A stretch of 59,638 nucleotides of DNA. It comes from Gammaproteobacteria bacterium (lineage in GTDB: Bacteria > Pseudomonadota > Gammaproteobacteria > SZUA-152). Within the stretch, counting starts at the first letter, position 1. Every line of letters begins with the position of its first letter. The stretch lies in assembly GCA_011321815.1 (NCBI GenBank), contig DROS01000033.1, positions 1 through 59,638 of the forward strand. The letters are read 5' to 3'. The translations under genes were made by a program, and so were the position numbers. The notes below the pieces were generated by a model. That model was not told where the DNA came from. It saw nothing but the letters and a program-made list of their open reading frames with translations, and searched no databases. Positions 1 to 59,638 of the stretch are shown here, piece by piece.

Positions 1-627
1 ATTAACAAGATCAATACTGTGTTTACGGCTGCGCAAGACACGCATACCCCGTTTCGGGCTTCTCAGGACAGCTGAGCTGTGGGCCATGCTGCGGACTTCA
101 CTTTTGTACGCTGTGCTGAGTTTTTCGTGGGCCGGTACCACCTTCCTGGTTTTGATTTTGTCACGCTGTTTTTTGGGGGCGTTTTTCCATTGCACCAGGC
201 TGTCGTTGTACACTTGCAGTGCCTCAAGGTAGCTTTTACCCCGAGCCCGGGAGGCGCCCAGCAGCCCTCCGGCAAAGGCTTTGAGCGTATCTTCATCCTG
301 CGGCAAAGAGTCTACAATGTGGCTCATGGCCAGGACTTCATCGCCGCTGTATTGTTGCAGCAGTTTGCTCAAAACACCCGTTTCTTCCGCGCTAAACCAT
401 GGCCCTCTGCCATTTACCCGGGGTATGCTGCGTTTGAGTTGCTGCTCCAGGTCATCGGGAATGGCCAGGCATTCATTGGCAAACAGGGGCCGGTTGGTGT
501 AGTGCCCGTTGTATTTCGCAAGCATTTCACATAGGGACTTTTGTTGCGCGGTTGTCGCATCAGGGCAATGTCGGGCAACAAAATCAGGTAATTTTTCGAG
601 TCTGTTAATGGCATGCAGTGTCGGCAT
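1..627 (-). CDS. Hypothetical protein, 3' end beyond the window
   Basis: An open frame of 209 codons runs from an ATG at 627 to the left edge without a stop, so the C-terminus is missing. A good ribosome binding site (AAGGAA, about 6 bases before the ATG) supports this start. The visible protein starts MPTLHAINRLEKLPDF. It is mostly polar and helical-looking, has no signal peptide or membrane segment, and becomes strongly basic after about residue 145 (runs such as KKQRDKIKTRK and SPKRGMRVLRSRK), which could suggest nucleic-acid binding. I do not recognise the family. It is divergent from ybiB, with 261 bases between them. A plus-strand frame overlapping it looks like its shadow. Confidence 0.6.
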   Translation of the reverse strand, partial: MPTLHAINRLEKLPDFVARHCPDATTAQQKSLCEMLAKYNGHYTNRPLFANECLAIPDDLEQQLKRSIPRVNGRGPWFSAEETGVLSKLLQQYSGDEVLAMSHIVDSLPQDEDTLKAFAGGLLGASRARGKSYLEALQVYNDSLVQWKNAPKKQRDKIKTRKVVPAHEKLSTAYKSEVRSMAHSSAVLRSPKRGMRVLRSRKHSIDLVN

Positions 628-888
628 GGGGCTTTTTCCTTCAACGTGGGCTGGAACGGATGTGATCGTTGCCTGATAGCAAAGGTGAAAATCAATGATT
701 TGAATGATCCCACACTGCTGCGATTAATGGCAAGCCTGGGTCTGAGAACCAGGGTGACTGCATACAAATAACAATAAAAAAAACAGTATGTTATCGTAGC
801 TGCTATCATTCGTGTTACGAATCAATATCGTGTATTACGCAAACACGACCACTAACAGGAACCAGATATCAAACCGGGTATTTTTATC

Positions 889-1896
889 ATGAACACCACT
901 GAACATCCTTTTGCACAATACGTGCGCATCCTCGGCAAAGGCAAAAATGGCTCTCGTCCGCTGACCCAGGATGAAGCTTTTGATGCCTTTCGCATGATTC
1001 TGGCGGATGAAGTCTTGCCCGAACAACTGGGCGCTTTCCTGATGCTGATGCGTGTCAAGGAAGAAGAACCGGAAGAACTGGCGGGGTTTATTCGCGCCGT
1101 AAAAGAAAGCCTGCTTATTCCTGCTGGCGCGCCGGAAATCCACCTGGACTGGTCCAGTTATGCGGGGAAGCGTCGCCACCTGCCGTGGTTTATTCTCTCA
1201 ACATTGTTGCTGGCGCAAAATGGCAGTAACATTTTCATGCACGGCGCCAGCGGCCATACCGCTGGTCGTATATATACCAAAGATGTATTAACAGCACTGG
1301 GCATTGCCCCCTGCACCTCGTTGCAGGAGTCCGCAGAACGTATCCGTGAAACCGGTTTTGCCTATCTGGATTTAGCACACCTGAGCCCCAAACTGCACAC
1401 GATCATCGAACTGCGCCCCATTCTCGGCCTGCGCTCTCCTGTGCATACCATTGCACGCATGTTAAATCCGTTCAACGCGCCATACATGATGCAAGGTATT
1501 TTCCATCCCGGTTATCGCCCCATGCACCAGGAAACTGCCCTGCTGTTGAAACAGCCGCATCTGGCGGTGATTAAAGGCGATGGCGGCGAGATCGAGCGTG
1601 ATCCCGATGCCGCCTGTTTAGTGCAAAGTGTACACAACGGTAAAATGTCTGATGAAGAATGGCCCGCCATGTTTGAGAAACGCCACATGAAAGATGCCGG
1701 GCTGGATGTACAGCGTCTGCGCGCTGTGTGGCTGGGTGAAGACAATGATGAATACGGTATCGGCGCAATCATTGGCACCACCGCCATTACTTTGAAAATG
1801 ATGGGGCGTGCAGATGACATAAGCTCAGCCGAGGCACAGGCCAAAACCATGTGGGAAGCCCGCAACAAAGATAACTTTGGCGCTGCGGCTGTTTAG
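889..1896 (+). CDS. ybiB: YbiB/TrpD2-like glycosyltransferase family 3 protein
   Basis: A 335-residue homologue of anthranilate phosphoribosyltransferase from the YbiB (TrpD2) branch. The helical N-terminal domain reads FAQYVRILGKGKNGSRPLT followed by EQLGAFLMLMRVKEEEP. The nucleotide-binding domain begins near residue 115 with MHGASGHTAGRIYTKDVL, where true TrpD has a glycine-rich PRPP loop. YbiB of E. coli is known as a nucleic-acid-binding protein without proven tryptophan-pathway activity, so an enzymatic role should not be assumed. It ends 21 bases before the dsrN-like gene, so the two are probably co-transcribed. The ribosome binding site at 889 is weak, but no better start is nearby. 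Confidence 0.85.
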   Translation: MNTTEHPFAQYVRILGKGKNGSRPLTQDEAFDAFRMILADEVLPEQLGAFLMLMRVKEEEPEELAGFIRAVKESLLIPAGAPEIHLDWSSYAGKRRHLPWFILSTLLLAQNGSNIFMHGASGHTAGRIYTKDVLTALGIAPCTSLQESAERIRETGFAYLDLAHLSPKLHTIIELRPILGLRSPVHTIARMLNPFNAPYMMQGIFHPGYRPMHQETALLLKQPHLAVIKGDGGEIERDPDAACLVQSVHNGKMSDEEWPAMFEKRHMKDAGLDVQRLRAVWLGEDNDEYGIGAIIGTTAITLKMMGRADDISSAEAQAKTMWEARNKDNFGAAAV

Positions 1897-1917
1897 TCAT
1901 TCGCACAAATCCACAAC

Positions 1918-3309
1918 ATGGCCCACCTGTTTATTTCCGCCGCCCACAAATCCTCGGGTAAAACCACCCTGAGTATCGGGCTTTGTGGTGCATTCCACCA
2001 ACGCGGACTCAGCGTGCAGCCCTTTAAAAAAGGCCCGGATTACATCGACCCCATGTGGCTGTCCCGCGCTGCCGGAAAAGATTGTTACAACCTGGATTTC
2101 CACACTCAAAGCCATCACGAGATACTCAGCGCTTTTGGTCACCGCACTGATTCGGCGGATATCAGTGTCATCGAAGGCAACAAGGGGCTCTATGACGGCC
2201 TCGACCTTGACGGCAGTAACAGCAACGCAGCACTGGTCACCCTGCTTGATTCACCGATCATTCTGGTCATTGATGCTCAGGGCATGACTCGTGGTATTGC
2301 CCCACTGATTCTGGGTTATCAGGCCTTTGAAAAAAATATCAATATTGCGGGGGTGATTCTCAACAAACTGGGCGGCAGCCGCCACGAGGCCAAACTGCGT
2401 GCTGTTATTGAACACTACACGGATGTACCCGTGGTGGGTGCGGTACACCATGACCCCATGCTGGATATCCAGGAACGGCACCTGGGTCTGATCCCCAGTA
2501 ACGAGGCAGCCTCCGTGGAAAGACAAATCCGGGCCATTGCCGATGTCATTGCCCAGCAGGTGAATCTTGATCAATTGCATCACATTGCCAGCCGCGCCAT
2601 CACACCCCTGCATCAACCCCTGCCTGTCACGGTGCCCGTCGTCCCGGATGTTCGTATCGGCATCGCACAGGACACAGCCTTTGGGTTTTATTATCCCGAT
2701 GACCTTGCCGCCTTTCGTCGTGCAGGTGCCGCACTGGTGAGTATCGACACTTTGCACGATGCGCGTTTACCGGAAATCGACGGCTTGTTTATCGGTGGCG
2801 GCTTTCCCGAAACCCAGATGCAGGCGCTGGAAGCCAACGTCACATTGCGCAATGACATACAGGCCGCCATTGAAAAAGGATTACCGGTTTATGCCGAATG
2901 CGGTGGCCTGATGTATTTGTCGCGCAGCATGCAATGGAACGAAAGCACATGCCGTATGGTGGGCGCATTGCCCATGGATACCCGCATGCACCAGCGCCCA
3001 CAGGGACGTGGTTATGTGCAGTTAAGCAAAACACACAATGTTTTGTGGCATGAGCCTGCCGGCAGCAATGAATTTATCAACGCCCACGAGTTCCATTATT
3101 CCTCAGCAGAAAATCTCGAAAAAACCACGCAATTCGCCTATCGGGTATTACGTGGACATGGAATGAACGGCAAACACGATGGCATTGTGTATCGCAACGT
3201 ACTGGCCAACTACAGCCACATGCGTAACGTGAAAAACAACCCGTGGGTAACCCGGTTTGTTGACTTTGTTCGCAGACAAAAAACCGGAAAACAGACAAGC
3301 AAATGTTAA
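1918..3309 (+). CDS. dsrN: DsrN-like siroheme amidase (CobB/CbiA family)
   Basis: A 463-residue ATP-dependent, glutamine-using amidase of the cobyrinic acid a,c-diamide synthase family. The N-terminal synthetase domain opens with the nucleotide loop AAHKSSGKTTLSIG (residues 8-21) and the substrate motif KKGPDYIDPMW. The C-terminal glutaminase domain has the nucleophile in YAECGGLMYL (Cys328) and the EFHYS histidine (His393). Two roles are known in the family: amidation of cobyrinate for cobalamin, or of siroheme to siro-amide for dissimilatory sulfite reductase (DsrN). No cobalamin genes are near, and the next gene on this strand is DsrR-like, which favours DsrN. It lies 21 bases after ybiB. 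Confidence 0.75.
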   Translation: MAHLFISAAHKSSGKTTLSIGLCGAFHQRGLSVQPFKKGPDYIDPMWLSRAAGKDCYNLDFHTQSHHEILSAFGHRTDSADISVIEGNKGLYDGLDLDGSNSNAALVTLLDSPIILVIDAQGMTRGIAPLILGYQAFEKNINIAGVILNKLGGSRHEAKLRAVIEHYTDVPVVGAVHHDPMLDIQERHLGLIPSNEAASVERQIRAIADVIAQQVNLDQLHHIASRAITPLHQPLPVTVPVVPDVRIGIAQDTAFGFYYPDDLAAFRRAGAALVSIDTLHDARLPEIDGLFIGGGFPETQMQALEANVTLRNDIQAAIEKGLPVYAECGGLMYLSRSMQWNESTCRMVGALPMDTRMHQRPQGRGYVQLSKTHNVLWHEPAGSNEFINAHEFHYSSAENLEKTTQFAYRVLRGHGMNGKHDGIVYRNVLANYSHMRNVKNNPWVTRFVDFVRRQKTGKQTSKC

Positions 3310-3382
3310 AATAATGGCAACTACGCAGTTTGAATTCTTTAAATACAACGCAAGAGTTTATTTTGCAAGCAACGGGCGTTAG

Positions 3383-3465
3383 ACATAATGGTTATTCCGG
3401 GATTTAATGTCATATTTATTACTGAGTATTGAACACAAAGTTCGCGAAGGCGCAAAGAAAATACA
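3383..3465. repeat. Dispersed CGCAAAG repeat, copy 1 (left part only)
   Basis: Between the dsrN- and dsrR-like genes. It starts with GACATAATGG, passes through TTACTGAGTATT, and continues with CACAAAGTTCGCGAAGGCG. The first 70 or so bases align with the copy at 54976-55092, including a non-palindromic head. The right arm seen in other copies is missing here. Confidence 0.6.
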
Positions 3466-3542
3466 AACAATGACATCCACCTAACTTAAATAACCCGGTA
3501 TTTTCAATACAAAAAATATCACTGCCAGAGAAAACACGACAT

Positions 3543-3875
3543 ATGAACATTATCAGCTTTTCCCCCGCCGCCATCGCACAGATAAAAATCAATATTCAGG
3601 CAAATGAATTCGACGCCATGGCATTGCGCATTGCCGCCACCATGACCGCAGATGAGACCATTAACTATGGCATGGGTTTTGATGAAGAAAAAGACGACGA
3701 TGTGCAATTTACCGATAACGGCATCCAGTTTCTGGTCAGCCCGGATTGCCTGGAGCTATTAAACGGCACACACGTTGATTATGTTGAAATTGAAAAAGGT
3801 CAGCATCATTTTATTTTCCTTAACCCCAATGATCCCAATTACAAAGCACCTACAGAAGAAGATACACCAAAGTAA
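3543..3875 (+). CDS. dsrR: DsrR-like A-type (IscA fold) protein without scaffold cysteines
   Basis: A 110-residue A-type iron-sulfur carrier homologue. The start MNIISFSPAAIAQIKINI and the core MALRIAATMTADETINYGMG follow the IscA pattern. However, the three conserved cysteines of IscA/ErpA are absent. The only cysteine is Cys69 (SPDCLEL), and the C-terminus ends in the FIFLNPNDPNY type of motif instead of the CGCGxSF tail. DsrR of Allochromatium is the known cysteine-less A-type protein, is encoded directly after dsrN, and is needed for normal dsr function. The adjacency to a DsrN homologue here supports the same identity. The protein is acidic, with a polar C-terminal tail. Confidence 0.75.
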   Translation: MNIISFSPAAIAQIKINIQANEFDAMALRIAATMTADETINYGMGFDEEKDDDVQFTDNGIQFLVSPDCLELLNGTHVDYVEIEKGQHHFIFLNPNDPNYKAPTEEDTPK

Positions 3876-3904
3876 GCCCGGGCCACATAAACCTATCTTG
3901 CACC

Positions 3905-5494
3905 ATGCCAAAGCAAAGTGAAAACAATGGTGGAAACAGCGAGCCCTTTCGGCCACTGTTAATCGGCCTGGCCTCAGTCCTGTTTGTAATATTGCTCTCC
4001 GCTGTTTCCACCCTCTTCTGGCCACAATACCAAACCATCCTGACGAGCGGCCAGATTGCGCTTGTCATCATCAGCTTTTTTCTCATTTTACGCTGCGTAA
4101 AATGTATGAAAAACAATTTACTCCTGCCTCTGGCACAATTGCGTGAATGGGCGCAACGCATGCGCAAAGGCGATCTTTCTGCCCGCGTTCCACAAGCCGG
4201 ACAAGGTGAATTTTCAGCACTGGCCAATGATATTAATAAATTCAGCGACTCGTTACGCACATTGACACGCGACATGGATGAACAGGTCAATAAACAAACC
4301 ATTATCCTGCAACGAAAAACCCGCTCACTGGAAATCCTGTATGACGTTGCCGCCCGCAGCAACTCCGCAAAAGACATTGATGAACTGCTCGTCGCTTTCT
4401 TAAATACCCTCACTGAAATTGTTTACGCTCACGCAGGCACAGTTCGCCTGATGAACGATAACCGGCAAATGCGTCTGGTGGGCAGTGTGGGGCTTGATAA
4501 TAATATCATCGAAAAAATCCGCCTCGTACCCATTGAACATTGTTTATGCGCACAGGAATTTTCCAAAAACATGCTGTTATGCCAAAACCACTTTGAACGC
4601 TGTCAAAGCAATGTCAGCGACCTGCTGTTTTCCGGTGATAACCTGGAAAATATCGCCATCCCTCTGCGCTACAACAATCGCACACTGGGCATTTATAATT
4701 TGTTTGTGGAAAAACTCGGGCTTACCGAGCGTGAAGATATCAAGGATATTCTCACCAACATTGGCCAACATCTCAGCATGGCCATTACCAAATCATACTG
4801 GGACGCAGAATCCCATCGTTTGTCCATCATGCAGGAACGTACCATGCTGGCCCACGAGCTGCATGATTCACTGGCGCAAACGTTGGCCAGCCTGCGCTTT
4901 CGCGTCAACCTGTTGCAAAAAACCCTTTCCCAGGAAAACGCCCCCTCAGATGATAAAGATACAAATGCACAAAAAGAGGTTGAGCAAATCAAAGTCGGGC
5001 TGGATGAAGCCAACTTTGAACTGCGTGAATTACTGTCTCACTTTCGTATTCGCATGGATGAACGCGGCTTGATCCCGGCAACTGAAGGCTTGGTGGAGCG
5101 TTTTAAAAATGAAAGTCACTGCCAGATATTTTTTCAGAACGAATGTCCCGAATTAAAACTGCCACCCGTGCTTGAAGTGCATATTTTACATATTATCCAG
5201 GAAGCACTGGCCAATATACGTAAACACAGTCATGCCAATTATGTGCGCATTTTAATGAGCAGCGGAGAATCCCCCTGGTTCCGCCTGCTGATCGAAGATG
5301 ACGGCAGGGGCATTGAAGCTGAAATCAACAATACCGTACCCGGTGAACATGTAGGGCTCACTATTATGCGCGAGCGGGCACAGCGCATTGGTGCTGAACT
5401 CAGCATTGAAAGCGACCCCGGCGAAGGTACCCGCATTGAACTGCGGCTACAGGATGTGCAGAATGATGAAAAACAACGCCAATATCTGCGATGA
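3905..5494 (+). CDS. NarX-type sensor histidine kinase lacking a periplasmic sensor domain
   Basis: A 529-residue HisKA_3-type kinase. Two membrane segments (about residues 19-38 and 47-65) are separated by only some 8 residues, so the large periplasmic nitrate-sensing domain of NarX/NarQ is absent. A HAMP domain follows (about 66-125), then a GAF-like domain (about 140-295) carrying four cysteines (213, 215, 226, 233). The dimerisation motif AHELHDSLAQ follows, with the likely phospho-acceptor His320, and then an HATPase domain with EALANIRKHS and EDDGRGI. It starts 29 bases after the dsrR-like gene and precedes a NarL-type regulator. Signal input is more likely cytoplasmic or within the membrane, possibly redox through the cysteines; that part is inference. 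Confidence 0.85.
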   Translation: MPKQSENNGGNSEPFRPLLIGLASVLFVILLSAVSTLFWPQYQTILTSGQIALVIISFFLILRCVKCMKNNLLLPLAQLREWAQRMRKGDLSARVPQAGQGEFSALANDINKFSDSLRTLTRDMDEQVNKQTIILQRKTRSLEILYDVAARSNSAKDIDELLVAFLNTLTEIVYAHAGTVRLMNDNRQMRLVGSVGLDNNIIEKIRLVPIEHCLCAQEFSKNMLLCQNHFERCQSNVSDLLFSGDNLENIAIPLRYNNRTLGIYNLFVEKLGLTEREDIKDILTNIGQHLSMAITKSYWDAESHRLSIMQERTMLAHELHDSLAQTLASLRFRVNLLQKTLSQENAPSDDKDTNAQKEVEQIKVGLDEANFELRELLSHFRIRMDERGLIPATEGLVERFKNESHCQIFFQNECPELKLPPVLEVHILHIIQEALANIRKHSHANYVRILMSSGESPWFRLLIEDDGRGIEAEINNTVPGEHVGLTIMRERAQRIGAELSIESDPGEGTRIELRLQDVQNDEKQRQYLR

Positions 5495-5787
5495 AACAAG
5501 GAACGCATATGGAATAACTTGTACAATTACACTACAGGGTTTTGCGTCTGCTCAAACGATATCACCGGACACACAGTAAGCCTGTGCAACGATTAAGATC
5601 ATTTACGCATGGATAAAATGGGCAAATCAGAATGTACAAATTATTTCATGACCAACAACAGGCACTTAAGACACGCTGGTGAGGTATTAACATCATAACG
5701 TCACCTCGGCCAAAAACATGCCGGAGTACCCAAGGCGCTTCGTGGAGCAGGCTCAAAGAGATTAAATTCCGCTAGAATCGTTGATAT

Positions 5788-6444
5788 ATGAAAGTCCAAC
5801 TCATTGATGACCATACCCTGTTTCGCCTGGGATTAAAAAACCTGTTGGAGCGTAGCGGTATTGACGTAATTGCCGCCGCCAGCACTGGCCAGGAAGGGCT
5901 GGATATAGTCCACGAAACCAAACCGGATGTTATTTTGCTGGATATGCGCATGCCGGATATGGACGGACTGGAAGTGTTGAAGAAACTACGTGATGCAGGT
6001 GTTACCGCCCCCATCAGCATGCTCACCACCAGCGCTGAAGAACGCGATCTGGTGGAATCCCTGCGCAGCGGCGCTCAGGGTTACCTGCTGAAAGACATGG
6101 ACCCGGAAGAACTGGTTGCCGCTTTGCACAATATTGTAAAAGGTGAAACCGTGGTCGCACCACAACTTGCCGGCACCCTGGCCCGAGTCCTGCAAGGAAA
6201 ATCTGCGATACCCGAAAAGAAAACGCCCTTATCTGCACTCACCCCCCGCGAACTGGAAATCATTGAACACCTCGCCTTTGGACAAAGCAACAAAGTCATC
6301 GCCCGTGAGTTAGGCATTACAGATGGCACAGTAAAATTACACGTAAAAGCCATACTGCGAAAACTGGAAGTCAGCTCACGGGTGGAAGCCGCCGTTATTG
6401 CCGTTGAACAGGGATTGGGGCGGCGGCGTATTTCCCCCTCTTGA
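5788..6444 (+). CDS. NarL/FixJ-family response regulator
   Basis: A 218-residue regulator. The receiver domain shows the acidic pair at residues 7-8, the phospho-acceptor Asp52 in ILLDMRMP, a TTSAEE switch region and the conserved lysine in YLLKDMDP. A LuxR-type helix-turn-helix follows (LTPRELEIIEHLAFGQSNK to about residue 205). It is very probably the partner of the kinase just upstream. A 293-base gap separates them, so it may have its own promoter. No Shine-Dalgarno sequence precedes the ATG. A TAGAAT hexamer at 5773-5778 would place transcription start almost at the start codon, so a very short leader is possible. Confidence 0.9.
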   Translation: MKVQLIDDHTLFRLGLKNLLERSGIDVIAAASTGQEGLDIVHETKPDVILLDMRMPDMDGLEVLKKLRDAGVTAPISMLTTSAEERDLVESLRSGAQGYLLKDMDPEELVAALHNIVKGETVVAPQLAGTLARVLQGKSAIPEKKTPLSALTPRELEIIEHLAFGQSNKVIARELGITDGTVKLHVKAILRKLEVSSRVEAAVIAVEQGLGRRRISPS

Positions 6445-6515
6445 ATCCATACCGCAACCAGCCTTCACTATCACAGACATTCTCCACACGGGAACACAAA
6501 ACGGAATAAAAACCG

Positions 6516-6836
6516 TTAAGAAAGGCTCACAATATTCCGGCTGATTTTATCCCCCTTTGTTGGCCGATGACTGGAAATATCAGCACGGCTCAAATTTGTC
6601 CATTTGACCTTTTCATCCATAAGGTCACCTGCTGTATGCTCTTTTAATAAAGTCAGGCATGCATCATTTATATCAGGCTCTTGTTCAAGTCTTGCAGTTC
6701 GCCCTCCCCCCCTTTTTCCGGCTAATGCAGAATGCAGAATGCAGGCTGCCAGGCTCTGTCGTTCACCACTTGCCTTGCTCGTTGTTTGGCGTGCTATCAT
6801 TCGTTTAATTGAAATACGTTGGCTACATGAAGCCAA
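6516..6836 (-). mobile_element. Remnant of an ISAzo13-type transposase
   Basis: A 106-codon minus-strand frame whose C-terminal half reads RGGGRTARLEQEPDINDACL, then LLKEHTAGDL and KVKWTNLSRADISSH. This resembles the start of ISAzo13-family transposases: a GGGRK.. stretch, a region of the ExxxRGDPxSPL type, then a (R/K)WTxLS motif. The frame stops soon after, and the rest of a transposase of about 400-500 residues is missing. I saw no terminal repeats. It fills most of the gap between the NarL-type gene and yaiI. The identification rests on remembered family motifs, not a search. Confidence 0.5.
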
Positions 6837-6847
6837 AATAATCTGAC

Positions 6848-7303
6848 ATGAAAATATGGGTAGATGCGGACGCCTGTCCCGTGGTGATCAAAGAGATTTT
6901 GTTTAAGGCAGCAAACCGTACCGGGGTGGAGACAACATTGGTGGCCAATCAATCAGTGCGTATTCCACCGTCACCGCACATTAATATGCTGCAAGTAAAA
7001 TCAGGCTTTGATGTAGCGGATGATGAGATTGTCAAACAAGTGAATGCGGGGGATTTGGTGATTACTGCTGATATTCCGCTGGCCGCAGAAGTCATTGAGA
7101 AAGGTGGCCTTGCGCTGAACCCTCGCGGCGAGATGTACACGGCCGATGACATCAAGGCCAAGCTGAACATGCGTGATTTTATGGATACGATGCGTGCAAG
7201 TGGTGTTAATTCCGGCGGGCCACCGCCTTTGAGCCAGAACGACCGGCAGGCATTTGCGAACCACCTGGATCGGTGGCTGACCCGACAGGCTAAAAAATCA
7301 TAG
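6848..7303 (+). CDS. yaiI: YaiI/YqxD family protein (DUF188)
   Basis: A 151-residue cytoplasmic protein of the widespread YaiI/YqxD family. Family signatures are [18 protein letters not shown] at the N-terminus, [10 protein letters not shown] in the middle, and a C-terminal [15 protein letters not shown]. The N-terminal aspartates and the later ADIPLA acidic residue sit where PIN/NYN-like nucleases keep metal ligands, but no activity is established for the family. It is a monocistronic-looking gene following an IS remnant. Confidence 0.92.
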
Positions 7304-7599
7304 CGGGCGGAACACCATGACTTTTTGCCACTCCAATTCACTCCCGGCCCTTTGTCGCTGCCACTCAATCAAGCATATACCCGTCGCAATTGAGATTCGG
7401 GTCTGATTGCACGCCCCGCTTCCGCCACGCAGAAAATATGACGCATACTTCAGCCTGAATCCCAAACGCCACGGGGATATCTGGCTAAACCTGGTGTTTT
7501 GTAAACGCAAAAATCACCAAGGAAAAGCTCTGCGCCTCTGTGTAACAGATGCCATGTTTTTGCGCCCCCACGCATGGGGCATGGGGACAAGAAGCAGGC
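7304..7599. other. Intergenic stretch with a degenerate CGCAAAG-type repeat
   Basis: No convincing gene is seen. About 7503-7550 (AACGCAAAAATC followed later by CTCTGCGCCTCTGTGTAACA) is a poor match to the dispersed CGCAAAG palindrome family. A GC-rich inverted repeat lies just beyond the deaD stop, but the T-run is on the wrong side for it to terminate deaD. Confidence 0.4.
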
Positions 7600-9441
7600 T
7601 CAGTCCTTTTGTAGTTTTTTCCGGGTGCTTTTTTTCGGTTTTTTATCTTTGTTCTTCGTTTTGCCTTTTGGCTTGCTGCGTTTTTCTGTTGCGTTATCAG
7701 CAGCCACAGGCTTTCCATCAGCACCTACCCGGGAAATTTTTAATGCCTGCCCTGCCACCCGGGTCTTGATCAAGTCCTGAAAGACCTCTTTGGGCATACC
7801 TTCGGGCAAATCCACATAGCTGAAGTCGTCATGAATCTTGATGTGGCCAATGTGCTTACCATCAAGCCCTGCTTCATTGGCTATGGCTCCCACGATATTG
7901 CCCGGCTGCACGTCATGATTATGGCCGACTTCAATACGGAAACGTTCCAGCCCTTCAGCTGGCGGCATTTCCTTTTTCGGCGCCCGTTCTTTGCGTGGGC
8001 GCACCCTGGCTTCGCCGCCACTTTTGTTGTTGTCACGTTTGTTTCCGCGCTTATCACCCCGCTTATTGAAAGCAGGCCGGTCATCCTTGTCCCAGTTGTC
8101 ACGAGACTGGCGCTGCGGTTTATTTTGTAACAACAATGGTGTGTCGCCTTGCAGCAAATGCGCCAGTGCAGCGGCAATTTCCAGCGCGGGTACATTGTGT
8201 TCTTGCTGGTATTGTTCGATAAGCTGATAAAAGATACCCATTTCTTCGGTAGCCAGGGTATCTGTGATGCGCTGTTTGAATTTGTCGATACGTTTGTCGT
8301 TGATGATTTCCGTGGATGGTAATTCCATGCGTTCAATCTTTTTCCGGGTGGCCTGTTCAATGGAATACAACAGGCGTTTTTCACGCGGTGCAACAAACAA
8401 AATGGCGTCACCTTGTCGACCGGCACGGCCGGTGCGACCAATGCGATGTACATAGGCTTCGGTATCGTAGGGAATGTCGTAATTGACCACATGACTGATG
8501 CGTTCCACATCCAGTCCGCGGGCCGCAACATCGGTGGCCACCAGAATGTCCAGTTTGTTTTTTTTCAGGTTATTAATGGTGCGTTCACGTAAATTTTGCT
8601 GGATGTCGCCATTAATGGCAGCGGCGGCATAACCACGGGCAGACAGTTTTTCAGCCAATTCCACTGTGGCGGTTTTGGTGCGCACAAAAATAATCATCGC
8701 GTCGAAGGGTTCAGCCTCACAGATGCGGGTCAATGCGTCGAGTTTGTGCATGCCGCTCACTGGCCAAAAGCGTTGCCGAATGGTGTCAACGGTGGTTGCC
8801 TTGGTTTTGATGGTGATTTGTGCCGGGTCGTTTAAATGACGTGTGGCGATACGCCGGATTTGCGTTGGCATGGTGGCAGAAAACAGGGCGATCTGTCGTT
8901 CATCCGGCGTCTGTTCCAGTATCCATTCCACATCATCAACAAAACCCATGCGTAGCATTTCGTCGGCCTCGTCCAACACCATGGCGCTGAGCTGGTCCAG
9001 CTTCAGCGTGCCACGACGCATGTGATCCATCACTCGTCCTGGCGTACCAACCACCACATGCACGCCACGTTGCAGGGCACGAATTTGCCCACGGTAATCC
9101 TGGCCGCCATAAACCGGCAATACATGAAAACCTTTCAGGTGTTTGGCATATTTTTGAAAGGCCTCGGCCACCTGAATGGCCAGCTCGCGGGTGGGCGCCA
9201 GCACCAATACCTGCGGATTTTTTTGCTTGAGATCGAGATTGGAGAGCATAGGCAGGGCAAATGCGGCGGTTTTGCCTGTACCGGTTTGTGCCTGCCCCAG
9301 TACGTCTCGGCCTTTCAGCAACAGGGGAATGGTTTCTGCCTGGATGGGCGAAGGGCTTTCGTAGCCCACTTCATCCAGAGCTTTAAGAATAGGTTTGCTC
9401 AGCGCCAGCTGATCGAACGCGGTTACCGTGTCGGTAGTCAT
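7600..9441 (-). CDS. deaD: Cold-shock DEAD-box RNA helicase DeaD/CsdA
   Basis: A 613-residue ATP-dependent RNA helicase acting in ribosome assembly and mRNA turnover. The helicase motifs run in order: the Q-motif region SPIQAETIP, AQTGTGKT (residues 51-58), PTRELAIQ, LDEADEML, FSAT, and HRIGRTGRAGR. After a linker rich in basic and asparagine residues comes the DbpA-type RNA-binding domain (RIEVGHNHDVQPGNIVGAI), then a lysine-rich tail ending KKSTRKKLQKD. This layout is DeaD rather than RhlB or SrmB. A long upstream gap is compatible with the long leader typical of cold-shock mRNAs. Confidence 0.95.
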   Translation of the reverse strand: MTTDTVTAFDQLALSKPILKALDEVGYESPSPIQAETIPLLLKGRDVLGQAQTGTGKTAAFALPMLSNLDLKQKNPQVLVLAPTRELAIQVAEAFQKYAKHLKGFHVLPVYGGQDYRGQIRALQRGVHVVVGTPGRVMDHMRRGTLKLDQLSAMVLDEADEMLRMGFVDDVEWILEQTPDERQIALFSATMPTQIRRIATRHLNDPAQITIKTKATTVDTIRQRFWPVSGMHKLDALTRICEAEPFDAMIIFVRTKTATVELAEKLSARGYAAAAINGDIQQNLRERTINNLKKNKLDILVATDVAARGLDVERISHVVNYDIPYDTEAYVHRIGRTGRAGRQGDAILFVAPREKRLLYSIEQATRKKIERMELPSTEIINDKRIDKFKQRITDTLATEEMGIFYQLIEQYQQEHNVPALEIAAALAHLLQGDTPLLLQNKPQRQSRDNWDKDDRPAFNKRGDKRGNKRDNNKSGGEARVRPRKERAPKKEMPPAEGLERFRIEVGHNHDVQPGNIVGAIANEAGLDGKHIGHIKIHDDFSYVDLPEGMPKEVFQDLIKTRVAGQALKISRVGADGKPVAADNATEKRSKPKGKTKNKDKKPKKSTRKKLQKD

Positions 9442-9810
9442 GTGTGTGTGCCTGTACTTGAATGATTAAATGCGAGAAAAGCCCGCTTTTCAAAAAAGTA
9501 AGAGCCGGAGTTCGCGGAAATGCCTGTCGTTCCCACCCGTGAATACTGCTGGGCGGAGCCGGAAAGGGCGCGTAGTGTACAGGTTTATGCGCCACAGCGC
9601 ATACTTTCTGTACAAAAAGATCATCGACTGACATGCCGATTTCCCCGGAAAACCCGGTTGGCTCAGAAAAGCCATGCAAGACATTGATGCGTATCGTGAA
9701 ATAAACCAACCCTTAACACCAACAGTAGGCGATGATTAAAGCGAACTGACTATTAGTAACGTCACCCCAGCGGGGCTTGATCCGCTGACCGGCCATTGGC
9801 GGCCCCGGGA
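9442..9810. other. 369-base gap upstream of deaD
   Basis: No credible coding region is visible. The stretch separates the deaD start from the end of the lipoprotein methyltransferase gene (both minus strand) and so holds the deaD promoter and 5' leader. E. coli csdA also has a long leader. I could not pick out a specific cold-shock element. Confidence 0.4.
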
Positions 9811-10665
9811 TTACTTGCTTTCCCGACGTTTATCCGCCTCGATCTGGCGTTGGTAAGCAATATTTTCGAGACGCAGTTGTTCTCTGACATCCGCTTCACG
9901 TTGCAGCAAAAAGACGATGGGCGCGCGCTGAAAAATCAGCCGCTCATCCATGCGCATACGCATGATACGCAAACCATTCTTGTCAGCCATGGCTTTGACA
10001 CGGGGAATGTTGTCAATATAGCCAATCTGATAATAAATTCGCCCGTTGGGCTTGAGGTGCTGCCGGACCTGCGCAAAAAAACGCTCGTGAATATCCCACC
10101 AGAATTGAGTGTACTGATTGGAAGGGTAATCAATGTTAAACAGGATGACATCAAAACGCTCATTGGGTTTGATGGGAGCAAACAGGTCGCCAAGGCGCAC
10201 TTCAATCCTGTCTTGCAAACCAAAGCGCCGGACATTGAGTTTGGCGGTTTCCACCGATCTGGCCGAAATATCAGTGGCCACGATATGGTCACTTATTTCC
10301 GCAGCAAAAATCGCCTGCACACCCGAACCCGTCCCCATATCGAGCACGCTCTCCCCTGGTTGAATTTGCCAGTGCGACAAAAGGTACACACTCTGTATGG
10401 AAGGACGGGTAACACCTTCGGGCACCAGAAAAGCGTGGTCATTGACCTTGAGCGTGCCATATTCAGGGTTTTCCGGCGTTGGCTCAAAATACTCCAGCGC
10501 GTAGGGGGTTTCAGTGGGCGGGGCCCGAAGCCCGCCTTTGGCCTTTGGAACATCTGCCGATGGCTGTACAGGCGGCTGTTGTGACGAAGGCCCGCAGCCG
10601 CCCATCAGTAGCGCAACAATGATACCGGGCAACAGCATTTTGCGAGAAGCAGTACCAACAAACAT
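9811..10665 (-). CDS. SAM-dependent methyltransferase with a lipoprotein signal
   Basis: A 284-residue protein. Residues 1-24 look like a lipoprotein signal: basic start (SRKM), hydrophobic core LLPGIIVALL, and lipobox LMGGC with Cys24. A proline-rich linker follows to about residue 60, then a Rossmann methyltransferase domain with motif I VLDMGTGSGVQ (107-117), acidic motif II VATDIS and motif IV FNIDYP (176-181). Motif IV resembles the NPPY of PrmA/HemK-like enzymes but with ID replacing PP. The C-terminus is charged. A SAM enzyme behind an export signal is odd because SAM is cytoplasmic. No start downstream of the lipobox suits a cytoplasmic form. The substrate is unknown. Confidence 0.8.
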   Translation of the reverse strand: MFVGTASRKMLLPGIIVALLMGGCGPSSQQPPVQPSADVPKAKGGLRAPPTETPYALEYFEPTPENPEYGTLKVNDHAFLVPEGVTRPSIQSVYLLSHWQIQPGESVLDMGTGSGVQAIFAAEISDHIVATDISARSVETAKLNVRRFGLQDRIEVRLGDLFAPIKPNERFDVILFNIDYPSNQYTQFWWDIHERFFAQVRQHLKPNGRIYYQIGYIDNIPRVKAMADKNGLRIMRMRMDERLIFQRAPIVFLLQREADVREQLRLENIAYQRQIEADKRRESK

Positions 10666-10718
10666 AAAGGATTCTTTGCCGGGTTCTACATAAAAAAACG
10701 TACCAGGGGCGCTGACGT

Positions 10719-11003
10719 TTATTTCTTGGCGCCCGGTGGTTTGAAACCTTCCGGCAGGCTGCCCATTTCGCCTTCCTTGAAGAAAAAGCCCCGCATGTGC
10801 TTTTCAATCATTGCCACACTGGCAGGATCAGCGGTGGACAACCCGTTTTCATTGATAATCATGGTTAAACGTTCCAGCCACTGCTGCCAGCCCTCTTTCG
10901 AGACATTTTCGAAAATGCGCTGACCCAGTTCACCGGGGTGCGGTACAGTATCGAGCCCTTCGCCCAGCTGGTTTGTGACTACACATTGCACCATCCTCGT
11001 CAT
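10719..11003 (-). CDS. yggX: Fe(II)-trafficking protein YggX
   Basis: A 94-residue protein of the YggX family, which protects iron-sulfur clusters from oxidative damage. The signatures MTRMVQCVVTNQLGEGLD (with conserved Cys7), HPGELGQRIFENVSKEGWQQ and LTMIINENGLS are all present. The length is normal. It is separated from the methyltransferase gene by 53 bases on the same strand and lies just downstream of tatC. Confidence 0.95.
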   Translation of the reverse strand: MTRMVQCVVTNQLGEGLDTVPHPGELGQRIFENVSKEGWQQWLERLTMIINENGLSTADPASVAMIEKHMRGFFFKEGEMGSLPEGFKPPGAKK

Positions 11004-11111
11004 GATTTTTCCTCGGCCTGCTTTTCGCCATTAATTAAATACGGTACCAATTATACCCGAGTGCCGCGCCGGGTTGATAGTTTTGCCGCAAGACAGGCTG
11101 ACACAGCTTTT

Positions 11112-12218
11112 TTATGTGTTATCTGGTTTCGTCTGCTCATCACTCTGCCCTGCCTCACCAACATCCTGTTCCTCAGGCGCAGCCACCTCGGCATCCTCTT
11201 CGGCTTCCAGCCGGTCCAGTTCGGCATCCATTTCAGCCTCAGTCAGCGGCTCATACTCTCCATGACCGGAATCATTGGCGTCTTCATAGTCATCAATATC
11301 ACTGTCGCCGGCATCACTCTGTCTGGTTTCCGGCTCATCTAGCGGATCAACAGAAGCAGATTCCACGTGATTTTCTGTTGCCGCTGAAACCGGGGCTGCC
11401 GCCGCTGCTGTCGCAGCTCCTGCGCCTTTCGCCGTTGGGGGCGCCGCCGAAACAGTATCGCCTGCGATATTGTTCTCTTCTTCCGGCTTGGTATAAAAGC
11501 GCGAAAAGATCAAGCCCAGCTCGAACAAAAGCCACATCGGAATCGCTAACAGGGTTTGTGAAATCACATCCGGTGGTGTCAGCAGCATACCAAACACAAA
11601 AGCGCTGACGATGACGTAAGGCCGTTTGGCGGCAAGTTTTTCAGCGGTACTGATGCCGCTCCACACCACCAGGATGGTGGCAATGGGCACTTCAAATGCC
11701 AAGCCAAACGCAAAAAACATTTTGATGGCAAAATCAAGATAATAAGTGATGTCGGGTGTAACCGACACACCCTCCGGGGCAATGCCGGTAAGAAAACCGA
11801 ACACCAGCGGAAATACGACGTAATAGGCAAAGGCCATGCCTGCGTAAAACAAAGCCGTACTGGACAATAACAGGGGATAAACCAGTTTTTTTTCGTGCTG
11901 ATACAGCCCCGGTGCTATAAAACCCCATGCCTGATAAAGAATAAAGGGCACAGCAATAAAGATGGACAGCACCAATGCCAGTTTAAAAGGGGTCAAAAAA
12001 GGCGACACCACCTGCGTGGCAATCATGCTGGTGCCTTCCGCCATGTGCTGCAACAGCGGGTCTGCAAGGTACGTGTACAAATCGTTGGCAAAGGCAAACA
12101 GGGCAAGAAACAGCACAACAATAACCAAAACCACACGCAACAGGCGATCACGCAACTCCAGCAGATGTTGTACCAGAGGCTGTTCGTTAGGGGGGGGGTA
12201 TTGCTTCGGCTTAGACAT
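11112..12218 (-). CDS. tatC: Twin-arginine translocase subunit TatC with a long acidic tail
   Basis: Receptor subunit of the Tat pathway for folded proteins. I chose the ATG at 12218 (MSKPKQYPPPNEQPLV), which overlaps the tatB stop by 8 bases; the frame stays open 15 codons further up to 12263 without a ribosome binding site. The core (to about residue 245) shows the family motifs HLLELRDRLLRV, LTPFKLAL, LYQAWGFIAPGLYQHEK and LLTPPDVISQ and six membrane segments. A tail of about 120 residues follows, alanine-rich at first and then very acidic (DSDIDDYEDAND, LDRLEAEEDAEVAAPEEQD). E. coli TatC has no such tail. Confidence 0.95.
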   Translation of the reverse strand: MSKPKQYPPPNEQPLVQHLLELRDRLLRVVLVIVVLFLALFAFANDLYTYLADPLLQHMAEGTSMIATQVVSPFLTPFKLALVLSIFIAVPFILYQAWGFIAPGLYQHEKKLVYPLLLSSTALFYAGMAFAYYVVFPLVFGFLTGIAPEGVSVTPDITYYLDFAIKMFFAFGLAFEVPIATILVVWSGISTAEKLAAKRPYVIVSAFVFGMLLTPPDVISQTLLAIPMWLLFELGLIFSRFYTKPEEENNIAGDTVSAAPPTAKGAGAATAAAAAPVSAATENHVESASVDPLDEPETRQSDAGDSDIDDYEDANDSGHGEYEPLTEAEMDAELDRLEAEEDAEVAAPEEQDVGEAGQSDEQTKPDNT

Positions 12219-12648
12219 GCTTGTTATTTGGGGAACGGTCTGCGGCAGCGGTGTTGTCATCATTGGCAGCCGGCGTATCGCCGCTGGCTGCTTTCATCGG
12301 GGTTTCCGGCTTTTGTGCTGACAACGTTTCTTGTGGCTTGCTTGCAGTTGGCTGCTGCCTTGAAGGAACCGCTCGCGGGACCGGCTTGCGATCATCCGGC
12401 TCTGTCGGGGTTTGTTCCAGAATCTCATGCAGGGATTGAATCCGGGTTTGCTCTTCCAGCAGGCGTTTCAGTTCATCGGCTTTGTTCACTTCCAGATTGA
12501 TGTCGGCCTGTATCGAACTCACAAAACGCCGTGCGCTGCCAATCCACTGACCGACTGTTCTCGCCACACCGGGCAGACGTTCGGGGCCGATAACCACCAG
12601 GGCAACCACGCCAATCAACGCCATTTCCATAAAACCTATATCAAACAT
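12211..12648 (-). CDS. tatB: Sec-independent translocase protein TatB
   Basis: A 145-residue Tat component that receives twin-arginine precursors with TatC. It starts MFDIGFMEMALIGVVALVVI, with the conserved glutamate in the short membrane helix, then GPERLPGVARTVGQWIG and an amphipathic helix. The C-terminal half is polar and proline/alanine-rich with no fixed structure expected. It lies between tatA (75 bases upstream) and tatC (8-base overlap), the usual tatABC order. Confidence 0.95.
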   Translation of the reverse strand: MFDIGFMEMALIGVVALVVIGPERLPGVARTVGQWIGSARRFVSSIQADINLEVNKADELKRLLEEQTRIQSLHEILEQTPTEPDDRKPVPRAVPSRQQPTASKPQETLSAQKPETPMKAASGDTPAANDDNTAAADRSPNNKHV

Positions 12649-12723
12649 ACCGTCAGGGACTCGTCAGGAATGGCGGGTCACTAAGGATTATCAATCTCTG
12701 TAACTCGACATTCACCATGCAAA

Positions 12724-12957
12724 TCAGACTTTGTCTTTGTCTTTTTCTTTGTTGGTAACTTCACCTTCGATGACGTCACCCGCATCCTGTTTCAACTGGC
12801 CCGGCTCATCAGGTTTTTTTTCTTCCTCACTCATTGCCGTTTTAAAACCTTTGATGGCTGAACCCAGATCACCACCCACGTTACGCAGGCGTTTGGCGCC
12901 AAACAGCAGCAACACAATCACCAGAATAATTACCAACTGCCAGATACTGATACCCAT
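12724..12957 (-). CDS. tatA: Twin-arginine translocase protein TatA
   Basis: A 77-residue pore-forming Tat subunit. The start [20 protein letters not shown] is the canonical TatA helix, followed by [19 protein letters not shown] and an acidic/lysine tail. I use the ATG at 12957, which has a clear GGAG ribosome binding site 7 bases upstream; the frame is open 13 codons further but without family support. It heads tatABC and follows hinT by 66 bases, so it may be read from the his operon. Confidence 0.95.
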
Positions 12958-13023
12958 TTTTTTCTCCGTTTTGCCCAGATGGCGCTTACCTTTCAAGCAT
13001 TTAAAAATACGCCAGAATTAACG

Positions 13024-13362
13024 TTAACTGAATCCGGGAAGTCTCCCACCACCCAGAATATGAATGTGTAAATGAAAAATTTCCTGTCCACCACCTGACC
13101 CGGTGTTGATAATCGTTCGGAAACCATCATCCAGCCCATGCTCTTTTGCCAGTTTTGGCAGCTGCCGCATCATATGTGCCAGCAACGCATCATGCGCCAC
13201 ATTTATTTCATCCAGGCTGGCAATATGCTCACGCGGCACCACTAACAAATGTACGTCGGCTTTTGGATAAAGATCCTTGAACACAACGATTTGATCATCT
13301 TCATACACTGTGTCAGAAGGAACTTCTTGCGCCACAATTTTACAAAACAGGCAATCACTCAC
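13024..13362 (-). CDS. hinT: HIT-family purine nucleoside phosphoramidase HinT
   Basis: A 112-residue histidine-triad hydrolase. The GTG at 13362 is preferred: it gives the usual start [17 protein letters not shown], overlaps the hisE stop by 8 bases, and has AGAGGA 7 bases upstream. An in-frame ATG nine codons earlier (13389) also exists. The active-site triad is HLHIH near the C-terminus, followed by GGGRLPGFS. HinT commonly follows hisE in this class of bacteria. Confidence 0.93.
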
Positions 13363-13681
13363 GTTTATTTCCTCTACCGGCTTTTTCATCCAGACCGGAC
13401 AAACCAAAGCGTCGTGAAAGTTCGTCCAGCACCTGCTGCGGGCCTAATCCTTGTTGGGCCAGTAGCACCAGGGTATGAAACCACAAATCTGCAATTTCAT
13501 ATACAATCTTGTCTGCGTCGCCATCTTTGGCGGCCATCACTGTTTCGGTGGCTTCTTCACCGACTTTTTTCAGGATCGCATCCAGCCCTTTGCTGTAAAG
13601 GCTGGCGACATAAGAACTGTCCGGCTCTGCGCCTTTGCGCGCTTCCAGCACATCTGCCAATTGTTGCAAAACCTCATTCAC
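13355..13681 (-). CDS. hisE: Phosphoribosyl-ATP pyrophosphatase HisE
   Basis: Second step of histidine synthesis (PR-ATP to PR-AMP). A 108-residue MazG-like fold protein with [47 protein letters not shown] and [16 protein letters not shown] chose the GTG at 13681 because AGGAG lies 8 bases upstream and the length matches the family. An open extension reaches an ATG at 13747 without similarity to HisE. Here hisE and hisI are separate genes, as in many non-enteric gammaproteobacteria. Confidence 0.93.
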
Positions 13682-13784
13682 ACACTTTCGCTCCTGAACA
13701 ACATCCAAGCCAAAACCATTCTCCCCCGTAAAGCGGGTATCGCCCACCAGTTACACTTTACTCAATCATTACGGGTGGAAAATG

Positions 13785-14168
13785 TCATTTCTTGTAAAAA
13801 GACGCCGGGTCTTTCAATACCTCATCAGTTTCAACCCACTGGTCATCCTGATACTGCCGGTAAAAACAACGTTCACGACCGGTATGACAAGCGATACCAC
13901 CCAACTGTTCTACGGATAACAACAGCACATCTGCATCACAGTCGAGGCGCAGGTCTTTCAGTTTTTGCACATGGCCGGATTCTTCGCCTTTGCGCCATAA
14001 CTTCTGGCGTGAACGCGACCAGTAAATGGCGCGGCCTTCGTCTACGGTCAGCTGCAGGGATTCCCGGTTCATCCAGGCCATCATTAACACTTTGCCACTT
14101 TGTGCATCTTGTGCAATGGCGGGCACCAGGCCATCGGTGTCCCATTTAATGCTATCCAGCCAATCCAT
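13785..14168 (-). CDS. hisI: Phosphoribosyl-AMP cyclohydrolase HisI
   Basis: Third step of histidine synthesis. A 127-residue zinc enzyme with [49 protein letters not shown] and the metal-binding [10 protein letters not shown] and [12 protein letters not shown] motifs. The ATG at 14168 gives the standard N-terminus; a GTG five codons upstream (14183) is possible, and neither has a strong ribosome binding site. It follows hisF closely. Confidence 0.94.
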
Positions 14169-14196
14169 CACGCGATGATCCACGAAAAAAGGTTAT

Positions 14197-14982
14197 TCAC
14201 AATCGCACCTCCACACCAGCTGCCGCCATGGCACGCTTGGCTTCTTCGATGCTGTGTTCACCAAAGTGAAAAATACTTGCGGCCAATACGGCATCGGCAC
14301 GGCCTTCCGTCACACCTTCGGCAAGGTGCTTCAGCTCACCCACACCACCGGAGGCAATCACCGGCACGCTCACTGCGTCACTCACTGCGCGGGTCAGTTC
14401 CAGATCAAAGCCAATCTTGGTGCCATCACGATCCATGCTGGTGAGCAGGATTTCACCAGCACCATAGTCCACCATCTTTTTTGCCCATTCGATGGCATCA
14501 ATACCCGTGGACTTGCGGCCGCCGTGGGTAAAAATTTCCCAGCGTTTGTTTTCGCCACTCCCTTGCGAAGCGTCGCTCACGCACTTGGCGTCGATGGCCA
14601 CCACAATACATTGTGAACCAAACCGGTTTGCGGCTTCACGCACAAATTCGGGATTAAAAACCGCTGCGGTGTTGATGCCGACTTTATCCGCGCCTGCATT
14701 TAACATACGCCGGATATCTTCTACGCTACGGATGCCTCCGCCGACGGTCAGGGGAATAAACACCTGCCCTGCCACTTCTTCCACCACATGTACCATGGTT
14801 TCTCGGTCATCGGAACTGGCGGTAATATCAAGAAAGGTGATTTCATCTGCGCCCTGTTCGTCGTAGCGTTTGGCGACTTCCACCGGGTCACCGGCATCGC
14901 GGATGTCAACGAATTGTACGCCTTTGACGACACGGCCATTGTCTACATCGAGACAGGGAATAATACGTTTTGCCAGTCCCAT
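14197..14982 (-). CDS. hisF: Imidazole glycerol phosphate synthase cyclase subunit HisF
   Basis: A 261-residue TIM barrel that closes the imidazole ring with ammonia from HisH. The ATG at 14982 ([13 protein letters not shown]) has GAGG about 8 bases upstream and the classic start; the longer open frame to 15096 runs into hisA and is not used. Family motifs are [52 protein letters not shown] and [11 protein letters not shown]. It starts 10 bases after hisA. Confidence 0.97.
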
Positions 14983-14992
14983 TGTCGGGCCT

Positions 14993-15736
14993 CTATTTTT
15001 CGCTAGCCAGATCATCGGCCAATTTCTGGCCTTGCACAAAATCCAGCGTGCCTTCGTAAATCGCGCGTCCGGTAATGGCGCCAACAATGCCTTCATCGGC
15101 CACCTGGCTTAACGCACGGATGTCATCAAGGTTGGTAATACCTCCGGAGGCAATCACCGGAATTTTAATGGCTTGCGCCAGTTTTACGGTGGATTCCACA
15201 TTGACGCCATTCATCATGCCGTCACGGGAAATATCGGTGTAAATGATGGCTTCAACACCGTCTTGCTCAAAGTGTTGGGCCATGTCGATAACATCGTGAT
15301 GTGACAGTTTTGACCAACCATCAATGGCCACTTTGCCGTCTTTGGCATCCAGTCCGATGATGATATGACCGGGAAAACTCAGGCAGATATCGGATACAAA
15401 GTGCGGCGCATTCACAGCCCTGGTACCGATAATGACATATTGCACACCGGCCTCCAGATAAGTCTGAATCGTGTCTTCATCACGAATACCGCCACCGATT
15501 TGTACCGGCACATCGGGAAATGCGTCAACGATGTCGTGTACGATATCGGCATTCATGGGCTTGCCCTCGAAGGCGCCATTCAAATCCACCAGATGCAAAC
15601 GTCGCGCACCAGCCTCTACCCAACGGCGCGCCATGTCGATGGGGTCATCAGAAAATACGGTATCGTCTTCCATGCGGCCTTGTTTGAGGCGCACACACTT
15701 GCCATCTTTAAGATCGATTGCAGGAATCAGTAACAT
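14993..15736 (-). CDS. hisA: ProFAR isomerase HisA
   Basis: A 247-residue TIM-barrel isomerase (fourth step of histidine synthesis). It starts [20 protein letters not shown], with the catalytic aspartate in AIDLKDG, then [13 protein letters not shown], the second acidic residue in [12 protein letters not shown], and [12 protein letters not shown]. The length is normal. It is separated from hisH by 143 bases that include a short CCTCACCCTCTCCC stretch but no gene. Confidence 0.97.
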
Positions 15737-15879
15737 TATTATTTCCCGTTAAAAACACTGTTGAATTCAGGGGTACGCGCCAGCATCACTTTTGTGCCAA
15801 CCTCATCATCCCTCACCCTCTCCCGGCTCCAGTAAAGGGAATTTTTGTTTTCCAAACGCTGTGCGGCAACGAACACCAC

Positions 15880-16530
15880 TTACACCTGACCATCCCAGGC
15901 CACAAAATTAGCATACAACTGCAAGCCCGCCTGAGCACTTTTCTCCGGGTGGAACTGCACGGCAAAAATATTATCCCTGGCAATGGCCGCCACAAACGGG
16001 AATCCATACACCACCGAACCGGCCACCGGCTCCGGCCCTGCCGGTTGTGCGTAATAGCTGTGTACAAAGTAAAAGCGTGTGTCCGGCATGATGTCTTTCC
16101 ACATGGGATGCGGCATGGTTTGGTCTACCTGATTCCAACCCATATGTGGCACTTTGAGGTGCTGGCCATTAAGTGGATCACGCAGATCGCTACCAAAAGG
16201 CTCCACTGTACCGGGAAAAAGTCCCAGACACTCGACGCCGTCATTTTCGGCGCTGCACTCCAGCATCGCCTGCATGCCTACACACACACCCAGCAGCGGG
16301 CGGCCACTGTGAGCCACCTGCTTTACCACTGCGTCCAGTTTCAGGCGTTTCAATTCACCCATGCAATCGCGCATGGCGCCCACACCGGGCAACACCACGC
16401 GGTCAGCGGCCAAAATCTGTTCGGCATCAGAGGTCACCAGCACACGATGATCGCCCGGCACATGCTCCAGCGCCTTGGCCACCGAGTGCAGATTACCCAT
16501 GCCATAGTCGATTACTGCAACAGTATTCAT
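15880..16530 (-). CDS. hisH: Imidazole glycerol phosphate synthase glutaminase subunit HisH
   Basis: A 216-residue class I glutamine amidotransferase that feeds ammonia to HisF. It has [18 protein letters not shown] at the start, the nucleophile in [12 protein letters not shown], and the catalytic His/Glu pair in VQFHPEKS near the C-terminus (FVAWDGQV). It lies 15 bases after hisB. Confidence 0.96.
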
Positions 16531-16545
16531 TATAGCAATCGACTC

Positions 16546-17139
16546 TTACAGCTTGCCTTTGGTTGACGGCAGGATGTCGCCCATGCGTGCATCCACCTCC
16601 ACCGCCATGCGCAGGGCGCGGCCAAAGGCCTTGAAAATGGTCTCGGCAATGTGGTGCGAATTTTTGCCGCGCAGGTTGTCCACATGCAAGGTAACCTGGG
16701 CATGGTTGATGAAACCCTGAAAAAACTCCACCAGCAGGTCCACGTCAAAATCACCCACGCGCGCGCGCGGATAGTCGGCATGATGTTCCAAACCGGGACG
16801 GCCAGAAAAATCAATCACCACACGCGACAACGCCTCGTCCAATGGCACGTAGGCATGACCGTAACGACGGATACCTTTTTTGTCCCCCACGGCCTCGGCA
16901 AAGGCCTGACCCAGCGTGATGCCCACATCTTCCACCGTGTGATGGGCGTCGATGTGCAGATCACCTTTGGCGGTGATGTCCAGGTCAATCATGCCGTGGC
17001 GCGCCACCTGATCCAGCATGTGGTCGAGGAAGGGAACGCCGGTATCCACCGTGCAGGCGCCTGTGCCATCAAGGTTGATGCTGACCTTGACCTGGGTTTC
17101 CAGGGTGTCACGTTTTAGGGTGGCTTTACGATCAGCCAT
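16546..17139 (-). CDS. hisB: Imidazoleglycerol-phosphate dehydratase HisB
   Basis: A 197-residue monofunctional dehydratase without the fused HisN phosphatase found in E. coli HisB. Metal-binding repeats are present: [14 protein letters not shown], the first [11 protein letters not shown] box, and [18 protein letters not shown] separate histidinol-phosphate phosphatase must be encoded elsewhere. The hisC stop lies 129 bases upstream. Confidence 0.97.
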
Positions 17140-17268
17140 GGATTTTTCTCCGGCACCGCTGGTGCTGTTTATTTGTTGAACCGCGTAGCATAACGTTTCG
17201 TGCCAGTTGATTGAAGCAGAACCTTGTTTTCCTGCACGCCTACTCTTCTGGTGCAGGCCAGGATGACG

Positions 17269-18387
17269 TTATTTGATGGCGAGAACCAGTGCCCGCAAAA
17301 AGGCGGTATTTTCCTCCGCTGTACCCACGGTAACCCGCAGGCATTGGGCCAGCGGACCCTGTTCTGCGCCCATATTTTTGATCAACACACCCTGTTCTTT
17401 CAGTGCGGCAAACACCGCTGCGGCCTGCGACACTCGAAACAGAATGAAATTGGCACGGCTGGGAAAGGCCGTGATGCCGTCCAGTGCCTGCAAGTCCGTC
17501 ATCAGCTTTTCACGGTCTGCGCAAATCTGCCGGGTCTGCTGGTCCAGCACTGCACGGTGAGTAAGTGCAAACTCTGCGCTTACCTGGGTCAGCACATTGA
17601 TGTTATAGGGCAGGCGTGTTTTGTCGAATTCAATCAGCCATTCCTGCGGCCCTGCCAGCAGACCCAGCCGCAAACCGGCCAGCCCCATTTTGGACACGGT
17701 GCGCATGACCAGCAGATTATCGTATTTGCCTAGCTCGCCCATGAAACTGTCATCTGCGAAGGCGTGGTAAGCCTCGTCCACCACCACCAAACCGGGGCTG
17801 GCTTCGATTATCGCGTTAATCGCTGTGCGCTCAAACAGATTGCCGGTGGGGTTATTGGGGTAAGCAAGAAACACCACTGCTGGCTGGTACTGCTCAATGG
17901 CCGCCAGCATGGCCGCCAGATCCAGCGAAAAGTCGCTTGCCAGCGGCACGCCCACGTAGTCCATGCCGGTCATGGTGGCAATCATTCTGTACATCACAAA
18001 ACCGGGCTCAGGGGCCAGAATCGCCCGACCCGGTTGTGCCAGCGCCAGGGCGATCATCTGGATCAGCTCGTCGGAACCGTTGCCCAGCAATACTTCCTGA
18101 CCCGCCGGAACACCCATGGCCTTGCCCAGACTGGTTTTGAGTCCTGCGGGAGAGGGATCGGGATAGCGATTGAGGCTGACTTCGCGTAACACAGCGAGCC
18201 ATTCCTCCACCATTGCTTGCGGCCAGTGATAGGGGTTTTCCATGGCGTCCAGTTTAATGAAGTCCGCTGAGTCCGGCACATGATAGGCCGACAGGTCTCT
18301 GATTTCAGCGCGTATCCAGTCTGCCACTCTGGTGTTGATATTTTGAGCCATGCGTTTTTCGCGTTGCATACTCGTCACTGTAAACAT
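17269..18387 (-). CDS. hisC: Histidinol-phosphate aminotransferase HisC
   Basis: A fold-type I PLP aminotransferase. Motifs: YHVPDSADFIKLDAMENPY, LLGNGSDELIQMI, FLAYPNNPTGNLF, VVDEAYHAFADDS, and the PLP lysine region RTVSKMGLAGLRLG. I use the ATG at 18387, which overlaps the hisD stop as TAATG and has AAAGG 8 bases upstream, giving 372 residues. An inner ATG at 18351 (MAQNINTRVAD) gives 360 residues, closer to the usual length, but lacks a clear binding site. Confidence 0.95.
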   Translation of the reverse strand: MFTVTSMQREKRMAQNINTRVADWIRAEIRDLSAYHVPDSADFIKLDAMENPYHWPQAMVEEWLAVLREVSLNRYPDPSPAGLKTSLGKAMGVPAGQEVLLGNGSDELIQMIALALAQPGRAILAPEPGFVMYRMIATMTGMDYVGVPLASDFSLDLAAMLAAIEQYQPAVVFLAYPNNPTGNLFERTAINAIIEASPGLVVVDEAYHAFADDSFMGELGKYDNLLVMRTVSKMGLAGLRLGLLAGPQEWLIEFDKTRLPYNINVLTQVSAEFALTHRAVLDQQTRQICADREKLMTDLQALDGITAFPSRANFILFRVSQAAAVFAALKEQGVLIKNMGAEQGPLAQCLRVTVGTAEENTAFLRALVLAIK

Positions 18388-19685
18388 TAACCTTTGATCC
18401 GGTATTCTGCCGAACGCGCATGGGCCTCCAGCCCTTCTCCACGCGCCAGGGTCGAGGCTACCTTGCCCAGCTCCGAAGCACCTTCCGCCGAGCACATGAT
18501 CAGGCTGGAGCGTTTCTGGAAATCATACACACCCAGCGGTGACGAATAACGCGCAGTACGCGAGGTGGGCAGCACATGGTTGGGTCCGGCACAGTAGTCG
18601 CCCAGCGCCTCGGCGGTATAACGCCCCATAAAGATGGCCCCGGCGTGTTTGATGTTTTTGGCCATGGCTTCGGGGTCCGCCACGGAGAGTTCGAGATGTT
18701 CGGGCGCAATGTGGTTGGTTATCGTTACGGCTTCGTCCAGGTCTTTTACCTGAATCAATGCGCCACGGCCCACAAGCGAGGCGCGAATGATCGCCGCACG
18801 CGCCATGTCGGGCAGCAGTTTGTCGATACTGGCCTGCACCCGGTCGAGGTAAGCGGCATCGGGGCACAATAAAATGGATTGCGCGTCTTCGTCATGCTCG
18901 GCCTGGGAAAACAAGTCCATGGCGATCCAGTCCGGATCGGTCTGGCCATCACATATCACAAGGATTTCCGACGGCCCGGCAATCATATCAATGCCCACAG
19001 TGCCGAATACGTGACGCTTGGCAGTGGCCACGTAAATGTTGCCGGGCCCGACAATTTTGTCCACCTGCGGCACGGTTTCAGTGCCATACGCCAGGGCAGC
19101 AACGGCTTGTGCACCACCCACGGCAAATACCCGGTCTACGCCGCAAATAGCGGCGGCAGCAAATACCAGTTCGTTAATTTCACCGTCCGGTGTGGGCACC
19201 ACCATAATCAGTTCGGCCACACCGGCTACCCTGGCGGGAATGGCATTCATCAGCACCGACGAGGGATAGGCCGCTTTGCCGCCAGGCACGTACAGGCCGA
19301 CACGCTCCAGTGCTGTGACCTGCTGGCCCAGCAGGGTGCCATCGGCTTCGGTGTAACGCCAGGAGTCCTGTTTCTGGTGGTCGTGATAAATACGTACACG
19401 ATCAGCCGCTTTTTGCAGGGCGTCGCGTTGATCCGAGGGCAGACCGTCCAGCGCCTGTTGCAGACGTTCTTTTGGAATTTCCAATTCACCCATGCCGCTG
19501 GCCGACATGCGATCAAAACGATTGGTGTATTCCACCAAAGCGGTATCACCACGGCTGCGGATGTCGTCAATGATGCCGGTGACAGTATCGTTCACTGCTT
19601 TGTCGGAAACAGACTCCCAGGCCAATAAGGCGTCAAGGTCTTGCCAGAAACTGGCATCGCTGCTGTTGAGGCGTTTAATATTCAT
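18387..19685 (-). CDS. hisD: Histidinol dehydrogenase HisD
   Basis: A 432-residue zinc-dependent NAD enzyme performing the last two oxidations of histidine synthesis. Motifs: [75 protein letters not shown], and the C-terminal [15 protein letters not shown] and [19 protein letters not shown]. Translation of hisC is probably coupled to its stop. A repeat-derived hairpin separates it from hisG upstream. Confidence 0.97.
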
Positions 19686-19724
19686 ACCTTAATTCCGTGT
19701 TTTTCACTGACTCTGTGTGTAATT

Positions 19725-19807
19725 AACGCAAAGGTCGCAAAGACGCAAAGAACGCAAAGCTTTTTTAATTTTCTTTGTGTCCTTTGCGTCTTTGCGACCT
19801 TTGCGTT
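19725..19807. repeat. CGCAAAG palindrome inside the his operon (copy 3)
   Basis: Two 35-base arms (19725-19759 and 19773-19807) are reverse complements with two mismatches, around a 13-base T/A-rich spacer. The outer 26 bases of the arms match perfectly. The sequence is AACGCAAAGG-type tandem motifs. It lies between hisG and hisD. As RNA it would form a long hairpin, so it may affect the hisG:hisD ratio. The right flank TTTACAACACC is shared with the copy near 55090. Confidence 0.85.
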
Positions 19808-19820
19808 TACAACACCCAGC

Positions 19821-20471
19821 TCAACCATGTACATCCACAGCTTCGCTGATTTGATCAATCAACGCCTTGACCCGTGCATGCTTCATTTTCATCGCCGCCT
19901 TGTTGATAATAAGCCGCGAACTGATCTCGGCGATATGCTCAAAAGGCTCCAGACCATTGGCCCGTAACGTGTTACCGGTGTCCACCACATCGACGATGCG
20001 GTCGGCAAGACCCACCAGCGGCGCCAGTTCCATGGAACCGTAAAGTTTGATGATCTCCACCTGCTCACCACGGCTGGCGTAAAAACGCCGCGTGCTGTTG
20101 ACGAATTTGGTGGCCACACGCAAGCGCCGGCCGGGGGTCACATCCTGCTCCCCCTTGCGCCCGGCGGTCATCAGTTTGCAGCAGGCGATCTTCAAATCCA
20201 CCGGCTCATACAAACCTTCGCCACCGTGCTCCATAAGCACATCCTTGCCCGCCACACCCACATCCGCTGCACCGTATTGCACATAAGTCGGCACATCCGT
20301 GGCGCGCAGAATCAACACCTTCACGTCGTCATGATTGGTGTCGAGAATCAGCTTGCGGCTGGTATCAGGGTCGTCCACCAGCTCAATGCCGGCATGTTTC
20401 AGCAGCGGCAGGGTTTCCTTGTAAATGCGGCCCTTGGAAAGGGCGATAATCAGGCTGTCGGATTCACTCAT
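19821..20471 (-). CDS. hisG: ATP phosphoribosyltransferase HisG, short form
   Basis: First step of histidine synthesis. A 216-residue short-form His[42 protein letters not shown] and the PRPP-binding [18 protein letters not shown]. The C-terminal ACT-like regulatory domain of the long form is absent. Short HisG enzymes work with HisZ, a histidyl-tRNA synthetase-like subunit, which is not in this window. It is the first his gene in the run and lies downstream of a strong hairpin. Confidence 0.96.
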
Positions 20472-20553
20472 ATTTGGTACATTTCAAGTAGGGTGGGCAT
20501 CTCCCACCGGAATTATTCCAATGTCATCAAGTTAACAAAAAACAACGTACCGC

Positions 20554-20623
20554 AGGTTGGTGGTGAGCTTGCGAACCCCAACGGAATCGGCAATGTTGGG
20601 GTTCGCAAGCTCACCACCAACCT
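20554..20623. repeat. Perfect 29-base palindrome of the AGGTTGG repeat family
   Basis: Arms at 20554-20582 and 20595-20623 are exact reverse complements, beginning AGGTTGGTGGTGAGCTTGCG, with a 12-base loop. It lies between murA and hisG. A smaller hairpin (GGTGGG/CCCACC, 20492-20508) sits beside it. The sequence relates to the ends of the 41343-41511 element (GTAGGTTGGGGTGA). No T-run follows, so it is not a classical terminator. Confidence 0.85.
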
Positions 20624-20662
20624 ACAACAAACTCAGCTTAACCTAACGACACCAGGGTTATT

Positions 20663-21928
<1,266 letters not shown>

Positions 21929-22003
21929 TCATTTTATTTGTGCAAGACTACATTACGCAAAACGTTGGCATTGCTATCTGCCTGGCCGCAAACGCCTGCT
22001 TAC

Positions 22004-22038
22004 AAAAGAAAAAGCCACCCGGGATGCAACAGGGTGGC
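22004..22038 (-). terminator. Rho-independent terminator after ibaG
   Basis: Read on the minus strand, the stem GCCACCC / GGGTGGC (arms 22032-22038 and 22014-22020) with an 11-base loop is followed directly by TTTTTCTTTT. It lies between the ibaG stop and the murA start. Confidence 0.85.
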
Positions 22039-22064
22039 CATTGTTACTGTGCGAATACTGTCCG

Positions 22065-22325
22065 TTAACCAGCGCCTACCTGTAATTTGCTGGCCCTTTC
22101 CCACTCCGCAGGCGTATGAGCCTTGATGGTAAAGGCATGCAACTCACCACTGGTGATATGCTCATTGACGGTGGCATAAACCATTTTCTGTTTGGCTACG
22201 AGTGATTGACCTTCAAAAGCATCAGAGATCACTACAGCCTGAAAATGGCTGCCGTCACCGGTAACGGTAACCTGTGCGCCGGGCAGTCCGGCTTCGATCA
22301 GAGCTTGAACTTCGTTGATTTCCAT
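22065..22325 (-). CDS. ibaG: BolA-family protein IbaG
   Basis: An 86-residue BolA-like protein, a partner of monothiol glutaredoxins in iron-sulfur metabolism and acid tolerance. Motifs: IEAGLPGAQVTVTGDGSHF, AVVISDAFEGQSLVAKQKMVY and the conserved histidine region GELHAFTIKAHTP. It sits between yadH and murA, the place it holds in the E. coli mla-ibaG-murA cluster, and has its own terminator. Confidence 0.95.
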   Translation of the reverse strand: MEINEVQALIEAGLPGAQVTVTGDGSHFQAVVISDAFEGQSLVAKQKMVYATVNEHITSGELHAFTIKAHTPAEWERASKLQVGAG

Positions 22326-22422
22326 TTTTTGCCTAATTTCGCTGAGTTGGATTTGGATAATGTCATTAAAGAATCACGCCAAAATAGTAAATACCTAACC
22401 GGCAGTGGCCGGACAATACCAT

Positions 22423-23193
22423 TCATTCCCGGATTTTATAACCCTTGTGCAGCATCAGCAACGCCACCGCACTCAGCCCAAACAAAAATACCAGAGTGAC
22501 ACCCAGACTGAGCATGGGCTCCGCATCCGACTGGCCAAAAAAGCCGTAACGAAAACCATCAATCAAATAGAAAAACGGATTAAACTGCGACACGGTTTGC
22601 CATATGCCCGGCAGGGAATGTATGGAATAAAATACCCCGCTCAAAAACGACAGGGGCAGGATGAAAAAATTCTGGAACCCGGCCAGCTGATCAAATTTTT
22701 CCGCCCACACTCCGGCGATCAACCCCAGCACCCCCAGCGTCGCACTGCCCAGAACAGCAAAAACCAGCACTGCCCATCCGGCTTCCAGCGGCAGATCAAC
22801 AAACAGGATCGCCACCAGATAAACAGCCAGCGCCACCAGCACCCCGCGCACCACAGCGGCGGCGGTAAAGGCAATAAAAAACCCTAAACTGCTAATGGGT
22901 GATAGCAAAACAAACACCAGATTACCCATCATTTTCGACTGAATCAGGCTCGATGAGCTGTTGGCAAAGGCATTCTGAATAATCGACATCATCATCAGGC
23001 CCGGAATCAGGAAGGCGGAATACGTCACTCCCTTGTAGACCTCAACGTTGCCTTCCAGCGCCTGACCGAACACCAGCAGGTATAGCAATGCCGTTACCAC
23101 CGGTGTCAGTATGGTCTGCACAAACACCTTCATGAAACGCCATATTTCTTTGGCAAACAACGTGTAAATGCCGCGCAGGTTGGCGCTGTTCAT
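22423..23193 (-). CDS. yadH: ABC-2 type transporter permease (YadH-like)
   Basis: A 256-residue inner-membrane permease with about six hydrophobic segments. It starts MNSANLRGIYTLFAKEIWRF and carries FGQALEGNVEVYKGVTYSAF, LIPGLMMMSIIQNAFANSS and the C-terminal LPGIWQTVSQFNPFFYLIDG motif typical of YadH/NodJ-like proteins. It overlaps the ATPase gene by 4 bases. The substrate is unknown. Confidence 0.92.
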   Translation of the reverse strand: MNSANLRGIYTLFAKEIWRFMKVFVQTILTPVVTALLYLLVFGQALEGNVEVYKGVTYSAFLIPGLMMMSIIQNAFANSSSSLIQSKMMGNLVFVLLSPISSLGFFIAFTAAAVVRGVLVALAVYLVAILFVDLPLEAGWAVLVFAVLGSATLGVLGLIAGVWAEKFDQLAGFQNFFILPLSFLSGVFYSIHSLPGIWQTVSQFNPFFYLIDGFRYGFFGQSDAEPMLSLGVTLVFLFGLSAVALLMLHKGYKIRE

Positions 23194-24122
23194 GAACGTG
23201 CTGTCTCTGCGGGCTGGTCAGTGGTGAGATCAAGAAACACTTCTTCCAACCCTGATTCTTCTGTACGCAAATCAGTCACTTCAATACCGGCTGTTTGCAG
23301 GGCCTTGAACACGTCCCCCATATGATGGTCAGTCTTGTGCAGACGCAATGACAAGCAGTTGCCCTCTGCTTCTGTCACCAATGCCTGTAGCGATTCGGGC
23401 AGGCGGTAATCGCTTTGTGCCAGGGTGAGCCGCAGGATGCGATAAGGACAGCGTGCCAGCAATGCCGTTTTGCTTTCCTGTGCAACAACCTGACCGCGAT
23501 TCAGAATGGCGATTTCTTCGCACAATGCTTCGGCTTCTTCCAGGTAATGGGTCGTCAGCACGATGGTGCGGCCGTCGGCGTGCAAACGCCGGGTAAATTG
23601 CCACAACGCCTGACGTAGCTCAACATCCACTCCGGCAGTAGGCTCGTCCAGCACGACTACATCCGGTTTATGCACCAGCGCCTGAGCAATAAGCACACGG
23701 CGTTTCATGCCACCGGAGAGATCGTGCAAATTGGCATCGGCCTTGTCGGCCAGACTCAGGGTCTCGATGAGTTCGTCGATCCAGGGCTGGTTTTCCGGGC
23801 CGTGGCCAAAATAACCTGACTGCAAACGCAACACTTCACGCACCGTGAAAAAGGGATCATAAACCAGTTCCTGCGGCACCACACCCAGCGCATGCCGGGC
23901 TTCTCGATAAGCACCCGCCACGTCGTGACCCATTACCGACACCGTGCCCGCATCCGCTTTCATCAAACCCGACATGATATTGATCAGTGTGGATTTGCCC
24001 GCACCATTGGGGCCCAGCAAACCAAAAAAACTGCCTTGCGGGACGTCCAGTGAAACACCGTTGAGGGCATGCAATTCGCCGAAGTGTTTATGCACACCCC
24101 GGATGCTGACGGCAGTGGACAT
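23190..24122 (-). CDS. yadG: ABC transporter ATP-binding protein (YadG-like)
   Basis: A 310-residue ATPase: Walker A LLGPNGAGKSTLIN, Q-loop VVPQELVYDPFFT, signature LSGGMKRRVLIAQALVHK, Walker B VVVLDEPTAGVD, and the H-loop LTTHYLEEAE. A C-terminal regulatory extension of about 80 residues follows. It pairs with the YadH-like permease downstream (4-base overlap) and begins one base after mlaB. Confidence 0.94.
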   Translation of the reverse strand: MSTAVSIRGVHKHFGELHALNGVSLDVPQGSFFGLLGPNGAGKSTLINIMSGLMKADAGTVSVMGHDVAGAYREARHALGVVPQELVYDPFFTVREVLRLQSGYFGHGPENQPWIDELIETLSLADKADANLHDLSGGMKRRVLIAQALVHKPDVVVLDEPTAGVDVELRQALWQFTRRLHADGRTIVLTTHYLEEAEALCEEIAILNRGQVVAQESKTALLARCPYRILRLTLAQSDYRLPESLQALVTEAEGNCLSLRLHKTDHHMGDVFKALQTAGIEVTDLRTEESGLEEVFLDLTTDQPAETARS

Positions 24123-24123
24123 C

Positions 24124-24432
24124 TCAGTTCAGTGCAAGCAGTTCATCGACACCGCTGAGGCGAGCGATGGCCAGCATTTGTGCAGGGATATTTTGAAAGC
24201 GGACAATCTGTTGCTGCTGACGGGCGGTTCGCTGCCATTCGATGAGCAAGGCGACACCGGCACTGTCGGCACGTTCAACATCTTGCAGGTCAATATCAAT
24301 GTCGCCGGAAATATCACGCAGGCAGTTTTGCGCCAACAGTGCCGGCACGGTTTTCATGCTCAATTCACCGGACACTAACAGACGACCATCATCGGATTTT
24401 TTTAGCTGAGTATGCAATCGAGTCTCATCCAT
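24124..24432 (-). CDS. mlaB: MlaB-like STAS-domain protein
   Basis: A 102-residue single STAS domain. The core LQDVERADSAGVALLIEWQ carries the conserved serine of MlaB and anti-sigma-antagonist-like folds. In E. coli, MlaB binds the MlaF ATPase and stabilises the MlaFEDB complex. It overlaps the mlaC stop by 1 base. Here it is parted from mlaFED by an inserted gene pair. Confidence 0.88.
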   Translation of the reverse strand: MDETRLHTQLKKSDDGRLLVSGELSMKTVPALLAQNCLRDISGDIDIDLQDVERADSAGVALLIEWQRTARQQQQIVRFQNIPAQMLAIARLSGVDELLALN

Positions 24433-25070
24433 TATTTGGCAGTGTCTGCCGCTTTGGCAGGCTGATTACGATCAGCCAGCCGGGCGATGAGTTTTTCCAG
24501 TCCGTCTTTGCGGATTTCCTTGGCGAAAGAACTGCGATAGTTGGCCACCAGACTGATACCATCGACACTGACATCGAAAACCTTCCAGACACCATCCTTG
24601 ATGTGCATTTTGTAACTGATGGGAATGGGAAACCCTCCGGATTGCTGAATCTCGGTACGCACGGTCACCTGCTTGCCATCTTTCCTTTTACGTGACGGTA
24701 ACATGTCGATCTGTTTGTCGTAATTATCATTCAGCGCTTTTGCGTAAGTACGTACCAGCAAGGTACGAAATTCCTGGGCGAAACGGGCTTTTTCTTCAGG
24801 CTTGGCCTTGCGCCAGTATTTACCCAGCACCCAGCTGGACATGCGTTCAAAATCGAAATGTGGTGCGACAATGGCGTCAACAATGTCCAGCAAACGGTTC
24901 GGGTCGGCTTTGATTTTGTTCTGCTCTGCACGCAGCACGCTGGTGATTTTGTCTGTGGTTTCCTTCACCAGTACCTGTGGTTCCTGGATAGCGGCTGTCA
25001 CATTGCCCAACAATAATGCGCCGACCAGTAATGCACCCGTGTATTTTATCGCGTCTGTTACATTAATCAT
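24432..25070 (-). CDS. mlaC: Periplasmic phospholipid-binding protein MlaC
   Basis: A 212-residue exported protein of the MlaC/Ttg2D family that carries phospholipids between the outer membrane and the MlaFEDB complex. N-terminal hydrophobic signal YTGALLVGALLLGNVTAA, then LLDIVDAIVAPHFDFERMSS, WVLGKYWRKAKPEEKARFA, EFRTLLVRTYAKALNDNYD and WKVFDVSVDGISLVANYRSS. The TolC-family gene upstream overlaps its start by 4 bases, suggesting co-translation. Confidence 0.94.
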   Translation of the reverse strand: MINVTDAIKYTGALLVGALLLGNVTAAIQEPQVLVKETTDKITSVLRAEQNKIKADPNRLLDIVDAIVAPHFDFERMSSWVLGKYWRKAKPEEKARFAQEFRTLLVRTYAKALNDNYDKQIDMLPSRKRKDGKQVTVRTEIQQSGGFPIPISYKMHIKDGVWKVFDVSVDGISLVANYRSSFAKEIRKDGLEKLIARLADRNQPAKAADTAK

Positions 25071-26464
25071 TCAATCTCTCCCGTCACCACCCGCAGCTTC
25101 GCCACATGTAAGTTGTAATCATTGACCGTTTTCAGGTAATCGCTGTAGGCCTGAATATAGCCCAGAAAGGCACTGATCACCTTGTCGGCCTGCTCCACCC
25201 CGGCTTCAAAATCAGCATAGCTGCTGATCATCCAGCGCCGCCCGCTGCGGCTGCCTTCGTAAAGTTTTTGTACCATTTCATAGTGGGCATGCACCGTGTG
25301 GTACTGCTCGGCCACTTGAAACGGAATGCCTCGCTGGGCAAAGGTGCGCAACGCCAGTGTCGATTCCATTTCCGCCCGTGCCTGGGCTACCTGAGCCGGC
25401 TGGCGGCCGCTGGCCCATTCCCATTGCAGCCCCAGAATCGGCGTTGCACCCGCAGTATTAAACGGATCATAGGCGCTGACACTGGTAAGGTCATCACGTA
25501 ACGGGCTGTAAGAAATGATGCCCGCCAACCCAGTATACAGGTTGGGGTTGGCCTCACTTTTTTTCGCCAGCATCCATTCACGGCGGGCTTGCAGACCTGC
25601 TGCCAGCTGCCGCATTTCAGGCCGCTGCACCAGCGCCCGTGCCTGCAAGGCCCTCAATTCGTCTCCGGGCAACTCAACGGGTCTCAGGCGTTTGTCGGCC
25701 AGCTCCAGTTCATCGTCCGGCGCTACATTGGTCAACAAGCGCAGTCCCGCCAGGGCAATATTCTCAAAGCCCGCAGCCTCGGCAACATAACGCTGCAACA
25801 GAGCAACACCGGTTTGCAGCGCAAACAAATCAGACTGCTTGGCTTCACCCTCGCCGTCATCCAGCCACCCCTGCACCAACGCCAATGCTGCTTCCATTTT
25901 TTGTGCTGAGTCCTCCAGCAAAAAACGGGTATCCCTGGCTGCGAGATAACCATTGTAGGCGCGCGTCACTTCCAGCAGGGTCTGTCCGCGCCGGATGGCC
26001 ACATCCCCCTGTTTGACCTGAATATTGCCCGCCGCCGCTTTGGAATAATGTTTGATTTTGCCAAAGGTGTGCAGTGGCTTGATAAACGAAAAATCCACGT
26101 AATACCACGGCGAAAGGCCATCAATGTCAAAAGCATTATCCGGGATGCCCACGGCTCTTTTTCCCGAGCTGTCAGTGGTCTCAAACAGGCCACCACGCAG
26201 GGTGGGCGAAAAACCCACAAAACTGTTGACATTAAACAACCAGTCATCCGCACCGCGGGCCTCGGCCAACAAGCCCCGCGCCGCTTCCACCAGTTTTTCC
26301 TTTTCACTGATACGCGCATCGGTTTTCAGCGCCCGCTCCACAGACTGTGACAAATCCAGCACCACAGTCGCGGCCTGCACTGTACCCAGTGCAAACAGGA
26401 AACAAACCGTAGTGATATAACCGACAATTGAGAAATGCATCTTGTTGTTAAGCCTGAGCCCCAT
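25067..26464 (-). CDS. TolC-family outer-membrane protein within the mla cluster
   Basis: A 465-residue outer-membrane efflux-type protein. Signal peptide to about residue 31 (TTVCFLFALGTVQA), then two long coiled-coil halves typical of TolC (LLEVTRAYNGYLAARDTRFL; AQVAQARAEMESTLALR). The start at 26464 has AGGT about 6 bases upstream; an inner ATG at 26440 would shorten the signal. It overlaps mlaC by 4 bases and lies 31 bases after a dehydrogenase gene. TolC proteins usually pair with a membrane-fusion protein, and none is here. Its position in a lipid-transport operon suggests a role in lipid or envelope export, which is inference. Confidence 0.88.
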   Translation of the reverse strand: MGLRLNNKMHFSIVGYITTVCFLFALGTVQAATVVLDLSQSVERALKTDARISEKEKLVEAARGLLAEARGADDWLFNVNSFVGFSPTLRGGLFETTDSSGKRAVGIPDNAFDIDGLSPWYYVDFSFIKPLHTFGKIKHYSKAAAGNIQVKQGDVAIRRGQTLLEVTRAYNGYLAARDTRFLLEDSAQKMEAALALVQGWLDDGEGEAKQSDLFALQTGVALLQRYVAEAAGFENIALAGLRLLTNVAPDDELELADKRLRPVELPGDELRALQARALVQRPEMRQLAAGLQARREWMLAKKSEANPNLYTGLAGIISYSPLRDDLTSVSAYDPFNTAGATPILGLQWEWASGRQPAQVAQARAEMESTLALRTFAQRGIPFQVAEQYHTVHAHYEMVQKLYEGSRSGRRWMISSYADFEAGVEQADKVISAFLGYIQAYSDYLKTVNDYNLHVAKLRVVTGEIE

Positions 26465-26495
26465 CCTTGACCTGATTATTTTGCGTGAATAAACC

Positions 26496-27359
26496 TCACG
26501 AGTAGAGCCGGATAATACTATTTATATTGTGTTCACCCAAGCCATGCTCCAGCGCGTCATTGAAAACACTATACACTGCATTCACTACAGGCACCTCTGA
26601 TTGGCATGAATGTGACATATCTAACGCGTAACATAGATCCTTTTCCATTAGGCGGACCGGAAAAAGCGGATCAAATTTTCCAGCACTGATCAAGTTACCG
26701 ATCCCTTGTAATGCAGGGCTGGTAGTGGGCAGCTGATTAAACACACCGATGCTTTTTTCTTCAGCAATTCCTGTTTTTTTCAACAAGCCGATAATTTCAC
26801 TCAGGGCAGATACCTGTGCACCAAAAAATGCATTAATGGCCAATTTCATTTTAACTCCCGTACTGTTTGCCCCGGTATAATGAATGGCAGATGACATGCA
26901 TGAAAGCACAGGCATTACCTTGTCCAACACCACACGCTTTCCACCAACCAGAAAAATCAGGGCGCCTGAATCGGCCTGTGGCCGTGAACCCAGAACCGGA
27001 GCATCCAGAAACGCAATATCCTGCGCATTAAACTCTTTTGCCAGTTGCGTGATGCAGCCCAGAGACAATGTACTGGATTCAATCGCTATTGTATCTTTTT
27101 TCAATCCGGCAATGGCGCCCGAGGATTTATCCAGCCATGCCGTTCTGGACGCTTCATCGTTCGTTAACATGCTGATAACAATATTGGCATCCCTGACAGC
27201 ATCAACAGGAGTAGCGGCAAACCTGGCACCTTCCCGCGTTAATGGTAAAGCCCGTTCACGGGTGCGGTTGAAGACAGTGACGGAATATCCTGCATCAAGC
27301 AATCGCTTTGCCATGCGCGCACCCATCGCCCCCGTACCCAGTATTGTGATATTGGTCAT
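26496..27359 (-). CDS. NAD(P)-dependent beta-hydroxyacid dehydrogenase family protein
   Basis: A 287-residue protein of the 3-hydroxyisobutyrate/6-phosphogluconate dehydrogenase superfamily. The N-terminal nucleotide fold is ITILGTGAMGARMAKRLLDAG; the arginine in VFNRTRER hints at NADP. The substrate motif is FLDAPVLGSRPQADSGALIF and the catalytic lysine lies in GVKMKLAINAFFG. The exact substrate is unknown. It is divergent from a LysR gene across 396 bases and upstream of tolC-mlaCB on the same strand, so transcription from its promoter may run into them. Confidence 0.88.
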   Translation of the reverse strand: MTNITILGTGAMGARMAKRLLDAGYSVTVFNRTRERALPLTREGARFAATPVDAVRDANIVISMLTNDEASRTAWLDKSSGAIAGLKKDTIAIESSTLSLGCITQLAKEFNAQDIAFLDAPVLGSRPQADSGALIFLVGGKRVVLDKVMPVLSCMSSAIHYTGANSTGVKMKLAINAFFGAQVSALSEIIGLLKKTGIAEEKSIGVFNQLPTTSPALQGIGNLISAGKFDPLFPVRLMEKDLCYALDMSHSCQSEVPVVNAVYSVFNDALEHGLGEHNINSIIRLYS

Positions 27360-27755
27360 TTTTGCCCCTTTTTTCTTCTGACTGTGCTTGATGAAATGTT
27401 GCCTGGTAAATCAAGCACGCCGTCCCGGCAATGATGGACGGGGCCATATGCTATTTTGTTACAGTGACAAGACAAGTAAATTTTCCACATCCCCTGTGGA
27501 ACTATTGAACGAACACGCCAAACATTGCCTGCAATTCAATTCTTTCCCGACAATCACCAGCAGCAAGCCTATGATTCCGTTTTTGGCAACCACAAATATT
27601 ACCGACGCCAGGGGTTCCACAGAAAAGCCATTATAAAATCCATGGAAGTCGTTTAGCGCCCAAACCTGTTATCCATTGGCCAAATACACAGTATTCCATT
27701 AACACTGCTCAATAAACGCCATAGAAAGAAATTCATATTTGCGTATAATGCAAAA
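27360..27755. other. Divergent promoter region between dehydrogenase and LysR gene
   Basis: 396 bases with no convincing gene; a small 82-codon plus-strand frame lacks family features. It is AT-richer than the flanks. It must hold the promoters of both divergent genes and probably LysR binding sites; the clearest candidate is the inverted repeat at 27739-27753. Confidence 0.5.
27739..27753 (+). promoter_or_regulatory. TATAAT box inside a TTGC-N7-GCAA inverted repeat
   Basis: TTGCGTATAATGCAA ends two bases before the LysR start codon. The perfect -10 hexamer (27744-27749) would put the transcription start on or next to the ATG, implying a leaderless message. The surrounding inverted repeat has the T-N11-A layout of LysR operators, so autoregulation is plausible. 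No good -35 was found. Confidence 0.4.
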
Positions 27756-28646
27756 ATGGACATTGAGGCTTTGGAGATATTTTTAGACGTCATGCGTCAG
27801 CGTAACTTCACTGATGTTGCGCGTACACGCAATCTGGCCCCATCTTCAATATCCCGGACAATGACTGCTCTGGAAAATGAAATTGGTATCAGGTTATTTC
27901 AGCGCAGTACACGCAAGCTGGAACCTACAGAAGCGGGCAGGGTTTATTTTGAGCGGGTTGAGCCTATTCTCGATGAGCTGCTGTCGGCCAGACAAGTGGC
28001 AGCAGATTTAATTGAAGAACCCAAAGGCATATTACGGGTCACTGCATCAACCGTATATGGCGAGATGTACATCGTGCCATTACTGCCCGAGCTGTCAGAA
28101 AAACACCCGTTACTGTCTATTGAATTGATACTCATTGATGCTTATATGGACCTGATCGAAGAAAGGATTGATGTCGCCGTCCGGCTGGGCACACTTCAGG
28201 ATTCCACTTATATTGCGAAACAGATCAAAAAACTAAAATTCTATGTTTGTGCCAGCCCTGAATATATTGATCAACATGGAAAACCCGAGTCCCCGCAGGA
28301 AATCAAAAATCATAATTGCTTGCTGTTCCCCCGCACAGGGCATAACCTGAATTGGTTATTCAAAAACAAAGCGGGCGAAATAACAGAAATACCGATTAAC
28401 GGAAAATGTCTGGTCACCAATTCTCGGGCAATAAAACAATGTGCAATGGCTGGCATGGGACTGGCGCTTTTACCAGACTGGCTTGTTTGCGACGACATTC
28501 AATCCGGTGCGCTCATCCGGCTATTCGATGAATTTGATGTCACAGCCACCAATTACGATGGCGCAATATGGCTGTTGTACCCATCCCGTGACTACACTCC
28601 TGTAAAGGCACGGGTTTTCATGGATCATTTAATCGAAAAAATCTGA
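27756..28646 (+). CDS. LysR-family transcriptional regulator
   Basis: A 296-residue regulator. N-terminal winged helix: LEIFLDVMRQRNFTDVARTR, SSISRTMTALENEIGIRLFQ, RSTRKLEPTEAG. The C-terminal effector domain follows the LysR pattern (LRVTASTVYGEMYIVPLLPE; RIDVAVRLGTLQDSTYIAKQ). Divergent from the beta-hydroxyacid dehydrogenase gene, the usual layout for a LysR regulator and its target. The pair interrupts the mla cluster. No ribosome binding site precedes the ATG. Confidence 0.93.
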   Translation: MDIEALEIFLDVMRQRNFTDVARTRNLAPSSISRTMTALENEIGIRLFQRSTRKLEPTEAGRVYFERVEPILDELLSARQVAADLIEEPKGILRVTASTVYGEMYIVPLLPELSEKHPLLSIELILIDAYMDLIEERIDVAVRLGTLQDSTYIAKQIKKLKFYVCASPEYIDQHGKPESPQEIKNHNCLLFPRTGHNLNWLFKNKAGEITEIPINGKCLVTNSRAIKQCAMAGMGLALLPDWLVCDDIQSGALIRLFDEFDVTATNYDGAIWLLYPSRDYTPVKARVFMDHLIEKI

Positions 28647-28693
28647 TACGCCATTTTTCAAATGGCCTTGGGGCGTTAACGCCCTCTGATTAT

Positions 28694-29158
28694 TTATTCT
28701 TTGTCTGCCTGACTCACCAGAAACTGGCCGATAATCTGTTCCAACACGATGGCAGACTGGGTCAACTCCAGCTCGCTGCCTGCCTTGAGCACCTCTTCAG
28801 CACCACCTGCTTCCAGACCGATGTACTGCTCACCCAGCAGACCCGCGGTAAAAATGCTGGCACTGCTGTCTTCGGGAATATTATCGTATTCATTCTGTAT
28901 ATTCAGGGTTACCACTGCTTCATAGGAATCCTTGTCAAAACCGATGCTGGCCACCCGCCCCACCACGACACCGGCCATAGTGACTGGCGAACGCACCTTA
29001 AGACCACCGATGTTTTCAAAATGAGCGCTAACCTCATATCCCTCAGTCTCGGTGAAGGCGCTGATGTTACTGACTTTCATGGAAAGCATCAGCAATGCCG
29101 CCAGGCCCGCCACCACGAACAGGCCTACCCAGATTTGTACCGACCTTGAATGCATCAT
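28694..29158 (-). CDS. mlaD: MCE-domain lipid transport protein MlaD
   Basis: A 154-residue inner-membrane anchored MCE protein. One membrane segment (VGLFVVAGLAALLMLSM), then the MCE domain: YEVSAHFENIGGLKVRSPVT, MAGVVVGRVASIGF, and LLGEQYIGLEAGG. It forms the hexameric periplasmic ring of the phospholipid transporter. It follows mlaE after a 183-base gap containing a degenerate repeat, longer than usual for this operon. Confidence 0.95.
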   Translation of the reverse strand: MMHSRSVQIWVGLFVVAGLAALLMLSMKVSNISAFTETEGYEVSAHFENIGGLKVRSPVTMAGVVVGRVASIGFDKDSYEAVVTLNIQNEYDNIPEDSSASIFTAGLLGEQYIGLEAGGAEEVLKAGSELELTQSAIVLEQIIGQFLVSQADKE

Positions 29159-29222
29159 TTGTTATTTCTCCAGACCAATGTCGCGCTTCGACGACAAATA
29201 CCATTTTATATCCCTGCAATAT

Positions 29223-29305
29223 AATGCAGAGTTCGCAGAGGCGCGGGAGCGCAGAGAAACAAATCTTTAACATTGCTTTTCTGCGCATCTGCATTGCCTC
29301 TCAGG
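29223..29305. repeat. Degenerate CGCAAAG-family repeat between mlaE and mlaD (copy 4)
   Basis: GCAGAGTTCGCAGAGGCGCG and, after a spacer, CTGCGCATCTGCATTGCCTC form an imperfect inverted repeat of the same style as the CGCAAAG palindromes, with CAGAG replacing CAAAG. It widens the mlaE-mlaD gap. Confidence 0.5.
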
Positions 29306-29341
29306 GTTTTGCTATACAGCACCTAAAGGCGAACCTCGGGT

Positions 29342-30118
29342 TTAACCAAACATCAGCGCCGTTAATATGAAATCCAGTCCCAGCACGGCCAGCGACCCAT
29401 GCACCACCGTATTGGTCGTCGCCCGGCTGACGCCTTCTGATGTGGGCACGGTGTCATAACCCTCAAACACGGCAATCCAGGTCACCACAAAACCAAACAC
29501 AATACTTTTAATGACGCCGTTAAGGATATCTTCGTGCAAATCCACCTTGGCCTGCATCTGCGACCAAAAGGCGCCATCATCCACACCCAGCAGGCCCACC
29601 GCCACAAAATAGCCACCAATGACACCCAGCGCGCTGAAAATCGCGGCTAGCAGTGGCATGGCCAGAATTCCTGCCATAAACCGCGGGGCCACCACCCTGT
29701 GCAACGGGTCTACCGCCATCATTTCCATGGCCGACAATTGCTCGGTGGCTTTCATCAGACCGATTTCAGCGGTCAGTGCGGAACCTGCCCGCCCGGCAAA
29801 CAACAAGCCGCCAACCACCGGGCCCAGCTCACGCACCAGTGACAATGCCACCATCACCCCTAGGGATTCGGTGGCGCCAAAGTCCACCAGTGTGTTGTAA
29901 CCCTGCAAAGCCAGCACCATACCCACAAACAGGCCGGACACAGCAATAATCAGCAGCGATAGCACACCCACCGAAAACAATTGGTTGATAACCAGACCAA
30001 AACGCGGCAGCAAGGCCGGAAACCCGCCCAGCACATGCCACAGGAAGAGATGCCCACGCCCCAGCCGTTCCGCCACCCCCAGCGCCGTCGCCCCCAGTTT
30101 TTGCAATTGATCCAGCAT
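29342..30118 (-). CDS. mlaE: Phospholipid transporter permease MlaE
   Basis: A 258-residue membrane permease of the MlaE family: [91 protein letters not shown]. About five membrane helices. It overlaps the mlaF stop by 1 base, so the two are translationally coupled. Confidence 0.96.
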
Positions 30119-30960
30119 CAGCTGCCCCCGCCAAGCAGGTCATCGGCGTAATCAGATGCCGGAAAATGAAAAGGTACCGGACCGTCTTTTTTGCCCTGAA
30201 TAAACTGCTGCACCCAGGGTGACTGCGATTGGCGCAGGTCATCGGGGCTGCCATGTTCCACCACCTTACCCGCAGAAATCACGTACACATAATCTGCAAT
30301 GGACAGGCTTTCCTGCACATCGTGGGAAACCATCACTGAGGTCAGTCCCAGCGCATCGGTCAGCGTGCGCAGCAGTGAAACCAACACGCCCATGGAAATG
30401 GGGTCCTGACCGGTGAAAGGCTCGTCGTACATGATCATCATCGGGTCCAGGGCAATGGCGCGCGCCAGCGCTACCCGTCGCGCCATGCCGCCGGAAAGTT
30501 CGCTGGGCATCAGGTCTCGCGCACCGCGCAGGCCCACGGCATGCAGCTTCATCAGCACCAGATCACGCACCATGGTTTCGTTAAGTTGCGTGTGTTCGCG
30601 CAAAGGGAAAGCGACATTATCAAACACATTGAGATCCGTCAGCAGGGCGCCGTTCTGAAACAGCATGCCCATGCGCTTGCGCAATTCATAAAGCGACCGG
30701 TAAGCCAGTTCAGGCACCGACTGGCCATCGACATGCACCGTGCCCGCATCCGGTCGCAGCTGGCCGCCGATCAAACGCAGCAGGGTGGTTTTACCGGTGC
30801 CGCTGGGCCCCATGATGGCAGTCAGTTTGCCGCGCGCGATATCGATATTGATACCGTCAAAAATGGCACGCTCACCACGACGGTACACCAGATCACGAAT
30901 CTGCACCAAGGGCTCATCAACAGACTCGTGACTCTCTGTCTTTATATCAGGATTGGTCAT
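30118..30960 (-). CDS. mlaF: Phospholipid transporter ATPase MlaF
   Basis: A 280-residue ABC ATPase: Walker [21 protein letters not shown]-loop [20 protein letters not shown], signature [19 protein letters not shown], Walker [16 protein letters not shown]-loop [17 protein letters not shown]. These match MlaF and its homologue Ttg2A. It is the first gene of the mlaFED half-operon. Confidence 0.96.
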
Positions 30961-31117
30961 CAGGGATTATAAGCAGTTATTTTCCGGGATTGATTATGCG
31001 AGAGCATTACACGAAATATCGCTACCCGCGAGCAAAACCCTCTTTTAACTCTCTTTTTATTTTGTCCGTCTCTGCTCTGACGTTACCGCCATGCAATTGG
31101 TTCAAACGCTGATTCCG

Positions 31118-31822
31118 TTAAATATCAGGAATCACCAGCATGTCACCAATCATCATCGCCGCCCGTAACGCATCAGGCTCTGGTGACTCGTGCTCCACCA
31201 TCAGCAACACCTTGCGTCTGTCGCTGCTCTTATTACCACAGCGCAGACAAGCTTCAATAGTCTCACGCCACTCTTTGGGAGTGTAGTGATTATTACCACT
31301 TACGCGGGCCACTACAAAACCGCCACCACGCCAACCCGGTTTTCCTTCGTGGACATTCCAACACAATTCAATCCCGTGTTGCGCCAACAGGTTTCTGCCG
31401 TTGTCGCTGATTACCACGCCCTCCGGCAGCAGCACACAAACCGGAGCCAGTACCGTAGCCGCATCCAGGCTGGGAGCAATCATCGCCAGGTCCTCATCCA
31501 CGGTGAGTGGGCGCAACAAAATACCCTTCAAATGTGCCCCCAGCGGTTTGGCGGCTTGCGCGAACTGCGCCCAGTCAATAAACAAATCCGTTACTTCCAG
31601 ATAAAACTCAAAACCCTCAACAACATCTTCCACCCAACGTTCAACTTCCACCGGGTCCACACCGGCAAATTCTGCCGCTGGCACCATCACAGCCCGAAAT
31701 TCATTGCTGTAATAGGCCAACTGCCAGTCTTCCGGTAAGTCGTCTGGATAAAAACTGTTACTCCAGGCCGGATATGACCAGCCATGCGCGGCAACAATGA
31801 TGTCGGTGTGTGATTTTGTCAT
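31118..31822 (-). CDS. DUF72-like protein
   Basis: A 234-residue cytoplasmic protein. The N-terminal VAAHGWSYPAWSNSFYPDDL and the following YYSNEFRAVMVPAAEFAG resemble the opening of DUF72 (YecE-like) TIM-barrel proteins, but the rest is divergent. Function unknown. I start at the ATG at 31822 because the longer open frame to 32026 would overlap the small convincing gene on the other strand. No clear ribosome binding site is seen. Confidence 0.65.
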   Translation of the reverse strand: MTKSHTDIIVAAHGWSYPAWSNSFYPDDLPEDWQLAYYSNEFRAVMVPAAEFAGVDPVEVERWVEDVVEGFEFYLEVTDLFIDWAQFAQAAKPLGAHLKGILLRPLTVDEDLAMIAPSLDAATVLAPVCVLLPEGVVISDNGRNLLAQHGIELCWNVHEGKPGWRGGGFVVARVSGNNHYTPKEWRETIEACLRCGNKSSDRRKVLLMVEHESPEPDALRAAMMIGDMLVIPDI

Positions 31823-31973
31823 GTGGGAGATATTATCTGTTTTATCATAGCGCTGCTGACAAGCGATAACCGCCTCATCATCAAATGATGTTATTGTTTC
31901 TCTGGCACCCGGATATCCAGAGCTGTTACCAAGAACGGCAAAAAACGACAAATCCTGAACACATTTTTGACAC

Positions 31974-32168
31974 ATGGCCGACATTCTTCCCTTCAAACGT
32001 CCCACATCCCGTAAACCCAGTGACATTCACAAGGGCAAAACCCTGTGCAAAAGCGGTTTTCACAAGTGGGAAATCTCTAAAGACAAACAATTCGACAGTC
32101 GCCAGGGAAAGCTGGTGACGCTTTACATCTGCAAACGATGCAAGGCAACCAAAAGCAAAAGCCTTTAA
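31974..32168 (+). CDS. Small conserved cysteine-containing protein
   Basis: A 64-residue protein with a possible one-site zinc knuckle: GKTLCKSGFHKWEI, then KQFDSRQGKLVTLYICKRCK. The Cys...His...CxxC arrangement and the KQFDxxQGxLVTxYxCxRC stretch match a small conserved hypothetical family I associate with Pseudomonas and other gammaproteobacteria. No function is known. Confidence 0.8.
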   Translation: MADILPFKRPTSRKPSDIHKGKTLCKSGFHKWEISKDKQFDSRQGKLVTLYICKRCKATKSKSL

Positions 32169-32321
32169 AACACCGTCTTGAGTTTATCGTTGGCATGGGT
32201 AAAAAATGATATCGGACATACGGCATCAGGCCTGCTCAAACTCATCAATTTCACGCCGGTTAACCGGCCTTGAGCAAGCCCTTGCCGGGAAAACGAACCT
32301 CCATTGACTGAGCAATCTACG

Positions 32322-33095
32322 TCACTTTACCCAACGGATTTCCTGCGCCGTATATTCACCGATCACCACCTCACCCAGCCCCTCAGCCTGTCGAAATTGT
32401 GTATTACTCAGTGGTACCCGGCCAGCCATGATTTCTGCAAACTCCTGGGGCAAGAGCGGTTTCTTATCCGGTTCTGCATAACCGATGGGGAAAACAGGCC
32501 GGTTCGTCTGCGGATCATATTTATCCGTCGCACCTACGGTGTGCAGTAATTCATGGGCAATCACAATATTATTGCCCGCCGCCTGATGCTGGCTGGCAAA
32601 GGCATGCACCACGCCCAACAGCCCTTTTTGTAATCCCAGGGAATGCGCCAGTCGCGGACTGGTTTGTGGGTCGTGGTAAAGCACAAACATCTGGATATTG
32701 GCCGGTGGTCCCTTATCTCTGCCCACTTGCCAGGCCCACCAACGCATTTTCAGGCTCCACCACATGACTTTCAGCGGATTACGGCTTTGCGGTGGCGCAG
32801 GCGGGCGCTCATCCAGCACCGGCCCCAGCACAATGTCTACCGGTTGCTTTAACGCCAGCCGGAACTGCTCGGCCTCATCCACAAAGAAGGTTTCGATATC
32901 GTCAAAGGTATCCAGCGACAAATTTTCGATATACGTTGCCGATTGTGTACTGCCATCACCATTAATGGGGTAAATCGCAACCACCAATGGCTTTTCCCAA
33001 CTGGTGCTGCGCCACTGGGTCAACCAGGTGCCCGCCGCCACCAGAAACAGGATCAGCAATAGAAATAAAATCCGCAGTTGCTTGAAAATGCTCAC
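32322..33095 (-). CDS. Membrane-anchored zincin-like protein (HELLH)
   Basis: A 257-residue protein with an N-terminal signal-anchor (LRILFLLLILFLVAAGTW) and an extracytoplasmic domain. The metalloprotease motif HELLH (residues 181-185) is followed by TVGATDKYD, where the aspartates could give a third metal ligand. A Trp-rich stretch (MWWSLKMRWWAWQVGRDKG) precedes it. I do not recognise a named family. It is monocistronic-looking, with a repeat just upstream. A peptidase activity is inferred only from the motif. Confidence 0.75.
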   Translation of the reverse strand: MSIFKQLRILFLLLILFLVAAGTWLTQWRSTSWEKPLVVAIYPINGDGSTQSATYIENLSLDTFDDIETFFVDEAEQFRLALKQPVDIVLGPVLDERPPAPPQSRNPLKVMWWSLKMRWWAWQVGRDKGPPANIQMFVLYHDPQTSPRLAHSLGLQKGLLGVVHAFASQHQAAGNNIVIAHELLHTVGATDKYDPQTNRPVFPIGYAEPDKKPLLPQEFAEIMAGRVPLSNTQFRQAEGLGEVVIGEYTAQEIRWVK

Positions 33096-33162
33096 GGGTG
33101 ACTTTTTGACAAAAGGCTAAAATATGAATTAAGCACTGAAAACACCCTACTTTAAAAAAACC

Positions 33163-33246
33163 ACTGAGTATTTAACACAGAGGGCGCAGCGTTTTTGATG
33201 TTTTTCTCTGCGGCCCCTGCGCCTCTGTGAGTTCTGCGTTCATAAC
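33163..33246. repeat. CGCAAAG-family repeat, copy 5
   Basis: It begins ACTGAGTATTTAACACAGAG, the same left end as the copies near 3419 and 55014, and ends GAGTTCTGCGTTCATAACAC, close to the TTTGCGTTTACAACACC end of the copies at 19807 and 55090. It forms an imperfect inverted repeat with a T-rich centre. Confidence 0.65.
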
Positions 33247-33382
33247 ACGCCATTTGTCAGCATCACTAAACATAATTTCCTCATACTCTGGAACGCTTGC
33301 CCGGGGAGAAAACCTCTGGATTTCCGGCTGGAAACAGGCCGAAATGACGGTATTTTCAGCAACATAAAGGGCAAACAGAAGG

Positions 33383-33583
33383 CTACCGACGGAACAACCA
33401 AAACAACAGTGATAACACCAGACTGACAATCAATGACGTCATCAGCGGAAAATAGAACCGGCCGTTCTCCCGCTCCACCACAATATCGCCGGGCAAACGA
33501 CCCAGGCCCAGCTTGGAAAGCCACGGCCACAACAACCCCACCACCACAAGGAGGACACCTAAAGTGATGAGCAGTCGTGGCAT
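33383..33583 (-). CDS. DUF2905-family small membrane protein
   Basis: A 66-residue protein with two membrane helices (LLITLGVLLVVVGLLWPWL and LMTSLIVSLVLSLLFWLF) joined by the family signature KLGLGRLPGDIVVERENGRF. The function is unknown. It lies 12 bases after rpiA on the same strand. Confidence 0.92.
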   Translation of the reverse strand: MPRLLITLGVLLVVVGLLWPWLSKLGLGRLPGDIVVERENGRFYFPLMTSLIVSLVLSLLFWLFRR

Positions 33584-33595
33584 GGCTGGCGTAGC

Positions 33596-34252
33596 CTACG
33601 TGAGTGTTTTGACGCCCTCGGGCGTACCTAACAGCAACACATCTGCCGGGCGCACCGCAAACAGGCCATTGGTGACCACGCCAACAATGCCATTGAGCTG
33701 ATTTTCCAGCTCCACCGGATTCATGATTTGCAGACCGTGTATATCGAGGATGACGTTGCCATTGTCTGTGATAAAACCTTCGCGATAGGCTGGCTGACCA
33801 CCCAGCTTCACAATCTCCCGCGCCACGTAAGAACGCGCCATGGGAATCACTTCGATGGGTAGCGGAAATTCGCCCATGATATCCACCAATTTGGATTCAT
33901 CGGCGATACAAACAAACTGCTTCGACACCGCCGCAACAATTTTCTCGCGGGTCAGCGCGCCCCCACCCCCCTTCATCAGATGCAGGTATTTGTTGGATTC
34001 ATCAGCACCGTCTACATACACGTCAATGCAGTCCACCATATTGAGGTCTTCCACCAGAATGCCATGACCCTTGAGTCGCTTGGCTGAGGCTTCGGAGCTG
34101 GCCACAGTGGTTTCAATCTGGCCCTTGATAGTTGCCAGTTCGTCGATAAAAAAATTGGCCGTGCTGCCGGTGCCAACACCCACAGTCATGCCCGGCTTGA
34201 TATACTCAAGAGCAGCTTTGGCCACTGCTTTTTTCATTTCGTCTTGATTCAT
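33596..34252 (-). CDS. rpiA: Ribose-5-phosphate isomerase A
   Basis: A 218-residue enzyme of the non-oxidative pentose phosphate pathway. Motifs: [53 protein letters not shown], the lysine/glutamate region [12 protein letters not shown], and the C-terminal [20 protein letters not shown]. The length matches E. coli RpiA. Divergent from ilvA. Confidence 0.97.
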
Positions 34253-34345
34253 TTTTTGTATGTATCCTTAGGCTATATCCAAAGGGGTATAAATTTGTCT
34301 CTCCATCATTATACAGAATAACAGCAAGCTGCTACCGTACCCCCC

Positions 34346-35863
34346 ATGTTCGAAGACTACGCTAAAAAAATCCGCAACGCCCGCGTTTATGACGTGGCTA
34401 AAAAAACCCCACTGGAAATTGCGCCGGGGTTATCGGCACGCCTCAACAATCGCATATTGCTCAAGCGAGAAGACCTGCAACCCGTGTTTTCGTTCAAGTT
34501 GCGCGGCGCTTACAACAAAATCGCTGGCCTCAGCAAAACCCAGCAGCAAAAAGGCGTCATCGCCGCCTCAGCAGGTAATCACGCCCAGGGCGTTGCACTG
34601 GCGGCACAGCGCCTGGGACTGGCGGCACTCATCGTCATGCCCAAAACCACACCGGACATCAAAGTACGCGCCGTTGAGCAACTGGGTGGCGAAGTGATTC
34701 TGCACGGCAATGCCTACGACGATGCCTTTGAACATGCCATGGAAGTCGCCAAACAACGCAGCATGACGTTTATCCCACCCTACGATGATCCCGGCGTGAT
34801 CGCTGGCCAGGGCACGGTGGCCATGGAAATTCTCGAACAACATTCCTCACCCATCCACGCCATCTTCGTGCCCGTGGGCGGTGGTGGACTCATCGCCGGT
34901 ATCGCCGCCTACGCCAAAACCCTGCACCCGGAAATCAAAATTATCGGCGTTGAACCCGAGGACGCCCCCTGCATGCACGCTGCACTGGCTGCGGGCGAAC
35001 GTGTATTGCTTGACCAGGTGGGCATTTTCGCCGACGGCGTCGCTGTACGTCAGGTAGGAAAAGAACCGTTTCGCATTGCCCGCAAAACAGTGGACGAAGT
35101 TATCCTCGTTAAAACCGATGAAATTTGCGCCGCCATCAAAGATATCTTCGACGACACCCGCTCCATTACCGAACCTGCCGGAGCATTGGCCGTCGCCGGA
35201 CTGAAAAAATACGTCGAACGCGAAGACATTCGTGATCAGGATCTCGTCGCCATCGACAGTGGCGCCAATATGAACTTCGACCGCCTGCGCCACGTCGCCG
35301 AACGCGCCGAACTGGGCGAACGCCGCGAAGCATTGATCAGCGTTACCATCCCCGAACAACCCGGCAGCTTCCGCACATTCTGTAGCATCGTCGGCCTGCG
35401 CGGCATCACCGAATTTAACTATCGTTATGGTGATGCCACGCAGGCCCATGTCTTCGTCGGGGTACAAATGCACGGCGGTGACGCTGAAAAAGATGCGCTC
35501 ATCAACGAACTGACGAAAAGTGGCTACTCAGTGTTAGACATGACTGACAACGAAATGGCCAAAGTGCATATTCGTTATATGGTCGGTGGCCACAGTGCCG
35601 GACATGTCGCCAACGAGCGCCTGTTTCGTTTTCAGTTTCCCGAACGACCCGGCGCATTGTTACGGTTTTTGACCCGCATCGGTAAACGCTGGAATATCAG
35701 CCTGTTTCACTACCGTAACCACGGTGCCGCCTATGGGCGGATTTTGACGGGCATTCAGGTACCCAAAGAAGATACCGACGAGTTTCAAATATTTTTGGAT
35801 GAGTTGGGATATAAGGCCTGGGAAGAAACTGACAACCCGGCTTATCAGTTGTTTTTAAGCTGA
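34346..35863 (+). CDS. ilvA: Biosynthetic threonine deaminase IlvA
   Basis: A 505-residue PLP enzyme converting threonine to 2-oxobutanoate for isoleucine. PLP lysine in FSFKLRGAYNKI, then ASAGNHAQGVALAAQRLG and the phosphate-binding PVGGGGLIAGIA. The C-terminal third holds two ACT-like regulatory repeats (ALISVTIPEQPGSFRTFCSI and FRFQFPERPGALLRFLTRIG), so isoleucine feedback control is expected. Start at 34346 (MFEDYAKKIRNARVYDVAKK). Confidence 0.97.
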   Translation: MFEDYAKKIRNARVYDVAKKTPLEIAPGLSARLNNRILLKREDLQPVFSFKLRGAYNKIAGLSKTQQQKGVIAASAGNHAQGVALAAQRLGLAALIVMPKTTPDIKVRAVEQLGGEVILHGNAYDDAFEHAMEVAKQRSMTFIPPYDDPGVIAGQGTVAMEILEQHSSPIHAIFVPVGGGGLIAGIAAYAKTLHPEIKIIGVEPEDAPCMHAALAAGERVLLDQVGIFADGVAVRQVGKEPFRIARKTVDEVILVKTDEICAAIKDIFDDTRSITEPAGALAVAGLKKYVEREDIRDQDLVAIDSGANMNFDRLRHVAERAELGERREALISVTIPEQPGSFRTFCSIVGLRGITEFNYRYGDATQAHVFVGVQMHGGDAEKDALINELTKSGYSVLDMTDNEMAKVHIRYMVGGHSAGHVANERLFRFQFPERPGALLRFLTRIGKRWNISLFHYRNHGAAYGRILTGIQVPKEDTDEFQIFLDELGYKAWEETDNPAYQLFLS

Positions 35864-35983
35864 CGGTTTGGTTGGCCTGTCAATCCTCGTTCAAAAGCCC
35901 GCAAACATTGCAGCTTAACGACGTCATTATCCCAAATTAATCAGATTAAACCCTGAATCATAAAACGATTACGTACGCGCTCC

Positions 35984-36949
35984 CTAACTATCAGATTTTT
36001 CGTTGCTCCCGTCATCCATCAGAGTCAGCGCCTGCTGACCATGAGCCAGACTGGCTTCAGCCAGTGCCGCAATGGCCGGGCTGCGGATGATGCGCCGGAT
36101 CTCTGCAATATAATTTTCGCCACGCGCCGAATAACGGTGCAGATGGCCCGCCAGTTCGTAAGCACGCAGCGGCTTACCGGCAGCACGGGTGGCAGCGCGA
36201 AAGGTGCGGAATTCGTGATAGGCATTACCGGTGTTGAGATTACGCATATAGGCGCGCACCGAGGCACGCAGGTCGGGGAAGCTGGCAACCAGATGCGTCG
36301 CGTCAGCGTCACGGTCATTAGGCGTCAGGCCGCCGGTTTTAGCAAAAGTCCACTGTCCGAACAGGCTGTTACCTTCCAGCGCAAAACGCGAACTGCCCCA
36401 GCCGGTTTCGATAGCGGCTTGCGCCAATGCCAATGCAGGGGGAATTTCATCCAGGCGCAACAGAATTTTTTCGCGCACAGCCGGTTCATTAAGATCGCCA
36501 CGCACCCGCAATTGTTTCGCCAGTTTATTCAGCCAGTCACGCATGGGACTGCCATCCGCAGGCAACTTGTCTTCCAGCAACCAGCTGGCCAGCTCCCTTT
36601 GCTCCCGCAAGCGCTGATTCTCGATGAGGACAATGGGCAACAAGGCGCGCAAAAACAGTTCGCGGCGCTTATCAACACTGAGTATCTCGCCAAAATCATT
36701 GGGCAATTTGTTGAGAACCAGTGCGGGCACGCCCTGCGGATCAGCAGGCGGCCAATTGTAGTCGATATTTTCAAACACGCTGTCCAGTGCGCGCACCGTA
36801 TCGGCGCTCACATCCTTAACATGAGTGGCCGCAGGTATTTCCACACTGGACACTACATGCGCTGGGGTTTGCGTGGCCACCACCATCGCCGTAATCAGCA
36901 CCAATACCAATAATCCAAGGCCCAACAGTGCAATAGCGTGTTTTTTCAT
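35984..36949 (-). CDS. Bax-like glucosaminidase-domain protein
   Basis: A 321-residue protein with an N-terminal signal-anchor (MKKHAIALLGLGLLVLVLIT) and a C-terminal Bax/FlgJ-type glucosaminidase domain: PPALALAQAAIETGWGSSRF, with the likely catalytic glutamate, then GNSLFGQWTF and AYMRNLNTGNAYHEFR. It is probably a periplasmic murein hydrolase or lytic factor. I start at 36949; open frame continues 27 codons upstream without export-signal logic. Confidence 0.85.
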   Translation of the reverse strand: MKKHAIALLGLGLLVLVLITAMVVATQTPAHVVSSVEIPAATHVKDVSADTVRALDSVFENIDYNWPPADPQGVPALVLNKLPNDFGEILSVDKRRELFLRALLPIVLIENQRLREQRELASWLLEDKLPADGSPMRDWLNKLAKQLRVRGDLNEPAVREKILLRLDEIPPALALAQAAIETGWGSSRFALEGNSLFGQWTFAKTGGLTPNDRDADATHLVASFPDLRASVRAYMRNLNTGNAYHEFRTFRAATRAAGKPLRAYELAGHLHRYSARGENYIAEIRRIIRSPAIAALAEASLAHGQQALTLMDDGSNEKSDS

Positions 36950-37151
36950 AAGTGTCCAAATATGGGATAACATTAAATGTACAGACAACGACTCGTTCAG
37001 AATAATCCAAGCCCTTGAAAATGGTGTCATTTTAACTTATTTCAAGCTGGCTTCCGAACTGTTTGCCGGGGGATATTACCAGAATGCAGGAGAACCACAG
37101 CCACCGCGCCAACACAGCGCGCGCTCATTAGCCGCGAGAAAGCAAACAATG

Positions 37152-37198
37152 AAAAACCCCGCCGACAGCCTGTTAGCAGGCCAGCGACGGGGTTTGTT
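37152..37198 (-). terminator. Rho-independent terminator after groEL
   Basis: Arms AAACCCCG and CGGGGTTT (37154-37161 and 37188-37195) enclose a second inner inverted repeat (CAGCCTG...CAGGCCAG). Read on the minus strand the stem ends in TTTTT. It lies 45 bases past the groEL stop. Confidence 0.8.
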
Positions 37199-37239
37199 TT
37201 GTCACTGCAAAGCAGCGTCAGGTTTTGATGACGTGCGGT

Positions 37240-38907
<1,668 letters not shown>

Positions 38908-38964
38908 CTATTTTGTCTGTTTATAACTGAATTTGATGGGTGACTGCTCGTTCAGCGAACGGAA

Positions 38965-39255
38965 TTAGCCTTCGATAACGCCTGTGATATCATCTTCGCG
39001 CATCACCAGCAGCTCTTCACCTTCCACCTTCACCTCGGTACCGCCGTATTTGCTAAACAGCACCTTGTCGCCGACCTTCACATCCAGGGGACGCACATCG
39101 CCGTTCTCAAGAATTTTGCCCTTGCCCACAGCGATCACTTCACCCTGGGCAGGTTTTTCAGTCGCCGAGTCGGGAATCACGATACCACCAGCACTCGTAC
39201 GTTCTTCCTCCATACGGCGAACGATGACTCGATCATGCAAAGGACGAATATTCAT
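38965..39255 (-). CDS. groES: Co-chaperonin GroES
   Basis: A 96-residue cap subunit: [20 protein letters not shown], the mobile loop [18 protein letters not shown], and [20 protein letters not shown]. First gene of groESL, under a sigma-70-like promoter with a CIRCE operator. Confidence 0.99.
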
Positions 39256-39330
39256 TTACTATCTCCTTGAATTAGCTTTTGTTTTTCAATTCATGGCAAC
39301 ACTTTTTTTCGTCGCCGGAAAATTTTGCGA

Positions 39331-39357
39331 TTAGCACTCGCGTTAAGTGAGCGCTAA
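39331..39357. promoter_or_regulatory. CIRCE operator (HrcA binding site)
   Basis: TTAGCACTC (39331-39339), nine bases, then GAGCGCTAA (39349-39357). This matches the CIRCE consensus TTAGCACTC-N9-GAGTGCTAA with one mismatch. It lies between the groESL -10 box and the groES start, where HrcA would block transcription. Confidence 0.92.
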
Positions 39358-39384
39358 TGATAGGGGTGAAAAAAGGAAATTCAA
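39357..39384 (-). promoter_or_regulatory. groESL promoter, sigma-70 type
   Basis: On the minus strand TTGAAT (39384-39379), 16 bases, then TATCAT (39362-39357). The -10 box touches the CIRCE element, which covers the expected transcription start. Confidence 0.7.
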
Positions 39385-39504
39385 GTCTTCGGGGAAATTT
39401 TTTGCTCATCTGCTCCAGATTACTTGCCAGGCGACGACACCTGCCGTTGCAGGGAAAACCGCTGACATTTCCCCGCCGGCTTATATCGGTCTCCGGTCAA
39501 TCTG

Positions 39505-39783
39505 CTACCGCGCCGGTCTCTGCTGTTCAAGCCGGTACGCATCCAATGGATACAACACTGTATCTGCAATAAAACTAAAAGGCGTATCAATCACGTACAG
39601 GTAAACCTGACCGTAAATGTCGTAATGCTGCCAGGATTTTTTGACCTTTTTTATAGCGGCTTTTGTGCCGGCATAGGGTATGGGGGTTTCTTTCTCAGAG
39701 TGCGCGGCAATAGTGGAACAGCCACTGACAACAAAAACAAAGATGAATGACAAAATAATTTTTGTGTATTTTGATCTGTTCAC
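39505..39783 (-). CDS. YceK/YidQ-type lipoprotein (DUF1375)
   Basis: A 92-residue lipoprotein. Signal and lipobox: ILSFIFVFVVSGC, Cys at about residue 22. The mature part has PYAGTKAAIKKVKKSWQHYD and the family-typical DTPFSFIADTVLYPLDAYR ending, which matches YceK/YidQ proteins of unknown function. It lies upstream of the groESL promoter and is transcribed separately. Confidence 0.88.
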   Translation of the reverse strand: MNRSKYTKIILSFIFVFVVSGCSTIAAHSEKETPIPYAGTKAAIKKVKKSWQHYDIYGQVYLYVIDTPFSFIADTVLYPLDAYRLEQQRPAR

Positions 39784-39877
39784 ATCACAACCCCAGAAAA
39801 TTCACAATCCACCCGTCAAATCTGATGCATCAATTGAATGATAGCGAGAACGGCCATGGTGCTGAAGATTCAACTGA

Positions 39878-40828
39878 TTAGTCCAGGTTTAACACCAACG
39901 TCCCTACCAATTGGGACACCTCTGTTAATTCATGCCGCTCCATGTAATCCACAATACCATCATTTATCTTTTTGCAGACCAGCGGGTCATAAAACAGTGC
40001 TGTGCCCACACCCACGGCGGAAGCACCGGCAATCATAAATTCAATCGCATCGTTGGCAGTGCAAATGCCACCCTGGCCAATAATGGGAATACCGTGTCCT
40101 TTGCACACCTGGTAAACCTGATGCGTTTTTAACAAGGCGACAGGCTTGATGGCGGGACCAGACAGACCGCCCCGGTTATTGCCGATAATGGGCGTGCGTG
40201 ACTCCACATCAATGGCCATGCCCATGAGCGTGTTGATAACGGCAAAACCATCGGTGCCTGCCTCGATGCAGCGCCGGGCATTTTCAGCAATGTCTGTTTG
40301 ATTGGGCGAGAGTTTGGTAATCAGCGGTTTATCGGTTTCTTTACGGCAGGCTTCTACCACACGCGCAGACATGTCCGGGTCATTACCAAAAGCAACCCCA
40401 CCTGCTTTGACGTTGGGACAGGAAATATTGATTTCCATGGCGTCAATGTCGGAATCATTAAACAGGCGCGTCACTTCCGCATAGTCTTCCACTGTGGAAC
40501 CGGCAATATTGGCGATAAAACGGGTTTCTTCAAAATCCAGTTTGGGCAGAATGTCATTAACCACATGTTCAGCACCAGGATTTTGCAAGCCAATGGCGTT
40601 GATCATTCCGGCCGGCGTTTCAATCACCCGATGCGGCGCATTACCGAGACGCGGCTCCAGCGTGGTGCCTTTGAGACACACAGCCCCCGCATCACGATTG
40701 GTAAAGCCTTTGACCCGTGTGTATTCTTCCCCGAAACCGACACAACCGGACAACAACACAATGGGGGTATCGAAACGCATGCCGCAAAATTCGGATACCA
40801 GCATGTTCTTTTGTGATTTGTGCACCAT
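39878..40828 (-). CDS. pyrD: Dihydroorotate dehydrogenase, class 1B catalytic subunit
   Basis: A 316-residue FMN TIM barrel for pyrimidine synthesis. The catalytic base is the cysteine in MEINISCPNVKAGG, as in class 1 enzymes; membrane class 2 PyrD uses serine. FMN/substrate motifs: GAVCLKGTTLEPRLGNAPHR, LITKLSPNQTDIAENARR, GGLSGPAIKPVALL, IPIIGQGGICTANDAIEFM. Class 1B enzymes need a PyrK electron-transfer subunit, which is not nearby. I start at the ATG at 40828; a GTG at 40855 is possible. Divergent from trmL. Confidence 0.93.
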   Translation of the reverse strand: MVHKSQKNMLVSEFCGMRFDTPIVLLSGCVGFGEEYTRVKGFTNRDAGAVCLKGTTLEPRLGNAPHRVIETPAGMINAIGLQNPGAEHVVNDILPKLDFEETRFIANIAGSTVEDYAEVTRLFNDSDIDAMEINISCPNVKAGGVAFGNDPDMSARVVEACRKETDKPLITKLSPNQTDIAENARRCIEAGTDGFAVINTLMGMAIDVESRTPIIGNNRGGLSGPAIKPVALLKTHQVYQVCKGHGIPIIGQGGICTANDAIEFMIAGASAVGVGTALFYDPLVCKKINDGIVDYMERHELTEVSQLVGTLVLNLD

Positions 40829-40878
40829 TGATTTTTTTACCTCATTAACGCCCACTTGCGGAGTATGTTTGCCAGCCT

Positions 40879-41346
40879 ATGTTTCACGTCGTTCTTTTTC
40901 AACCAGAGATTCCACCCAACACCGGCAATATCATTCGCCTTTGCGCCAATTGCGGTGCGCAGCTACACCTGATTCGCCCACTGGGTTTTGATATGTCGCA
41001 CAAACAACTGCGCCGCGCGGGACTGGATTATCATGAATTTTCCAAGGTACAGATTCATGACACGCTCGAAGCCTTTGTGCAAACAGTTGAACCGGCACGC
41101 CTGTTTGCCTGTTCCACCAAGGGTCAACAGAATTATACCGGGCTTAGCTATGCAAAAGGCGATGCTTTTTTATTCGGGCCGGAAACACGGGGACTGCCTG
41201 CGGATATTCTGGACTCGCTGCCACGCGAGCAACTGTTGCGTATTCCCATGCTACCCGACAACCGCAGTTTGAATCTTTCCAACGCGACAGCGATTATTAT
41301 TTATGAAGCCTGGCGGCAGCAGGGTTTTGTGGGAGCAAGTGCGTAG
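40879..41346 (+). CDS. trmL: tRNA (cytidine/uridine-34-2'-O)-methyltransferase TrmL
   Basis: A 155-residue SPOUT methyltransferase that modifies the wobble base of leucine tRNAs. Motifs: MFHVVLFQPEIPPNTGNIIR, LHLIRPLGF, FLFGPETRGLP, and the knot motif RIPMLPDNRSLNLSNATAII. The stop codon overlaps the left edge of a repeat element, after which a second, diverged copy of the gene's tail is found. Confidence 0.97.
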   Translation: MFHVVLFQPEIPPNTGNIIRLCANCGAQLHLIRPLGFDMSHKQLRRAGLDYHEFSKVQIHDTLEAFVQTVEPARLFACSTKGQQNYTGLSYAKGDAFLFGPETRGLPADILDSLPREQLLRIPMLPDNRSLNLSNATAIIIYEAWRQQGFVGASA

Positions 41347-41511
41347 GTTGGGGTGAATGTTTTTTTATGAACCCCAACATGCCAGAGCAACAAACCATCT
41401 CCAAAGCCATATTCAGGCCACCACAAATAAATTCGCCTCAACAATCAAAGCCAAAAATATTTCTACCCCATGTTATGAACATGTTGGGGTTCGTGCCTCA
41501 CCCCAACCTAC
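41343..41511. repeat. 169-base AGGTTGG-family element after trmL
   Basis: The ends GTAGGTTGGGGTGA (41343-41356) and TCACCCCAACCTAC (41498-41511) are perfect inverted repeats. An inner pair GAACCCCAACATG (41369-41381) and CATGTTGGGGTTC (41480-41492) also matches perfectly. The centre of about 98 bases is AT-rich and non-coding. It is related to the palindrome at 20554-20623. No transposase is encoded; it is MITE-like. Confidence 0.8.
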
Positions 41512-41514
41512 CGG

Positions 41515-41590
41515 GCTGAATCTTTCCAATGCAACAGCAATCATCATTGTATGAAGCCTGGCGGCAACTGAAGTTTGCAGGGACAGGTTG
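41515..41590 (+). pseudogene. Relic of a second trmL 3' end
   Basis: GAATCTTTCCAATGCAACAG and the following bases align with the trmL 3' end (41271-41330). In the first stretch the differences fall on third codon positions (AAC/AAT, GCG/GCA twice, ATT/ATC twice), leaving LNLSNATAII unchanged. Then an extra G before TATGAAGCC shifts the frame, and the tail decays. It has no start and cannot be translated as TrmL. Confidence 0.8.
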
Positions 41591-41621
41591 ATGCCCGCCG
41601 CAGAGTCTGCAAGCCCCGGAG

Positions 41622-42632
41622 TTAACCCAGCTCCGCCTTTTGATCACGGTTCAACAGAGCCTGCACAGCATCTCTTGGCTTGCGCGCCTCGTAGAGTACG
41701 GCATAAACCTGTTCGGTGATGGGCATGTCCACACCCTGACTCAGCGCCAGATCATGTACTTCGCGTGCAGTCTGCACGCCTTCCACCACCTGATCAATGG
41801 CAGCAAGCGCCTCCTCCAGACGCCTACCCTGCCCCAACGCCAAGCCGAGTTTGCGATTACGTGACTGGTCATCGGTGCAGGTCAGCACCAGATCACCCAG
41901 GCCTGCGAGCCCCATGAAGGTCTCACGCTGGCCGCCCAGGGTTTCACCCAGGCGCATCATCTCCGCCAGCCCCCGAGTAATCAATGCCGTGCGGGCATTG
42001 GCCCCATAACCCAGGCCATCGGCAATACCCGCAGCAATGGCGAGTACATTTTTCACTGCACCGCCAACCTCCACACCAGCAACGTCATCGTTTGTATAAG
42101 CACGGAAGGTTTTACTGTGCAAACGCGCCGCCATGTCCGTGGCAAACGATACGTCAGTGGACGCCACGGTCACCGCCGTGGGCAGACCTTCGGCCACTTC
42201 GCGGGCAAAGGTGGGGCCGGAAACAACGGCGGTGGCAATATCTTTGCCCAGCACTTCCTCAGCCACTTCGTGCAACAGCTTGCCGGAACCGGATTCCAGC
42301 CCCTTGGTGGCCCACGCCAGCCGGGCATCACTTTTCAGCAACGGTCGGAGTTGGGTAAGCACAGCACGAAAGGCATGACTGGGTACGACGACCAACACAT
42401 CCTGTACATCGGCCATGGCCGAAACCAGGTCTGCGTTAAGTGACAGCTGTTCAGGCAACGGTACGCCGGGCAAATAACGTTCATTACAACGCGCCGCGCT
42501 GATATCGGCGATCAGTTCCGGCTCGTGCCCCCACAGGGTCACTGAACCACCGGCACGACACAGCTGAATGGCCAGCGCAGTACCCCAGGAACCAGCACCC
42601 AGTACGAGGATGGGACTGTGCTGTTTAGTCAT
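41622..42632 (-). CDS. gpsA: Glycerol-3-phosphate dehydrogenase GpsA
   Basis: A 336-residue NAD(P)-dependent enzyme giving sn-glycerol-3-phosphate for phospholipids. Motifs: [76 protein letters not shown], and [20 protein letters not shown]. It follows secB, as in E. coli. Confidence 0.98.
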
Positions 42633-42679
42633 TCATCACATCCGTATGAGTAACATCGTCCCAAAAGTTGCATGTGCAA

Positions 42680-43171
42680 TCAATGCACAATCTCTTTAGC
42701 CGAAGCTTCGGCTTGTTGTTTGTGCTGCGCCAGCAAAGCATCAAAATTGACGGGGGCCAATAACAGCTGCGGAAACCCTCCTTTGCTGACAAGATCAGAA
42801 ATGGCTTCGCGCGCGTACGGAAACAAAATGTTTGGGCAGTAACTGCCCTGCATGTGGACCCGTTCGTCGTCGCTGAAGCCTGCTATGGTGAACACACCGG
42901 CCTGATGTGCTTCGGCCAGATAAGCCGTTTTGTCACCCAGCTTCGCAGTGACAGTCACCGTGAGCACTACCTCCATCACTTCATCAGTCAACGGTTTGCC
43001 AGCGGTCTGCAATTCCACATTGACGTCCGGCTTCCACTCTTCGGTGAAAATTTCAGGGGAATTGGGGGTCTCAAAGGAAATATCTTTGAGGTAAATTTTT
43101 TGCAGAGTAAATTGCTGCTCAGCTTGCTTGTCGCCTGCGGCGGCATTTTGTTCTTCTTTATCATCTGACAT
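42680..43171 (-). CDS. secB: Protein-export chaperone SecB
   Basis: A 163-residue cytoplasmic chaperone that holds precursors for SecA. QQFTLQKIYLKDISFETPNS, then EVVLTVTVTAKLGDKTAYLA, EAHQAGVFTIAGF and PNILFPYAREAISDLVSKGG are the family hallmarks. The acidic C-terminal groove region FPQLLLAPVNFDAL is complete. It lies between trxC and gpsA. Confidence 0.98.
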   Translation of the reverse strand: MSDDKEEQNAAAGDKQAEQQFTLQKIYLKDISFETPNSPEIFTEEWKPDVNVELQTAGKPLTDEVMEVVLTVTVTAKLGDKTAYLAEAHQAGVFTIAGFSDDERVHMQGSYCPNILFPYAREAISDLVSKGGFPQLLLAPVNFDALLAQHKQQAEASAKEIVH

Positions 43172-43227
43172 GAGTGGTATTCCAAGTTAGGCCCAAAACG
43201 GGCGGAAAGAAAAAAGATTTTAACGGG

Positions 43228-43674
43228 TTACGGATATTTGCGCACCTGCTCACCAACCCAGGCCAGCAGGCCAGACAAGTCCAGAGCACCGGACATGCGC
43301 GCAATTTCTTTACCCTGCCTGAAAATCAGCAGCGTGGGAATGCTGCGGATGGCCAGTTGTGCAGACAGTGCCTGTTCCTGTTCTGAGTTAATTTTCACCA
43401 GGCGCATGTCAGGTTCGAGTTGACCGGCTGCTTCGGCAAACACCGGTGACATCATCTTGCAAGGGCCGCACCACGCGGCCCAAAAATCCACCAGCAGGGG
43501 CAGATCATTTTTGGTGAGATGGCGCTGAAAACGGGCCTGATTGAGATTAAGCGGCTCACCCGTAAACAGTGGTTTGTGGCAGACACCACACGAACCACCG
43601 GCGGCCAACTTCGCCTGTGGCACCCGGTTGATGCTGTCACAGTGGGGACAGACAATGTGCAAACTATCTTTCAT
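43228..43674 (-). CDS. trxC: Thioredoxin 2 (TrxC)
   Basis: A 148-residue thioredoxin with an N-terminal zinc finger of four cysteines (VCPHCDSINRVP; GGSCGVCHKPLF) and the active site FWAAWCGPCKMM. The finger distinguishes TrxC from TrxA. It sits between grxC and secB, an addition compared with the E. coli yibN-grxC-secB order. Confidence 0.95.
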   Translation of the reverse strand: MKDSLHIVCPHCDSINRVPQAKLAAGGSCGVCHKPLFTGEPLNLNQARFQRHLTKNDLPLLVDFWAAWCGPCKMMSPVFAEAAGQLEPDMRLVKINSEQEQALSAQLAIRSIPTLLIFRQGKEIARMSGALDLSGLLAWVGEQVRKYP

Positions 43675-43716
43675 GAACGTTGTGTGGGGCCGATGAACGG
43701 CTAATTCAAGCCCCGC

Positions 43717-43995
43717 CTATTGCAGTCCCAGCAACGGATCAAGCTCATCATCCATATCCAGCTCAACCAGCTCGTCAAAACCACCGATGTGTTGATCGCC
43801 AATAAAAATCTGTGGCACGGAATCACGCCCGGCACGCTGCTCCATTTCCTCGCGCTTACCCGCCACCTCATCAACACGGATTTCCAGATAATCCACGCCC
43901 TTTTTTTCCAGCAGGCTTTTTGCTCCCGCGCAATAACCACAAAAGGCGGCTGTATACATAACCACTTGGGGTTGCTCGCTCACAGTTTCGCCCAT
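43717..43995 (-). CDS. grxC: Glutaredoxin 3 (GrxC)
   Basis: A 92-residue dithiol glutaredoxin with active site AAFCGYCAGAKSLL (CGYC instead of the more common CPYC), the cis-proline region SVPQIFIGDQHIGGFDEL, and an acidic C-terminus. The ATG at 43995 follows the rhodanese stop by 20 bases and has GGAAG upstream. A much longer open frame overlaps the rhodanese gene and is not used. Confidence 0.94.
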   Translation of the reverse strand: MGETVSEQPQVVMYTAAFCGYCAGAKSLLEKKGVDYLEIRVDEVAGKREEMEQRAGRDSVPQIFIGDQHIGGFDELVELDMDDELDPLLGLQ

Positions 43996-44014
43996 GTCTT
44001 CCGGCACATGTGCA

Positions 44015-44539
44015 TCACTTGGTTTCCGCATTGTCCGGCTTGGATTTTTCAGATTCAGATTCAGCCCCGGATTCAGCCTCGGGTTCAGGCTCAGATTTAC
44101 CCGGCTCGGGCGGCTTGCCGACCTCAGTTGTAGTCGGCAGATTGATGCGTTCCCAGGCCAGCATGCCACCACCGATGTTATGTACATTGGTAAAACCCTG
44201 TTTTTTCAGCTTGGTCGCCGCTTGTGCAGAACGGGCACCGGAACGGCACACCAGCACTACCGCATCATTTTTGTACGCCTGCAATTCCTGAATGCGGTCA
44301 TCCAGCACACCTAATGGGATATGAAGCGCATTCATCACATGACCCTGCTGGTATTCCTTTTCAGTACGCACATCCACTACCAGCGCATTCTTGTGGTTGA
44401 TCAGCTGCACCGCCTCGCTGGCCAACACCATGACCACTGCGCTTGGCCCAAACCAGGTACGCGCCAATAAAAACAAAATAATGGCCAGGGCAAGAAACAA
44501 TTCCCAGTTGCCGCTGACAAATTGACCAAACTCCTGCAT
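44015..44539 (-). CDS. yibN: Membrane-anchored rhodanese-like protein YibN
   Basis: A 174-residue protein: one N-terminal membrane helix (LFLALAIILFLLARTWFG) and a single rhodanese domain with NHKNALVVDVRTEKEYQQGH and the active-site cysteine in VVLVCRSGARSAQAATKL. The tail is a low-complexity acidic run of SEPEPE/SES type. E. coli has the same gene order (yibN-grxC-secB-gpsA). It probably transfers sulfane sulfur at the inner membrane. The neighbouring regulator suggests reactive-sulfur control. Confidence 0.93.
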   Translation of the reverse strand: MQEFGQFVSGNWELFLALAIILFLLARTWFGPSAVVMVLASEAVQLINHKNALVVDVRTEKEYQQGHVMNALHIPLGVLDDRIQELQAYKNDAVVLVCRSGARSAQAATKLKKQGFTNVHNIGGGMLAWERINLPTTTEVGKPPEPGKSEPEPEAESGAESESEKSKPDNAETK

Positions 44540-44807
44540 AACACTCTTTTAAACCTGTATTTTGAATTGTGCGCTGAAAACCGGATGGCCCAGCGCCACA
44601 TTAATTGCACTACTCAATGAGCACCCTCGTTGAAGCGCGTCAAGCACGGTGGTGGCTCAAAGCCCCCATCAGCCAAGCATTGGCTGGGCACTATATAGAC
44701 AGAGATCAAAAAAGAAAAGTGCCTGTCAACAAGGTTTCAGGCAAGAACAGGAATCCGTTAAAAACCCGGAAAATGTCCGGAGCAACGAGAAAGGCGGTGC
44801 TCAACGC

Positions 44808-45119
44808 TTAATCCGGATTACAGAAGACCTCACGCATCATGCTGATCAGGCGCAAAGTACGCCCATCACCCACCCGGTAAAAGACGCGATTGGCATCTTT
44901 CCGCGACACCAAAATACCCTTGTCACGCAGTATGGCCAGGTGCTGGGAAATATTGCTCTGCGAGGTACCGACCATGGCAACAATATCCTGCACACTGATT
45001 TCCTGATCCCCCAAAGCGCAGAGAATTTTCAGCCGCAGCGGATGCGACATGGCCTTGATGGAGCGGGAAGCCCTCTCAATATCTTCATCACGCGTAATCA
45101 GATGTTCCATCGTATTCAT
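44808..45119 (-). CDS. ArsR-family regulator of the SqrR/BigR (persulfide-sensor) type
   Basis: A 103-residue winged-helix repressor: AMSHPLRLKILCALGDQEIS, the recognition helix TSQSNISQHLAILRDKGIL, and RKDANRVFYRVGD. It lacks the CVC metal box of ArsR/SmtB. It has exactly two cysteines, Cys34 (KILCAL) and Cys100 (EVFCNPD), 66 residues apart. From memory this is the spacing of Cys41/Cys107 in SqrR and Cys42/Cys108 in BigR, which sense persulfides by bridging these residues. It reads towards yibN (268-base gap). A short palindrome (AAATGCATTT, 45139-45148) just upstream could be its operator. Confidence 0.85.
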   Translation of the reverse strand: MNTMEHLITRDEDIERASRSIKAMSHPLRLKILCALGDQEISVQDIVAMVGTSQSNISQHLAILRDKGILVSRKDANRVFYRVGDGRTLRLISMMREVFCNPD

Positions 45120-45545
45120 ACATCATCACCATAAAATCAAATGCATTTTAATAGGCTGTCGAAAAAGACATCCTGCCCCTTTCAAAACACGAAAAGTAAA
45201 AGCTTTGCAATCTTCGATTTTACCGACACATCCATATTATCGGAACAACCCGTTAAAAAGTCGCGCACCCCGCAGAAAAACGTCGCCATACCGGGTAACC
45301 TGACACTACTTCTCACTATACAGCATCCCGCAACTTGGACAATTAATAATATTCGCATTAATGTCACAGGCACACCAACATCCCGGCTCAGACCTGAATC
45401 CCCCCACCAAAACCGGTCCTCAAAAATATTTGGGGTATTAAAGATCAGGCGGCACAGCAAATACTTTTCACAAATCGAAAAAATCATTTAAAATGGCCTA
45501 TTCACATCCACCTCATCCTTAATTCTAAAGAGCAAGCCTGAGTAC
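45120..45545. other. 426-base divergent region between ArsR gene and gpmI
   Basis: No gene is supported; frames here are short and lack family features. It carries the promoters of both divergent genes. The palindrome AAATGCATTT at 45139-45148 is close to the ArsR start. The stretch is AT-rich near gpmI. Confidence 0.4.
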
Positions 45546-47123
45546 ATGCCAAGCACACCAGCGCCCGTGATGACCATCATCCTGGATGGTTGGGGTTATA
45601 GCGAAGACCCTGAATCCAATGCCATTGCCAATGCCAATACCCCAACATGGGATGCGCTGTGGGCGAAATACCCGCACACGCTGATCAAGGGCTCCGGCCC
45701 GGAAGTCGGCCTGCCCAGCGGACAAATGGGTAACTCCGAAGTCGGCCACCTGAATCTGGGGGCAGGGCGGGTTGTATATCAGGAGTTCACCCGTGTCAGC
45801 CGCGCCATTCGCACCGGCTCGTTTTTCACCAACCAGACATTGACCGATGCAGTGGATTTAAGCATTAAGACCGATCGCGCCGTACACATCCTCGGCCTGC
45901 TTTCCGACGGCGGCGTACACAGCCACGAAGAACATATCTGCGCCATGGTCAAACTGGCTGTGGAGCGTGGTGCAAAGCATGTTTACCTGCACGCCTTTCT
46001 GGATGGCCGTGATACCGCACCCAGAAGTGCAAAAACCTATATTGTCGCCATGCAAAAAACCTTCGATGAGCTGGGCGGTGGACGCTTTGCCTCTATCATC
46101 GGTCGTTATTACGCCATGGATCGAGACCACCGCTGGCCCCGGGTGCAGGCTGCGTATGACCTCATCACCCAGGGGAAAAGCGAATTCGAGGCGCCGACTG
46201 CCCAGGCTGCCGTAGATGCCGCTTATGCCCGCGATGAATCCGACGAATTCATCCAGGCCACACGCATTGTACCGCCGGGCGAAACCCCTGTGGAACTGCG
46301 TGATGGCGACGTGCTGGTCTTCATGAACTATCGTTCCGACCGGGCGCGGCAAATTACCCGCCCCTTCATTGAACCCGATTTTGACTGTTTCAAACGCACC
46401 GTTACCCCCAGACTGGGCGCCTTTGTCAGCCTCACCGAATACAGTGCAGATTTTGATGTTCCCGTCGCCTTTCCCCCGGAACGGCTGCATAACGTATTTG
46501 GTGAGTACATCGCCGACCTCGGCCTGCGCCAGCTACGCATTGCCGAAACCGAAAAATACGCCCACGTCACCTTCTTTTTTAATGGCGGCCGTGAAGAACC
46601 CTTCGACGGCGAAGACCGCATTCTGGTGCCCTCGCCGGACGTGGCCACTTACGATCTGCAACCCGAAATGAGCGCACCGGAACTCACCGATAAACTGGTG
46701 GAGGCCATTCTCAGCAAAAAATATGACGCCATTATCTGTAACTACGCCAACCCGGATATGGTGGGCCATACCGGCAATCTCAAAGCCACCATCCAGGCCA
46801 TTGAGGCGCTGGATACCTGTCTCGCCCGCGTCGTCAACGCGCTGGAATCTGTCGGTGGCGAGGCGCTGATAACCGCCGATCACGGCAATGCCGAATTGCT
46901 CAATAATAAAGAAACGGGACAGGCACACACCGCCCATACCTCCAACCCGGTACCACTGATTTATCTGGGTCGTCCCGGCAGCCTGGCTGACACCGGCGCA
47001 CTGTGCGACATCGCCCCTACCATGCTCAAACTCATGGGGGTAGACATCCCCACCGAAATGGGTGGACGCAACCTGGTTACGCTGGCCACGGACGATAATG
47101 TGGCGGGAGATGAAAACACTTAA
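45546..47123 (+). CDS. gpmI: 2,3-bisphosphoglycerate-independent phosphoglycerate mutase
   Basis: A 525-residue manganese enzyme of glycolysis. Alkaline-phosphatase-like domain: [17 protein letters not shown], nucleophile Ser64 in [15 protein letters not shown], and the C-terminal metal motifs [14 protein letters not shown] and [12 protein letters not shown]. The insertion domain has [15 protein letters not shown] and [16 protein letters not shown]. First gene of the gpmI-envC-ctpA-yibQ run, the order known from E. coli and relatives. Confidence 0.98.
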
Positions 47124-48372
47124 CCCCTCCCGTCGTTCCACTGGTGTTCCGGCAACCACTGCTGGCGGAAAATTCGCCGCCTTGCTGTTATTGCTCACAT
47201 TGGGCAGCTGGCCACCAGTATCACTGGCCGATAACAGCGGTCCGGCAGACAGTCGAAAACTGGAACAGCTACGACAGCAAATCCAGGTATTGCGCAGCGA
47301 ACTGGATTCCGACGTGCAGCGCAAACAGGGGCTGCAATCCAGACTGCGACGCAGCGAACGCCACATCGGCAAAGTCGTCGCCCTGCTGAAAAAGCTCAAA
47401 CACCAACTGCGCACGCAACAGCGTGAGTTGAAAAAACTCAACACCCGCCGCAACAAATTACAATCGAATCTGCACAAACACCGCGTTGCACTGGCCCGGC
47501 AAATTCGCGCGGCCTACACCATCGGCCAACAGGAATACGTGAAAATCCTACTCAATCAGCAGGACCCCGCCGCTGTCACCCGCACCCTCACGTATTACGA
47601 TTATTTTCATCGTGCCCGCCTGGCGCGCATGCAGGACATCGACAAAGCTCTCGCCGAACTGAGCACCCTGGAAAAAAGGATTCAGCAAAAAACCCGGAAG
47701 CTGGAAAAAAACCGCGAGGAACAAAACCGCGAAAAGACGCAACTGGAAAAAACCCGGCAACGACGCACCAGCGTACTCGCCAAATTGCAACAACAAATTC
47801 TTGCCAAGGGTGAACGTCTGTCGTTGATGGAAGAAGACAAACGCCGCCTGCAACGCCTGCTGGATAGTCTGGCCACCGTTTCACCCCCAAGCCCGGCATC
47901 ACCGGACGGCCGCGAATCAGGGCTGTCCTCTGAAGGCAGCGAACACATGCCTTTTGCCAAACTGCGCGGGCAATTGCGCTGGCCATCACGCGGCCGGCTG
48001 ACCACCCGCTACGGCAGCCCACGCAAAATCGGCAAACTCAAATGGCAGGGCGTCAATATCAGCGCCCCTGAAGGCACAGAGGTAAGCGCCATTTCCTATG
48101 GGCGTGTGGCGTTCTCCGATTGGCTGCGGGGCTTTGGCCTGCTCATCATCATTGACCATGGTGACGGTTACATGAGTCTGTACGGCGGCAATCAAAGCTT
48201 GTTCAAAGAAGTGGGGGACTGGGTGGAAGCGGGTGAGGTTATTGCCAGCATGGGCAAAAGCGGCGGGCGCAAAGACTCCGCCCTGTATTTTGAAATTCGC
48301 CACAATGGCAAACCCAGCAACCCGCTCAAGTGGTGCCGAAACAAGCCGAAGAGAATCTCAGCACCTTCGTGA
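47110..48372 (+). CDS. envC: Murein hydrolase activator EnvC
   Basis: A 420-residue periplasmic protein. Signal peptide [19 protein letters not shown], then a long coiled coil (about residues 45-255, e.g. [20 protein letters not shown]) and a C-terminal LytM domain. The LytM domain has [20 protein letters not shown] and [15 protein letters not shown] but lacks the full set of zinc ligands of active M23 peptidases, as EnvC does. It would activate division amidases through FtsEX. The start at 47110 overlaps gpmI by 14 bases; an ATG at 47098 is an alternative. Confidence 0.93.
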
Positions 48373-48517
48373 AAAAAATGGTAAATATTACATAATTCAC
48401 AAGTTAGACAGAGTCCTGCATAATCAGGCTGAATTTTTCAGTGTAAACATCATCAATACAACAACTATTTATTATTTCTTTTTTTGAGGCCGGTTCTTCC
48501 GGTCTGCGGAGCTATCC

Positions 48518-49849
48518 ATGAATACAAATTTACGCACCCTGCTGGTGCTGACTATCGGTCTTACCCTCGGCATAACTCTGGCCATTGGTCAGGGCGTTTT
48601 TGCAGACAAGAACGCGGGCAAGGCCGTTAGCGCCCTGCCGTTGGATGAGCTGCGCACCTTCACCGAAGTATTCGCCCGCATCAAAAAAGATTATGTGGAA
48701 GAGGTGAGCGACAAAACCCTGCTGGAAAATGCCATTCGGGGCATGTTGTCCGGCCTTGACCCGCATTCCAGCTATCTTGACCCCGAGCACTTTAAAGAAC
48801 TACAAGTGGGCACCTCCGGTGAATTCGGCGGCCTGGGCATCGAAGTGGGCATGGAAGACGGCTTTGTCAAAGTCATCTCTCCCATAGACGATACCCCCGC
48901 GCAACGCGCCGGGGTAAAAGCCGGTGATCTGGTGATTCGCCTCGACGAAAAACCTGTGAAAGGTATGACGCTTCACGACGCCGTAAAAATCATGCGCGGC
49001 AAAGTCGGTACCGATATCGTCCTCACCATCATCCGTGAGGGTGAAGAAAAACCCCTGAAAATCACCATTACCCGCGACACCATCAAGGTCAAAAGCGTAC
49101 GCGCCCGGGATCTGGGTGACGGCTTTGGGTATTTGCGCATTTCGCAATTTCAGTCACGCACGGGCGAAAATCTCGCTGAGGCCATCGAAAAATTGAAAAA
49201 AGACAACGATGGCAAACTTAACGGCATGGTGCTGGATCTGCGCAACAATCCCGGCGGCGTATTGAATGCCGCAGTGGAAGTCAGTGACGCTTTCCTCGAA
49301 ACCGGCCTCATCGTTTACACCCAGGGCCGTATCGCCGACTCTGAAATGAAATTTAATGCCACACCACGTCGCCTGTTGGATGGTGCGCCGCTCGTGGTAT
49401 TAGTAAACGGTGGCTCGGCCTCAGCATCTGAAATCGTTGCCGGCGCACTACAGGATCACAAACGTGCAGTGATTATCGGCACCCGCACCTTCGGCAAAGG
49501 CTCGGTGCAGACCATCCTGCCGCTCAACGAAAAAACGGCGCTTAAACTCACCACTGCGCGTTATTACACACCTTCCGGGCGCTCCATTCAGGCCGAAGGG
49601 GTAACCCCGGACATCATGCTTGAACCACTCAAGATCACCAAGCTGGAAGGCTTGGGAGAACGCGTCAAGGAAGCCGACCTTTCCAGGCATCTGGATAATG
49701 GCAAAAATGACAACGACAACGGCAAAAAAGATAAAAAGAACGCTGAAAAAGAGGATGAACCTGAGTCATCCCTGGCCCAGCGGGACTACCAGCTTTTTGA
49801 GGCGCTCAACGTACTCAAAGGCATGAGCATCGTCCTGCGACAAAATTAA
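48518..49849 (+). CDS. ctpA: C-terminal processing protease (S41 family)
   Basis: A 443-residue periplasmic serine protease. Signal/anchor LLVLTIGLTLGITLAIGQGV, N-terminal helices, PDZ domain (GLGIEVGMEDGFVKVISPID; RAGVKAGDLVIRLDEKPVKG), then the S41 core with VLDLRNNPGGVLNAAVEVSD, the serine region GGSASASEIVAGALQDHKR and the lysine in GTRTFGKGSVQ. A lysine/aspartate linker (KNDNDNGKKDKKNAEKEDE) precedes the C-terminus. It follows envC by 145 bases, as in many proteobacteria. Confidence 0.96.
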   Translation: MNTNLRTLLVLTIGLTLGITLAIGQGVFADKNAGKAVSALPLDELRTFTEVFARIKKDYVEEVSDKTLLENAIRGMLSGLDPHSSYLDPEHFKELQVGTSGEFGGLGIEVGMEDGFVKVISPIDDTPAQRAGVKAGDLVIRLDEKPVKGMTLHDAVKIMRGKVGTDIVLTIIREGEEKPLKITITRDTIKVKSVRARDLGDGFGYLRISQFQSRTGENLAEAIEKLKKDNDGKLNGMVLDLRNNPGGVLNAAVEVSDAFLETGLIVYTQGRIADSEMKFNATPRRLLDGAPLVVLVNGGSASASEIVAGALQDHKRAVIIGTRTFGKGSVQTILPLNEKTALKLTTARYYTPSGRSIQAEGVTPDIMLEPLKITKLEGLGERVKEADLSRHLDNGKNDNDNGKKDKKNAEKEDEPESSLAQRDYQLFEALNVLKGMSIVLRQN

Positions 49850-49879
49850 GCCGCAATTGAAGCCACACATGCACATAGC

Positions 49880-50719
49880 ATGACGGCATCGCACTCAGCC
49901 ACACGAACAGCAGGACGTATGCACGTCCTGCTGTTGGCGATGGTGGTAGGTGGCTGGATTTCAACAACAGCGGTATTTGCAGTAACGCCGCCTGACCAGC
50001 CAGCCCATAACCACCAGCCCGCTATCGGTATCATCATTGATGACATGGGCAATCTTGCACAACGCGACAAACGCGCCCTGCAATTACCCGGCCCAATCAC
50101 GTTTGCCTTCCTGCCCCACACACCTCACGCCCGCGACTTGGCTGAACTTGCTCACCGGCTTAACAAAGAAATCATGCTCCACCTGCCCATGCAGCCCATG
50201 GAAAATGACAAACCTGGCCCGGGAGCACTGACATTACACATGACGGCCCGGCAATTTGTGCAACAGTTAACGTTAGATTTTGCCGCCATTCCGCATTTCA
50301 TCGGCATCAACAATCACATGGGCAGCCTGCTCACCCAGCACCCCGGCCATATGCAGTGGCTGATGACCGAATTGAGCAAACGTAAAGACCTCTACTTTGT
50401 TGACAGCTACACCAGCAAAAACAGCATTGCCCAACAACTCGCCAACGAAAACCGTATACCCAATATACGGCGCGATGTGTTTTTAGACCATGACCGAAAC
50501 CCGGACACGATTCGTTTTCACCTGCAACGCCTGATTGCCAAGGCACGCCAAAATGGCACCGCATTGGCCATCGGCCACCCCTTCCCGGAAACCATCGCCG
50601 TACTGAAAGAAGAACTCCCCAAACTCCGTGCACAAGGCGTTACCCTGTTACCGGTATCACAATTAATCCACCGAAACCTGGAGAGATCAACATCATGGCA
50701 AGCGTACTTGTCCCGTTAG
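49880..50719 (+). CDS. Divergent polysaccharide deacetylase family protein YibQ
   Basis: A 279-residue exported protein with signal segment VLLLAMVVGGWISTTAVFA. The deacetylase-like barrel shows IGIIIDDMGNLAQRDKRALQ, TFAFLPHTPHARDLAELAHR, EIMLHLPMQPME, GINNHMGSLLTQ and FVDSYTSKNSIA. YibQ (DUF610) proteins often follow envC and ctpA; activity is unproven. The start at 49880 is the best available. It overlaps yajL by 25 bases. Confidence 0.92.
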   Translation: MTASHSATRTAGRMHVLLLAMVVGGWISTTAVFAVTPPDQPAHNHQPAIGIIIDDMGNLAQRDKRALQLPGPITFAFLPHTPHARDLAELAHRLNKEIMLHLPMQPMENDKPGPGALTLHMTARQFVQQLTLDFAAIPHFIGINNHMGSLLTQHPGHMQWLMTELSKRKDLYFVDSYTSKNSIAQQLANENRIPNIRRDVFLDHDRNPDTIRFHLQRLIAKARQNGTALAIGHPFPETIAVLKEELPKLRAQGVTLLPVSQLIHRNLERSTSWQAYLSR

Positions 50720-51246
50720 CACAAGGCTGCGAAGAACTGGAAGCCGTTACTATTATTGATTTATTGCGCCGTGCAGATATCGAGGTAACCACCGCCGGGC
50801 TCGATGCACACCCTGTCACCGCCAGCCGTGGCGTTGTACTCATCCCCGACACCACACTGGATAACGCATTAAAAAAAGAATACGACATGGTGGTATTGCC
50901 CGGCGGACTGCCTGGAGCCGATTACCTTGACCAGGATAAACGCATCCAAAACCTGTTGAAAAAAATGGCCGGTGATGGAAAATTCACTGCTGCCATTTGT
51001 GCCGCCCCAAAAGTGCTTGCCAACGCCGGATTGCTCCACGGCAAACGTGCTTCTGCATATCCCGGCGCCCTGGAAAAATGCCAGCTTGATAACGTCACAC
51101 TGGAACCCGCGTCCGTAGTAAAAGACGGCAACGTCATTACCTCGCGTGGCCCAGGCACCGCCATGGATTTTGCGTTGGTATTGATCGAGAGCCTGGCCGG
51201 ACTGGAAAAACGTAAAGAAGTAGAGGCGGGATTGGTGCGCGGGTGA
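50695..51246 (+). CDS. yajL: DJ-1/YajL family protein
   Basis: A 183-residue DJ-1 superfamily protein. The conserved glutamate lies in LAQGCEELEAVTI, the nucleophile is Cys102 in AAICAAPKVLANAG, and GPGTAMDFALVLIE is near the C-terminus. YajL-type proteins act in oxidative and carbonyl stress. The start has GGAG about 10 bases upstream, inside the yibQ end. Confidence 0.94.
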   Translation: MASVLVPLAQGCEELEAVTIIDLLRRADIEVTTAGLDAHPVTASRGVVLIPDTTLDNALKKEYDMVVLPGGLPGADYLDQDKRIQNLLKKMAGDGKFTAAICAAPKVLANAGLLHGKRASAYPGALEKCQLDNVTLEPASVVKDGNVITSRGPGTAMDFALVLIESLAGLEKRKEVEAGLVRG

Positions 51247-51290
51247 TCAATCACTTTCGCCCCAGCGCAGCGACTGCATACGGGTGCACG

Positions 51291-52970
51291 TCAGCTGCGG
51301 TGACTCGGCCAGGAAAACAGCAAGACAAAACCACCCAGCCCACCCAACATCCAGGTCAGGAAAGGCGCATTGCCCAGCATGGAAGTGGTTGTGGGATCGG
51401 CATAAACATAAATGATGGAAGCACTGATGACAAAAGCAGAACCCACGATGGCGCGGAACAGGCGGCGATTGGCGCGGCGAATTTCCCAACGTACTGCGGT
51501 TAATTCCTTTAGTGCATTGCCGGAATCACCACCTGCTTTTTGACTGCCGCGATGCTCTGTTTCCTGAGTCAACCATTGGTGCAGCAACACAGGAATTTCC
51601 GGCAGTTTTTCGCTCCACTCCGGTGCGTTGCGACGCAGCGAACGCATAATCGAACGCACCCCTATCTGTTCACTCATCCAGCGCTCAAGATAGGGTTTGG
51701 CGGTTTGCCACAAGTCCAGATCGGGATATAACTGCCGACCCAGGCCTTCGATGTTCAACAGGGTTTTTTGCAACAATACAAGCTGCGGCTGTATTTCCAT
51801 ATTGAATCGCCGTGCCGTCTGAAACAGGCGCAACAATAAAAGACCAAACGAGATATCTTTCAAGGGGCGTTCAAAAATCGGTTCACACACAGTGCGTATC
51901 GCAGCTTCAAACTCTTCCACCCGGGTATCTTCCGGCACCCAGCCGGATTCCACATGCAGCTCGGCCACCTTGCGGTAGTCACGCTGAAAAAAGGCCAGAA
52001 AATTGCCCGCCAGATAGTGCTGATCATCATGGCTCAGCGTACCCATGATGCCAAAATCCACGGCAATGTAACGACCTCCAGGCTCGACAAAAATATTGCC
52101 GGGATGCATGTCGGCATGAAAAAAATTATCGCGAAACACCTGGGTGAAAAAAATTTCCACCCCGTACTCAGAGAGCTTTTTAAGATCAACGCCCTGTTCT
52201 TTCAGCATGTCGACATTGCTTACCGGAATGCCGTAAATACGTTCCATCACCATCACATTGCCGCGTGTCAATGGCCAGTGAACCTCCGGCACATATAACA
52301 AATCAGAACCCGCAAAGTTACGCCGCAACATGGATGCCGAGCTGGCTTCACGCATCAGGTCCAGCTCATCCAATATGGTTTTTTCAAATTCCTGCACAAC
52401 TTCACGTGGGCGCAAACGTCGGCCATCCGCCCAGTAACGCATTGCCAGTCCGGCAATGGTGTGCATCAGGGCAAGGTCACGGCGAATGGTTTTTTCAATA
52501 TCGGGGCGTACCACTTTGACGACCACTTCACGACCATCCAGCAGGCTTGCTGTGTGCACCTGTGCAATGGAAGCCGATGCCAGTGGCTGCTCGTCAAAAC
52601 GTGCAAACACTTCCGCCACTGGCTGACCGAGACTTTTTTCGATAATCATGCGCGCCTGGGCCCCCGGGAAAGCTGGCACATTGTCTTGCAACTGTGCCAG
52701 CTCATCGGCGATGTCATCGGGTAATAAATCACGGCGCGTGGAAAGTATCTGGCCAAATTTGATAAAAATGGGTCCAAGATCTTCCAGGCTGCGACGAATA
52801 CGCGCACCCCTGGGCAGTTTTTCGCGGCGAAACCAGCGCCAGGGGGAAAGGTATTGTAAAAACCGCACTGGGCGAAACAGGTGGGTGGTAAAAATGATTT
52901 CATCCAGTCCGTGGCGGCCCAAAACATTATTGATATACAACAAACGCAATGCCTGCCGGAACCCGATCAC
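51291..52970 (-). CDS. ubiB: Ubiquinone biosynthesis protein UbiB
   Basis: A 559-residue atypical kinase-like ATPase of ubiquinone synthesis. Motifs: [20 protein letters not shown], the KxGQ-type signature of the family, [40 protein letters not shown] and [10 protein letters not shown]. Two membrane helices close the C-terminus ([35 protein letters not shown]). It overlaps ubiJ by 4 bases. Confidence 0.97.
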
Positions 52971-53617
52971 TCTGTTTCTCCATTATTGTCTGGTGCCAGC
53001 TTACGCTTCAGGTCACTTTCCAGCCGTCGCACACGCGCTTCCATGCGATCCACATCGGCGCGTAACACATCCACTTGTGATACATAATTTTCCACTTCAT
53101 CATGGTTGGGCAGCGTTTCACTTTCTTCCTGAAAATATTCTGCAACATCCTGAGCCAGCGTATCCACGGTCTGCTGCCCCCAGGACACAGCGCCGCGAAC
53201 CATATTACCCAGCTTGTGCGCCACCAGATCGCCGGTGACATGTGAGAGGTGTTCTTCCCAGTCAATATCCAATGCATCAAGGATTTCGCTGAACTGTTGT
53301 CCCAGTTCCACGTCGCCGCTGATTTCCACGTCACCTGCAAACAATACATCACCCGCATGCCTGACCAGCCCCATGCGCATCAATGCCACAGGCGTGCCAC
53401 GCAACACCGTGTCCGGCTCACCTTCAAAACGACCATAAACGGATAATTTACCGGGACCGGGAATCAGATACAGCGGCACGTCCAGTCCACGCACTTCAAT
53501 GGCGATGACTTTTCCCTGCAAGGCTTGCAACCGGGCAAGAACATCTTCATCCAACTGCAAAACACGGTTCACGGCCATTTCAATACTGGCGGTGATAACC
53601 GTGGGCAAGGGGCTCAC
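52967..53617 (-). CDS. ubiJ: Ubiquinone biosynthesis accessory factor UbiJ
   Basis: A 216-residue SCP2-domain protein that helps organise the ubiquinone biosynthesis complex. N-terminal [20 protein letters not shown] and [20 protein letters not shown], then [20 protein letters not shown]. The C-terminus is a coiled coil ([20 protein letters not shown]). It overlaps the RDD gene by 4 bases and ubiB by 4. Confidence 0.94.
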
Positions 53618-54093
53618 CGCAATTCACCCATTAATTGTTTAAGGCTTTTTTTCGACTCATCATCGGACTCAATGCCTGATTTATACAACACTACAGTGTT
53701 GGCAATTTTGTCGTGAAAGGCCTGCTTGCGTTTGTCCCACGCCACCCATAAAAACCCCAGAAAAAAAGGCAGGATGGAGGCAAGGTACGCAACATAACGC
53801 AAAGAAGCCTGCTTGACTGACATGGGTTTAAAGCTGTCAGCATCCACCACCTGACAATCCAGCAACAGTTTTCCCGGTGTGCCAAGAAACTTGAGCCATA
53901 AAATAACGGTTAACAAAAAACCTGCCGTTGTACGCAGCAAACCTTCAACGGTAAATAATTCTGCATCCAAAATAACCGGGCCCATCAACAGGCCAACGAT
54001 AACCGTAAACAGCACACTGTCGATCAGTGTTGCGCCAGTCCGCCGCCAAAAACCGGCATATTGCGGCGGGGCACAGGACAACTCGACATTCAC
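53614..54093 (-). CDS. RDD-family membrane protein inside the ubi operon
   Basis: A 159-residue protein with three to four membrane helices and the RDD motifs [20 protein letters not shown] (the R and D residues) and [20 protein letters not shown]. The C-terminus is [20 protein letters not shown]. It overlaps both ubiE and ubiJ by 4 bases, so it is firmly part of the operon, unlike in E. coli. Its role there is not known. Confidence 0.92.
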
Positions 54094-54878
54094 AACTTGT
54101 AGCCCCGATGCAAGGCAACGATGCCGCCACTGAGGTTAAAATAATCACAGCGTTCAAGGCCTGCTGTTTCCAGCATTGTTTTTAATTCATCCTGACCGGG
54201 ATGCATACGAATGGACTCGGCCAGATAACGGTAACTTTCTTCGTCTTTGGCCACCAGCTTCCCCATCAGCGGCAACAACCTGAATGAATAAGCATCATAG
54301 ATTGTGGCTAGCCCCGGCGCCACGGGTTTGGAAAATTCCAGCACCAGCAATCTGCCACCCGGTTTGAGAATGCGCTGCATGGAGCGCAGTGCGGCATCCT
54401 TGTCGGTGACATTTCGCAAACCAAAAGCAATGGTGATGCAATCAAAATAATTGTCGGGAAAAGGCAGACATTCGGCATTGGCCTGTACATACTTCATGTT
54501 AGACAGCACGCCGCGATCAATCAGCCGCTCGCGCCCCACCCTGAGCATGGATTCATTGATATCCGCCAGCACCACTTCGCCACTGTCGCCCACCAGTGCG
54601 GAAAATTTTGCCGCCAGGTCGCCCGTACCACCGGCAATATCCAGCACGCGTTGACCGGCACGCACACCACTCATTTCAATGGTGTAACGCTTCCACAGGC
54701 GATGCACACCCATGGACATCAGGTCATTCATGACATCGTAACTGTCGGCCACGGAATGAAAGACCCCGGCGACTCTGCCTGCCTTTTCTTCGGCGCGCAC
54801 CTGTTCATAACCAAAGTGCGTGGTGTTTTCTACGGGTTCATTTTTTTTATCCGCAATGTTATCGGCTGTATTCGTCAT
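54090..54878 (-). CDS. ubiE: Demethylmenaquinone/ubiquinone methyltransferase UbiE
   Basis: A 262-residue SAM methyltransferase for ubiquinone and menaquinone. Motifs: [99 protein letters not shown]. It leads the ubiE-RDD-ubiJ-ubiB operon. Confidence 0.98.
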
Positions 54879-54975
54879 ATCAATGATATCGCCTTTATTT
54901 ATCTGGGCTATCTATTCAGCCTGATTTTACAAATATGAATCAAGAACTGATTTTGCAGGCATATTATGATGTGTA

Positions 54976-55095
54976 GGCATAATGGCTCTTCCAGCGTTTA
55001 ATTCAAATTTGTTACTGAGTATTTAACGCAAAGTACGCGAAGTTTGTAGCGTTTTTCTTTGCGCTCTCTGCGTCCTTTGCGTTTACAACACCTGG
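54976..55095. repeat. CGCAAAG-family repeat, most complete copy (copy 6)
   Basis: It starts GGCATAATGGCTCTTCCAGC and continues TTACTGAGTATTTAACGCAA. An imperfect palindrome follows (CGCAAAGTACGCGAAG ... CTTTGCGCTCTCTGCGTCC), ending TTTGCGTTTACAACACC. The head matches the copy at 3383, the left junction the copies at 3419 and 33163, and the right end the copy at 19807. It fills part of the ubiE-DUF971 gap, which has no gene. Confidence 0.7.
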
Positions 55096-55165
55096 CCTGA
55101 TAGTGTTACACACCTCTAAAAACCAGGTTGAGTTGTTATTCTGGGTCTATGGTTTCCTGATACAG

Positions 55166-55528
55166 TCACGCCTTGCGTTTATACCCGGCCTTTTCCAGAC
55201 GATTCAGATATTCGGCCCACAATTCAGATTTATCACGCCCTAATGTATACAATATGTCCCAGGAATAAATGCCGGTATTGTGGCCGTCATCAAATTCCAG
55301 TTTGATGGCATAATTGCCCACCGGCTCAATACCGGCAATGTTGACATTTTCCTTGCCCGTTTGCAGCACTTCCTGGCCAGGGCCATGCCCCCGCACTTCC
55401 GCCGATGGTGAATACACACGCAGGTATTCGCAGGGATATTTAAAATGACTGCCATCATCAAAAACAATGTCCAGTACGCGCGATGCTTGGTGCAGATTGA
55501 TATCTACAGGCTTTGGGGCCGTGGTCAT
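55166..55528 (-). CDS. DUF971 family protein
   Basis: A 120-residue protein resembling the N-terminal domain of gamma-butyrobetaine hydroxylase, often found alone. Signatures: INLHQASRVLDIVFDDGSHF, PCEYLRVYSPSAEVRGHGPG, IEPVGNYAIKLEFDDGHNTG and YSWDILYTLG. Some members are linked to iron-sulfur assembly, but the function here is unknown. It follows hslU by 39 bases, a common pairing in gammaproteobacteria. Confidence 0.94.
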   Translation of the reverse strand: MTTAPKPVDINLHQASRVLDIVFDDGSHFKYPCEYLRVYSPSAEVRGHGPGQEVLQTGKENVNIAGIEPVGNYAIKLEFDDGHNTGIYSWDILYTLGRDKSELWAEYLNRLEKAGYKRKA

Positions 55529-55567
55529 GATGGTCCTCCATTAATCAGCTTTTGTCATTACACACGG

Positions 55568-56947
55568 TTATAAAATATACCGGCTCAAATCTTCATTTTT
55601 GGCCAGTTCACCAAGGTGCTTGTCCACATATTCAGCATTCACGTTAACACTGGTTCCACTTTGGTCTGCGGCGGTGAATGAAATCTCTTCCAGCAGACGT
55701 TCCACTACGGTGTGCAATCGACGCGCACCGATATTGTCCGTGCGTTCATTCACTTGCCAGGCAACTTCAGCGATGCGTGAGATCCCGTCCTCGGTGAAGG
55801 TGAGCGTAACGCCCTCGGTGGCCAGCAGGGCGCTGTACTGTTCTGTTAATGAGGCATCGGGTTCGGTAAGAATGCGTACAAAATCTTCCACACTCAACGC
55901 ACTCAGTTCAACACGAATGGGCAGACGCCCCTGTAATTCGGGAATCAGGTCCGATGGTTTGGACAAATGAAATGCACCGGAGGCAACAAACAAAATATGG
56001 TCTGTTTTTACCATGCCGTATTTGGTGGACACCGTGCAGCCTTCCACCAGAGGCAGCAAATCCCGTTGCACACCTTCACGCGATACATCCGGCCCAGCGC
56101 TTTCGCCGCGCTTGCAGATTTTGTCCATTTCATCGAGAAACACAATACCGTTTTGTTCGACATTATCCACGGCGCATAATTTGATTTCCTCTTCGTTAAG
56201 CAGCTTGCCGGCCTCTTCATCCGTCAGCAGTTTGAAGGCATCCTTGATTTTCAGTTTGCGGGTGGTGGTGCGGCCACTGCCCATATTCTGAAACAGTCCC
56301 TGCAACTGGCTGCTCATTTCCTCCATGCCGGGTGGCGCCATGATTTCCACACCCATGGGACTGGCGCTTAATTCCACTTCAATTTCCTTGTCGTCGAGAT
56401 CGCCCTCGCGTAATTTTTTGCGAAACTTCTGCCGGGTGCCGGATTCTTCGGTGGATCTTTTTTCCTCACCATCATCACCCGTGCCAAAACCAAAATTACT
56501 GCTGCGTGCCGGGCGCAACAGAATATCAAGAATGCGGTCCTCTGCCGCTTCTTCAGCACGGAAGCGCACTTTTTTCACTTCCTGTTCACGCACCAGTTTG
56601 ATGGAAATATCAATCAGGTCGCGAATAATGGATTCCACGTCGCGTCCCACATAACCCACCTCGGTAAATTTGGTGGCTTCCACTTTCACAAACGGCGCAT
56701 TGGCCAGTCTGGCCAAACGTCGGGCGATTTCCGTTTTGCCCACGCCGGTGGGACCGATCATCAAAATATTTTTCGGGGTAATTTCGTTTTTCAGCGCATC
56801 ATCCACCTGCGAGCGCCGCCAGCGGTTGCGCAGTGCAATGGCCACAGCGCGTTTGGCGTCATCCTGACCGATGATGTGCTTGTCCAGCTCCTGCACGATT
56901 TCGCGAGGGGTCATTGGCGAACTGATTTCTGTTGATACTTTTGACAT
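55568..56947 (-). CDS. hslU: ATP-dependent protease ATPase subunit HslU
   Basis: A 459-residue AAA+ unfoldase. [20 protein letters not shown], Walker [20 protein letters not shown] (residues 65-72), [20 protein letters not shown], an I-domain rich in charged residues, Walker [15 protein letters not shown], and a C-terminus ending DLSRYIL, which inserts into HslV. It overlaps hslV by 1 base. Confidence 0.98.
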
Positions 56948-57513
56948 TAGCTTGCTTTCCCTTTGCCTGACTCACCCGGATATAATTCTTCGATGGTGAA
57001 ATTATCGTTGGTATAAACACAAATTTCCGAGGCAATGGTTAATGCCTTTTCGCACACAGCGCAGGCATCCAGCTCGGTGTTTTGCATCAATGCGCGTGCG
57101 GCGGCCTCCGCAAAAGAGCCACCGGACCCAATGGCGATCACATCGTGTTCGGGCTCGATCACATCACCATTGCCGGAAATCACCAGCGAGGCGGTTTCAT
57201 CAGCCACCGACAACAGAGCTTCCAGCCGACGCAGCATACGGTCAGTACGCCAGTCTTTGGCCAGCTCCACTGCGGCCCGCGTTAAATGCCCCTGATGCTT
57301 TTCCAGTTTGCCTTCAAAACGCTCAAACAGCGTGAAGGCATCTGCCGTGCCCCCGGCAAAACCGGCGATCACTTTGTCGTGGTACAAACGCCGCACTTTG
57401 CGCGCATTGCCCTTCATGATGGTATTACCCATGGAAACCTGACCATCGCCGCCGATCACTACTGACCCGTTGCGACGCACTGAAAGAATGGTAGTGCCGT
57501 GAAATTGTTCCAA
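56947..57513 (-). CDS. hslV: ATP-dependent protease peptidase subunit HslV
   Basis: A 188-residue proteasome-like peptidase. A six-residue propeptide (MEQFHG) precedes the catalytic threonine ([20 protein letters not shown]), then [20 protein letters not shown] and [16 protein letters not shown]. Length and motifs are normal. First gene of the hslVU operon. Confidence 0.98.
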
Positions 57514-57599
57514 CGTGATTCCTCGTAAGCTCGATAAAAACAGGGCAGAAAGTTTACACCATATCGGCTGACAACAGGTTGTTCAGCCTGGGCTCAGGG

Positions 57600-58520
57600 T
57601 CATTTCCCGGACTTTCCCTTGTGGTTGGCCCTGGGATGCGCCTTGTCATAGACATCAGCAAGACGCTGAAAATCCAGGTGTGTGTAAACTTGCGTGGTAC
57701 TGATATCAGCGTGGCCCAGCAGTTCCTGTACTGCGCGCAAGTCTCCGCTGGATTCCAGCAGATGACTGGCAAAGGCATGACGCAGTTTATGTGGATGCAC
57801 CCGGCTGGCAATACCCTGCTGTATACCCCGCTGACGAAAACGCTGCTGCACGGCACGCGGCGTGAGTCGCCCACCACGCTGGCTGACAAACAAAGCCGAT
57901 TCATCTTCATCGGCCAGTCCGCCACGTTGTTTTTGCCATATTTGCAGCGCCTTGCGCGCATAACGTCCCACGGGCACCACCCGTGTCTTGTTACCTTTAC
58001 CCAGTACTTCGACACTGCCATCGGCCAGATCAATCTGCCCCACATCCAGCGACACCAGTTCGGCCAGACGCAGCCCGGCGGAATACATCAGTTCCAGCAT
58101 GGCATTATCCCGCGCGATAAGCGGATCATCCGCATCGCCCGTCGCCGACAGTAACCGGGTCATCTCATCCACGTCCAGTGGCTCGGGCAATTTACGTGGA
58201 GCCTTGGGCGCTTTCACCCCTTGAGCCACATTTTTTTGCAGGCGGCCTTCACGCATCAAGAAGCGTAAAAAACTGCGCAGGGCGGACAATGCCCGCGCCA
58301 GACTCCGGCCACCGATGCCCTGCCGATGACGGGCCGCCAACCAGCCGCGCACATGCTTGGCATCCAGTGACGGCCAATCCGCTACCCCGGAAGAATCGCA
58401 CCAGGCGACAATGCCTTGCAGGTCACGCTGATAATTACTGAAAGTATGCGGAGACAGGCGCCGCTCGGTTTTAAGGTGGAGCAGGAAATCATCCATCCAC
58501 TGCTGTGCGGCGTGTTGCAT
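57600..58520 (-). CDS. xerC: Tyrosine recombinase XerC
   Basis: A 306-residue site-specific recombinase that resolves chromosome dimers with XerD. N-terminal SAM-like domain (HLKTERRLSPHTFSNYQRDL), then the catalytic arginine in MYSAGLRLAELVSLD, HPHKLRHAFASHLLESSGDL (the HxxR pair), LGHADIST and the tyrosine in TQVYTHLDF. I start at 58520 (MQHAAQQWMDDFLL); the frame opens further to 58574 with a TTG that overlaps the DUF484 gene. Confidence 0.97.
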   Translation of the reverse strand: MQHAAQQWMDDFLLHLKTERRLSPHTFSNYQRDLQGIVAWCDSSGVADWPSLDAKHVRGWLAARHRQGIGGRSLARALSALRSFLRFLMREGRLQKNVAQGVKAPKAPRKLPEPLDVDEMTRLLSATGDADDPLIARDNAMLELMYSAGLRLAELVSLDVGQIDLADGSVEVLGKGNKTRVVPVGRYARKALQIWQKQRGGLADEDESALFVSQRGGRLTPRAVQQRFRQRGIQQGIASRVHPHKLRHAFASHLLESSGDLRAVQELLGHADISTTQVYTHLDFQRLADVYDKAHPRANHKGKSGK

Positions 58521-58539
58521 CGACACAGCGCCTTCGCGG

Positions 58540-59262
58540 CTAAGCCCCTGTACCCAGGTATTTACCCATGGCAACAGTAATCACTTCCGCCAGATTATCC
58601 AGAAAACTGGTATCCATGTTGGTGTGATAACGGTCTCTTTCAAAACTGCCAATGGCCAGCAATCCCAGATCACCCTGTTTGCCCAGAGGCAGCACAGCAC
58701 TGGAGGCAATACTCTCAGCCTGCTCGCCAAACAGGACCGCCAATTGTTCACCGCTCAACCGCCCACAATAAGGCTTGCCTGCACTGAGTAAACGACGAAA
58801 CAGACCACGCAAAGCATCGGCATCCGCAGAAAATTCGTCACGGGAAGCCAGTTTGCCATCATTTGCCCCAACCAGCAGGCGCAACGCCACCAGACTGGCG
58901 GAAAAATTGCGGCGCAGCTGTTTGTCGATCAGCGTCAACAGGGCATCAAGCGAATCATTTTCGATAATCTGTAGCGTAAATTTATGCAGCTGGGCATTCA
59001 GCTGGTTGTTTTCCCGGGCCACCTGCACCAGCTCTTCCAGCTGCTTTTGCAGACTGGCGTTACCTTCACGCAGGACGGCTACCTGGCGCTCCACCAGAGA
59101 CACCGCCGGCCCCGTAGCATGGGGTACGCGCAAATCCGCCAATAATGTTGGTTTGTCTTCAAAAAATTCAGGGTGACGCCGCAGATAATCGGCAACGCTC
59201 TGGTCGTCTGGCTGCAAACGGGTATTTGTGGGTTTTGATGCCGTGGTCTTCTGGTTGCTCAC
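58540..59262 (-). CDS. DUF484 family protein
   Basis: A 240-residue cytoplasmic protein: SVADYLRRHPEFFEDKPTLL, LRVPHATGPAVSLVERQVAV, a coiled-coil stretch, then a GAF-like C-terminal half (SIASSAVLPLGKQGDLGLLA; SFERDRYHTNMDTSFLDNLA). DUF484 genes typically sit between dapF and xerC, as here. No function is established. Confidence 0.94.
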   Translation of the reverse strand: MSNQKTTASKPTNTRLQPDDQSVADYLRRHPEFFEDKPTLLADLRVPHATGPAVSLVERQVAVLREGNASLQKQLEELVQVARENNQLNAQLHKFTLQIIENDSLDALLTLIDKQLRRNFSASLVALRLLVGANDGKLASRDEFSADADALRGLFRRLLSAGKPYCGRLSGEQLAVLFGEQAESIASSAVLPLGKQGDLGLLAIGSFERDRYHTNMDTSFLDNLAEVITVAMGKYLGTGA

Positions 59263-59315
59263 GTTTAATTCTCACTCTGTTTAGGGATACACCATCATGC
59301 ACTGAAGTACATCAC

Positions 59316-59638
59316 TCATATTTTTATCATCCCTGTAAACACCGTTTGCGCCGGACCGGTCATCAACAGGGGGGACTCCCCCCCCGGCCAGTGAACCAGC
59401 AACTGCCCGCCGGGCAACTCAACCGTCACTGTATCATCCACCATTCCCCAACGCCGCGCCACTGCCACAGCAGCACAGGCACCGGTACCGCAGGCCTGAG
59501 TCTCACCTGCGCCGCGCTCAAACACCCGCAAACGTATCTGGTTACGCGACACTACCTGCATGAAACCCGCATTCACCCGCTGCGAAAACGACGCATGGCC
59601 CTCAATGGCAGAGCCCAGGCGAATAACCGGCGCGGTGG
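59316..59638 (-). CDS. dapF: Diaminopimelate epimerase DapF, 5' end beyond the window
   Basis: The C-terminal part of the lysine/peptidoglycan pathway epimerase; its start lies beyond the right edge. Visible: [20 protein letters not shown], the active-site cysteine motif [20 protein letters not shown], and [12 protein letters not shown]. About 107 codons of roughly 275 are present. The first in the usual dapF-DUF484-xerC series on this strand. Confidence 0.95.

Follow-up and report, generated by a model that had tools for sequence, protein, structure and literature searches.

The window analysed here, a stretch of 59,638 nucleotides, carries an ArsR-type regulator gene which in our judgement probably encodes a persulfide-sensing repressor of its own yibN run, with an autoregulation that has probably been lost or rewired in the clade of the window. 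The assignment of the protein to the persulfide-sensor type of ArsR proteins is supported by sequence comparison, and the best reading is that the regulator represents an orthologue group of its own within the known persulfide-sensor kind. The regulator is a common feature of the locus, and the arrangement is shared by many genomes while being absent from this place in E. coli. The genes and the two cysteine codons are as follows.

41622..42632, minus strand: gpsA, glycerol-3-phosphate dehydrogenase (family search)
42680..43171, minus strand: secB, export chaperone (family search)
43228..43674, minus strand: trxC, thioredoxin 2 with an N-terminal zinc ribbon (NF008229 above cut-off)
about 43717..44007, start codon uncertain, minus strand: grxC, glutaredoxin 3 with CGYC (TIGR02181 above cut-off)
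44015..44539, minus strand: yibN, rhodanese of 174 amino acids with the loop CRSGARS (Rhodanese PF00581)
44808..45119, minus strand: arsR-type regulator gene (P0001), intact open reading frame of 103 amino acids
44820..44822, minus strand: Cys100 codon, alpha5 position, aligned with the C-terminal cysteine of BigR, YgaV and HlyU
45018..45020, minus strand: Cys34 codon, alpha2 position, aligned with the first cysteine of BigR, YgaV and HlyU
45546..47123, plus strand: gpmI, divergent phosphoglycerate mutase, identified by its translation and by comparison with the gene order of E. coli

Strand, order and family matches confirm the sequence-only reading in that arsR reads toward yibN, grxC and trxC; on the same strand secB and gpsA follow. 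The earlier statement that yibN-grxC-secB-gpsA of E. coli lacks the regulator also holds for K-12, where the order is gpmM / yibN-grxC-secB-gpsA-cysE with no regulator in between. No metal transporter was found among the named neighbours of arsR. YibN is probably membrane-anchored via an N-terminal hydrophobic stretch; this anchor, and CRSGARS as the active-site loop, are what we presume from the translation. In the sister locus L005, yibN (5556-6347) is a 263-residue fusion of rhodanese and glutaredoxin with a further, separate grxC behind it, and the window YibN stops where the glutaredoxin domain of that fusion would start. The window's own genome also encodes a 248-residue ArsR-rhodanese fusion (L003:223-969, G000 contig C68), and long open frames with both ArsR and rhodanese matches are seen in relatives as well, e.g. 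L108 and L111-L113.

The regulator matches the Pfam family HTH_5 with 51.1 bits (cut-off 22), and the ArsR winged-helix domain is thus present. Its only cysteines are Cys34 and Cys100, placed on the helices by alignment and lying 66 residues apart, and the 103 residues hold no CxC box, just as had been noted originally. The statement that SqrR and BigR share this spacing proved right as well: the respective papers give C41/C107 for SqrR (PMC9995734) and C42/C108 for BigR (PMC5823870), and likewise 66 residues for HlyU (C38/C104, PMC10509353) and SoxR (C50/C116, PMC10451225), while E. coli YgaV has C31/C98 with a spacing of 67 (PMC9774250).

The same residues were followed in 165 loci of relatives, some of them duplicated, 145 having non-redundant upstream DNA. 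The expression used for the cysteines missed three loci, one cut at a contig end and two with both cysteines visible. A spacing of 66 was kept in 154 of the 162 measurable loci (67 in six, 68 in one and 71 in one), and the agreement is for this reason more than chance. Exactly two cysteines from about residue 11 on were present in 139 of the 165 loci and the recognition helix TSQSN[IV]SQHL in 156; C[VAS]C was seen in two.

In a comparison with the PDB, which returned 29 solved sequences at E 0.001 with deposit titles naming BigR, ygaV, HlyU and NolR, the best seven matches of the window protein were BigR (63.5 bits), YgaV, three HlyU-type chains and two SqrR chains (55.4 bits). We take 13ct and 6o8k to be the SqrR chains and 5znx to be an HlyU chain. 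Next came NolR (48.4), followed by the nickel sensor SrnR (38.4), CadC (35.2), SmtB (33.1) and CzrA (25.3 bits); SrnR, the best metal sensor, thus scores 17 bits under the lowest persulfide sensor, and CadC and SmtB at least 20 under. The NCBIfam equivalog for BigR, NF040642, gave 72.4 bits and its cut-off of 155 was not reached.

The ArsR tree was built from 55 rows and 95 columns, with a warning of the program about long branches, and the row L186 (49% identity) was left out under a limit of 55%. In this tree 36 rows of the regulator group, including the window, form one clade (84/93), and six characterised or annotated persulfide sensors form another together with three uncharacterised plasmid proteins (97/89). 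The five rows labelled as metal sensors fall outside (96/80); SmtB, E. coli ArsR and the arsenic-type paralogue of the window's own genome are thereby kept apart from the regulator group. The fork uniting the regulator group with the persulfide clade is weak (80/71, from 95 columns with long branches) and also has Rv0081 inside. The protein accordingly stands apart from the metal sensors and in a clade of its own, which this weak fork joins to the characterised persulfide sensors. Anatomy of a persulfide sensor and a separate clade, taken together, suggest that the regulator would work like a persulfide sensor, yet as an orthologue group of its own.

It is very improbable, in the light of these comparisons, that the protein senses a metal or metalloid in the manner of ArsR/SmtB. 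The NCBIfam subfamily 'metalloregulator ArsR/SmtB' does match with 82.2 bits (cut-off 55), a name that is applied very widely across the superfamily; against it stand the missing CxC box, the position of SmtB, E. coli ArsR and the paralogue in the tree, the gap in PDB scores and the neighbours without a metal transporter.

The distribution of the regulator was assessed in a sample of 370 genomes of the class, for which a completeness of 90 or more was requested. A match at E 1e-25 was found in 187 of the 370 genomes and in 135 of 272 genera; carriers among the best 80 matches include Thiorhodospira, Thiohalophilus, Thiohalocapsa, Thioalkalivibrio, Thiomargarita and Competibacteraceae. The gene yibN lies 3' of arsR in 78 of the 80 named loci (the best 80 matches), and in 151 of the 159 loci where 0.9 kb or more of downstream sequence was available. 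This gene order is still seen where the orthologue has only 57-60% identity, and the three small genomes G058, G147 and G246 (1.0-1.1 Mb) have it too; yibN was not seen beside arsR in the distant loci L150, L151, L153, L160, L172 and L184-L187. Each of the 24 genomes searched in the window's order, its own included, matches the regulator at E 1e-5. In 22 of them the orthologue is nearly full length, G017 has the gene broken across two reading frames, and G015 shows only a fragment where a contig ends.

The regulator was not gained locally, as 187 of the 370 sampled genomes carry it. The suggestion that the conserved cluster had been placed under sulfur control 'here' was therefore not borne out, and of the proposed persulfide-sensing repressor it is the kind of protein that stands, by PDB ranking, cysteine pair, tree and the neighbouring yibN. 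No published description of the regulator at this locus was found among the titles and abstract openings listed from openly accessible journals.

Where 4.2 kb of downstream sequence was available (72 loci), yibN was found in 68, grxC in 37 and trxC in 23, counts in which distant copies may be missed. They bear on the unlikely case of a general thiol-redox sensor, responding to peroxide or disulfide and serving glutaredoxin and thioredoxin after the fashion of RexT and trxA2. In the window grxC and trxC do lie downstream, and RexT, an ArsR protein, is reported to control a thioredoxin gene on H2O2 (PMC8960804). RexT, however, relies on the adjacent Cys40/Cys41 according to the same source, and the window protein, having only Cys34 and Cys100, holds no such neighbouring pair in alpha3. 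RexT (7txm) was also missing from the PDB hits at E 0.001 (29 in all), PMC10509353 describes HlyU, with the same cysteine pair, as unreactive to H2O2 or GSSG, and the partner kept in nearly all of the 72 loci is yibN rather than grxC or trxC.

Sulfur oxidation was used as a further point of comparison. A soxB match at E below 1e-100 was found in 161 of the 370 genomes, 159 of them above the curated cut-off. Regulator and soxB occur together in 143 genomes, soxB only in 18, the regulator only in 44 and neither in 165, an odds ratio of about 30 if genomes are counted as independent of ancestry; the window's genome has both. In the families f31, f49, f77 and f87 the regulator is found whether or not a genome has soxB, and among the genomes listed for f3 and f128 the two genes point in opposite directions. 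The enrichment of soxB among carriers is one between lineages only, and we do not take it as proof, because it follows lineages and the regulator does not track soxB in the mixed families examined.

Upstream of arsR most relatives share a DNA element. An EM motif of 28 bases, aTATTATTGTATAATGTTTTANTaATAa, was obtained from the 145 non-redundant regions with a log-likelihood of 1386 versus 146 for shuffled regions, and holds a 13-base palindromic core ATTAT-N3-ATAAT. The dyad TATTA-N16-TAATA with at most one mismatch occurs in 71 of the 145 regions compared with 7 in shuffles; the same halves occur in 19 at N15 and 14 at N17, and the counts at N8 (53) and N13 (36) are also raised, which we read as overlapping half-sites of the same motif. 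The motif reaches at least 15 bits upstream of arsR in 111 of 163 regions and stays below in 52. Since it was trained on the regions that were then scored, the test is provided by two controls and not by this figure. None of 318 downstream single-strand stretches reached 15 bits (highest 13.3), nor did any of 20 regions upstream of gpmI in 19 genomes scored as regulator-less (highest 13.8). For the latter control gpmI was sought in 30 genomes in which the regulator search had no hit at E 1e-25; 20 had the gene and one of these gave too short a region; the control locus L220 carries a diverged arsR of 49% identity. The E. coli gap also holds no motif. By divergent gene, the motif is kept in 85 of 111 regions next to gpmI, 19 of 31 next to envC and 3 of 10 next to ctpA. 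Part of its conservation may reflect a promoter, as its centre resembles a -10 box.

Two other candidates came from these regions. A second dyad near the gpmI start, TTAGA-N5-TCTAA, has an ArsR-like spacing and occurs in 36 of the 145 regions (other spacings give 0 to 6), e.g. in L009 and at about 1480-1520 in L012, and is absent in the window; it was left unassigned, being present also in 2 of the 20 regions without regulator. A second EM motif over 520 bases was dropped as it ran into gpmI coding sequence.

In 12 genomes the 14-mer core was searched with one mismatch, giving 10 matches at arsR and 8 elsewhere, and 8 for the reversed control; these genomes were hand-picked, seven of them after high motif scores at arsR had been seen. 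At this stringency the core is a single-site element, and looser sites could exist. The result also bears on a global regulator like NolR, which would have no inducer acting at these cysteines and would owe its conservation to many targets. The median identity to the window in the 80 named loci is 85% for ArsR, 71 for gpmI, 59 for gpsA, 56 for secB and 40 for yibN, a lead of ArsR that is partly favoured because the loci were picked by ArsR similarity; in more distant loci ArsR as a rule still exceeds its neighbours. This far better conservation, and NolR, described as having no cysteine (PMC8960804), being the next PDB match after the persulfide sensors, would fit such a role. Against it, almost all of the 165 loci retain both cysteines at their usual distance, and near-identical operator copies elsewhere do not exceed the control in the 12 genomes. 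We rate a NolR-like regulator as improbable, and prefer a persulfide-sensing repressor that in most relatives likely regulates itself via the conserved element and controls the yibN run.

The clade of the window departs from this arrangement. In the window the motif scores 2.2 bits at best, and the values for L005 and L086-L091 range from 0.1 to 10.3; L104, which belongs to the same genus, reaches 33.8. The element has been lost in the window and in six sister genomes (of which L005 and L086 appear to be the same one), and is weak or absent also in three further loci from the family, L094, L101 and L106. L104 matches the dyad pattern exactly. In G017, of the same genus (contig C27:8611-8909), the upstream match has one mismatch, and arsR is the copy split over two frames. 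The longer operator pattern has no match anywhere in the window's genome, a loose pattern gives 18 matches there versus 20 for the control with none at arsR, and over 12 genomes of the window's genus the longer pattern gives 20 versus 16 for the control. Around arsR the window shows the following sites.

44688..44718, minus strand: promoter-like block before yibN, TTTTCTTTTTTGATCTCTGTCTATATAGTGC, common to close relatives
44765..44781, minus strand: weak terminator-like hairpin directly 3' of arsR (region count 4, 2.8 expected)
45132..45150, minus strand: dyad TAAAAT-N7-ATTTTA containing AAATGCATTT, from the alignment of close kin
45315..45353, minus strand: promoter-like block AATATTATTAATT (TTGTCC, 16 bases, TATAGT), conserved in close kin

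The 10-bp palindrome AAATGCATTT, put forward earlier as an operator candidate, does exist upstream of arsR at 45139-45148. As a perfect palindrome it is not conserved, because the six sister genomes read AAATGTATTT, and it lies outside the family motif; TAAAAT-N7-ATTTTA was present in 8 of the 102 loci, among them the window as well as L005 and L086. A conserved operator at this palindrome was rejected, most relatives sharing another element that is absent from the window, and the site is at most a clade-specific candidate. In the block at 45315-45353, CTGTATAGT lines up with the middle of the L104 site, i.e. of the lost operator; promoter-like sites in the arsR region number 3 with 2.7 expected. 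The SqrR site ATTC-N8-GAAT, with at most one mismatch, does not occur in the arsR-gpmI gap (45120-45545) and has 27 matches over the whole window with 25 expected, and an SqrR-type site was rejected as local operator. Near gpmI an inverted repeat of 91%, AAAAATATTTG / CAAATACTTTT with 25 bases between, is located at 45422-45468.

Between arsR and yibN the window has a gap of 268 bases, in which no inverted repeats of at least 8 were found; an Rfam search of 41000-47500 gave no RNA element at gathering score. Co-transcription of arsR and yibN in the window is doubtful on account of this gap, the terminator-like hairpin at chance level and the promoter-like block before yibN. Control of yibN by arsR in the window is likewise doubtful, and autoregulation has probably been lost or rewired in its clade.

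In the proposed mechanism the protein would be a dimeric winged-helix repressor which binds DNA in the reduced state. Rising persulfides or polysulfides would lead to a polysulfide bridge between Cys34 and Cys100 within one chain and to release of the DNA, allowing expression of the rhodanese, glutaredoxin and thioredoxin genes, whose products would move and reduce sulfane sulfur. Most relatives would repress their own promoter through the single TATTA-N16-TAATA site over the -10-like box, and through the same site the arsR-yibN-(grxC)-(trxC)-secB-gpsA run. As this site has decayed in the window's clade, the protein there probably uses another site or has lost autoregulation.

If this is true, orthologues of one sulfur sensor are present in about half of the sampled class genomes, and the single predicted operator together with a defined set of target genes makes such a sensor simple to test. 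Sulfane sulfur would be linked to glutaredoxin, thioredoxin, the SecB chaperone and GpsA, and the species that keep the operator could be set against those that have lost it as a natural comparison. A wider reading, which we put forward tentatively and with less than even confidence, is an old single-operon persulfide switch of Gammaproteobacteria: the ancestral yibN-grxC-secB-gpsA run would have been under a dedicated sulfane-sulfur repressor, which is missing from the E. coli locus, and the window's clade would have been cut from its own operator. Such a switch would couple the sulfur load of the cell to the repair of thiols, the export of proteins and the supply of phospholipid precursors, and would have been kept in many soxB genomes, including three of about 1 Mb.

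The known persulfide-sensing ArsR proteins, which form cluster 4 of the network in PMC10509353, resemble the window protein to different degrees. SoxR and sHdrR of the sulfur oxidiser Hyphomicrobium denitrificans are described as sulfane-sulfur repressors with the same cysteine pair; they are alphaproteobacterial, control sox, shdr and other genes, and are likened here by description and not by sequence (PMC10451225, PMC12423496). HlyU of Vibrio has the same cysteine spacing and a similar PDB score and is reported to be persulfide-specific in vitro; unlike the repressor proposed for the window, it is an activator by counter-silencing with other targets (PMC10509353). In E. coli, YgaV adjoins the rhodanese gene ygaP and has two conserved cysteines, as in the window, but with the spacing of 67 (PMC9774250) and at another genomic place. 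SqrR of Rhodobacter capsulatus shares the spacing of 66 and is reported to target a rhodanese-domain gene and sqr (PMC9995734); its site ATTC-N8-GAAT (PMC9774250), however, is not in the arsR-gpmI gap of the window, and it belongs to a separate clade. BigR of Xylella and Agrobacterium differs by the score of 72.4 against the cut-off of 155, by the lack of blh among the window neighbours seen and by its separate clade. It shares with the window protein the ArsR fold and the cysteines 66 apart, its operon holds a sulfur-transferase gene comparable to the yibN run, and its reported binding at the -10 region of its own operon can be compared with the element that the relatives carry over a -10-like box (PMC5823870).
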